A stretch of 35,646 nucleotides of DNA from a virus: positions 1 through 35,646 of IMG/VR virus record IMGVR_UViG_3300025508_000059. The stretch is one strand, 5' to 3'. How positions within the stretch are numbered: the first letter of the stretch is position 1; each line of letters opens with the position of its first letter. The notes beneath the pieces were generated by a model. The model was not told the origin of the DNA and searched no databases. It saw nothing but the letters and a program-made list of their open reading frames with translations. A program made the translations under genes and the position numbers. Below are positions 1 through 35,646 of the stretch, one piece after another.

Positions 1-367
1 CGTTCATACCACGAAGATTTTCTCTTTGTTCTGCTGACTTACAACGGATAAAGGTTCCATTGGGAAACTCTATTGTTAGATCACCGTTGTTGATCTTGGA
101 TTCTTTAATGCCAAATAGTTCTTTACAGCTTTTAGTAAGGTCGGGCCATATTAGAGTCTTTATCATTTCACGAGTTGGTGCTATGTAAAGGATATCCTTG
201 CCCTTGTGAAACTTAGCATCTTGTGCGGCTATGGGAAGGAATAATGCTGCCAGGAATGTTTTACCAGAGCCAACGGGAACAATATCAATTGAATGTTTAT
301 CAGTGTTCATCCAATCATTAAATATCGTTGACTGTTCGCCATAAAGCGTAATAGGGACTTTACGCAT
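1..367 (-). CDS. terL: Terminase large subunit, N-terminal part (left-end allele, cut by window edge)
   Basis: This is the first ~122 codons of the packaging ATPase-nuclease, cut by the window start. Bases 1-319 match 34274-34592 inside the full terminase gene with three differences, so it is a second allele of that gene or the wrap-around end of a circular genome. It contains the same Walker A motif, VGSGKT. The first codons differ from the other copy (MRKVPITLYGEQ here, MKKIDIVLYGEQ there). The ATG directly follows the TAA of the upstream TerS gene (368-370) with no gap, so translation is probably coupled. The identity is secure. Whether this is a separate physical copy cannot be decided from sequence. 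Confidence 0.9.
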   Translation of the reverse strand, partial: MRKVPITLYGEQSTIFNDWMNTDKHSIDIVPVGSGKTFLAALFLPIAAQDAKFHKGKDILYIAPTREMIKTLIWPDLTKSCKELFGIKESKINNGDLTIEFPNGTFIRCKSAEQRENLRGMN

Positions 368-703
368 TTACTTCCAGTCGTCAAGCTCGGTCTTAGTGAA
401 TACGATTTGAACGCCCAACGCTGCGCCGCCTGATGTAATATCTTGGGCTGCTACATCGGTAAAGTAATATTTGGCAAAGGCTGTTTGATACTTAAACAAC
501 ATTTCGTAATCACCGCGACTTCTTGCGTCAAGCATATCGCGTGCCAAGTCTTCTTTTAAACTATGTCCGTGAACTTTTTTGTATTCTTCAAGGAATTCAC
601 CACCTTGTATCTTGCTTGTGGATCCGAGTTTTCTTCCTGAGCCAACTCTTTTTCCGCCGCGCTTTTTGATTTCGGGCTGATTAGTTTTCAATTCTTGCGT
701 CAT
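368..703 (-). CDS. terS: Terminase small subunit-like protein, left-end allele (111 aa)
   Basis: Probable DNA-recognition subunit of the packaging motor. The assignment rests on position immediately before terL, size, and the basic N-terminal GGKRVGSGRKLGS segment, typical of small-terminase N-termini. The C-terminal tail (GVQIVF...ELDDWK) is nearly the same as in the right-end TerS at 35112-35453, but the rest is only weakly similar. The start is preceded by ATAAATA with a five-base gap and no clear Shine-Dalgarno site. It is followed without spacing by the terL ATG. The neighbouring upstream gene is a 55-aa ORF. Confidence 0.75.
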   Translation of the reverse strand: MTQELKTNQPEIKKRGGKRVGSGRKLGSTSKIQGGEFLEEYKKVHGHSLKEDLARDMLDARSRGDYEMLFKYQTAFAKYYFTDVAAQDITSGGAALGVQIVFTKTELDDWK

Positions 704-708
704 ATATC

Positions 709-715
709 TATTTAT
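709..715 (-). promoter_or_regulatory. ATAAATA late-promoter-like box before left-end TerS
   Basis: On the minus strand the sequence reads AAATAAAAGATAAATAG, ending five bases before the TerS ATG. It has the TATAAATA-like core of T4-type late promoters and the same AAATAAAAG upstream context as the boxes at 14942, 16912, 32792 and 35459. There is no -35 element. Its function as a promoter is inferred from recurrence. Confidence 0.5.
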
Positions 716-718
716 CTT

Positions 719-886
719 TTATTTTAAAGTAAACTTGATTTCTTTTACTTTGGGTTTTCTTGGCTTGACTATCTTCTTAATGGACTCTGGACCAAGTTCC
801 AAACCGCATTCTTTATACAGCAATGCTATCTCAATGGGAGATTGTTTTGGTTTAAACCAATTGCGCAATGTGTCAAGTATAGTCAT
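719..886 (-). CDS. Small conserved phage protein (55 aa)
   Basis: A short ORF starting MTILDTLRNWFKPKQSP and ending with a lysine-rich tail (KPRKPKVKEIKFTLK). It fills the gap between the 120-aa gene and terS, and it is preserved in the second allele at the right end (35469-35636) with one amino-acid change (Ser to Pro). The differences between copies leave the frame intact, which supports it being real. The stop codon lies beside the ATAAATA box used for terS. No function is recognisable. The basic C-terminus could bind nucleic acid, but this is only a guess. Confidence 0.7.
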   Translation of the reverse strand: MTILDTLRNWFKPKQSPIEIALLYKECGLELGPESIKKIVKPRKPKVKEIKFTLK

Positions 887-895
887 AATGTTTCC

Positions 896-1258
896 TTATA
901 CAAAAATCTGTTCGTAGTCTTCTGCTTTATCTTCAGGATCTAATCCATCCCAAATTGTCTTATCTACTTTATGTTGATACTTGCGTGTACCAAAGCTTGT
1001 GAGTAGTTTTTGATTTTTCATTGTCCAGCTCATTACAATTTCTTGATAGCGTTCTTTACCAAGAATAAGTTGTAGTTGAGTCTTTGAGTCTTCAATAGAA
1101 GGGTTGATATCCCACTTAGAGCCTTGTACAGTAAACATAAACTCAATACATTGATCTATCTCAAGTTCATTCATATACGGAGATAATTCCGTTACCATTC
1201 TGTCGAAGGCTTTGATGTTTGATGTATCGGGTCTGTCAATGATACTTTTAGTGGACAT
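896..1258 (-). CDS. Hypothetical phage protein (120 aa)
   Basis: No family recognised. The protein is acidic at the C-terminus (DPEDKAEDYEQIFV) with no membrane segment. The ATG at 1258 is chosen over the upstream GTG at 1267 because GAGGTG lies at Shine-Dalgarno distance from it. It overlaps the end of the preceding gene (1248-1595) by 11 bases, indicating the same operon. It lies in the run of small genes leading into terS. Confidence 0.7.
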   Translation of the reverse strand: MSTKSIIDRPDTSNIKAFDRMVTELSPYMNELEIDQCIEFMFTVQGSKWDINPSIEDSKTQLQLILGKERYQEIVMSWTMKNQKLLTSFGTRKYQHKVDKTIWDGLDPEDKAEDYEQIFV

Positions 1259-1595
1259 TATGTTCACCTCTTAGTTCAATCAATTGTTGTTCAGTGAGCA
1301 AGGCGCCCAAGAAAGAATGTATTGCTTTCATACCAATGATCTTAAAGTCAAGATGTTGTAAATCTTCATCTTTGAGGTCTGCCAGTGGAATGTCCATTAA
1401 CAATACCAATGCTTTATTGATGTCTGTCATCAGTGGTTGAATTGATACCCATACTGTATCATCTGTTGCTTTTACTAATCTATAGCTGTTAAGTTGTTTT
1501 GTTATCATTGGTTTTTCTTTTTTAAATATACGATCATAGGACTCATCAAAGGTCTCTTTGTTCGTGGGTCGTTGCTTGCTGCCTTTGCCGCTCAT
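1248..1595 (-). CDS. Hypothetical protein with GKGSKQRPT N-terminus (115 aa)
   Basis: The N-terminus MSGKGSKQRPTNKETFDESY followed by DRIFKK matches a short conserved start that I recall from many uncharacterised phage proteins. The rest is helix-rich, with no catalytic motif visible. The start is supported by GAGGAAAG upstream and by a TAATG stop/start overlap with the gene before it. It is probably translated together with its neighbours. Function unknown. Confidence 0.75.
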   Translation of the reverse strand: MSGKGSKQRPTNKETFDESYDRIFKKEKPMITKQLNSYRLVKATDDTVWVSIQPLMTDINKALVLLMDIPLADLKDEDLQHLDFKIIGMKAIHSFLGALLTEQQLIELRGEHNVH

Positions 1596-1978
1596 TATTC
1601 TTTCCTCTTTGTTACAAATTGAAGGTAATCTTCATCATCATCCGTTTGTCTTTTATTTATGCGTTCACATGTATTTTTATGTTGCTGAATTACTGTCTCT
1701 GATGCGAATGTTTTATCACATTCCATACAGCGATAGCCCAAATGTTTCCATTCTTTCATTCTGTAGGCATAAATTTTACTCATCTTTGGAATGGGTAAAT
1801 CTACTGGTTCTGTCTCAGCAATTAGTTTAAGTTCTGTTTGATCCATGCGTGTTATTATTTTTTCAATGTGAAGTAAACCGTTTTCCATTATACCCCAATC
1901 TTTGTTTCTGCGGGACATTAATTTTACATAGGACTTATCCTTTAACTTCTGTTCCTCGGACTTTATTTGCTTTTTCAT
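1595..1978 (-). CDS. Small C2HC zinc-finger protein (127 aa)
   Basis: Contains one zinc-finger pattern, C-x2-C-x12-H-x3-C (CMEC...H..C, near residues 84-104 from this start), of the kind that binds nucleic acid. The N-terminus is highly basic. The frame is open up to a GTG at 2014, but that start has no ribosome site and would overlap the upstream gene by 80 bases. The ATG at 1978 overlaps by 44, and a further ATG at 1918 would not overlap at all, so the start is uncertain. The role is unknown. A transcription or DNA-binding function is inferred only from the finger. Confidence 0.65.
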   Translation of the reverse strand: MKKQIKSEEQKLKDKSYVKLMSRRNKDWGIMENGLLHIEKIITRMDQTELKLIAETEPVDLPIPKMSKIYAYRMKEWKHLGYRCMECDKTFASETVIQQHKNTCERINKRQTDDDEDYLQFVTKRKE

Positions 1979-2285
1979 CTTTGATTTTGTCCAATCTCTT
2001 TCTATGCGCGGCACTCATATTTGCTTTATGTTGTGCTGTCTTTGGCTTGCCCAACTTGGCTAAACTCATTTTTCTTTTTTGTTCTTCTGTCTTAGGCACA
2101 CCTTTTAATGTGTTTCTGAGAGCAGCTTTAATATTGGCTCTTGCCGCGGGTGAATGTGGGCCCGTGCCCGTTTGCCAGGGCGTGTGATTTGGCAGTTGTT
2201 GTAGAGGTTCTGCTCGTTGAAGTTTAATGATTTTCACATTATGTTCGTTGTAGCAATGAACGCGAGTTTTAGTTGTTTGTGTCAT
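1935..2285 (-). CDS. NUMOD3-repeat DNA-binding protein, homing-endonuclease type (116 aa)
   Basis: The middle and C-terminal part carries repeated NUMOD3-like segments (SPAARANIKAAL, KTEEQKRKMSLAKLGKPK, TAQHKANMSAAHRKR). These are short helical DNA-binding modules usually found at the C-terminus of HNH and GIY-YIG homing endonucleases. No intact nuclease motif is visible in the first 50 residues, so it may be a remnant or a stand-alone binding protein. An ATAAATA box ends five bases before the ATG and there is no Shine-Dalgarno site. Its 3' end overlaps the zinc-finger gene. Confidence 0.65.
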   Translation of the reverse strand: MTQTTKTRVHCYNEHNVKIIKLQRAEPLQQLPNHTPWQTGTGPHSPAARANIKAALRNTLKGVPKTEEQKRKMSLAKLGKPKTAQHKANMSAAHRKRLDKIKDEKANKVRGTEVKG

Positions 2286-2290
2286 AGCGG

Positions 2291-2297
2291 TATTTAT
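2291..2297 (-). promoter_or_regulatory. ATAAATA box, five bases before a start codon
   Basis: The minus strand reads AAAGATAAATACCGCTATG, with the same box-to-ATG distance as at both TerS copies. Candidate late promoter giving a nearly leaderless transcript of the NUMOD3-repeat gene. Confidence 0.4.
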
Positions 2298-2518
2298 CTT
2301 TGTTCTGCTGTGGGATATTGTTTGAAGTTATCAACTGTGAGCCACTTGACAAACTTATTACATGTAACGCACATGAGTTTGCCATAATGTGGAGCAGCAG
2401 TGGCAACGGCACATAGTGTGTGATCCATGTGCTGTGTGGGTAAAGGCTTGGCTTCTGTGTAATCAGTGAAGTCTAGATTCTTTCTAAATTGAGGTCTGTT
2501 ATAATTAAGTTTTGACAT
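2294..2518 (-). CDS. Hypothetical protein with CxxC pair (74 aa)
   Basis: The C-terminal half (HYGKLMCVTCNKFVKWL) has a CxxC pair followed by KFVKWL. I have seen this pattern in small phage proteins, sometimes fused to nucleases, and it may bind a metal ion. The ATG at 2518 is preferred over the one at 2551, because an ATAAATA promoter-like box (2539-2545) lies between them and would be inside the longer version. The stop codon overlaps the ATAAATA box of the next gene. Function unknown. Confidence 0.6.
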   Translation of the reverse strand: MSKLNYNRPQFRKNLDFTDYTEAKPLPTQHMDHTLCAVATAAPHYGKLMCVTCNKFVKWLTVDNFKQYPTAEQR

Positions 2519-2538
2519 TTTGCTCGTCTTGTATGTAT

Positions 2539-2545
2539 TATTTAT
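2539..2545 (-). promoter_or_regulatory. TATAAATA late-promoter-like box
   Basis: The minus strand reads GTGTATAAATAATAC, a full TATAAATA core, 20 bases before the ATG at 2518. This spacing leaves room for a short leader. Confidence 0.45.
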
Positions 2546-2570
2546 ACACAAGACAAGCGGTGAAATTAAA

Positions 2571-2954
2571 TTATATAAGACTGGCTCTATTCACTCTAGC
2601 AGCGTAAAAGCTCTTTAATTCCATTTCAAAATCAGTTATCTTCCAAACATTAGGATCGCTATGAACATCATTAAGCATTATTTCGTAATAACTATCCACT
2701 GTGTTTGTTTCAATTGCGTGGGCGAATGATTTAGGTTCATACCAAGCCCAATCCAAATGACTAAGCATTCTAAATTTAGTTGAGTGTTTGGCTACAAATA
2801 TATTTTTATTAATTCGTAGGACTCCATTATATTCTGTTACTTCTAACTTTACTGCGGTATGGGCTTTAATTGCGTTATATCTCTGTATCAATTTAATATC
2901 ATTGATATAGGGATGATAAGCTTTAAGCCGGGGACTATTATGTGGGTTTGCCAT
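2571..2954 (-). CDS. Hypothetical protein (127 aa)
   Basis: No family recognised. It is a soluble basic protein rich in aromatic residues (LDWAWYEPKSF), with no signal peptide or membrane helix. It is the first gene after a good sigma-70-like promoter (2981-3009), so it is probably expressed early and heads the leftward cluster of small genes. GAAAG lies upstream of the ATG. Confidence 0.65.
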   Translation of the reverse strand: MANPHNSPRLKAYHPYINDIKLIQRYNAIKAHTAVKLEVTEYNGVLRINKNIFVAKHSTKFRMLSHLDWAWYEPKSFAHAIETNTVDSYYEIMLNDVHSDPNVWKITDFEMELKSFYAARVNRASLI

Positions 2955-2980
2955 ATTATCTTTCAGTTGTTGATATGTTA

Positions 2981-3009
2981 ATTATAACAGGTAATTTACT
3001 TGATGTCTG
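2981..3009 (-). promoter_or_regulatory. Sigma-70 promoter with extended -10
   Basis: On the minus strand: CAGACA (3004-3009), 17-base spacer, TATAAT (2981-2986) preceded by TGT, giving an extended -10. The predicted start is about 20 bases before the ATG at 2954. It would drive the leftward small-gene cluster early in infection. Confidence 0.6.
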
Positions 3010-3068
3010 TTGTATTTTTACAACATTGGCCGATCCTAATCGATTAATTGAATGAAAGGAAAGCAATT

Positions 3069-3121
3069 CCGTTACTAATAACCCTTATATATATCTATAG
3101 CATTAAAAGTAACGGTTTTTT
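3069..3121. terminator. Inverted repeat with T-run past the helicase 3' end
   Basis: CCGTTACT (3069-3076) pairs with AGTAACGG (3108-3115) across a 31-base AT-rich loop, followed on the plus strand by six T. The T-run is on the plus side, so as a terminator it would stop rightward (antisense) transcription. No plus-strand gene is visible upstream. It may instead shape the 3' end of the helicase transcript. Confidence 0.35.
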
Positions 3122-3133
3122 ATATATAAATTT

Positions 3134-4549
3134 TTATGGGTTATTTTTCTTGTTATCTCGGTATTTCTTTTGTTTTTCTGCTTTGGTCATTTTATTATCT
3201 TTAGTAGTTCCAATTGGTCTGCCAGTACTTTTGGGTTGTTGTTTTACTCCATTAAGTAAATTCATTTCTAAAATTTCAATGGAATCACCATCAAAATAAT
3301 CCAGGACTGAGGATGCGATAGAAAAATCGGGAATGAATACATTGATGACTTCATTCGCATAATTCATTGAACGAAGTCCGGTGCGCATAATCACTTGATA
3401 AAACAGATAACTAGAATGAAAATGTAAAATCATTCGTTGCTGTTCGTATTTGTCCATATTCATTAACCAAACCTGTTTATAAAAACTTTCAATATGTGGA
3501 TCCATATTAAGGGCAGATTCTAGATTTACATTGGTAATGTCTTGATAATCATTTAGTCCGTGGACATTATGAGTTAGTACTTCTTCATCTGGTAATGATT
3601 TGTCTTGATGATTATTACGAACTGTGATGATTCTACCAGTTCTGTGCTGATTAATGTATGTATGATAATTCGTGACAATCTCTGGATATTTCTTTATCAA
3701 AGAATTGCTGTATATGATAGTTTGGTTAATAGTTTTTGTACCGATAGTTTTATCAGTATGGATTCTGATATTGCCCATATGTTCTTGGAAATCAGTGAGA
3801 ATTACACTCTTGATATTATATGTTTTAAGCCAGTAATACATTTTAGTATACTTGAACGCAGCCGCTGCTATTAATACATCGTGCCAGCCAACAACTAAAT
3901 GAGGATCAAGAACATTAATAATGCGCGCCTCGCCCTCTTTCATTTGAGATAATACTTTCCAACCATGTCCTGTGACATATGTCATATAATTATTATCAAC
4001 TAGATTGAGAAAGCTTTCACTATCATTTAATATTGATTGTCCTGGATCTAATATTACATTAATACGGGTCCAATCACTATCACTATCAGTAAGTTCAATA
4101 ATAGATTGGGACACTGAATCTTCAAATGTAAAAAGCTTTTCAAGCTGTAAATTATTATCCCACGTGGATTTCTTATAAGTGATTTTAGAAAGCTTTACAA
4201 CTTCTTCAAGTGCCTCATCAATAATCAAATCATAGTTATTTTTATAACCATTATCTTTGGGTAATAGCGTAAATGTCTTATGCGTAATAATTATAATGTT
4301 CTCATTATTCCTCATACTGTCAATTAAAGCTTTGACTGTGGATTTAAATTTATAATTATACTTGTTATATATTTTACTATTGATAATATCCATGGGGACA
4401 TCAATATCATTGCCATATTGTTCTTGTAACTTCAATCCGGGGACGACAATTAAAGTATTAATATTATTTTGAATATTAAATTGGATTCGTTTGTAAATAC
4501 GCTGGGTAGTTTTGCCGAGACCGCAGCCTCGTTGATCTATCGTTATCAT
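3134..4549 (-). CDS. SF2 helicase-like ATPase (471 aa)
   Basis: Superfamily-2 style NTPase, likely acting in phage DNA replication, recombination or transcript remodelling. Visible motifs are Walker A GCGLGKTT (8-15), the DExx box DLIIDEALE (107-115), GLNDYQD (331-337) in the region of motif V, and MRTGLRS (388-394) as an arginine-finger motif VI. The C-terminus has a GRPIGT AT-hook-like segment and a lysine-rich KAEKQKKYRDNKK tail suited to DNA contact. It is the only replication-type protein I can find. The start lies eight bases after AGGA, which sits in the stem of a structured leader, and a consensus promoter lies at 4688-4716. The exact helicase family is not certain. Confidence 0.75.
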   Translation of the reverse strand: MITIDQRGCGLGKTTQRIYKRIQFNIQNNINTLIVVPGLKLQEQYGNDIDVPMDIINSKIYNKYNYKFKSTVKALIDSMRNNENIIIITHKTFTLLPKDNGYKNNYDLIIDEALEEVVKLSKITYKKSTWDNNLQLEKLFTFEDSVSQSIIELTDSDSDWTRINVILDPGQSILNDSESFLNLVDNNYMTYVTGHGWKVLSQMKEGEARIINVLDPHLVVGWHDVLIAAAAFKYTKMYYWLKTYNIKSVILTDFQEHMGNIRIHTDKTIGTKTINQTIIYSNSLIKKYPEIVTNYHTYINQHRTGRIITVRNNHQDKSLPDEEVLTHNVHGLNDYQDITNVNLESALNMDPHIESFYKQVWLMNMDKYEQQRMILHFHSSYLFYQVIMRTGLRSMNYANEVINVFIPDFSIASSVLDYFDGDSIEILEMNLLNGVKQQPKSTGRPIGTTKDNKMTKAEKQKKYRDNKKNNP

Positions 4550-4557
4550 TGAATTGT

Positions 4558-4678
4558 TCCTATGTTAATGAATTGCTCCCTGTGCCTCGTGGTATGAGGT
4601 GAATCCCGCTATTACCACATAACGGGATTCTATAACATAGGAGTCAAAATGTAAAAGCCTCTTAGTTCTTCTACATTT
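4558..4678 (-). promoter_or_regulatory. Structured leader of the helicase gene (three-way junction with kissing loops)
   Basis: The transcript from the promoter at 4688-4716 would contain a 5' hairpin (4647-4653 with 4672-4678), then a three-way junction. The outer stem is 4558-4567 with 4633-4642 (10 bp). Hairpin 1 is 4601-4608 with 4623-4630 (GAATCCCG/CGGGATTC, 8 bp). Hairpin 2 is 4585-4588 with 4596-4599. The two hairpin loops contain perfectly complementary GTGGTA (4589-4594) and TACCAC (4613-4618), a possible kissing interaction. The 3' side of the outer stem carries the AGGA ribosome site of the helicase, so folding would hide it. I do not recognise a known riboswitch class. Confidence 0.6.
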
Positions 4679-4679
4679 C

Positions 4680-4686
4680 TATTTAT
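4680..4686 (-). promoter_or_regulatory. ATAAATA box at the helicase transcription start
   Basis: It lies directly downstream of the sigma-70 -10 element (TATAATGATAAATAG), overlapping the expected start site. It could allow both early and late transcription of the helicase leader, or could be part of the initial transcribed sequence only. Confidence 0.35.
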
Positions 4687-4687
4687 C

Positions 4688-4716
4688 ATTATAAATCCTT
4701 TTTGATTTATTGTCAA
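4688..4716 (-). promoter_or_regulatory. Perfect sigma-70 promoter facing the helicase
   Basis: On the minus strand: TTGACA (4711-4716), 17-base spacer, TATAAT (4688-4693). Full match to consensus at both hexamers with ideal spacing. It drives the structured leader and the helicase gene and diverges from the plus-strand block. Confidence 0.85.
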
Positions 4717-4719
4717 TAG

Positions 4720-4726
4720 ATAAATA
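4720..4726 (+). promoter_or_regulatory. ATAAATA box before the first plus-strand gene
   Basis: The plus strand reads AGATAAATAGATATATG, the same 15-base ATAAATAGATATATG string found before both TerS genes on the minus strand. The box ends five bases before the ATG at 4732, with no Shine-Dalgarno site. Confidence 0.45.
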
Positions 4727-4731
4727 GATAT

Positions 4732-5034
4732 ATGAATCAAATACTCCACGATCTTTATGATAATGTGACAATCTCGCCCACTGTTATCCGAATTGCCACA
4801 AGCCACGCAAACTTACATCAAATGGAACCATTGTTCTATGACAAACGCATTGATGATATGATTAACTTGACCGAAAACTGCGCGGCAATTAAAATAACAA
4901 TGAAGCTTGATGACTTTTTGGATATGGAGAAGATATTATCAAAAAGTGTGACCGAAAAACAACAACGCGAAGCTGATCCGCGCCTTAAAGAGCTTTACAA
5001 TGCTTACCAAACCTTTTTACACTTATCGCAATGA
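4732..5034 (+). CDS. Hypothetical conserved phage protein (100 aa)
   Basis: No family with known function recognised. The sequence has features of a compact soluble protein (KITMKLDDFLDMEKILSKSV followed by a basic/acidic helix and DPRLKELYNAYQTFLHL). It is the first gene of the plus-strand block. Its stop overlaps the next start as ATGA (5031-5034), so it is translationally coupled to the GIY-YIG gene. It starts five bases after an ATAAATA box. Confidence 0.75.
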   Translation: MNQILHDLYDNVTISPTVIRIATSHANLHQMEPLFYDKRIDDMINLTENCAAIKITMKLDDFLDMEKILSKSVTEKQQREADPRLKELYNAYQTFLHLSQ

Positions 5035-5462
5035 ATTGGACATACAAAAACACATTCGTCACAGAACTGCCTGATTGTACTGGTTTTGTCTATTTGATAG
5101 TGAATTTAACAAATAACAGAAAGTACATTGGTAAGAAACTGTCAAAATTCGCAAAGACAACTTACAAAACCGTGACCCAAAAGAATGGAATCAAGAAAAA
5201 GAAAAAAATAAAATCATCAGTGGATTCGGATTGGGTAACTTATTATGGGTCCTCAGTTGAACTAAGTGCCGATGTTGCCCGACTTGGAACAGATTGTTTC
5301 TCCCGTGAAATCCTTTATTTCTGTATGAGCAAAAGCGAATGTTCATACATTGAAGCCAGGGAGCAATTCAGCAGAAAAGTGTTAGAATCATCAGAATACT
5401 ACAATGGACAAATAAGCGTCAGAGTTCATGGTTCACACATCAAAAAGCTTGACATTAAATAG
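5031..5462 (+). CDS. GIY-YIG endonuclease, Seg/homing type (143 aa)
   Basis: The N-terminal module FVYLIVNLTNNRKYIGKK (19-36) holds a GIY-YIG variant, with VYL as the first motif and YIG as the second. It is followed by a lysine-rich insertion (about 46-62), then DWVTYYGSS and REIL typical of phage Seg-like GIY-YIG proteins. The C-terminal part has a conserved YYNGQISVRVHGSHIKK stretch. It probably cleaves DNA as a free-standing homing endonuclease or has been adopted as a phage nuclease. It overlaps the preceding gene by ATGA and is followed by an early promoter. Confidence 0.75.
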   Translation: MNWTYKNTFVTELPDCTGFVYLIVNLTNNRKYIGKKLSKFAKTTYKTVTQKNGIKKKKKIKSSVDSDWVTYYGSSVELSADVARLGTDCFSREILYFCMSKSECSYIEAREQFSRKVLESSEYYNGQISVRVHGSHIKKLDIK

Positions 5463-5477
5463 GTTATACGCTATAAT
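5449..5477 (+). promoter_or_regulatory. Perfect sigma-70 early promoter 1
   Basis: TTGACA (5449-5454), 17-base spacer, TATAAT (5472-5477). It overlaps the end of the GIY-YIG gene and drives the 95-aa gene. The -10 and transcribed leader are repeated exactly at promoter 2. Confidence 0.9.
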
Positions 5478-5498
5478 AGACTCTTAAACAGCAACAAA
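5470..5498 (+). repeat. 29-bp promoter-leader direct repeat, copy 1
   Basis: Exact match to 5852-5880. It begins at the base pair before the -10 region and covers -10 plus ~20 bases of transcribed leader (ending AACAGCAACAAA). In both copies the ATG follows after 12 further bases. Confidence 0.95.
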
Positions 5499-5510
5499 TA
5501 GGATTTAGAT

Positions 5511-5798
5511 ATGAGCAACAAACACATCGCAATTAAATGGGCAACTGCTACTGTCAAAACAGCACCAAGTTTTGTCTATAGTGATCAGTTCTTTAAGCCC
5601 TTTAGCAACGAAAGCACTCGTCGTAAGATTACGCAAGAACTTGCTAAAAATGGTGTGCTGGTTTGGTTTGATACTAAAGAAGGCGCCTTTCTGTTCCGTG
5701 CAAACGATCCAAAACTTACTATTAAACAAGATGCCAACTTTAAAGTTGGTATGTATGTTGATGAGAATGTATTGCTGTTGCCCGCATTGGCAATTTAA
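5511..5798 (+). CDS. Hypothetical early protein (95 aa)
   Basis: No family recognised. The protein is soluble, with a basic centre (ESTRRKITQELAKNG) and a hydrophobic C-terminus (ENVLLLPALAI). The start is fixed by AGGA upstream and by the consensus promoter 34 bases before it. It is likely among the first genes expressed, a position typical of small host-takeover proteins, but its target cannot be inferred. Confidence 0.75.
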   Translation: MSNKHIAIKWATATVKTAPSFVYSDQFFKPFSNESTRRKITQELAKNGVLVWFDTKEGAFLFRANDPKLTIKQDANFKVGMYVDENVLLLPALAI

Positions 5799-5830
5799 TT
5801 TACAGGAGCGTATGATGAAATGTCAGAGAA

Positions 5831-5859
5831 TTGACAATAAATCAGTTCTCTGCTATAAT
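5831..5859 (+). promoter_or_regulatory. Perfect sigma-70 early promoter 2
   Basis: TTGACA (5831-5836), 17-base spacer, TATAAT (5854-5859). The spacer differs from promoter 1, but the -10 and leader are identical. If the downstream gene is translated from ATG 5812, this promoter lies inside its coding region. Confidence 0.9.
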
Positions 5860-5880
5860 AGACTCTTAAACAGCAACAAA
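5852..5880 (+). repeat. 29-bp promoter-leader direct repeat, copy 2
   Basis: Exact repeat of 5470-5498, again followed by a 12-base gap and ATG (5893). The repeated unit looks like a duplicated expression module rather than repeated coding sequence. Confidence 0.95.
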
Positions 5881-5892
5881 CTTGGAAAATAC

Positions 5893-6168
5893 ATGAAAAA
5901 TCACTCTTACTCTGACTATCTTGACAACGAGCAATTCTTGAAAGCAGTTAAAAAATATATGTCAAAATTCGCAGATTTTGATTCAATCAAAGATGCCATT
6001 GGCGATGAAGTAAATACTTTGATTTTCAGTAGTCATGGTGATTCCAATGAAGTTAACACATATCTCGCAAAAGCAAAATCACTGATTGAAGTACTTCAAT
6101 ATATCAACAATCTGTCAACACGCAGTGAAGACAATCTAGTTGATTATACTTTTGATGAGTCACTATGA
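5893..6168 (+). CDS. Hypothetical early protein (91 aa; possible 118-aa form from 5812)
   Basis: No family recognised. It is acidic and helix-rich with no membrane segment. The ATG at 5893 is chosen because it stands exactly 12 bases after the repeated promoter leader, as in the preceding gene. The same frame is open upstream, and ATGATG at 5812 follows a strong AGGAG (5804-5808). Transcripts reading through from promoter 1 could therefore give a form 27 residues longer. The stop overlaps the next start as ATGA. Confidence 0.7.
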   Translation: MKNHSYSDYLDNEQFLKAVKKYMSKFADFDSIKDAIGDEVNTLIFSSHGDSNEVNTYLAKAKSLIEVLQYINNLSTRSEDNLVDYTFDESL

Positions 6169-6380
6169 GTTTGTTTCGTTTCCCCGATTGGTTTGTAAAT
6201 GAAATTGTAGATATAATGGATGATGATCTATTAAGATTTACGGCGGGTCAGGACTTTGTTAATGAAAAAATTAATAAAGTCATTCTTCATAATCGTCCAA
6301 ATTTAAGTGAATTCAATTTGGATCAGTTGATGATGAAATGTCAGATAAAGTTAAAAGAGAAGTATGAATCAAACAACTAA
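6165..6380 (+). CDS. Hypothetical protein (71 aa)
   Basis: No family recognised. It starts within the last codons of the previous gene (ATGA at 6165-6168), indicating coupling. Basic C-terminal half (KINKVILHNRPN, KCQIKLKEKYESNN), acidic patch DIMDDDL near residues 17-23. Probably early. Confidence 0.65.
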   Translation: MSLFRFPDWFVNEIVDIMDDDLLRFTAGQDFVNEKINKVILHNRPNLSEFNLDQLMMKCQIKLKEKYESNN

Positions 6381-6633
6381 ACTAATTTCCGCTGCTTATC
6401 ATATCTCTGCCGTGACAGCACGCAATGATTTGTTTGAAGCCACTGCTGAATTATCAGACACTCAGTTTGTTAAGATAACTGGTGAGAGCAAGGCCACTTG
6501 GCGCGATTATATCTCAAACTTATCGTCACTTGAAATCAAGGGACTGCGAAAGCAATTTACCACAAAGCTAGACATTGAGAACAAAAGAGTCAATTCATAT
6601 TACTTCAGTAGAAACGATCATTACAAATCGTAA
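6364..6633 (+). CDS. Hypothetical protein, last gene of plus-strand block (89 aa)
   Basis: No family recognised. It overlaps the preceding gene by 17 bases. The sequence looks mostly helical, with TGESKATWRDYISNL in the middle and a basic C-terminus. A strong terminator follows 18 bases after the stop, closing the early unit. Confidence 0.65.
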   Translation: MNQTTKLISAAYHISAVTARNDLFEATAELSDTQFVKITGESKATWRDYISNLSSLEIKGLRKQFTTKLDIENKRVNSYYFSRNDHYKS

Positions 6634-6650
6634 AAGTCTTAAAACAGACA

Positions 6651-6690
6651 AAAAAAACTGCGTTCCTGATAGATAGGCCGCAGTTTTTTT
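6651..6690. terminator. Rho-independent terminator of the plus-strand block
   Basis: The stem 6651-6662 pairs with 6679-6690 (AAAAAAACTGCG/CGCAGTTTTTTT), with an inner CCT/AGG pairing and a T-run. The A-run on the other side makes it usable in both directions. Confidence 0.85.
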
Positions 6691-6703
6691 ACCATAAAAG
6701 CGT

Positions 6704-6749
6704 CATTTAAATTAAAACTCATTTAAATACCATTAGACATACTAGTATG
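6704..6749. repeat. Direct repeats and palindrome between two terminators
   Basis: CATTTAAAT occurs at 6704-6712 and 6720-6728, followed by the perfect 12-bp palindrome CATACTAGTATG (6738-6749). The stretch is non-coding. The arrangement resembles a protein-binding or replication site. No factor can be named. Confidence 0.5.
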
Positions 6750-6761
6750 CTCCAGCCGTGA

Positions 6762-6785
6762 AAAAGCCCCATTTAAGGGGCTTTT
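6762..6785. terminator. Bidirectional terminator closing the minus-strand late unit
   Basis: AAAAGCCCC (6762-6770), six-base loop, GGGGCTTTT (6777-6785). On the minus strand the hairpin is followed by a TTTTT run, ending late transcription after the Dps-like gene and the structured element 6796-6885. Confidence 0.85.
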
Positions 6786-6795
6786 AATTATTTGA

Positions 6796-6885
6796 AGTGA
6801 ATAGAGAAATAAGGTTAGATAGAGAAAGCATTTAGAGAGGATACCTTACAAGAATTTACAGTTGGCGAACTGCTCCCTATTCACT
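6796..6885 (-). ncRNA. Candidate structured RNA between Dps-like gene and terminator
   Basis: The closing stem is 6796-6804 with 6877-6885 (AGTGAATAG/CTATTCACT, 9 bp). A hairpin CAGTT-loop-AACTG lies at 6859-6872 and a longer arm is TAAGGT/ACCTTA (6810-6815 with 6843-6848), giving a three-way junction. An ATAAATA box (6889-6895) lies just before it and a terminator just after it on the minus strand. There is no ORF longer than about 12 codons from the box. It could be a small RNA, a 3' UTR structure or a DNA site. Confidence 0.5.
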
Positions 6886-6888
6886 ATC

Positions 6889-6895
6889 TATTTAT
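6889..6895 (-). promoter_or_regulatory. ATAAATA box upstream of the structured element
   Basis: The minus strand reads GTGATAAATAGATAGTG. It lies after the Dps-like stop codon and no gene follows, so if active it would make a ~120-nt non-coding transcript ending at 6762. Confidence 0.4.
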
Positions 6896-6913
6896 CACTG
6901 TCCACGCAAAATA

Positions 6914-7348
6914 TTATTTTGTTGTTGAACGCAATTGCCAAATCATCTTAGCATTGAAATCAATACGATCAGCAAGATAATTTTGTAGACCATAACATCT
7001 TTCAGCTCCGGCTAGATCATAAACATCGGCCAATAATTTATTTAGTAACTCGGTATCTGCCAGCAGTTCTTTAGTCATCTTCATGGCATCTTGAGTTGCC
7101 AATTGATCTTTGATTTTACCAAGTTCAACAATGCGGGGAATGGCCATTGGTACCAATGAATCTATTGCGCGAATTTGCTCGGCAAAAGAATCAATATTAT
7201 CTTGAGCTTCATCATAAATTGTCTCAAACAACTGATGAAATTCAGAGAAATCACTGCCAACTAAGTTCAGATGAAATCCGTGTGACTTTACATAATATTG
7301 AAAGTGAGTGGCGAAAGCCACTTTCATTGCTTCTATAAGTTTATCCAT
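6914..7348 (-). CDS. Dps-like ferritin-fold protein (144 aa)
   Basis: Matches the Dps family (DNA-protecting mini-ferritins that oxidise and store iron). The segment KSHGFHLNLVGSDFSEFHQL and the following helix give H26, H38, D53 and E57, with spacings of 12, 15 and 4 residues. That is the same spacing as the Dps ferroxidase residues H51, H63, D78 and E82 of E. coli Dps. The usual Trp after the first His is Leu here. The length fits the family. The ATG at 7348 is chosen over the GTG at 7372 because TAGGAAAT precedes it. It is the last gene of the late unit, directly after the lysis-type genes, where an endolysin might be expected. Confidence 0.82.
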   Translation of the reverse strand: MDKLIEAMKVAFATHFQYYVKSHGFHLNLVGSDFSEFHQLFETIYDEAQDNIDSFAEQIRAIDSLVPMAIPRIVELGKIKDQLATQDAMKMTKELLADTELLNKLLADVYDLAGAERCYGLQNYLADRIDFNAKMIWQLRSTTK

Positions 7349-7349
7349 T

Positions 7350-7586
7350 TTATTTCCTATCTTCTTTATCACCGAGCTTTTCCATAAGCTTCATTAGTAA
7401 ATCTTTTATCTCTTTGATATCACCTTTGTAATCATCACGGGCAACATAAGTCTTGGGAAGTTCTTCGCGTAACTTAGCGAGGTCAGCTTGAAGTTCTTTC
7501 ACCGAGGACCATACTTGCCTTGCGAACCATCCACCACTTGCGATAGCCACTGTGGCCACGATATTTATTAAATTCTGATATTCCAT
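7350..7586 (-). CDS. Membrane-anchored coiled-coil protein, lysis-associated type (78 aa)
   Basis: One N-terminal hydrophobic segment (about 6-26, INIVATVAIASGGWF) followed by a charged coiled coil (ELQADLAKLREELPKTYVAR and beyond). This is the shape of small holin-partner or spanin-like proteins next to phage holins. The ELPKTYV-x-RDDY pattern recurs in uncharacterised phage proteins of lysis cassettes. Start overlaps the holin stop as TAATG, so the two are co-translated. No lipobox cysteine is seen, so it is not a standard o-spanin. Confidence 0.65.
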   Translation of the reverse strand: MEYQNLINIVATVAIASGGWFARQVWSSVKELQADLAKLREELPKTYVARDDYKGDIKEIKDLLMKLMEKLGDKEDRK

Positions 7587-7768
7587 TACTTATCCTCTAG
7601 GGGTTGATTTGTCATAGCACGCAATATTACAATTGCCAATGCTAATACAAGTCCAATAGAAGACTGTTGTATCGCACTTAAGGGAAACTGAACTACATAA
7701 CCCTGAACGATTGAAAGAATCGCCAGGATTAATGAGAAGTTAATTGTTTTTGATTTAAAGACTGACAT
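7586..7768 (-). CDS. Putative holin (60 aa)
   Basis: Two hydrophobic segments (about 11-27 and 38-52) separated by a short turn, with a basic N-terminus (MSVFKSK) and a charged end (NQPLEDK). Size and topology fit small two-helix holins that permeabilise the inner membrane at lysis. It overlaps the preceding 62-aa gene by 14 bases and the following coiled-coil gene by TAATG. The assignment rests on topology and position only. Confidence 0.65.
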   Translation of the reverse strand: MSVFKSKTINFSLILAILSIVQGYVVQFPLSAIQQSSIGLVLALAIVILRAMTNQPLEDK

Positions 7769-7943
7769 TTAAAATTGCTCTTGCTGTTGCTTCATCAGAA
7801 TACCAGCTCCATCCCTCAATGGGGAAAGTGTAAGTATCCTTGTCTGCTATATGTAAAGTATATTCTGGGCCATAGACAAAGTTCGGAGCATATTGAAATT
7901 CTCCATAACCATCTACGCGATAAAATCCATTTGTATCTTCCAT
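7755..7943 (-). CDS. Hypothetical protein (62 aa)
   Basis: No family recognised. It is acidic and aromatic-rich (GYGEFQYAPNFVYGPEYTLH). It lies between the LRR adhesin gene and the holin. An ATAAATA box that includes the adhesin stop codon ends four bases before its ATG. The 3' end overlaps the holin start. Similar small proteins occur after tail-fibre genes in environmental phages. Confidence 0.65.
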   Translation of the reverse strand: MEDTNGFYRVDGYGEFQYAPNFVYGPEYTLHIADKDTYTFPIEGWSWYSDEATARAILNVSL

Positions 7944-7947
7944 AGTG

Positions 7948-7954
7948 TATTTAT
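7948..7954 (-). promoter_or_regulatory. ATAAATA box before the lysis cluster
   Basis: The minus strand reads GGGATAAATACACTATG. The box overlaps the TAA stop of the adhesin gene and ends four bases before the next ATG. Confidence 0.4.
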
Positions 7955-9513
7955 CCCGTTACAGTCCAGCCCTTTGCCGTGGCAATTGAGGGCGTGTCAG
8001 TCGCTGCTCCATAACAACCAGTTACTGTAATAGTTTTACCAGTACCAGTGGCAGACAAATTAGTATAAATTGAATTTAATGAAGTGGCACTAAGTTTACA
8101 GTTGGCTATACCAATGCTTGCGTTAATACCTGTCACAGGAAATGATCCAAGGTTAACACAGTTAGTAAACGCAGTGGTGAATGTTGCTGTATTCTTCACT
8201 GCCCAAGTTGGTATGGATACTAAACTAGTGCAGCCAGAAAACGCAGTGTCAAATGATGTGACATTCGCTACATTCGTGATTGGAATACTTTGTAAAGTAG
8301 CACATCCATTAAACATATATGACATATTAGTAACTTTTGTTGTATTAATAGCTGGCATACTAGTTAAAGAGCTACAAGTAGAAAATGTAAATTGTAATGA
8401 TGTGTTATTTGACATATCCAATAATGGAATAGTTTTTATTGAAGCACAACCATTAAATGTTTGCGAAAAAGTAGTTGCATTACTCGTATTGAATAATGGA
8501 ACTGATTGTAAAGCACTACAGCCATTGAACATACCATCCATTGCAGTTGCCTTGGCAGTATTGAATAATGGTACTGTTTGTAAAGATGAACACGCGCTGA
8601 ATGCTGATGTAAATGTAAGTACATTACTTGTATTGAATAATGGAACTGATTGTAAAGAAGCACATCCACTAAATATCGTACCAAATCCAGTTACTTTAAT
8701 AGTATTGAATAATGGAACTGATAATAAATTTTTACATCCAACAAACATTCCTGTCATAGTTGTTACATTTTGTGTATTGAATAATGGTATGGATTGAATA
8801 ACCGAACATGCATTAAACATAGAACCCATGTTTGTTACATTGGCAGTATTCATTGAAGGAATATTAACTAATGAAGTACATCCACTAAACATACTCGTCA
8901 TACTATTAATCGTACTGGTATCTGATATTGATACACTTTGTAAAACACCCATTCCCTGAAACCAGCTATTTGAAAATGTGGCAATGTGAGATAAAATCTT
9001 AACTTGTTCAGTATAACCAAATATTACCGCACCTGATGAACTTAAAATTATTTGAGTTGCGCTTGGGAAACTTATAGTCATATCCAACCAAGCAGTTGTA
9101 GTAACTTGAGTTCCATATTGCGTTGGAATTTTGTTAAGAGCAAATGAAGTTATTGTTTGTCCGCTTTGTGGTGTAACTGTTATAACAACTTGTTTATAAC
9201 CGCGGGATATAGGTGCCCCCGCGACAGAACTATACACATATTGCTTATTGGCAATAACAGTCGTTGCGTAGTTAACCACTGTTCCATCACCCCAATCAAC
9301 TGTGTATGCGCCGGTACATTGAATGGAAACAGCATTACTATCATCATTGAATACGGCAAATAATCCTGCGAATTTTTGTTCAGATGGAGTAATTACAGGT
9401 AATTCTGTCCATTCTGCGGGGCGTACCCATGGAGCAGGTACATTAGGTATACTATTCACCGCAGTTATGGTACGATTTTGTTCAGTACGAACGCTTCCAT
9501 ATCCAATAGACAT
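7951..9513 (-). CDS. Tail-associated adhesin with BspA/DUF285-type leucine-rich repeats (520 aa)
   Basis: Residues ~1-100 contain an N-terminal part seen in phage structural proteins and the motif YTVDWGDGTV. From about 200 to 460 there are roughly ten 23-24-residue repeats of the form PLFNTSNVTxFxxMFxGCxSLQSV, the BspA/DUF285 leucine-rich type used by bacterial surface adhesins. The DNA shows the repeats as a ~70-bp period between about 8290 and 8900. Position after the fibre genes suggests a receptor-binding or carbohydrate-binding virion protein. The start overlaps the stop of the 109-aa gene. Confidence 0.8.
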   Translation of the reverse strand: MSIGYGSVRTEQNRTITAVNSIPNVPAPWVRPAEWTELPVITPSEQKFAGLFAVFNDDSNAVSIQCTGAYTVDWGDGTVVNYATTVIANKQYVYSSVAGAPISRGYKQVVITVTPQSGQTITSFALNKIPTQYGTQVTTTAWLDMTISFPSATQIILSSSGAVIFGYTEQVKILSHIATFSNSWFQGMGVLQSVSISDTSTINSMTSMFSGCTSLVNIPSMNTANVTNMGSMFNACSVIQSIPLFNTQNVTTMTGMFVGCKNLLSVPLFNTIKVTGFGTIFSGCASLQSVPLFNTSNVLTFTSAFSACSSLQTVPLFNTAKATAMDGMFNGCSALQSVPLFNTSNATTFSQTFNGCASIKTIPLLDMSNNTSLQFTFSTCSSLTSMPAINTTKVTNMSYMFNGCATLQSIPITNVANVTSFDTAFSGCTSLVSIPTWAVKNTATFTTAFTNCVNLGSFPVTGINASIGIANCKLSATSLNSIYTNLSATGTGKTITVTGCYGAATDTPSIATAKGWTVTG

Positions 9514-9842
9514 TATGCGATCTCCGAACCAAACAAGTTGAATGAAACTGTTGCTGTTCCCGCATATACAGAGACCACATCAGTTGTCGCTAATGCGATG
9601 CCCAATGTTAGAAACATAGAATCATTCGTATTAATTGAACTTTCATATACAATATAATGCATGGGAGCAATCGCTGCTCCAGCTGGTCTGATTGCCACAC
9701 GGAATGTAGTTGAGATTGCTCCCGTATTACAAATTGCCAATGTACTGCCAACAGCTTGAGTGGCTGCCGGAACCGTATATAGTGTTGTTAAAGTTGTTGC
9801 TGCCGGGGCAACTTGCCCCAATGTTTTATAAGTTGATGTCAT
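9513..9842 (-). CDS. Small virion-associated protein (109 aa)
   Basis: Starts MTSTYKTLGQVAPAATTLTT and ends VSFNLFGSEIA. Beta-rich, Ala/Thr-rich protein of a type recurrent beside phage tail-fibre genes. It probably folds as a beta-sandwich attached to the tail or fibres. The start has AAAGGAAAT upstream, and the stop overlaps the adhesin start. The exact role is not known. Confidence 0.7.
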   Translation of the reverse strand: MTSTYKTLGQVAPAATTLTTLYTVPAATQAVGSTLAICNTGAISTTFRVAIRPAGAAIAPMHYIVYESSINTNDSMFLTLGIALATTDVVSVYAGTATVSFNLFGSEIA

Positions 9843-9852
9843 GATATTTCCT

Positions 9853-12800
9853 TTAAGCTCCCATTAATAAGAAGGGATTGAATGTCTCGCCTGCGCCGCC
9901 ACCACCTGATTGTGCGACCCAAGTTAAATTGCCTGCGCCGTCAGTTGACAACACATATGAAGCTGCTCCGCCTGTAATCTTAACATTAGCTATAGCCCCA
10001 AGAGTACTTATTCCCGCGACTGTAAGATCAGTTAAAGTTCCAACTGAAGTAATTGCTGATTGTATTGCTGAAGTTACTGTGCCTGCTGTACCAGCACTTA
10101 AAACAGCACCAGAAACATTAGCACCTGCTACTGCGTTTGCTGTTGAAGCATAAGTCGCAAGATTAACGGCTCCGCTTACATTAGCACCACTTACTGAATA
10201 AGCAACATTGGCTGCGTCAGCAATTACAGTAGAACCTGCTGTAGTTGAGAATGTAGCATTTGCCACTGTACCAGAAACATTAGATCCAGACACACTAAAA
10301 GCAGTACCCGCAAAGTTCGCATAGTTAGCATCTCCACCTGAACCACTAGTGATCCAAGATAAGTTACCGGCTCCGTCTGTTGATAAAACTGTTCCAGCAG
10401 TACCGCCTGTAATTTTAACATTACCAACGGCTCCTAATGTACTAAGACCATATGATGTGAATGAGTTCGCAGTGGCTTGATTCATATCCAATCTACCAAA
10501 TGCCTGCGTAGTAAGAGCGTTGAATACGATCTTATCAGAATTAAATGCCACTAAACCATCAATACCATTCATTGCTGAGCTAAAGCCCATGTATGTTGCG
10601 CTATTAGCACCATCATTCTTAGTCAATTGAACTTCATATCCACCACCAGAGACATATGTATTTACTGAATTACCATAGAAATAATAAGCCTGTGACACGA
10701 TTGAATCACCCGCTTGAGTGGGCAATGGATTTGCTTTTGTTCCGCGTGCTCTAAAATTATTTTGCGCAGGTATATACGCATTAGTATTTTCATAAACATT
10801 AAACTGCATTGAAGAAGCACCTGCAGCTTGATTATCAATAGTAGTAGCAAATCCGCCAGTTATTGGTAATTGAGTTTTGTCACCAATTATAACATTTGAG
10901 ATAAAATTTGTAGTGCCTGTTGTGAACGCTATACGGTCATTAACCGTAGTACCCGCGGTGCTCATTTGAATGCTAGTGGCAACATTACCTACATTATCAT
11001 TTGCTGTAACACTTACAAAATATAATCCGGCGGAGGTATAAGTAGCAGTTGGACCAGAATATACTCCCCAACTTTCATTCTTTATGGCATCATTGACTAA
11101 TACTGATTGTGGGCTTGCGGATGTTCCGCGTGCTCTAAAATAGTTAGTAGCGGGGATATTATTGAAAGATGTATTTTCGTATACATAAAAAGAAAATCCA
11201 GGCAATGAATAATTATCAAGTATCGATTGATAGCCACTGTTTGTGGATATTAATTTATTGACCTTATCATATGTAAATCCAGCATTACCACCAAAGACAC
11301 CATTATCATTAAATTGAATTTGTGTGTTAGCACCTCCTGGTGTTCCGCCACCTCCACCGCCGCCATATGGAGCTCCATTGGCATAGTTAATGCTTGCTGT
11401 GTTAGTGGGCAATGTTAAATTACCATCACCACCGAATGTAAAACTATACGGAGTAGTATTTGAAGATGTAGTAATAGCAATTTTAGATGGAATGCGACTT
11501 CCAGCACTTATAGTTCCCCATGTAGTATCAACTGTTGATAGAATAGAACTACCTGTTCCAAATCCAGAACCATGATGTGCGTTAAATAGAGATCCGCCAA
11601 TTTGATCTCCATTGGCCACAACAGTACTGCCATCACGATTGCCCCGTGCGCGTTGACTGACAATAATGGGACCAGCACCTGATCCATCAGAATTCTGACC
11701 ATAACCAGTAATAGCAACACCATAACTAGCACCATAGGTACCTGGTATAATATTTAATTGACCAAATTGATTGTAAACTAATCCGTTTTGAACATTGGTA
11801 GCATTGGGATTGGTAATATTACCATTAGGATTACCAGTACTAATATTAAGTGTACCCGGTGTCCAACAAACATCGGCCCCAGAATATAAACTGTTTGCTG
11901 CCATGGGTGCGTTAGTAATAATAACAACTGAGCGTGGAGTAGTATTGCCATTATAAACATGAGAGCTTAAACGCATCATATGATCGCCATTACCAGCAAC
12001 AGTTGGTACTGCTGAGTTACCGCGATACTTTACAAAGCTCCAGTTCATTGGTCGAGAATTGCTATCTTGACTACCATAGTCATTATATACCATGTAGCTT
12101 AACGGACTGAGAGACACACTTACATTAGTGCCGTTTGGAGTAAATTGAGTTGTTGGACTTTTAGTATTGCTTACCGCATTTGAAATAGTCAACGCTGTTA
12201 GATTACCAACTGATGTAATATTCGCTTGTGTTGAGATAGTAATATTACCAGCGTAAGCAGCGTAGTTAGCATTGGCAACAATGCCAGAAACATTAGCACC
12301 TGCTACTGCGTTTGCTGTTGTAGCATAAGTAGCAAGATCAGCAGTTCCCGCATTAGTTGCGTAAGCTGCGTTAGCAACTTCTCCAGAAACATTAGCTCCA
12401 CTTACTGAATAAGAAGTACCTGCTATTGTAGCATAAGCAGCATTGGCTACTTCTCCACTTACATTAGAACCAGACACGCTAAAAGCAGTACCAGCGAAGT
12501 TCGCATAGTTAGCATCATATGCTGGAAGCGCAGCAAATAAGCCATTGCCATATAATACATTAGCAGAGGCGCCATCTAAATTTAATGTGGCAATGTTACC
12601 TATGCCAGAGACATTAGCAACATCAACTGAATACGCGGTGCCTGCTATTGTAGCGAATGCTGCGTTGGCTACTTCTCCAGAAACATTAGCACCCGCTACT
12701 GCGTTTGCTGTTGTAGCATAAGTAGCAAGATCAGCAGAACCAACAGTACCCGAAACATTAGCACCCGCCACACTATCTGCGGATCCCGCTGTTGTAGCAT

Positions 12801-14367
12801 ATGTCGCATTTGCCACAGTACCTGAGACGTTAGAACCAGATACGCTATAAGCAGTACCGGCATTAGTTGCGTATGTAGCATTTGCCACTTCTCCTGAAAC
12901 ATTAGCACCACTTACTGAATAAGCAACATTGGCTGCGTCAGCAATCGTAGTAGAACCTGATGTAGTTGCGTAAGCTGCGTTGGCTACTTCTCCAGAAACA
13001 TTCGCACCTGCGACAGCATTAGCAGTAGTTGCGTAAGTAGCAAGGTCAGCAGTTCCCGCATTAGTTGAATAAGCTGCGTTTGCTACTTCACTTGTTACAT
13101 TAGAACCAGACACACTGAAAGCAGTGCCTGCGAAGTTTGCGTAGTTAGCATCATATGCTGGAAGTGCTGAGAACACGCCATTACCGTATAGTACATTAGT
13201 AGCATTTCCGTCTAAGTTTAATGTGGCAATGTTACCTATTCCAGAGACATTAGCAACATCAACTGAATAAGAAGTACCTGATGTAGTGGCATAAGCTGCG
13301 TTGGCTACTTCACCAGAAACATTAGCACCTGCTACTGCGTTTGCTGTTGTTGCGTAAGTAGCAAGGTCAGCAGTTCCCGCATTAGTTGAATAAGCTGCGT
13401 TGGCTACTTCACTTGTTACATTAGCACCACTCACTGAATAAGCAATATTGGCTGCGTCAGCAATTACAGTAGAACCAGCACTTGTAGCATAAGCTGCGTT
13501 AGCAACGGTACCAACTATATTGGCTGCGCTTAAATGAGTTAAAGCAGAACCATTACCAGAGATGTTAGTGGCAGCAATGTTACCAAGTACAGTCAGTACA
13601 TTGGCAGCATAATCAAACTTAAAAGCATCACTGGCACCAGCAGCACCTAATTCATTGAATATGACTGCTGTATTTGTTCCTGGCACAGTAAGATTGCCAG
13701 AGATGTTACCAACAACATTACCAATGAAGTATGGAGCAGTGATATTGCCAATTGAAGTTAATGATGTAAGATTACCAACTGAAGTAATATTTGGTTGAGC
13801 ATGAGTAGTGACAGTTTGCGCCACTGTTGAGAATGTAGCATTGACAGCAGAACCAGCACTTATAGCGTATGTCGCATTGGCAACCGTACCGCTTACATTA
13901 GCACCTGCTACTGCGTTGGCAGAGTTAGCAATTACTGAACTACCTGCTGTAGCTGCGTGTGTCGCATTGGCAACAGTACCGGATACATTAGCACCACTTA
14001 CTGAATAAGCCACTGAAGCTGAACCAGCAGTAACAGCAGCGCCTGCGTTTGTCGCATAACCTGCGCTGGTCACTGGACCTTGTACATTAGAACCACTTAC
14101 TAAGTTGGCTGAATCAGCAACAACTGCGTGGGCACTGTTAACAGCATTGCCTGCGTTCGTCGCATAGTTAGCAGTATTGGCGTGCTCAACATTAGTTACA
14201 GTACTAATGGCAGCGCGGCTTATTTCCACATTGATTGTAGAGGCAGTTTCAATATTGACTGAATGAATATTTGTGGCTTCAGAAACAACAACTTGAGTAG
14301 CACCTGAACCTGTTACGGTGACTGATTGAAGACTTACTGCGTTTTGAATGTTTACTTGTTGTGCCAT
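9853..14367 (-). CDS. Giant repeat-rich tail fibre (1504 aa)
   Basis: The N-terminal ~700 residues are degenerate Ala-rich fibre repeats (YATTAGSA, VAGANVSGEVANAAY, SYSVDVANVSGIGNIATL). The middle has a G-run hinge (about residue 1000) followed by PGGANTQIQFNDNGVFGG, a motif common in phage fibres. Next come two related domains each holding VYENT...FRARGT, then two copies of NVKITGG...VLSTDGAGNL-x-W towards the C-terminus (FNPFLLMGA). It probably forms a trimeric, long receptor-binding fibre. The repeats are encoded with many synonymous differences. The next fibre upstream (15421-16398) shares several of its modules. Confidence 0.85.
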   Translation of the reverse strand: MAQQVNIQNAVSLQSVTVTGSGATQVVVSEATNIHSVNIETASTINVEISRAAISTVTNVEHANTANYATNAGNAVNSAHAVVADSANLVSGSNVQGPVTSAGYATNAGAAVTAGSASVAYSVSGANVSGTVANATHAATAGSSVIANSANAVAGANVSGTVANATYAISAGSAVNATFSTVAQTVTTHAQPNITSVGNLTSLTSIGNITAPYFIGNVVGNISGNLTVPGTNTAVIFNELGAAGASDAFKFDYAANVLTVLGNIAATNISGNGSALTHLSAANIVGTVANAAYATSAGSTVIADAANIAYSVSGANVTSEVANAAYSTNAGTADLATYATTANAVAGANVSGEVANAAYATTSGTSYSVDVANVSGIGNIATLNLDGNATNVLYGNGVFSALPAYDANYANFAGTAFSVSGSNVTSEVANAAYSTNAGTADLATYATTANAVAGANVSGEVANAAYATTSGSTTIADAANVAYSVSGANVSGEVANATYATNAGTAYSVSGSNVSGTVANATYATTAGSADSVAGANVSGTVGSADLATYATTANAVAGANVSGEVANAAFATIAGTAYSVDVANVSGIGNIATLNLDGASANVLYGNGLFAALPAYDANYANFAGTAFSVSGSNVSGEVANAAYATIAGTSYSVSGANVSGEVANAAYATNAGTADLATYATTANAVAGANVSGIVANANYAAYAGNITISTQANITSVGNLTALTISNAVSNTKSPTTQFTPNGTNVSVSLSPLSYMVYNDYGSQDSNSRPMNWSFVKYRGNSAVPTVAGNGDHMMRLSSHVYNGNTTPRSVVIITNAPMAANSLYSGADVCWTPGTLNISTGNPNGNITNPNATNVQNGLVYNQFGQLNIIPGTYGASYGVAITGYGQNSDGSGAGPIIVSQRARGNRDGSTVVANGDQIGGSLFNAHHGSGFGTGSSILSTVDTTWGTISAGSRIPSKIAITTSSNTTPYSFTFGGDGNLTLPTNTASINYANGAPYGGGGGGGTPGGANTQIQFNDNGVFGGNAGFTYDKVNKLISTNSGYQSILDNYSLPGFSFYVYENTSFNNIPATNYFRARGTSASPQSVLVNDAIKNESWGVYSGPTATYTSAGLYFVSVTANDNVGNVATSIQMSTAGTTVNDRIAFTTGTTNFISNVIIGDKTQLPITGGFATTIDNQAAGASSMQFNVYENTNAYIPAQNNFRARGTKANPLPTQAGDSIVSQAYYFYGNSVNTYVSGGGYEVQLTKNDGANSATYMGFSSAMNGIDGLVAFNSDKIVFNALTTQAFGRLDMNQATANSFTSYGLSTLGAVGNVKITGGTAGTVLSTDGAGNLSWITSGSGGDANYANFAGTAFSVSGSNVSGTVANATFSTTAGSTVIADAANVAYSVSGANVSGAVNLATYASTANAVAGANVSGAVLSAGTAGTVTSAIQSAITSVGTLTDLTVAGISTLGAIANVKITGGAASYVLSTDGAGNLTWVAQSGGGGAGETFNPFLLMGA

Positions 14368-14368
14368 A

Positions 14369-14869
14369 TTAGTTTACAACTCCGTCGCTGGTGATCAAGA
14401 ATAATAAGAAGATACCTTCGTCATAAGCAGGCTGAGTTCCAACTGCGGGAAAGCTAATCTTAATACGACCCGTGAAACATACAGGATCATTGACCGCTAT
14501 ATTAAGTTGAGGATCATCTGCCATTACGCCCCATACATCATCATTAATGACCATGGTGAATGTGCCCGCTGCATCAGCACGATTTACAATTGGTAAATCA
14601 ATGACTGATGGAGGAGGATCACTTGGGAAGTCAAGTATATTGAAATCAAGACCAGTGCGTGTGTCAGTAAGACCAACGATTAATCTGCGAATGATTTGTG
14701 CTGAGATTGTCGCGCCAACAAGACTAACAGGAGTAGTATTACCCTGATTATCAACTGTGTTCCACGCCATATTCCAAAAGTCTTGTTGATTGTAAACAAG
14801 TTCTTGTGCTAGAATTTGGCCGTCAAATCCCGCGACCTGGGTAAGTGTTTTTTGGCTGAATTTTGCCAT
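14369..14869 (-). CDS. Baseplate/fibre-adaptor-like protein (166 aa)
   Basis: A beta-rich protein with LVGATISAQIIRR in the first half, similar in style to the N-terminal domain of phage upper-baseplate (BppU-like) proteins that join fibres to the tail. It is followed two bases later by the giant fibre gene. A 164-aa protein of comparable layout (16398-16892) precedes the shorter fibre. It has AGGAGC before the ATG and a long leader with a strong hairpin. The family assignment is tentative. Confidence 0.6.
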   Translation of the reverse strand: MAKFSQKTLTQVAGFDGQILAQELVYNQQDFWNMAWNTVDNQGNTTPVSLVGATISAQIIRRLIVGLTDTRTGLDFNILDFPSDPPPSVIDLPIVNRADAAGTFTMVINDDVWGVMADDPQLNIAVNDPVCFTGRIKISFPAVGTQPAYDEGIFLLFLITSDGVVN

Positions 14870-14897
14870 ATTGTGCTCCTAATGCTGCCCCGCATAT

Positions 14898-14925
14898 ACT
14901 TACTCTGCTACCTCGCAGAGTAAGT
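14898..14925 (-). promoter_or_regulatory. Perfect 11-bp hairpin in the leader of the fibre-adaptor gene
   Basis: ACTTACTCTGC (14898-14908) pairs with GCAGAGTAAGT (14915-14925). The loop is GAGGTA on the minus strand. No T-run follows, so it is not a classic terminator. It lies between the TATAAATA box and the ribosome site, where it could stabilise the mRNA or control translation. Confidence 0.65.
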
Positions 14926-14941
14926 TGAGTGACCGATATTG

Positions 14942-14948
14942 TATTTAT
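14942..14948 (-). promoter_or_regulatory. TATAAATA late-promoter-like box before the fibre operon
   Basis: The minus strand reads AAATAAAAGTATAAATAC, the best match to the T4-type late core, with the extended upstream context. It lies about 72 bases before the ATG at 14869. Confidence 0.6.
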
Positions 14949-14956
14949 ACTTTTAT

Positions 14957-15421
14957 TTAAATTGGAGTCTGTAATCTAATTGCCCGGCAACTAAAAATAC
15001 TAGTTCCATAATTTAAATCAAATGCGCCAGTAGCAAATATATAAACAGAAGTTAATTTACTACTTGGAGTTAATGGATAACCATTACGTACCCAATAATT
15101 TCGTAAAGAACTTAATGATACATTATAATATTGTGATGGGGGCCAACCTGGCCCGTTAGACGCGCCCGCCATTTGAGGATACATTGCGCCATATGGCATG
15201 TGCCAATCAGTGTATCCACTTGATACTAAGGCTTCACACGATGAATACACTGTATTATATTGGCCTACAAATTCAGTTGATGCGGGCGCAACAATTAAAT
15301 ATTGAGATTGATATACTCCGGCATAATATCCACCATACATAAATTCCCCATAATACGGTATATATGGTCCTGGAGTTGTTCTCCCATATGTTAATGCTCC
15401 CATGGATGACATGATAGGCAT
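14957..15421 (-). CDS. Tyr/Gly-rich protein with DUF1566-like C-terminus (154 aa)
   Basis: Rich in Tyr and Gly (YGEFMYGGYYAGVYQSQY). The second half has DWHMPYGA and ends FSCRAIRLQTPI, resembling the Lcl/DUF1566 pattern (DWRLP ... RAIR) found in adhesive surface and phage fibre proteins. Start overlaps the fibre stop as TAATG. It is probably a fibre tip or accessory receptor-binding piece. The assignment is tentative. Confidence 0.6.
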   Translation of the reverse strand: MPIMSSMGALTYGRTTPGPYIPYYGEFMYGGYYAGVYQSQYLIVAPASTEFVGQYNTVYSSCEALVSSGYTDWHMPYGAMYPQMAGASNGPGWPPSQYYNVSLSSLRNYWVRNGYPLTPSSKLTSVYIFATGAFDLNYGTSIFSCRAIRLQTPI

Positions 15422-16398
15422 TAGATATATCCCAACTTGCTACCCAATACAGTCCATGTATTAGTATCAGTTTTAATTAAATTGTAGGTGTAAACATCTA
15501 TAGCACCATTGGTACCATTAGTAGGAGCACCACCTACATATTTAGGGGTAAGTAATGCTCCATCGATATAAAATAAATTTGCGTAGTAGCCCGGAGTACC
15601 ATTAACAGATAATAAACTGAAAGTAATACTTTTACCAATTGCTAATATTGAATTTAATGTTGTAGTGGAATTACCGGCAACATATATACTAAAATTACTT
15701 GTCGCATTAGCATTATAATATGTAATTGCTTGATCCAATAAATTTATATGAACATTACTTGTTGAATTGGCACCGGCTGTAATAATATTAACTTTTTCTA
15801 CAGCTTGCTGGAGAGTGGCAGTACCATTAATAATCAATGATGTTAGTGTTCCAACTGATGTGATGTTTGGTTGTGCTGAAATTGTAATATTACCTGAATA
15901 TGCGGCATAATTAGCATTATCAACTATGCCTGCTATATTAGCTGCGTTAACTGAATTAGCTGAATCCGCAACATTAGCATGTAATGAGGTGGCAACACTG
16001 GCACTAAGAATTCCAGCTACTGTTAAATTACCGGGCATAATAACATTACCTGTAACTGAATTATATGTAAATCCAGCTGCTCCAGCGAATACTCCGGAAT
16101 TATTATATTGAATTTGTGTATTAGCACCGCCTGGTGCACCATTACCCCCACCACCGCCTATTTGCGCTGTCCAAGTTAAATTACCTGTACCATCTGTTTG
16201 TAACACGAATCCATTTGTTCCACTACTTATATGAACATTACTAATATCAGCATTAAGAGAAGTGGGAGTAGTGGGTTGCGCAACTCCGCCATAGATATTC
16301 AATTGAGTGGCCGTGGGTGTAATGCTAATAGGAGTCGTTCCTACTACAATCGTGGCAGTAATCGGTTGGATTACTAAGTTGTTAAGAATCTCAGACAT
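15421..16398 (-). CDS. Tail fibre protein, shorter paralogue (325 aa)
   Basis: Contains modules shared with the giant fibre: PGGANTQIQYNNSGVFAG after a G-rich hinge (~80-110), YAAYSGNITISAQPNITSVG (~160-185), and a fVLQTDGTGNLTW segment. The C-terminal ~130 residues (from KVNIITAGANST to TNTWTVLGSKLGYI) form a distinct beta-rich end domain common in environmental phage fibres. It lies between the 164-aa adaptor-like gene and the Tyr-rich gene, all overlapping. It is likely a second receptor-binding fibre. Confidence 0.75.
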   Translation of the reverse strand: MSEILNNLVIQPITATIVVGTTPISITPTATQLNIYGGVAQPTTPTSLNADISNVHISSGTNGFVLQTDGTGNLTWTAQIGGGGGNGAPGGANTQIQYNNSGVFAGAAGFTYNSVTGNVIMPGNLTVAGILSASVATSLHANVADSANSVNAANIAGIVDNANYAAYSGNITISAQPNITSVGTLTSLIINGTATLQQAVEKVNIITAGANSTSNVHINLLDQAITYYNANATSNFSIYVAGNSTTTLNSILAIGKSITFSLLSVNGTPGYYANLFYIDGALLTPKYVGGAPTNGTNGAIDVYTYNLIKTDTNTWTVLGSKLGYI

Positions 16399-16892
16399 TA
16401 TTGATACCTTATGATTATTCCAAATGGTTCTCTATTAACATCACTCTTACCACTTACTGTATCAGTGCGTGTCACAGTCATTGTAACAATTGCCAATACA
16501 GAAGTAAGTTGTGTTAATGTGGGCACTGGAGTAGGATTAGGAGTACCAGATCCATCGCCAAGTCCAACTGGCAAATAGATATAACCAATACCAGAAGTAA
16601 TAGTAGTAAATGCCGTTGTTAAATTGGCTGAATAAGTACCTGCGCCTGTCGTTGGTTGAGGTGTATTCAATACTAAATTAGAAATATCAACTGTATCTCC
16701 TGAACTAACAGCAGTACAAGTATAGAACTTAGCAGCCATGCCAAGAGTCCATCCAGTACAATTAATCGGCGTTCCCACTGTATCTGTGAATGCGAATGGC
16801 AATGTATACGCCTCGCCCGTGTATATTTCTATACATTCCATTGGTGTGCCGGCGACTGTAATTGTCTTAGCACCTGTTAAAAGTAAACTCAT
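16398..16892 (-). CDS. Fibre-adaptor-like structural protein (164 aa)
   Basis: A Thr/Gly-rich beta protein (GWTLGMAAKFY, then VTMTVTRTDTVSGK) comparable in size and position with the 166-aa gene before the giant fibre. It may be the attachment unit of the shorter fibre. AAGGAAAT and an ATAAATA box (16912-16918) precede it. The sequence does not give a definite family. Confidence 0.6.
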   Translation of the reverse strand: MSLLLTGAKTITVAGTPMECIEIYTGEAYTLPFAFTDTVGTPINCTGWTLGMAAKFYTCTAVSSGDTVDISNLVLNTPQPTTGAGTYSANLTTAFTTITSGIGYIYLPVGLGDGSGTPNPTPVPTLTQLTSVLAIVTMTVTRTDTVSGKSDVNREPFGIIIRYQ

Positions 16893-16911
16893 TTTTTTAT
16901 TTCCTTATATC

Positions 16912-16918
16912 TATTTAT
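16912..16918 (-). promoter_or_regulatory. ATAAATA box before the short-fibre operon
   Basis: The minus strand reads AAATAAAACAATAAATAG, 19 bases before the ATG at 16892, with a ribosome site in between. It is just past the stop of the 62-aa gene. Confidence 0.5.
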
Positions 16919-16922
16919 TGTT

Positions 16923-17111
16923 TTATTTAAGATCATCTTCGGTAAGATTCTCTTTTTCTAATCTATCCCGAATTCTCTTACAATTCATATTATAGAATTC
17001 ATTACTACTAACTTGGAATATATTATAAGCTTTGGCGAATATAATGAATTCCTCGAGGATGGCTTCTTCTATTATATTCAATGATTGTGATATTGATATT
17101 GCGGTCTTCAT
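16923..17111 (-). CDS. Hypothetical protein (62 aa)
   Basis: A small, mostly helical and charged protein (CKRIRDRLEKENLTEDDLK). No family recognised. It lies between the tail-tip gene and the fibre genes, seven bases after the former. Possibly a chaperone or regulatory factor, but nothing in the sequence shows this. Confidence 0.55.
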   Translation of the reverse strand: MKTAISISQSLNIIEEAILEEFIIFAKAYNIFQVSSNEFYNMNCKRIRDRLEKENLTEDDLK

Positions 17112-17118
17112 AACTATC

Positions 17119-19641
17119 CTATTTAAGTTGTTTGAGTACGGCCGTTTGTGTTAAAATATACACATTGGCACCTGGTGTTAAATTTCTAACGGCCAATCCT
17201 GCTGTTAATATTGAAACACTTCCTCCTAAACTCAGACGCAGCGAGATTGAACTTATAAATGGTGCCACGTTAGTTAATATTAAATCTTCTTGATATTCTG
17301 TTGATAATTGATATTGATTTATCGGGGTTGGATTTGATCCACCAAATATAGCATATGGGCATATTTGAATTCTTGCTCCGGCTACGTCAGTTGTTAATGT
17401 AAGATTGTAAAAATATTCTCCAGTTTCATAGGACTGTAATGAACCGTTAGTATTAATGATAGCTGTTCTAAACCAACCTGAGCCGCCTTCATTTACAACG
17501 CAATAGGATGCGCCCGGATCAGGTAAATAAGGACCAGTACTATTTGTATAATATCCCTCAGCAGTAGATGCTGTACCTTGCCCCCATGGCCAATATTTAT
17601 TAGTAGGTATTATGGCTCCGGCAGTATTACCTGGTATTACCATTGGTGCATGTCTTTGGCCACTTGTCTGTACATTAATGAATCCTGGAAATGGTACCGT
17701 ATCTGTTGTTCCAAAACTATCAGTTAATGAAAACCCAGTACCACCCGGTGCCATATTTGAATATGCTACACCGCCTGTATTGGAAACTGGGTTATAAACT
17801 GATATTCCTAAACCAGTCCAATTGTGTGCTGAACTATTTGGTGATGTATTGCCGGAACTATTATTACGCGCATTCATTGACCAATAATACGTATCAGCAA
17901 CCAGATCAGTTACTGTGATTTTAACAGTTTGTCCAGGTATAAAAGCAGAACCATTACCGGTTGAAACTGTACGGTATAATCTATGAGTACTCAGATCAGT
18001 TGATGTACCATAATTAAAATCCATATATAATACAGATCCAGTAATTGGTACGGTACTTTCAACAGTAAAATATGAGATTGATCCATCTTCGTAATAATAA
18101 TCAGTAATAATAGGTGTTCCAGCAACACCAATAATATTAGGATTACTTAATCCCGTATTAGCTTCTGGAACGAAATTCAATATGGTATTGTCGGCATAAA
18201 TTGTATTGTTATATTCAAACGCAGTTATGTGAGCACCAAGATTACTTTTCTCATCTTTAGATTCTTGAACTTGTTGAACTCTAAAACATTTGTCTACCCA
18301 TCCATATGGTGCGAAAGTAATACGCACTACATCACCGGCATCAATTTGGATACCTGAGTAATCCATATAGAAGGATATAATCAAATCTTCACGACCCTGA
18401 TATAAACGACGAATACCTAGATAAGTTGCTTGAATAAAGTTATTAACTTGTGGGAATTGAAGTGTCAAACGATTATTAGGTTCATTGGGGCTGATAATAC
18501 CAGGGTCGGTTTCATACAAACTAGTCACTGAGTAATTAGTTTGGTCCCTAATATTATGATCGGGATATTGAACTTCAACTGAATTATAAGTTGAATTCAA
18601 ATCAATTGGATTAATATTAATACCACCAATTAATTGACTATCAGTTACATGATATAAATTGGCAAGCGTAGAATAGTCTAGAAAACTGCGATTGATAACA
18701 ACCTTCCACTGCCCAGTTATCTCACTAAATTGTAACCAACAATCAGATGTATCAATAATTTGCTGTAAGTTAGTGAGGCAATCATTACCAGTATTGATGG
18801 GCCCATTAACACGATATCTTGGTTGGGTTGCTGTTCCTCCACCAACCGGGATATATGTAATTACTTGATCGGCATATGTGTCAAGCGCATTCAAAGAAAG
18901 AGAATCAACATTTTCCGCAGGAATAGCACAGCCATATATGGTATTAGTGAAATAGTCATATAACACAGCGCCCGGCTTTGTTAATGTATTATTCAATTGA
19001 ATGTTTAATTGACCAAGATTAATTGTATTAGCATCACGATTGTAAATTATTTTAACAATTACAAAAGCGCAGCTTCCCATTACATTATTTGCTGTCCAAC
19101 GCTGTGCAGCTGGAATAGCAGGATCTGATAAAATGTCAATAGCAGTTTGCGAAGTATTGACTCCGGAGCTACTACCATTTGAGAATTGATAGATGAAAAG
19201 CTTACCATCAATCTTTGTATCAACCTGTACAGGATCACTAGTAGTTGTTAGACTTACTACTTTAGTATGATCTGTTCCATCGAATGTAACCTTCTTACCG
19301 TCATAGTAGATATCACCAAAGGAATATGTTCCGCTTGTTTTTTCAGCAAGGGCACATACATACCACATTGTTTGACTATCAGTACTAATCTTAGCATCAG
19401 TGATAGTAGGAGCAATGAAAGCAGAGCCATATACTACAGGTATTTTATTATTAGTAGCAGGTTGTAATTGAACACGAGCACCCGCATCTTGCGCGCCTGT
19501 TTGTGCTCCACCATCAGACCGATTTGAAAGTAATTTTGCCACACCAATGGTAAGTAATGTTCTTGCCGCGAAAGCAACAACTGATGCAACTGATATTGAT
19601 GAGATGAATGCTGCTGCCGCAGCTATTAGAAATCCTACCAT
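17119..19641 (-). CDS. Tail tip / host-specificity protein, J-like (840 aa)
   Basis: The large protein after the distal tail genes occupies the place of lambda gpJ. The N-terminus is strongly hydrophobic (MVGFLIAAAAAFISS), then a basic link and NKIPVVYGSAF, a pattern of phage tail-tip hubs. The central part (~350-520) is typical of tail hub domains (YLGIRRLYQGREDL, DAGDVVRI). The C-terminal ~300 residues are Gly/Ser/Thr-rich and beta-like, probably exposed. Start overlaps the acetyltransferase stop as TAATG. It probably contacts the host surface and connects the fibres. Confidence 0.75.
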   Translation of the reverse strand: MVGFLIAAAAAFISSISVASVVAFAARTLLTIGVAKLLSNRSDGGAQTGAQDAGARVQLQPATNNKIPVVYGSAFIAPTITDAKISTDSQTMWYVCALAEKTSGTYSFGDIYYDGKKVTFDGTDHTKVVSLTTTSDPVQVDTKIDGKLFIYQFSNGSSSGVNTSQTAIDILSDPAIPAAQRWTANNVMGSCAFVIVKIIYNRDANTINLGQLNIQLNNTLTKPGAVLYDYFTNTIYGCAIPAENVDSLSLNALDTYADQVITYIPVGGGTATQPRYRVNGPINTGNDCLTNLQQIIDTSDCWLQFSEITGQWKVVINRSFLDYSTLANLYHVTDSQLIGGININPIDLNSTYNSVEVQYPDHNIRDQTNYSVTSLYETDPGIISPNEPNNRLTLQFPQVNNFIQATYLGIRRLYQGREDLIISFYMDYSGIQIDAGDVVRITFAPYGWVDKCFRVQQVQESKDEKSNLGAHITAFEYNNTIYADNTILNFVPEANTGLSNPNIIGVAGTPIITDYYYEDGSISYFTVESTVPITGSVLYMDFNYGTSTDLSTHRLYRTVSTGNGSAFIPGQTVKITVTDLVADTYYWSMNARNNSSGNTSPNSSAHNWTGLGISVYNPVSNTGGVAYSNMAPGGTGFSLTDSFGTTDTVPFPGFINVQTSGQRHAPMVIPGNTAGAIIPTNKYWPWGQGTASTAEGYYTNSTGPYLPDPGASYCVVNEGGSGWFRTAIINTNGSLQSYETGEYFYNLTLTTDVAGARIQICPYAIFGGSNPTPINQYQLSTEYQEDLILTNVAPFISSISLRLSLGGSVSILTAGLAVRNLTPGANVYILTQTAVLKQLK

Positions 19642-20087
19642 TATGCGCTCCAGGATTCGTGGGCACGCTTAAATCCAAAGCGTTCGTATTTTAATTTTTG
19701 ACCGTTCATTTGACTCATTGAATATCCTACTATTTGTTTATCATCTTTAAGATCATCACATGCTGTAACATAAGCATTGATAAGGCGATAACCTGCTGTG
19801 CTGCCTCTATGCTCTTGTTCAACCCAGAACATTATTTCGTGCATTTCATATATAGAGTTATCCCACATATGTGGAGCTTTTATTGCTAATAACATACCTG
19901 TTAACTTACCTTCTTGCTCAGATACTAGGGCAATGCCGCCTCCCGCTAGCATAATAGAGATTAATCTCAATGGAGTTTCCTCGCTAGTTATACTGGATGC
20001 TGCGCCGGCTGGGCCTCCATCACGAAAATTCCAAATCATATTAAGTATTTGAGGTGAATCAAATTTAGTCGCATTTCTTATGATCAT
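19641..20087 (-). CDS. GNAT-family N-acetyltransferase (148 aa)
   Basis: The fold signature is visible: an N-terminal beta-alpha start (MIIRNATKFDSPQIL), a central ALVSEQEGKLTGMLLA strand pair, and the acetyl-CoA loop EHRGSTAGYRLI (the R-G-x-x-A/G-x motif), ending with a YERFGFKRAHESW strand. The ATG at 20087 is preferred to the ORF extension to 20138, since it directly follows the stop of the 218-aa gene and has AGAGGT. It sits inside the tail operon, in the K/I region of a lambda-like order. The substrate is unknown. Confidence 0.8.
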   Translation of the reverse strand: MIIRNATKFDSPQILNMIWNFRDGGPAGAASSITSEETPLRLISIMLAGGGIALVSEQEGKLTGMLLAIKAPHMWDNSIYEMHEIMFWVEQEHRGSTAGYRLINAYVTACDDLKDDKQIVGYSMSQMNGQKLKYERFGFKRAHESWSA

Positions 20088-20088
20088 A

Positions 20089-20745
20089 TTAACCTCTATT
20101 AAGAACTGTGTATGTTTGTGCGCCGGTTGATGCCACACTTGGATTGGATGAACTTAATGGAGTTGGACTACCAAAATCATATGGAGAATCCGCTAATGAT
20201 GCTACTTGATCCATGCTAGTATCAGTGGGATAGAATTCTTTCCATGAAGTAGAATTAGTCTTTCTTCCTGCCATACGATTCTGTAACACTGTTTTATAGC
20301 TGGAAGCATTAATGTTGATAGTGAATGTATCAACTAAATCGTGGCGATCTTCTGAGATGTTATAGCTTGTAATAATTCCAGTGAATCGTTTATAAGCAGT
20401 GGTCATCACAAAGTTCTCATTGTAGAATCCGCGATATATTTCTAATTTACTTCCTTTAATCTTTTCAGCAAGAACAATATATATATTATCACCATCAATC
20501 CCGCTTAAGGCAACTGAAGTATCAGCCGATGTAACACGCATATCTCTGGGCTGTACACCAACGGCGAGTAATCCACCAAGCGGTGAAAAGACTTGCCCAT
20601 CGATAGTTTCTTCTTTATAGGCTGAGCTGAATGTATGAATTGTAACATCAGCAAGATTTGACACATCATTATAAATTGTTAGACGAATGAATTCAGCATT
20701 AATTACATTCGTTTTATCGCCGGCTACTGCTGGAATATTTTGCAT
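20089..20745 (-). CDS. Minor tail protein, L-like (218 aa)
   Basis: A beta-rich tail protein following the M-like gene. The features TFSSAYKEETIDGQVFSPLG and IITSYNISEDRHDLVDTFTI match minor tail proteins in the L position of siphoviruses. An ATAAATA box and AAAGGAAC precede it. No cysteine cluster for an iron-sulphur centre like lambda gpL is visible. Confidence 0.6.
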   Translation of the reverse strand: MQNIPAVAGDKTNVINAEFIRLTIYNDVSNLADVTIHTFSSAYKEETIDGQVFSPLGGLLAVGVQPRDMRVTSADTSVALSGIDGDNIYIVLAEKIKGSKLEIYRGFYNENFVMTTAYKRFTGIITSYNISEDRHDLVDTFTININASSYKTVLQNRMAGRKTNSTSWKEFYPTDTSMDQVASLADSPYDFGSPTPLSSSNPSVASTGAQTYTVLNRG

Positions 20746-20763
20746 TAAGTTGTTCCTTTAATC

Positions 20764-20770
20764 TATTTAT
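20764..20770 (-). promoter_or_regulatory. ATAAATA box inside the tail operon
   Basis: The minus strand reads CGCATAAATAGATTAAAGGAAC. The box includes the stop codon of the 229-aa gene and lies 18 bases before the next ATG, with a ribosome site between. Confidence 0.45.
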
Positions 20771-21456
20771 GCGGTACCAACAAACTCGTACAAGAAGAAC
20801 TTATCCGACCATTCTATCAATGCGTTGTTGCTAACCAATCCATTTGACATCATCTGTCCACCTGGAATCAATTTATAAGTTGGCATGTTAGGACAGAACA
20901 TATTGAATGAACACGCATTACCAATGGTTAATCCATATCCTGTTACATTCGTGGATAATATATTTGGTCTGCTTAGTACCATTGAAACGGTTGGAGCTGA
21001 TCCACGCAATACTTGCTGAGTAACAGTGAATGGATAAGGCAAATTACCAAATTGAATTAGATCATTAGGTTCAAATATTACTCTTGACGATGGGACAACA
21101 GGCAAAGTACTAAGTGTAAGCACATCACCCACGAATGATTGGACAGCCATTTGATTGCGCTGTGAAGCATTTAATTGTCCTTGATAGGCAAATATCCAAC
21201 TTAGATTTGGATTATTACCAAACGAAACTATCTGTGGAGTAGTTGTATCAAGTGTATCAATCGCTTCCATCAATGCTCGTGCTTCACTATAACGAAATGA
21301 GTTGGGCATATCAATTGATATTTTCCATGGGTTTCGCGTTGGTGTTTGTGATACTCGTGGAATCTCATTGCGAGTGTATTGAATACCAACGACATTTCTG
21401 CGATTGATTTGGATGCCATTACAGCCATTAATTATTGTTTGTAGACCAGTAGCCAT
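20767..21456 (-). CDS. Distal/minor tail protein, M-like (229 aa)
   Basis: First gene after the tape measure, in the M (distal tail) position. Mostly beta, no catalytic motif, with YTRNEIPRVSQTPTRNPWK near the N-terminus. AAGGAA precedes the ATG. The function as a tail-tip ring protein is inferred from order and size. Confidence 0.6.
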   Translation of the reverse strand: MATGLQTIINGCNGIQINRRNVVGIQYTRNEIPRVSQTPTRNPWKISIDMPNSFRYSEARALMEAIDTLDTTTPQIVSFGNNPNLSWIFAYQGQLNASQRNQMAVQSFVGDVLTLSTLPVVPSSRVIFEPNDLIQFGNLPYPFTVTQQVLRGSAPTVSMVLSRPNILSTNVTGYGLTIGNACSFNMFCPNMPTYKLIPGGQMMSNGLVSNNALIEWSDKFFLYEFVGTA

Positions 21457-21465
21457 TTTAATTCC

Positions 21466-24252
21466 TTATCTGCCGTAGGGCATTTCTTTCTCGGCAAGTC
21501 TAACTGTGCCAAGAAGTGTTTTTCTATTTTCAGCGAATAATTGTGCCACTGATTTAGCATCAATTGCTGAAACGTGATTAGTAATGTAAGTGTTATTCAC
21601 TACTGGAGCGGGTGCTGATGATAGTGCCGATCCTCCACCAAGCTTGTTGTTAGGGATAATAGTTCCAGCTTGCTTGGGTACAAACAACTCAGGACCTTTC
21701 TCACCAACGATACTTGCTTTACCAACGGGCGGATCACCACCTTCAGCGAATCCAAACAATGAACCAATGAATCCACCGATTCCTCCACCAATTGCTTTCA
21801 TAGCAGTTGCTGCCTGTGCTTTCAATTCAATTTTAAGCAAGTCTTGTAATACTGAACGAGCAAAATCTGCGAATGAGAACTTACCAGTAGTTACAAAGTT
21901 ATCAATTGCTGAATTCATATTAGAAGTCATTGAACTAAATGCGTCATTGGCCATTTTAGCTGCGTTAGTACCGTCTTCAACATATTGCTTGAATGCCGAG
22001 TTCCATCCAGTGTTCCATTCGCGGCTCTTGGCGATTGAATCAGCAGTTGCTATCTTTTGTACTTCATAGATACCGGTGATACGTTCTTTAATGGCTGCTG
22101 CTTCAGTTTCACTCACTACTTCACCAGTACCTAATTGTGATTGTCTCTTGGCAATTGCTAATGCTACTTCGGCTTGAATCTGTTTATTGATATTATCAAT
22201 TTTCTTTTCATCATTAGTCATGGTCATCTGATCCATCTCAGTAGTAATACTTTTTAGATTTTCAGTAACTTTAAGTTTTTGTTCAGTCATGAACAATTCC
22301 ATGGCATTTAAATTCTGTGCCTCAACTAATTTTTTATTACGCTCGCCAATTGCTGCTGCTTGCGCAGAATATGCGGCTGATTGTTTTTTAAGTTCATCAA
22401 TTTGACCTTGATTTTTAGATTTATCAGTACTATTCGCTTGTTCAACTTGAAGTCTTTTAATTTCACCTTGAATTCTAAGCATTTCTTTGCCGGCTTGGGC
22501 ACCCGCATCAAATTCTGCTAGGATAGATTTACGACTTGCTTCACTTGCGTTGACTAGATTAATTTCTATATCTAAACGGGCCAATGTAAGCGCATTGACT
22601 AATTGTAATTGTTGTGCTTGATTTTTTAGTCCTTGGACTGCGGCCGCATTTGGATCTAAATCAACATTTTCTTTACCCATCATAGGTGATGAAGGTCTTG
22701 TAACTGGAGTTGTGCCGCGTCCACCGCCTGCGTTACCATTGACAGTGATACCAAGACGCTTCATTGTCTCATCAGTCTTGTTAGCTTCATTACCTAACTT
22801 CTTGGCAGCAGCGGACATATCATCAAAGTTAGCAGTACCATTGGCGAATGACGCATCATCCATCATACCGGCCATACCAATTTTACTGCGCAAAGATTCG
22901 TCAGTCATTACCTTATATGCGGCTGCTAATGCTAATACTCCCAGCACATATGGAGCCAAAGCTACTGATAAAGATATTACACCGGCTAGCAATCCACCTG
23001 TTGCCACTGTAGCAACGCCCTCGGCCACTGCTAATCCACCCACTGCCGCAGTTGCACCTACTGCGCCCACTGCTGCGACACCTTCTGCCGCGGCTAATGC
23101 TGCCGTTGCGCCGGCTGCTGTACCATTTGCTAATGCTAATTGACCCGTTGCCAACCATAATGCTCGTTTTGCCGCTGTTAAAGTAGCAGTGGCGACAATA
23201 TCAAGCTCTGTAGTGGCTAATGACGCAATTTTAGCTGTATTTTCAGCAACAATTACAGTTAATGCCGCGGCTCTTGCTGTGGCTGCTGCTGCTTCTACTC
23301 TGAGTAATGCCATATCAGCCGCTGTCAATCCTACTGTGGCTGCTGCTGCTACACCAACTGCTACTGCTTGCCCTGCAAATGCGGCCGCTACTCCACTTAC
23401 TACACCTATCAATGAACGCAAACCAGTTACGATTGCTCCGGCAGTAAAGCCAGCCATTACTACTAATAAACCTTGAGCAGCATACTTAGCACCATTCAAT
23501 CCATTTGAATTATCGCCAATGAAATCTAACATGGGCTGAATTAATTGAAGGAATTCAAAACGCACTGCTTGCGCTTTGATGGCCATCTCGTCCATCATTT
23601 TCTTGGCTGCTTCTGCTGCCACTGCTGCTTTATCCTGTGTACCCGCTACTTGGTCAAGCTTATCATTATAATCTTTCCAGTCCATACCACGCCCGGCTTT
23701 GCTGAAAATGTCCATTGATAATGAAGCACGCTTAGCAGGATCTTCAATAGCTTGTAATGCTTTACCTATTTGTCTAAATATTTCATCCGGACTCTTTGAA
23801 CGAAAGTCATTGGTTGTTACACCTAATGTTAAGAATGATTGTTTTAAATTACCGTTTCCATCTACTGCTCCCTGCGCAGCAATTTCCATCTTGTTCATCA
23901 TCTTGCCAAGATCATCGGCATTCTTACCTGAGACTGATGCTGCTAATTGCATTTCAATCATTGAGGCAGTTGATACACCAAGTGCGTGAGCCATTTCAGC
24001 AGTGGCAGAAGCAGCTTCTAATGAACTTTTAATAAATTCAGTAAGCCCAACCCCAACCATTAATCCAGCAAGTCCTTCTAATTTATGATTAAGACCTTCT
24101 ACTCCGTGAGTCAATTTATCAGTGCCATCTGACGCGCTATTCATTGCCGCTTTGGCTTTAGTACCAAACGATTCAGCATTCTTTGTGGCAGCGGCAAGTT
24201 TTGATGTTAACTGGGTATCATCCAGTGCCATTGTTACATTAATATCAGCCAT
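21466..24252 (-). CDS. Tape measure protein (928 aa)
   Basis: The longest structural gene between the chaperones and the tip proteins. The N-terminal part is helical (MADINVTMALDDTQLTSKLA). Residues ~250-460 are extremely Ala/Gly/Val-rich and hydrophobic, as in tape measure membrane segments. A long charged coiled coil follows (~540-720), and the C-terminus has GEKGPELFVPKQAGTIIP, a motif frequent near tape-measure C-termini. The length predicts a tail of roughly 140 nm (0.15 nm per residue). It overlaps the preceding gene as TAATG. Confidence 0.9.
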   Translation of the reverse strand: MADINVTMALDDTQLTSKLAAATKNAESFGTKAKAAMNSASDGTDKLTHGVEGLNHKLEGLAGLMVGVGLTEFIKSSLEAASATAEMAHALGVSTASMIEMQLAASVSGKNADDLGKMMNKMEIAAQGAVDGNGNLKQSFLTLGVTTNDFRSKSPDEIFRQIGKALQAIEDPAKRASLSMDIFSKAGRGMDWKDYNDKLDQVAGTQDKAAVAAEAAKKMMDEMAIKAQAVRFEFLQLIQPMLDFIGDNSNGLNGAKYAAQGLLVVMAGFTAGAIVTGLRSLIGVVSGVAAAFAGQAVAVGVAAAATVGLTAADMALLRVEAAAATARAAALTVIVAENTAKIASLATTELDIVATATLTAAKRALWLATGQLALANGTAAGATAALAAAEGVAAVGAVGATAAVGGLAVAEGVATVATGGLLAGVISLSVALAPYVLGVLALAAAYKVMTDESLRSKIGMAGMMDDASFANGTANFDDMSAAAKKLGNEANKTDETMKRLGITVNGNAGGGRGTTPVTRPSSPMMGKENVDLDPNAAAVQGLKNQAQQLQLVNALTLARLDIEINLVNASEASRKSILAEFDAGAQAGKEMLRIQGEIKRLQVEQANSTDKSKNQGQIDELKKQSAAYSAQAAAIGERNKKLVEAQNLNAMELFMTEQKLKVTENLKSITTEMDQMTMTNDEKKIDNINKQIQAEVALAIAKRQSQLGTGEVVSETEAAAIKERITGIYEVQKIATADSIAKSREWNTGWNSAFKQYVEDGTNAAKMANDAFSSMTSNMNSAIDNFVTTGKFSFADFARSVLQDLLKIELKAQAATAMKAIGGGIGGFIGSLFGFAEGGDPPVGKASIVGEKGPELFVPKQAGTIIPNNKLGGGSALSSAPAPVVNNTYITNHVSAIDAKSVAQLFAENRKTLLGTVRLAEKEMPYGR

Positions 24253-24557
24253 TATTTTATTCCATTTTGTTTAATATAAGCAGCAGCAAGGCGTTTGATT
24301 TCATCCTCTGTGGGTTTAGTCATACCTTGTGGCGCTTGTTTTGATCTACCTGCATCTAAGTTGCTTGCGTAAGGATAGTTCGCATTGATTACATTATTAT
24401 TTAATGCCGTCTTAGAACGAGCGTTTCCACTGCGAATTGGAGTGTGAGCAACGAAGAATTTATAGGCAACTGGCATTACAGCCGCTTTAACTTGAGCGAT
24501 TGCTTTTATTTTTGCTTGTAATGCTTTTGTATCAAACTGTAATGAAATTGCTGCCAT
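24252..24557 (-). CDS. HK97 gp10-like tail/neck protein (101 aa)
   Basis: Short basic protein with the pattern HTPIRSGNARSKTAL...Y...LDAGRSKQAPQGM, characteristic of HK97 gp10-type proteins (tail completion). These usually lie between connector and tail tube, but here it sits between the chaperones and the tape measure. Start is close to the preceding stop, and the stop overlaps the tape measure ATG. Confidence 0.7.
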   Translation of the reverse strand: MAAISLQFDTKALQAKIKAIAQVKAAVMPVAYKFFVAHTPIRSGNARSKTALNNNVINANYPYASNLDAGRSKQAPQGMTKPTEDEIKRLAAAYIKQNGIK

Positions 24558-24563
24558 ATATTC

Positions 24564-24857
24564 CTAGGATAATGCTTCTACTAATTTAAGATATGCCGCT
24601 AATAGAACATCGTTTGGCATCTTATAACCTGCTGTCAATACTTGCTCACCATCTTTATTAAGAATAAGCTTAGCAAGAATGTTTTCTATATTAATGTAAT
24701 TATCAGTATGAGAAGCAGCAAAAGCAAGCATAATTTCAATTGGCTGTTTATTCCAAGTGTAGAAATCAAGAGGCTCACCCCATTGCATTACTATGCCCTC
24801 ATCATCAATCGTGAGTTTTATCAATTCACGCTGTACAATTGCTTGCGCTATCTTCAT
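24564..24857 (-). CDS. Second tail-assembly chaperone G-like protein (97 aa)
   Basis: Paralogous to the 98-aa gene at 25111-25407. Both share the order LxTIDDE, EPLDFYTWNKQPI (here) / EALEFHTWDRQPM (there), a helix, a LIL-x-x-x-G motif, and a P-x-x-VL-x-A-x-x-K-x-x-E-x-L C-terminus. No slippery sequence precedes its stop. It starts within the stop of the T-type frame (ATGA), so it is coupled. It probably also binds tape measure or tail-tube protein. Confidence 0.65.
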   Translation of the reverse strand: MKIAQAIVQRELIKLTIDDEGIVMQWGEPLDFYTWNKQPIEIMLAFAASHTDNYINIENILAKLILNKDGEQVLTAGYKMPNDVLLAAYLKLVEALS

Positions 24858-25078
24858 ACTTGTCCCTGTCTGATATCAGCCATCATTGCTATCATTTCAT
24901 CGTCAGTAAGTTCAGGTGGCGCTTCTTGGTTGCCTGATGCCTTATTAGTTTGATAGTTATGATATGCTATGGCAGCGTCCATTATATACAAATCATAGGT
25001 GTTGCCACGTTCTAACACTTCACTTGGCAGCATCTTATAACGCTTTGCCATGGTTTCAATTGTTAGAATCGTATACAT
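24854..25078 (-). CDS. T-domain of tail-assembly chaperone, expressed by -1 frameshift (74 aa from ATG)
   Basis: The frame is open upstream to the GGGAAAG slip site at 25114-25120, so the likely product is a G-T fusion of about 184 residues (25407 to 24854). It carries MLPSEVLERGNTYDLYIMD, a pattern I associate with tail chaperone T domains. The ATG at 25078 has only AAAGGAA immediately adjacent, too close for good initiation, which favours frameshift expression. The last base of its stop overlaps the second G-like gene. Confidence 0.75.
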   Translation of the reverse strand: MYTILTIETMAKRYKMLPSEVLERGNTYDLYIMDAAIAYHNYQTNKASGNQEAPPELTDDEMIAMMADIRQGQV

Positions 25079-25110
25079 TTCCTTTGAATGTTCACCAATG
25101 GAGCCGCCTG

Positions 25111-25407
25111 TTACTTTCCCAACTGCTCTGATACCTTGGCAATTGCTCGCATCAAAACTTTAGTTGGCAACATATTGTCATCAGAGAGAATTGGCTTACC
25201 AGCTTCATCAAGAATCAATGTCCTGACGATATCAATAATGGCGCCTGGATTACTCTGGTCCATGTTAGCAAGCTTCATAAACACATCCATTGGCTGACGA
25301 TCCCAAGTGTGGAATTCAAGTGCTTCACTGAATTCTGTGATCGTGGCTTCATCGTCAAGAGTGACAAGTACTAGAACGGGCTTTGCTGATAATTGATTGA
25401 GACGCAT
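25111..25407 (-). CDS. Tail-assembly chaperone G-like protein (98 aa)
   Basis: Located between the tail tube and the tape measure, where siphoviruses encode the G/GT chaperones that load the tape measure for tube polymerisation. Central motif EALEFHTWDRQPMDVFM. The last codons are TTG GGA AAG TAA, containing the heptamer GGGAAAG (25114-25120), the same slip sequence as in lambda G-T. AAGGAATT precedes the ATG. Confidence 0.8.
   Translation of the reverse strand: MRLNQLSAKPVLVLVTLDDEATITEFSEALEFHTWDRQPMDVFMKLANMDQSNPGAIIDIVRTLILDEAGKPILSDDNMLPTKVLMRAIAKVSEQLGK
25114..25120 (-). other. Programmed -1 ribosomal frameshift site GGGAAAG
   Basis: The slippery heptamer lies just before the G stop codon. 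After a -1 shift, the frame reads through 12 codons (VTGGSIGEHSKE) into the T-domain MYTIL without a stop. Heptamer, position and frame all fit the conserved G-GT system. Confidence 0.85.
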
Positions 25408-25436
25408 GTTAATTCCTTTTGTTAAATGATTGTATA

Positions 25437-25646
25437 CTATTTAGTCTTTTTAGATTCGCTGGCAATAAGCTCATCAAGTAATTGATTGAGTAATGCTAAT
25501 CTAAATGTTTGTTTGGCAAGTAGTTGCCTAGTTGAGTTGAGCATATCTTCAAGGATAGGCTTGTTGCGTGCCTCGTCACTGATTAGTGAGCGGAGTTTTT
25601 CTTCGTCGGTCTTTAACCATACATTGTTCATTTGTTTTTCTTTCAT
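25437..25646 (-). CDS. Hypothetical small helical protein (69 aa)
   Basis: Highly charged, predicted all-helical (LISDEARNKPILEDMLNSTR...LLDELIASESKKTK). It sits between the tail tube gene and the chaperone G gene. Start may be the ATG at 25631 instead, as both have weak ribosome sites. No family recognised. The stop lies in a CTAAATAG variant of the ATAAATA box. Confidence 0.6.
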   Translation of the reverse strand: MKEKQMNNVWLKTDEEKLRSLISDEARNKPILEDMLNSTRQLLAKQTFRLALLNQLLDELIASESKKTK

Positions 25647-25662
25647 AATTTGTTAAAGGACA

Positions 25663-25681
25663 GGGCACCTTGTGAGTGCCC
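25663..25681 (-). terminator. Hairpin after the tail-tube gene
   Basis: GGGCAC (25663-25668) pairs with GTGCCC (25676-25681), loop of seven. Only a weak T-rich tail follows on the minus strand (TGTCCTTT). It may be an attenuator lowering expression of the chaperones relative to the abundant tube protein, or an mRNA-stabilising hairpin. Confidence 0.45.
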
Positions 25682-25702
25682 CATTCTTATATCAGCTAGT
25701 GA

Positions 25703-26188
25703 TTAACCGTTTGTAGCAGTTACCATTCCACCATCAACAGCGATGTTGAGTGGAGTAACCCAGACAGGAGCCGTTGGGCTTGTCTTGCTAGCAATGTTAG
25801 TAATGAAACCAGTTCCAGTAGTAACACGATCAGTAGTACCAGTAGTTTTACCAGCCCAAAAGACTTGGAAGTCTAATGGGTTTTTGTTTGAACTAAGACT
25901 CATCAAGCCTAATTCTGCTGCTGTGGTACCAATTGCGTTTGAACCGAAGAAAGTAGTATCATCAATAACGATGTTAGTGCTTAATTCGTTGTTAGCAGGT
26001 GTGCTCAATTTACGTTGATCAACATCACTGAAAGTTGTGTACGAATACACACCAGTAGAGTTAGTGATCGTCAAATCCTGAATGAACGGGATTGTGATTG
26101 AAGTTGTAGCATTCGCTAAGTTCGAACCAACTAGTCCGATAACGATGACTGGTTGTGTACCAGTTGTATTTGTTGTAATTCTTGCCAT
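25703..26188 (-). CDS. Major tail (tube) protein (161 aa)
   Basis: A Thr/Ser/Asn-rich beta protein with a very strong ribosome site (AAAGGAGAAT), as expected for an abundant structural subunit. It lies after the tail terminator and before the chaperones. The C-terminal APVWVTPLNIAVDGGMVTAT fits a tube protein end. The function is inferred from order, size and expression signal. Confidence 0.7.
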   Translation of the reverse strand: MARITTNTTGTQPVIVIGLVGSNLANATTSITIPFIQDLTITNSTGVYSYTTFSDVDQRKLSTPANNELSTNIVIDDTTFFGSNAIGTTAAELGLMSLSSNKNPLDFQVFWAGKTTGTTDRVTTGTGFITNIASKTSPTAPVWVTPLNIAVDGGMVTATNG

Positions 26189-26209
26189 TATATTCTCCTT
26201 TGTAGTGGC

Positions 26210-26635
26210 TTATTGAAATTCTAATCTTGTTAAATTGAATGTCCAGGTAAACTTCTCGCTATTCACACCATAGTACATTACTGTTGAGTGGTCTCTTTCG
26301 AAATACCCGTCAAACAATGGAATTGAAGTGCCAGGAACCACGTGGGTTACCAAGTTACTAATGATACCATTGACTGATTGAATGTTATTATCGTCTTGAA
26401 AGCTTATATAAACAATTTGGAACTGATCTATCGCATTGTAGACGCTTGCTCCTAAAGTAACACCAAGTTGATTGGGTATACGATTCACAGTGAAGACTTC
26501 ACTAGTGTATATACCAAATCTAACTATATCCGAATCACTTGGGAACTCACCATACAAAGGTATGTTATACGCATTGGGCAATGATACTTTCAAAGCCTGT
26601 ATGATTTGATCTTGTGTAATTGTAGGTGCTGACAT
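26210..26635 (-). CDS. Tail terminator / tail completion protein (141 aa)
   Basis: Sits between connector and tail tube. Begins with TQDQIIQALKVSLPNAYNIP, resembling short tail-terminator proteins that cap the tube. Mixed alpha/beta, no motifs of other families. Start overlaps the connector stop (TAATG). Confidence 0.55.
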   Translation of the reverse strand: MSAPTITQDQIIQALKVSLPNAYNIPLYGEFPSDSDIVRFGIYTSEVFTVNRIPNQLGVTLGASVYNAIDQFQIVYISFQDDNNIQSVNGIISNLVTHVVPGTSIPLFDGYFERDHSTVMYYGVNSEKFTWTFNLTRLEFQ

Positions 26636-27207
26636 TAGAAGAATCTCCGATCACCGTTAAAGTAATCAACGTCTGCTAACCAATTTTCTTCTAGCTTAGT
26701 AGCTGGACCATTAGGAGCATTGTTAGCCAAGTCATAAAAGTTAGAGAGTTCTCTAGCCTTTGCCCACTCGGTTTCACATCGTTCTTGAGCAAACTTATAG
26801 TTCGCCATATCAACATCGTTCAAGTTAGATACATCGGTAACAAGTGATTGGTATAGAACCATCACTGCGCCGAATACATCTAATCTTTTTAATGTCTGGT
26901 CATTCTTCATTAGCTGCGAAGGATTGAATGCGCTTATCAATTGTCCTTGCGGATTGTTTTTATAATATGTCGCTCCGAACACCGTGTCGCAATACATTCT
27001 CCACCATCCAAATTCAAGTTTGTATAACCATTCTTGACTTGAAACATGAAAGTATGTATCCCAATTAACATTGAGAGCCGAAGCTCTGCGCTCTGCCGCA
27101 GGATCGTAGAAGATGATATCATCCACGGTTGCGTTTGAGATTCTTTGATATGGTACACTCACCTTAAACTCCTTGAAGTAGTTTTCGCTTTGCAACTGCC
27201 AGGGCAT
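26635..27207 (-). CDS. Head-tail connector/adaptor protein (190 aa)
   Basis: Follows the major capsid gene, as head-tail adaptor proteins do. Contains many Tyr/Trp residues and an acidic C-terminal half with helices (CETEWAKARELSNFYDL). The N-terminus overlaps the HNH gene stop by 44 bases. If the HNH insertion changed this end, the start may not be original. The family is not certain. Confidence 0.6.
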   Translation of the reverse strand: MPWQLQSENYFKEFKVSVPYQRISNATVDDIIFYDPAAERRASALNVNWDTYFHVSSQEWLYKLEFGWWRMYCDTVFGATYYKNNPQGQLISAFNPSQLMKNDQTLKRLDVFGAVMVLYQSLVTDVSNLNDVDMANYKFAQERCETEWAKARELSNFYDLANNAPNGPATKLEENWLADVDYFNGDRRFF

Positions 27208-27592
27208 TACTGGCTACTCTTTTTGCTATGCGTTCAGGTGATTGTTTCACACCAATTAATGTTTGGGATCTTTTTGCGATATGTTCTGGTGATTGTTTCA
27301 TACCACGAGAAGATGTACCACTTTTGAATTTCATTTCATCAGTGTGCTTTCTTCCTGTATTAGCTTCAATTCCGTTTAAACGGTTTGTTTGAATATATAC
27401 ATTGGATATTTCATAACCACCTACATCACCAAATCTACTCATACAATATTTGTCAGCGCCGTGACCGCGTTGATCCCATTTACCTGACGCTAACCATATG
27501 GTCGCCCATTGATTAAAAGTCAATATAAATGGTACATTGCGGCGCTTAGCGCCTGCTTTATGTACTTGATATTTTTGTAACATATCGGACAT
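27164..27592 (-). CDS. HNH-like homing endonuclease with NUMOD3 repeats (142 aa)
   Basis: Shares a ~50-residue core with the genes at 29701 and 34637: ILTFNQWATIWLASGKWDQR, then YCMSRFGDVGGYEISNVYIQ and TN. I associate the M-x-R-x-x-D-x-G-x-Y-x-x-x-NV core with HNH-like phage nucleases. The C-terminus has two NUMOD3-type repeats (KQSPEHIAKR, KQSPERIAKR) for DNA binding. It lies between the capsid and connector genes and overlaps the connector. CAGGAA precedes the ATG. Confidence 0.7.
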   Translation of the reverse strand: MSDMLQKYQVHKAGAKRRNVPFILTFNQWATIWLASGKWDQRGHGADKYCMSRFGDVGGYEISNVYIQTNRLNGIEANTGRKHTDEMKFKSGTSSRGMKQSPEHIAKRSQTLIGVKQSPERIAKRVASNALAVAKRKLLQGV

Positions 27593-27616
27593 TAGTGTGT
27601 TCCTGGGCTACTAAAT

Positions 27617-28663
27617 TTAGTCTTGAACAATATTGATAGCACCACCACGACGCATGTCACCAACGCCAGAACCCATATAGGCCAAGCCAGTTAACCATTG
27701 TTGTAAACCACCTGGCTTCTCACCAGTTTTGATTTGTAGACCTTCTTTAAGAACAGTGAAGATCGCAGCGTCACCGAAGTAAGCACCAACGATAACTGGA
27801 ACTGTAGGAACAGCAGCGACAGTGCGTGAAGCACTTGCCAAGAAAGTAGTGAACATAACAGTACAACCGTATACATTTTCAATCTTACCGCTTGATAGCA
27901 ATTCATTACCAAGAGCGGAAAGATTAGAACCACCTGATTGAGAAACAGCACCACCGGTCAATTCAGCCAATAAACGAGTCAATGAAGAACCAGATCCACC
28001 GGCTGCGCCAGCAACTGCTTCACCAACATAACCATTGGAGTCAAGAACGATCATTGGGTTACCAGGCATACGAGCTACTTTGAACGCTTGCTTGACATTA
28101 CGAACTGTTTCAAGAACTGAGTTAGAAGTAAATCCAACAGTAGCAGTTCCACCGGTTTGTCCAGCAGCCAACAATTCCATAGCGCCCAACTGTGTAGGAC
28201 GAACGAATCCGTCAGCAGAAGTAGCGTAGTTAGTGTTACCAGGAGTTGCTTTAAAGCTCAAGAAACCTGCGCAAACACGCTGGTCAACTTTTTCAGCGAA
28301 CGACTCGCCAAGCTCAGCACCTAAAGTAGCTGCCAATTGGAACGATGTGGTCCATGCGTAGAACACGTCAAACGCTGTAGCAGCAACTGCTGGTGTAGCG
28401 ATGATAGAACCTTGAGCAAGAGCTGGATTCTGTTCATTAGCATTACCGAAACCAGTAGAACCACCAGTTAAAGCTGGATTGTAATCCTGATATGTGATAG
28501 GAGCAAAGTTAGGAATTAAGAATTCGTTACCTTGAGTTGGGGTTACCACGTTAGTCAAATTAACTAGACCCATTGATTCGTGCATTGCACGCAAAGCGAA
28601 ATTGGAGATAGCAGTCGTGAAACCGTCTCCTTCATTGTTATTACCACCGAGTACGTATGCCAT
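27617..28663 (-). CDS. Major capsid protein (348 aa)
   Basis: Position after the scaffold gene, length, a strong ribosome site (AAGGAAAA), and composition (Ala/Gly/Thr-rich) fit an HK97-fold capsid protein. N-terminal segment ALRAMHESMGLVNLTNVV and central GESFAEKVDQRVCAGFLSFK resemble capsid proteins of environmental siphoviruses. A leader hairpin (28695-28723) precedes it. Confidence 0.85.
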   Translation of the reverse strand: MAYVLGGNNNEGDGFTTAISNFALRAMHESMGLVNLTNVVTPTQGNEFLIPNFAPITYQDYNPALTGGSTGFGNANEQNPALAQGSIIATPAVAATAFDVFYAWTTSFQLAATLGAELGESFAEKVDQRVCAGFLSFKATPGNTNYATSADGFVRPTQLGAMELLAAGQTGGTATVGFTSNSVLETVRNVKQAFKVARMPGNPMIVLDSNGYVGEAVAGAAGGSGSSLTRLLAELTGGAVSQSGGSNLSALGNELLSSGKIENVYGCTVMFTTFLASASRTVAAVPTVPVIVGAYFGDAAIFTVLKEGLQIKTGEKPGGLQQWLTGLAYMGSGVGDMRRGGAINIVQD

Positions 28664-28694
28664 AATATATTTTCCTTAATATTAATTTTCGTGA

Positions 28695-28723
28695 ATGACA
28701 GCAGAACCAATTCCCACTGTCAT
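28695..28723 (-). promoter_or_regulatory. Hairpin in the major capsid gene leader
   Basis: ATGACAG (28695-28701) pairs with CTGTCAT (28717-28723) over a 15-base loop. It sits between the scaffold stop and the capsid ribosome site and could protect or pause the capsid mRNA. No T-run follows. Confidence 0.45.
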
Positions 28724-28732
28724 AATGTTATC

Positions 28733-29503
28733 TTACAATAACTTTCTAGTTGAAGTTGAAGACGTTGCTGAAACAGTAAGACCCTTCAATCCAATATTCT
28801 TACCTAGGCCATTTTTAGTTGCCCACGCATTGAATGCTGCTGGATCACGCGAGTAATCCGGAATTGAATCGCTTTCCACTCCTGCGAAGTTTCCACCTTG
28901 ACCTGGACGAAGTCCAGAGCCACCTTGATTTGATTGTTTCAATAGCTTGGGATTACCACGAGCCACTTCATCAACTAAACCTTGAAGGCTTAATGGCTGA
29001 CCATCTTGGGAGTAGCGTTCTTGACCTTTAGAGTTTACAATTGCGTATGTACCATCATCATTCCATTGGATTGAAGACTTTACTTTACTCATTGCGTAAT
29101 CAGTAAGATCAGTGTCGAACTTGCTACCCATTACTGAGCGGATATCACCATCTAATTCTTTTTCTTGAAGAACTTTTTCTTGCCTTGCGAGTTTTGATTG
29201 CAATGCTTGAAATTGATCTTGAAGATCGTTAGCTGGTCTACCTGCTTTTTGAGTTGGAGCTGCCATTGGCTGTGCGTTGCCACCGGATTGTTGAGCACTT
29301 GTTCTAGCCACATATGCTATTGCCGCTTCCACGCTATCGAATTGTTGTCCACTTGCCGCACTAAGTGCGTTTAGGATTCCAGATGTTTGCGATTTGCGAA
29401 TAGCACCAGGATTAACTGATTGCTCATTTGCCTGATTAGAACTTGCGTTCTCTTGTCCTGCGTCAAGGGCTTCAACGTTGCCACCGATATTTGATTGATC
29501 CAT
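28733..29503 (-). CDS. Head scaffolding protein (256 aa)
   Basis: Directly before the capsid gene. Gln/Asn/Ser-rich and charged, with a coiled-coil centre (ALQSKLARQEKVLQEKELDG, ~108-127) and a flexible Gly-rich tail region, typical of internal scaffolds. No protease motif is seen. The leader carries an ATAAATA box 43 bases upstream. Confidence 0.8.
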   Translation of the reverse strand: MDQSNIGGNVEALDAGQENASSNQANEQSVNPGAIRKSQTSGILNALSAASGQQFDSVEAAIAYVARTSAQQSGGNAQPMAAPTQKAGRPANDLQDQFQALQSKLARQEKVLQEKELDGDIRSVMGSKFDTDLTDYAMSKVKSSIQWNDDGTYAIVNSKGQERYSQDGQPLSLQGLVDEVARGNPKLLKQSNQGGSGLRPGQGGNFAGVESDSIPDYSRDPAAFNAWATKNGLGKNIGLKGLTVSATSSTSTRKLL

Positions 29504-29700
29504 TAAGTATTTTCTTATTGTAACGTAATAAACGAGTTTGTAAAGTTATTTATGCTAGGCAAAAAGATTTGAGTATTATAATACTTCTTTTGATGTTCTT
29601 CTTTTTGCCCTGCTGATTAGTGTTACACTTTCAAGATTCTAATAGCGAGTTAGCCGTCTTGAGGTAGTAACCAACCTACATCACCGTAATTAAACGGGCC
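29504..29700 (-). other. 197-base non-coding region with many inverted repeats
   Basis: Includes GGCAAAAAGA (29558-29567) with TCTTTTTGCC (29600-29609) enclosing the 14-bp palindrome AGTATTATAATACT (29572-29585); TCAAGA (29631-29636) with TCTTGA (29657-29662); and AGTGTTACACT (29619-29629). It lies downstream of an HNH gene and upstream of the scaffold gene. No ORF, tRNA or clear group I intron core found. Confidence 0.55.
29547..29553 (-). promoter_or_regulatory. ATAAATA box before the scaffold-capsid unit
   Basis: The minus strand reads AGCATAAATAACTTT, 43 bases before the scaffold ATG. Candidate late promoter for the head genes. Confidence 0.5.
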
Positions 29701-30027
29701 CTAAGGAGATGATCTTTTTTGAATAGTGGCTTTATAAGTCGCTACTCTTTTAGCAATAGTCTCAGGACTATTCCTATTACCACGCTGAGCTGTGGCCCAT
29801 GAGTCTTTTATATTTTGAGTATTAGTTTGAATGAATACATTACCTACTTTGTATGGGCCCATATCGTCTACGCGACTCATTACATATTGGCCTTTACATT
29901 TTCCGCGTTCATCCCAGTGGCCCGATTTCTCCCATATGTCCCACCATTCTTTAAATGATAGTTCAAATCCTGGTACTAACATGCTACGATTCCTATGCTG
30001 TTTAAACTTATTGTATATAATTGTCAT
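29701..30027 (-). CDS. HNH-like homing endonuclease (108 aa)
   Basis: Same core as 27164 and 34637 (FELSFKEWWDIWEKSGHWDE, YVMSRVDDMGPYKVGNVFIQ, TN), with one NUMOD3-like repeat (NSPETIAKRVA) at the end. The ATG at 30027 overlaps the methyltransferase stop as ATGA and is chosen over the GTG at 30045. It is followed by the structured 197-base gap. Confidence 0.7.
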   Translation of the reverse strand: MTIIYNKFKQHRNRSMLVPGFELSFKEWWDIWEKSGHWDERGKCKGQYVMSRVDDMGPYKVGNVFIQTNTQNIKDSWATAQRGNRNSPETIAKRVATYKATIQKRSSP

Positions 30028-31106
30028 GTTTGGTTTGAGTTCCACGCTTCAATTCTTTTCTTTGATATTTCTATATATGCCGCATCTAATTCACATCCTA
30101 TATAAGTGTGTCCTAATTCCACTGCTGCGCATCCCGTTGATCCTGAACCATTGAACGGATCTAATACTGTTCCACCACGTGGCGTCACTAGCTTGATAAG
30201 ATACTTCATGAGTTCAATGGGCTTAACAGTGGGATGAATGTTTTCTAGACTGCCTTCCATGTGTCGTTCTTTACGATTAACTTTAGGGCAATAGAAGAAC
30301 TTTTGATAGTCTGGGATATCACCTATTACATTAGATGGAAAACGACCCTTATCATTAATAGTATTTTCTCCTTGCCACTTATCAGGTTCTGATTGATTGA
30401 ATTCTAATCTATTCATACCATTAGCGGGATATACTAATGTCTCCGATTCAATGCGCGTAGCATTAATGTTAATTGCTCCAGTGCCCCATTGCTGACAGTT
30501 TGCGGCGATAGTATTACCTTTACTAACAGGTTTACGGGCCATGGCAATTGGTTCGTGTGCCGGCTTTAATGCTGTGCCCCAACCTGCCCAAGACTTGCCA
30601 TCTTCGGTTTGTGGTGTATATTTTAATCCACATTCAGTATCAACACATATAGATTTGTGTGTGTCATCTTTACCACACTTACCACAAGGACGGCCTCCAA
30701 TTGGATTAGAGCCATATGCTAAATTATGGCCTTTCTTTTTACTGCCAGTGTAGTTGGGATCTGCTTTGCCAGCAGCCTTGTCAATCTGCTTACCAACATC
30801 CTGCGACTTAGGAAAGCCACTGCTATAAATCCACATAATCTGATCGCGGATTTCAAAGCCTGCTTGCTCTAATGTAATAGCAAGGTGATGATAGGTTCGG
30901 GCTGCACTAAAAGCTAAGATGTGTCCGCCTGGCTTTAATACTCGTAAGCACTCTTTATAAGTGTCGATGCTGCCTGTATTAGCATCCCAAGATTTACCAA
31001 GAAAGCCAATGCCATATGGTGGGTCAGTAATGATGGCGTCAATTGAATTATCCGGAATAGTTTTAAGGGTTTCGCGGTTATCGCCCTGAAGTAATGTATA
31101 GTTCAT
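30024..31106 (-). CDS. DNA methyltransferase, N4/N6 type, beta order (360 aa)
   Basis: Adds methyl groups to adenine-N6 or cytosine-N4 in DNA, likely protecting phage DNA from host restriction or marking it. Catalytic motif DPPYG (28-32) comes first; HPTVKP (291-296) and the SAM-binding DPFNGSG (316-322) are at the C-terminus, the beta-class order. The recognition region between includes a CGKC...C-x4-C cluster that could be a zinc ribbon. It lies between portal and scaffold genes and starts after a terminator. No partner restriction enzyme is visible, so it is probably an orphan. Confidence 0.88.
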   Translation of the reverse strand: MNYTLLQGDNRETLKTIPDNSIDAIITDPPYGIGFLGKSWDANTGSIDTYKECLRVLKPGGHILAFSAARTYHHLAITLEQAGFEIRDQIMWIYSSGFPKSQDVGKQIDKAAGKADPNYTGSKKKGHNLAYGSNPIGGRPCGKCGKDDTHKSICVDTECGLKYTPQTEDGKSWAGWGTALKPAHEPIAMARKPVSKGNTIAANCQQWGTGAININATRIESETLVYPANGMNRLEFNQSEPDKWQGENTINDKGRFPSNVIGDIPDYQKFFYCPKVNRKERHMEGSLENIHPTVKPIELMKYLIKLVTPRGGTVLDPFNGSGSTGCAAVELGHTYIGCELDAAYIEISKKRIEAWNSNQT

Positions 31107-31122
31107 TTGTTAAGTGGTTAAA

Positions 31123-31142
31123 AGACGGTATTGCTACCGTCT
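31123..31142 (-). terminator. Rho-independent terminator after the portal gene
   Basis: AGACGGTA (31123-31130) pairs with TACCGTCT (31135-31142), with a GCAA tetraloop on the minus strand, followed by TTT. It separates the terminase-portal unit from the methyltransferase gene. Confidence 0.75.
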
Positions 31143-31155
31143 ATATTATTTAATG

Positions 31156-32772
31156 TTATCTACCTACGTTCAGATTATTCAACTGAGCGGCGATAGCATC
31201 TTGTGTGTAATATGATTGTCCCATATTCTGTATAGGAGTACCTGCTCCACCAACTGCTGCTGATTGTACTGCTGTTGTTCCATCTGGATTAACATCTTTA
31301 CCTTCTTCTTCAGCGTCAGGATCAACTGGTATCATAGAACCTATATCATTAGTAGTTGCTTCTTCTAGTTCAACGACCATTAGCTGCTTAGCAACTGGAT
31401 CAACGATAGTACTAATGTAAGCATCAGCGTATTCAGCCTGCTCATTAGATGGAGCCAACATATTAATAATCTCTTTAGTGATAAGTGATTCAATGATAGC
31501 ATTGTCTGGCACTAAATTCTTGGCTGTGGTCATTAAAGCAATACGATAGTTAGTGTCGTGTGCCTCATAGTCAGTGTTATAGTTAACTTGACCTGCCCAA
31601 CGCATATCCATAAAGCGTGCTGCGAATGTCATAATCTGCGCTTCAGTAACTTCCATCAAACGAGCCTTGGACTTACATACTCTGTGTAATGTCTTGCGTT
31701 CTTCAATGATGGAAACACCTGATTGTACTTGGTTCTTGGAATTACGCAAACCACCAATGCCGGTTAATGCTTCAATGTCTTCAAAGATAGCGCGTTGTTT
31801 AGTGATGATTTTCTCAACATCATTAGTATCAACTGATATGGCTTCAACGGAACCTTGATTCCCACGCACGATAGCACCAGCATGAACTGGAATAGAAATA
31901 CCTTTATCAGCACGAATGATAGTCTTGGCAAACTGAATTGAAGAGTAAGCCTCACATTCTAATTTGTAATGTTCGCGTTGAGCATCACAGGCTGAATCAA
32001 TGTCAGACACACCAAGTTCAATTGAGCGAGGATCACGACGACCATATGCGATAAAGCCTGGAATTGCCATGCCAAGTGGAAATTCTCCAGTGGCTATAGG
32101 ATAAGCTTCATTGGACATTGTATCAGTATTGCCGGTGCCAACTCGCTTGGGTACTTCATAGCTTGCCCAATACGATGGACGAGTAGCATCACCTAAATGA
32201 TAGCACTTGATAGAATAGCATTCTTCGTTCTCAGCTTCTTTAACCTTGACATACTTGAGCATTGGCTTTCCACCTTGAAAGTCAAACTCCCAATCCCATA
32301 CATCTAATGGTGATATGGCAACAGTATAAGGACGACCAAGATTACCTTCACCTATCTGGGGCATATCAACAAACACCCAAGCGTGACCAAAGATTGAAGT
32401 AAGATCGCCAATGTTTTCCATGAAGCTTGTTAATGTGCGATTTTGAAGATCGGCATCTAACATAAACAAATCACTCCACTCAGCATTATCAGGGTCAATT
32501 GGTCTGCCGCTTGGATCACAGAATCTTACATCACGCTTGACTCCAGGCTCGAATAGCACATCATTAATTGTGTCAACGATATAACGGCAAATTGGTTGAG
32601 CGATTGTATTGGCCACTAAGTCAACATACATTGACGAGTCTTCTGAAGGGCGTTTACGTCTGACGTAATGTTTGAATACATAGCCTCCCAGGTACGCATA
32701 TTGATACGATAACATTGTTTCGTATGTCAATGTATAAGTGTGATTCTTTTTTAATAGATCGGCGTTCTTCAT
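31156..32772 (-). CDS. Portal protein (538 aa)
   Basis: Placed between terminase and scaffold/capsid genes. The size fits, and the N-terminal half has the order expected of portal proteins (YLGGYVFKHYVRRKRPSEDS, then DTINDVLFEPG). The C-terminus has an acidic, Gly-rich tail (DPDAEEEGKDVNPDG). It forms the dodecameric channel at the capsid vertex. AAGGAA and an ATAAATA box precede the start. Confidence 0.82.
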   Translation of the reverse strand: MKNADLLKKNHTYTLTYETMLSYQYAYLGGYVFKHYVRRKRPSEDSSMYVDLVANTIAQPICRYIVDTINDVLFEPGVKRDVRFCDPSGRPIDPDNAEWSDLFMLDADLQNRTLTSFMENIGDLTSIFGHAWVFVDMPQIGEGNLGRPYTVAISPLDVWDWEFDFQGGKPMLKYVKVKEAENEECYSIKCYHLGDATRPSYWASYEVPKRVGTGNTDTMSNEAYPIATGEFPLGMAIPGFIAYGRRDPRSIELGVSDIDSACDAQREHYKLECEAYSSIQFAKTIIRADKGISIPVHAGAIVRGNQGSVEAISVDTNDVEKIITKQRAIFEDIEALTGIGGLRNSKNQVQSGVSIIEERKTLHRVCKSKARLMEVTEAQIMTFAARFMDMRWAGQVNYNTDYEAHDTNYRIALMTTAKNLVPDNAIIESLITKEIINMLAPSNEQAEYADAYISTIVDPVAKQLMVVELEEATTNDIGSMIPVDPDAEEEGKDVNPDGTTAVQSAAVGGAGTPIQNMGQSYYTQDAIAAQLNNLNVGR

Positions 32773-32791
32773 TTAATATTCCTTGTAGATG

Positions 32792-32798
32792 TATTTAT
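32792..32798 (-). promoter_or_regulatory. ATAAATA box before portal
   Basis: The minus strand reads AAATAAAAGAATAAATAC, including the HNH stop codon, 19 bases before the portal ATG with AAGGAA in between. Strong match to the extended context. Confidence 0.5.
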
Positions 32799-33208
32799 TC
32801 TTTTATTTTCTGGGGGCAATTATCCCCGTGTCTGCGCTTGTATACAGTGTGTCCAACTAACTCATTACAATGTTCGCAAAGTACCTTGGGATAAGTAGTG
32901 CCCTTCATTGGAGTAATGTGACGACCCTTGTTCATCATATCCTGTGTGTTTTCTTTATGAGTGCCCAACCAAAGATGCGCAGGATTAAAACATAGTTTGT
33001 TATCGCAGGTATGACAGACCACTTGGCCCGCGGCTGGAATCTTACCCGCCATTTCTGCTGCCACTCTATGAACTGTTCTCATCCTGTCACCATCGCGGAC
33101 CATACCGTAGCCTATGTTGTTTCTTCCTCCGGTCCATATCCAACAATCGTCAATGATTGTCATCTTATCAAGCATTCGTTCTTCAAGTGTTTTGTTTGTT
33201 TTTGGCAT
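32795..33208 (-). CDS. HNH endonuclease, HNH_3 type (137 aa)
   Basis: Classical fold: CHTCDNKLCFNPAHLWLG (65-82) with the catalytic His-Asn-His pattern, GTHKENTQDM after it, and an N-terminal WIWTGGRNNIGYG segment. The C-terminus has CEHC...H...C, likely a second metal site. It starts one base after the terL stop and ends in the portal promoter box, so it is inserted tightly between the two genes. Likely a free-standing homing endonuclease, although some HNH genes next to terL support packaging by nicking DNA. Confidence 0.88.
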   Translation of the reverse strand: MPKTNKTLEERMLDKMTIIDDCWIWTGGRNNIGYGMVRDGDRMRTVHRVAAEMAGKIPAAGQVVCHTCDNKLCFNPAHLWLGTHKENTQDMMNKGRHITPMKGTTYPKVLCEHCNELVGHTVYKRRHGDNCPQKIKE

Positions 33209-33209
33209 A

Positions 33210-34640
33210 TTAATATTTCATATAGTCTTCATCTCCAGCATCCTCACCGGACATAATCTGTTCCCATGTTGGGCCACCAGAGAATAAGGGTGAGTCGGGT
33301 AAATGTTCAGCACCGGGCATTACATTGAATCTTTGATCCATACCAATGTATTCAGGTATTCCAATGCTATCATGTGTAATGGGAAATAGCAATGATATCC
33401 CATATCGCATACAGTCACCAAGACCGTCAATGAAAGCAAACTTATCTGAATACTTGACTAACTTCTTGCGTGATCCATCTTCAAAGTGATAGGACTTCAT
33501 AGCATCTATCAACTTTGTTTGTCGTCCATCAATCATCATTCTACCACTGTTGATAAACGCATTACAAATGTTATCAGTGTCAGTGATAAGTGGATTGGCT
33601 TTGTTCATATTAATAATCTGAAAGCCATACTTTTCTAATAGGGTTTTATCAGTGACGCCAAACGCTGATGTGGTATCTCTATTCAACTGTGAGCCTGACA
33701 TATCTATAATAGAGTAGATTCTACGCTTGGGGAAATCTGCTCTGATAGCTTGGGCCATTTGTTCAGTGCCGCAATCATCTATGCTATATGCCTTAAGGAC
33801 TTCAATACGACCTTCTTTGGTATATGGCTTGATAACGCGGGCCACTACCGCCGTTGCTACTCGTTTGTTAAAGTCGTGGAATGAATAAAGATCGCCTGCT
33901 CCAACATCATTAATCTCAGCGGTATGAAACTGTGGTTGAAATGTGTAGAAGAACATATCCGTGACTGATTCAAAGCTACACAGATAATCCTGGGCGAATT
34001 TCATTGGCGATAGAATCTTCTTCTGTTCGTTAATAAACTCTTTGTTGCCTGCTCGCATTTGTTCGTAATCATAATGTCTTACAATATACTTTTCTGGATT
34101 AACCTTGGCAGCGTTGAACAAATCATAAAGAGGGCCCGCACCGTGTGGTGTTGATATGATAATCATTCGTCCCATTGTATCTGGACTGCCCACCTTTGGT
34201 CTTAAACGATTGGTAATCTCTTGTAATGATTCTTGAGCATATAGCGAGGCTTCGTCCATGATGGCTAGACCAGCGTTCATACCACGAAGATTTTCTCTTT
34301 GTTCTGCTGACTTACAACGGATAAAGGTTCCATTGGGAAACTCTATTGTTAGATCACCGTTGTTGATCTTGGATTCTTTAATGCCAAATAGTTCTTTACA
34401 ACTTTTAGTAAGGTCGGGCCATATTAGAGTCTTTATCATTTCACGAGTTGGTGCTATGTAAAGGATATCCTTACCCTTGTGAAACTTAGCATCTTGCGCG
34501 GCTATGGGAAGGAATAATGCTGCCAGGAATGTTTTACCAGAGCCAACGGGAACAATATCAATTGAATGTTTATCAGTGTTCATCCAATCATTGAAGATTG
34601 TTGACTGTTCGCCATATAAAACTATATCTATTTTTTTCAT
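33210..34640 (-). CDS. terL: Terminase large subunit (476 aa)
   Basis: Packaging motor. Walker A VGSGKT (32-37), Walker B LAIMDEAS (125-132). Nuclease-domain acidic residues appear in HDFNKR (255-260), IIDMSGS (311-317) and FIDGLGD (403-409). The start at 34640 overlaps the HNH stop as ATGA, and it is preferred to the in-frame 34652 ATG, which lies within the HNH gene. The first codons differ from the left-end copy, but from about codon 17 the DNA is ~99% identical over the compared 319 bases. Confidence 0.93.
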   Translation of the reverse strand: MKKIDIVLYGEQSTIFNDWMNTDKHSIDIVPVGSGKTFLAALFLPIAAQDAKFHKGKDILYIAPTREMIKTLIWPDLTKSCKELFGIKESKINNGDLTIEFPNGTFIRCKSAEQRENLRGMNAGLAIMDEASLYAQESLQEITNRLRPKVGSPDTMGRMIIISTPHGAGPLYDLFNAAKVNPEKYIVRHYDYEQMRAGNKEFINEQKKILSPMKFAQDYLCSFESVTDMFFYTFQPQFHTAEINDVGAGDLYSFHDFNKRVATAVVARVIKPYTKEGRIEVLKAYSIDDCGTEQMAQAIRADFPKRRIYSIIDMSGSQLNRDTTSAFGVTDKTLLEKYGFQIINMNKANPLITDTDNICNAFINSGRMMIDGRQTKLIDAMKSYHFEDGSRKKLVKYSDKFAFIDGLGDCMRYGISLLFPITHDSIGIPEYIGMDQRFNVMPGAEHLPDSPLFSGGPTWEQIMSGEDAGDEDYMKY

Positions 34641-35125
34641 AGACGGCGCCATTCATATCCGCCGGTAGATTTTAATTTTCCGCTGAGACATTTATATACA
34701 TGTTGATGATAAAATCCCGCACCATTAATTTCATTTTTGCCGGCTAATATAATTATTTTACCGGTAAGTTTACAAGTACCTTCGACTGAACCTTTAAAGG
34801 ATCCATTCCCTGTTTTTGAAATATTTTTGCGCCATATGGGATCTTGTCGGGCTATAGCATTTGATTGTTTCCAGCTGGTTCTACTAACGCTTGATTGAAT
34901 ATTAAATCTATTGGTTTGTATTGATACATTACCAATCGCATATGGTCCAATATCATTATGTCTTGCCATACAATATTGATTAGAAAGTCTTCCACGCTCG
35001 TCCCATTTACCGGATGCTTGCCATATGGCGAACCATTCATCAAATGTTAGAATGAAATTGATATTTCTAAACTTAGCAGTGTTTCTATGCCGGTTAAATT
35101 TAGCTATAGCATTATTTCCAATCAT
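34637..35125 (-). CDS. HNH-like homing endonuclease inserted between TerS and TerL (162 aa)
   Basis: Core: FILTFDEWFAIWQASGKWDE, YCMARHNDIGPYAIGNVSIQ, TN, shared with 27164 and 29701. The C-terminal half is different, without NUMOD3 repeats, and ends YEWRRL. The ATG at 35125 overlaps the TerS end by 14 bases, and the stop overlaps terL as ATGA. The left-end allele (1-703) lacks this gene altogether, so it is a presence/absence insertion. The ORF extends to 35173, but that would lie deep in terS. Confidence 0.75.
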   Translation of the reverse strand: MIGNNAIAKFNRHRNTAKFRNINFILTFDEWFAIWQASGKWDERGRLSNQYCMARHNDIGPYAIGNVSIQTNRFNIQSSVSRTSWKQSNAIARQDPIWRKNISKTGNGSFKGSVEGTCKLTGKIIILAGKNEINGAGFYHQHVYKCLSGKLKSTGGYEWRRL

Positions 35126-35453
35126 CAAGTTCCTTAGTGGCGAATACGATTTGAACGCCCATTGTCTCGCCATTGCTTGTTACATCAACTTCACTCTTAT
35201 CGGCCAATACTTTATTAAGAATCAAGGTTTGATACTTATGAATAAGATGTTTATCATCACTTGCTCTTGCTCTTGCGTAATCTTCAGCAAGGCCAATTTC
35301 AAATGGCACATCACGCTTGGCAATTTCTTCAAGCACGGACATTGAGTTAAGCTTATTACTAGTACCTTTCTTGCGACCGGAGTTTGCTCTTACACCACCG
35401 CGGCCCTTCTTAGGTATTATTTGATCTATTTTCAAAGAGTCTTTATTAGTCAT
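35112..35453 (-). CDS. terS: Terminase small subunit-like protein, right-end allele (113 aa)
   Basis: Basic GGVRANSGRKKGTSNK segment near the N-terminus, helical middle (EIGLAEDYARARASDDKHL), and the C-terminal GVQIVF-x-x-KELDDWK. Only the tail and the basic segment match the left-end TerS (368-703) well, and the middle is strongly diverged. It likely recognises phage DNA for packaging. ATAAATAGATATATG forms the start, with no Shine-Dalgarno site. Confidence 0.75.
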   Translation of the reverse strand: MTNKDSLKIDQIIPKKGRGGVRANSGRKKGTSNKLNSMSVLEEIAKRDVPFEIGLAEDYARARASDDKHLIHKYQTLILNKVLADKSEVDVTSNGETMGVQIVFATKELDDWK

Positions 35454-35458
35454 ATATC

Positions 35459-35465
35459 TATTTAT
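35459..35465 (-). promoter_or_regulatory. ATAAATA box before right-end TerS
   Basis: Identical in sequence and spacing to the box at 709-715, in the conserved flank shared by both ends. Confidence 0.5.
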
Positions 35466-35468
35466 CTT

Positions 35469-35636
35469 TTATTTTAAAGTAAACTTGATTTCTTTTACTT
35501 TGGGTTTTCTTGGCTTGACTATCTTTTTAATGGGTTCTGGACCAAGTTCCAAACCGCATTCTTTATACAGCAATGCTATCTCAATGGGAGATTGTTTTGG
35601 TTTAAACCAATTGCGCAATGTGTCAAGTATAGTCAT
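35469..35636 (-). CDS. Small conserved phage protein, right-end copy (55 aa)
   Basis: Same as 719-886 with one substitution (Pro for Ser at position 34). Three base differences over the ~196-base shared flank. The function is unknown. Confidence 0.65.
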   Translation of the reverse strand: MTILDTLRNWFKPKQSPIEIALLYKECGLELGPEPIKKIVKPRKPKVKEIKFTLK

Positions 35637-35646
35637 AATGTTTCCT

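Follow-up and report, generated by a model that had tools for sequence, protein, structure and literature searches.

Genomic context of the leader

The DNA analysed here (the window) comprises all 35,646 nt of IMGVR_UViG_3300025508_000059, a 35.6-kb virus record of an uncultivated phage. Both of its ends sit close together within near-identical contigs, and the window is therefore probably circularly permuted. Around the contig ends, parts of a TerS-like gene and of the start of TerL are present twice (3-703 and 34637-35453), and positions 368-703 and 35112-35453 match the same protein of a syntenic relative, G001 (IMGVR_UViG_3300015244_000305); the arrangement suggests a tandem duplication of the terminase region. 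Two near-identical contigs, L001 and L005, share 99.6% identity with the window over 420-7775 and only about 85-89% in the terminase-portal region, a contrast that can be taken as a sign of recent recombination. The genome encodes an ordinary large terminase. On the minus strand it also encodes a ferritin-like (Dps-type) protein that matches a phage DNA-binding protein family (6914-7372) and a protein with DUF285 repeats (7951-9513), to which similar proteins are found in G001; such repeats are usually seen in mycoplasmas.

The leader precedes a minus-strand gene for a helicase-like protein, which had no Pfam match and a weak PHROG match whose function is not assigned there. The features of the locus, in the order of transcription, are as follows.

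4688-4716, minus strand: sigma-70 promoter TTGACA-17-TATAAT, 12/12 consensus match, predicted start at about 4681
4680-4687, minus strand: GATAAATA box, directly behind the -10 and common to nearly all leaders of the family
4646-4679, minus strand: 5' hairpin P0 with a 12-bp main stem, sequence not conserved
4635-4647, minus strand: 5' strand of stem P1p (TTG/CTCCT/TGT), the switch strand with the anti-SD CTCCT (from duplex and P-state fold)
4633-4642, minus strand: 5' strand of stem P1d, TCCTATGTTA, overlapping the P1p 5' strand
4601-4630, minus strand: hairpin A, 12 bp, loop GTGGTA at 4618-4613 (folding and covariation)
4600, minus strand: linker J2, a single A, nearly constant in the family
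4585-4599, minus strand: hairpin B, 4 bp, loop ATACCAC, of which TACCAC (4594-4589) perfectly complements loop A (folding and covariation)
4573-4583, minus strand: 3' strand of P1p, ACAGGGAGCAA, without the SD (duplex -9.9 kcal/mol; P state while the transcript is short)
4558-4567, minus strand: 3' strand of P1d, TAACATAGGA, with the SD AGGA at 4561-4558 (duplex -13.4 kcal/mol)
3134-4549, minus strand: first gene, a 471-aa SF2-helicase-like protein (Walker A GCGLGKTT and a DEAL motif, by eye)

An earlier note on this DNA had described a perfect sigma-70 promoter, a hairpin followed by a three-way junction closed by 10 bp, a six-base complement between the two inner loops, and the helicase AGGA inside the closing stem. 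All four were recovered on the minus strand: the promoter at 4716-4688, the hairpin at 4679-4646, the closing stem (P1d) as 4642-4633 paired with 4567-4558, the GTGGTA/TACCAC match as a perfect one in the window, and the AGGA in the 3' strand of P1d, 8 nt before the ATG at 4549. The predicted fold of the minus strand has an energy of -44.7 kcal/mol (z = -6.55), with 0 of 200 shuffles as good; the plus-strand fold is weaker (z = -3.85).

A predicted kissing double hairpin shared by related phages

L001 and L005 carry zero changes within the leader RNA and are thus uninformative on its structure. More distant comparison was possible with G001, in which the helicase position holds a different gene and the same divergent intergenic region contains an RNA that has the architecture of the window leader but not its sequence. 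Further relatives were collected with TerL and F3, a small conserved protein of unassigned function, as queries, which gave 72 and 80 loci in viral contigs and none in genome contigs. F3 was not found in isolated phages, and a distant blastn search of the leader against isolated phages gave no hits beyond the promoter region and fortuitous stretches.

Scans with a descriptor composed of a closing stem, two hairpins and complementary loops returned the element repeatedly on the TerL strand, upstream of F3/TerL, with high scores clearly above those of shuffled controls. In total, about 35 leaders of shared architecture and different sequence were found in related uncultivated phages; on this comparison, the relatives exclude a chance origin of the architecture seen in the window. 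Among relatives with enough upstream sequence, the leader is present in 17 of 21 and was not seen in the other four.

For the alignment, a curated fixed-length excerpt of 20 cores was used; MAFFT misaligned the divergent cores. In this alignment 99.2% of cells pair and all 19 pairs are changed on both sides, with a covariation score of 0.973 against 0.243 for shuffles and at most 0.20 with partners slid; the counts in the kissing columns are partly by construction. The earlier note had named homologous leaders that break the stems without compensation as grounds for giving up the idea, and the idea survived this comparison. Since the kissing columns of the curated alignment had been cut out as complements, the fair test of the loop contact is a scan without the loop criterion. 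There, loops were complementary over at least 5 nt in 21 of 31 double hairpins lying beside a coding-strand TAAATA box, against 3 of 273 elsewhere, one of these three being a true member. Across 25 non-redundant leaders with 16 different loop sequences, a leader's own loops match over an average of 6.1 nt, compared with 3.2 nt when permuted (0/20,000, with relatedness only partly corrected).

As an out-of-sample check, the entire viral collection was searched with a pattern in which only the commonest loops, the CA linker and part of stem B were fixed. It retrieved 14 contigs, in 12 of which stem A surrounds the loops; six of those 12 are new leaders (L149, L150, L153, L156, L157 and L162). 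Their P1p duplexes range from -7.0 to -13.1 kcal/mol and their P1d duplexes from -7.9 to -16.2 kcal/mol. Switch strands of other leaders mostly pair less well with them; the exception is the P1d of L149, which is no more specific than with foreign strands. L149, L150, L153 and L157 belong to the same phage clade, as all carry F3 and L157 also TerL; L156 and L162 had no TerL match within their contigs.

The compared leaders show a fixed core of predicted pairings: hairpins A (about 11 bp) and B (about 4 bp), separated by one A, with loops complementary over about 6 nt. The J2 linker A is the only near-constant unpaired base, and J1 is often a single A. Stem A measures 10.9 +/- 0.8 bp, and hairpin B together with the loop-loop helix 10.2 +/- 0.7 bp, with J2 one nt long and mostly A. 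Two equal arms of about one helical turn each, linked by a one-nucleotide joint, would suit an intramolecular loop contact.

This geometry bears on the idea of a self-assembling or trans-acting RNA like phi29 pRNA, with loops pairing between molecules. In pRNA, too, a closing helix is followed by a longer and then a shorter hairpin, with complementary loops and a three-way junction; however, the arm lengths are suited to an intramolecular contact, an ordinary large terminase is encoded in the genome, and the RNA is an mRNA leader lying 30-75 nt before a start codon. The pRNA family is in Rfam, and cmscan returned no match to it. Of all readings weighed here, we regard this one as the least probable. 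More generally, the Rfam check proposed in the earlier note gave no gathering-threshold match in the window and eight relatives, apart from an unrelated RNA, the COG2908 cis-regulatory RNA of L028 (3174-3218, plus strand, 68.7 bits); the best weak match was an unrelated sRNA at E = 9.6.

Two competing closing stems

When all leaders were read together, the switch strand just upstream of hairpin A was found to carry an anti-SD (CTCCTA, for example) and to have two possible partners. P1p is formed with a segment directly behind hairpin B, which in most leaders contains no SD, and P1d with a segment further downstream that holds the SD of the first gene. In the window, P1p pairs 4647-4635 with 4583-4573 and P1d is the 10-bp stem noted above; because their 5' strands overlap, the two are mutually exclusive. 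The same pair of stems is seen in L132, where CTATAAAGTC/GATTTTATAG stands against TCCTATAAAG with TTTTATAGGA, and further examples are L118, L055, L062 and L105; in L132 and L055 both stems are strong. In a few leaders (L116, L070, L006 and L028), P1d includes only part of the SD of the long first gene or none of it. The single SD-hiding stem of the earlier note has thus been replaced: that stem corresponds to P1d, and its competitor P1p had been missed.

Both pairings are specific to the individual leader. Permutation tests on non-overlapping segments, in which own were compared with foreign partners, gave -10.4 against -5.2 kcal/mol for P1p (z = -11.6, 0/20,000) and -10.9 against -7.1 kcal/mol for P1d (z = -8.8, 0/20,000), with relatedness only partly corrected in either case. 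An anti-SD duplex of -9 kcal/mol or lower is present in 92% of leaders, as opposed to 5.5% of control genes. A compact junction with a terminal hairpin would slow decay from the 5' end, and the element might accordingly be imagined as a mere stabiliser of the mRNA without any switching; this would not predict that one strand has leader-specific complementarity to two targets, one of them the SD, and we give the proposal very little credence.

The two states lie close in energy. Constrained folding of whole leaders, which ignores the kissing contact and conditions in the cell, gave a median D-P difference of -0.2 kcal/mol, with 14 leaders favouring P and 15 favouring D. In the window, P1p is weaker, interrupted and less regular (-9.9 versus -13.4 kcal/mol for P1d), and the D state (-35.4 kcal/mol) is ahead of the P state (-32.7 kcal/mol) by 2.7 kcal/mol in secondary-structure energies that likewise leave the kissing contact aside. 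In prefix folding, which follows minimum energies and not real kinetics, P1p formed first in 29 of 29 leaders and P1d followed in 17 of 29 once the SD was transcribed; the remaining leaders stay in P1p or revert to it.

The leader-specific second partner also bears on a processive antiterminator like HK022 put, in which the nascent RNA binds RNA polymerase. Such a role would be in keeping with the position of the two hairpins, which are joined by one nucleotide, closely follow a promoter and head genes that all run in one direction. Antitermination, however, would not explain an SD-sequestering alternative in nearly every leader; moreover, only pairing is conserved here, whereas put RNAs share sequence similarity (PMC9378689), and neither kissing nor a junction is found in that source. 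A put-type function therefore appears very unlikely. This and the pRNA-like reading had been considered first and were downgraded after the finding of P1p and P1d.

Genes behind and promoter elements ahead of the leader

The first genes behind the leaders belong to nine unrelated families, which include the window helicase, a primase-polymerase-like protein (L070), a 440-608-aa family, a 245-277-aa family and several small proteins. The window and L085 have almost identical leaders with unrelated genes behind them. Since the first gene differs among relatives, the leader travels with the operon and is not specific to the helicase. The earlier proposal of an RNA switch controlling the helicase thus holds as regards a switch with kissing loops and a hidden SD; the tie to the helicase does not, given at least eight other first-gene families.

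Members of the 440-608-aa family are found in L012 (6474-8024, minus strand), L062 (2977-4392) and L067 (3683-5002) and as the first genes of L111 and L097. They had no Pfam or PHROG match and contain motifs like YDLNAA and HDA. A Foldseek search with a low-confidence model (pLDDT 46) gave very weak matches (best E 0.06) to mitochondrial and N4 single-subunit RNA polymerases, a hint that the family may represent a divergent polymerase.

Upstream of the leader, a strong sigma-70 promoter is present in some family members only, and a hairpin at the place of P0 is visible by eye in other leaders. What stays constant upstream is a box of the form GATAAATA or TATAAATA, located roughly 40-75 nt ahead of hairpin A. 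Boxes of these types, summed over ten sequences, number 66 on the coding strand against 15 on the opposite one and sometimes lie just upstream of genes; they are possibly a phage-specific or T4-late-like promoter element. Because the TATAAATA form is the T4 late promoter box (PMC3014915), the timing of expression of the leader operons is uncertain. The leader promoter regions of L097, L110 and L111 are immediately preceded by a hairpin that, with its T run, resembles a terminator.

A second promoter-like site, TTTACA-17-TAGAAT (4655-4627, minus strand, 10/12), is present in the window and in L085, with its -10 between the switch strand and hairpin A, and its predicted transcript would lack the switch strand. 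This recalls a blocker of the T4 gene e type, in which long transcripts hide the SD and an internal promoter supplies transcripts without the 5' strand, with precedents in T4 e, soc, 49 and I-TevI (PMC3014915). Across the family, however, the internal promoter is not conserved: -10/-35 scores are 6.5 against 6.2 for shuffles, and a 10/12 match occurs only in the window, L085 and L062. Such a blocker would, in addition, require neither P1p nor kissing loops. The model is not supported by these scores, and we consider it highly improbable.

Proposed mechanism

We hypothesize, with a probability of roughly 60%, that the element is a 5' mRNA leader acting as a bistable translational switch. P1p would be the ON state, with the SD free, and P1d the OFF state, with the SD hidden; the core would hold both halves of the switch adjacent to each other, so that strand exchange becomes possible. 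P1p would be transcribed and formed first, leaving a fresh transcript translatable for a while, and P1d would then take over and shut translation, unless a ribosome or another factor keeps P1p in place. As P1p is made first, time would be the simplest trigger, and about two thirds of the probability given to the switch falls on folding kinetics rather than on a dedicated effector. The leader would then possibly be a co-transcriptional timer comparable to the MS2 maturation-gene leader.

The main rival to this timer reading is a sensing switch of the kind seen in translational riboswitches or autoregulated phage operators. Here the kissing-locked junction would be bound by a small molecule, an ion or a protein encoded by phage or host, so that P1p gains stability and the SD is released, or the opposite happens. 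A core domain whose closing stem competes with an SD-sequestering stem is the architecture of a translational riboswitch, states of near-equal energy would be easily tipped, and J1 is often a single A and J2 an A in most leaders. On the other hand, there is no conserved unpaired pocket, as the loops are fully paired and freely varying and J2 alone is near-constant; the unrelated first genes point to no common pathway, and Rfam is without a match. We therefore regard sensing as rather unlikely. Similarly doubtful is the more particular idea of an effector-sensing phage RNA switch of a so far undescribed class: a three-way junction, kissing-locked, fully base-paired and lacking a classical ligand pocket, would respond to a protein of phage or host, to magnesium or to the supply of ribosomes, and would in this way time downstream translation. 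The put-like, T4 e type, pRNA-like and stabiliser readings explain less of the data.

If the bistable switch is correct, the leaders would constitute a conserved family of RNA switches that Rfam 15 does not contain; it belongs to a clade of uncultivated phages and is placed before whichever gene is first, often one of replication type. DNA phages would then rely on a bistable, portable leader, either as a timer of translation or as a sensor; to our knowledge, such a leader-timer strategy is known mainly from the single-stranded RNA phage MS2. With few and cleanly covarying parts, the roles of the kissing loops and of strand exchange would be directly testable, and further leaders could be sought with a descriptor that combines two competing closers with kissing hairpins spaced by one nucleotide.

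Comparison with known systems

The phi29 pRNA is a three-way junction with two complementary loops that acts in trans on the packaging motor. The RNA described here differs from it as an mRNA leader in a genome with an ordinary large terminase, and as one to which Rfam offers no match. The HK022 put RNAs lie downstream of early promoters and, like the present leaders, consist of two close hairpins behind a phage promoter (PMC9378689); the put-type spacing is also seen here, with hairpins one nucleotide apart and a promoter upstream. For put, however, no closing stem, kissing loops or SD alternative are described (PMC9378689), and its RNAs share sequence, whereas the leaders vary freely in stems and loops; the two are set apart on this description. 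The inhibitory leaders of T4 e, soc, 49 and I-TevI resemble the present ones in that a helix of the mRNA masks the SD of a phage gene (PMC3014915). The T4 e leader is released by an internal promoter, whereas none is conserved here and a second stem competes.

With translational and purine-type riboswitches the leaders share a three-way junction, a loop-loop contact and a closer that competes with an SD-sequestering stem; as in the riboswitch mode, P1p competes with P1d in a leader-specific manner and at near-equal energies. The kinship to purine riboswitches that the earlier note had considered from the topology was not borne out: Rfam gave no match and a purine-type core is missing, the J2 A being the only near-constant unpaired base. 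In contrast to purine-type riboswitches, the leaders have no conserved ligand core, their hairpins are unequal, and their loops vary freely and are fully complementary; they also differ from riboswitches in that the controlled genes have no common pathway.

The closest parallel in mode of action may be the leader of the MS2 maturation (A) gene, which adopts a transient, translatable structure ahead of the closed one (PMC6733600; Poot 1997 and Groeneveld 1995, as these are cited in PMC3280964). In both systems an upstream SD complement closes a multi-hairpin structure, a feature that 92% of the leaders have here, compared with 5.5% of control genes, and a transient fold allows, or would allow, translation. 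MS2 is an RNA phage in which one gene is concerned, whereas the present leaders belong to DNA phages and contain kissing hairpins. Unlike MS2, they form a phage leader family in which a covarying competing stem of the P1p type stands before many genes.
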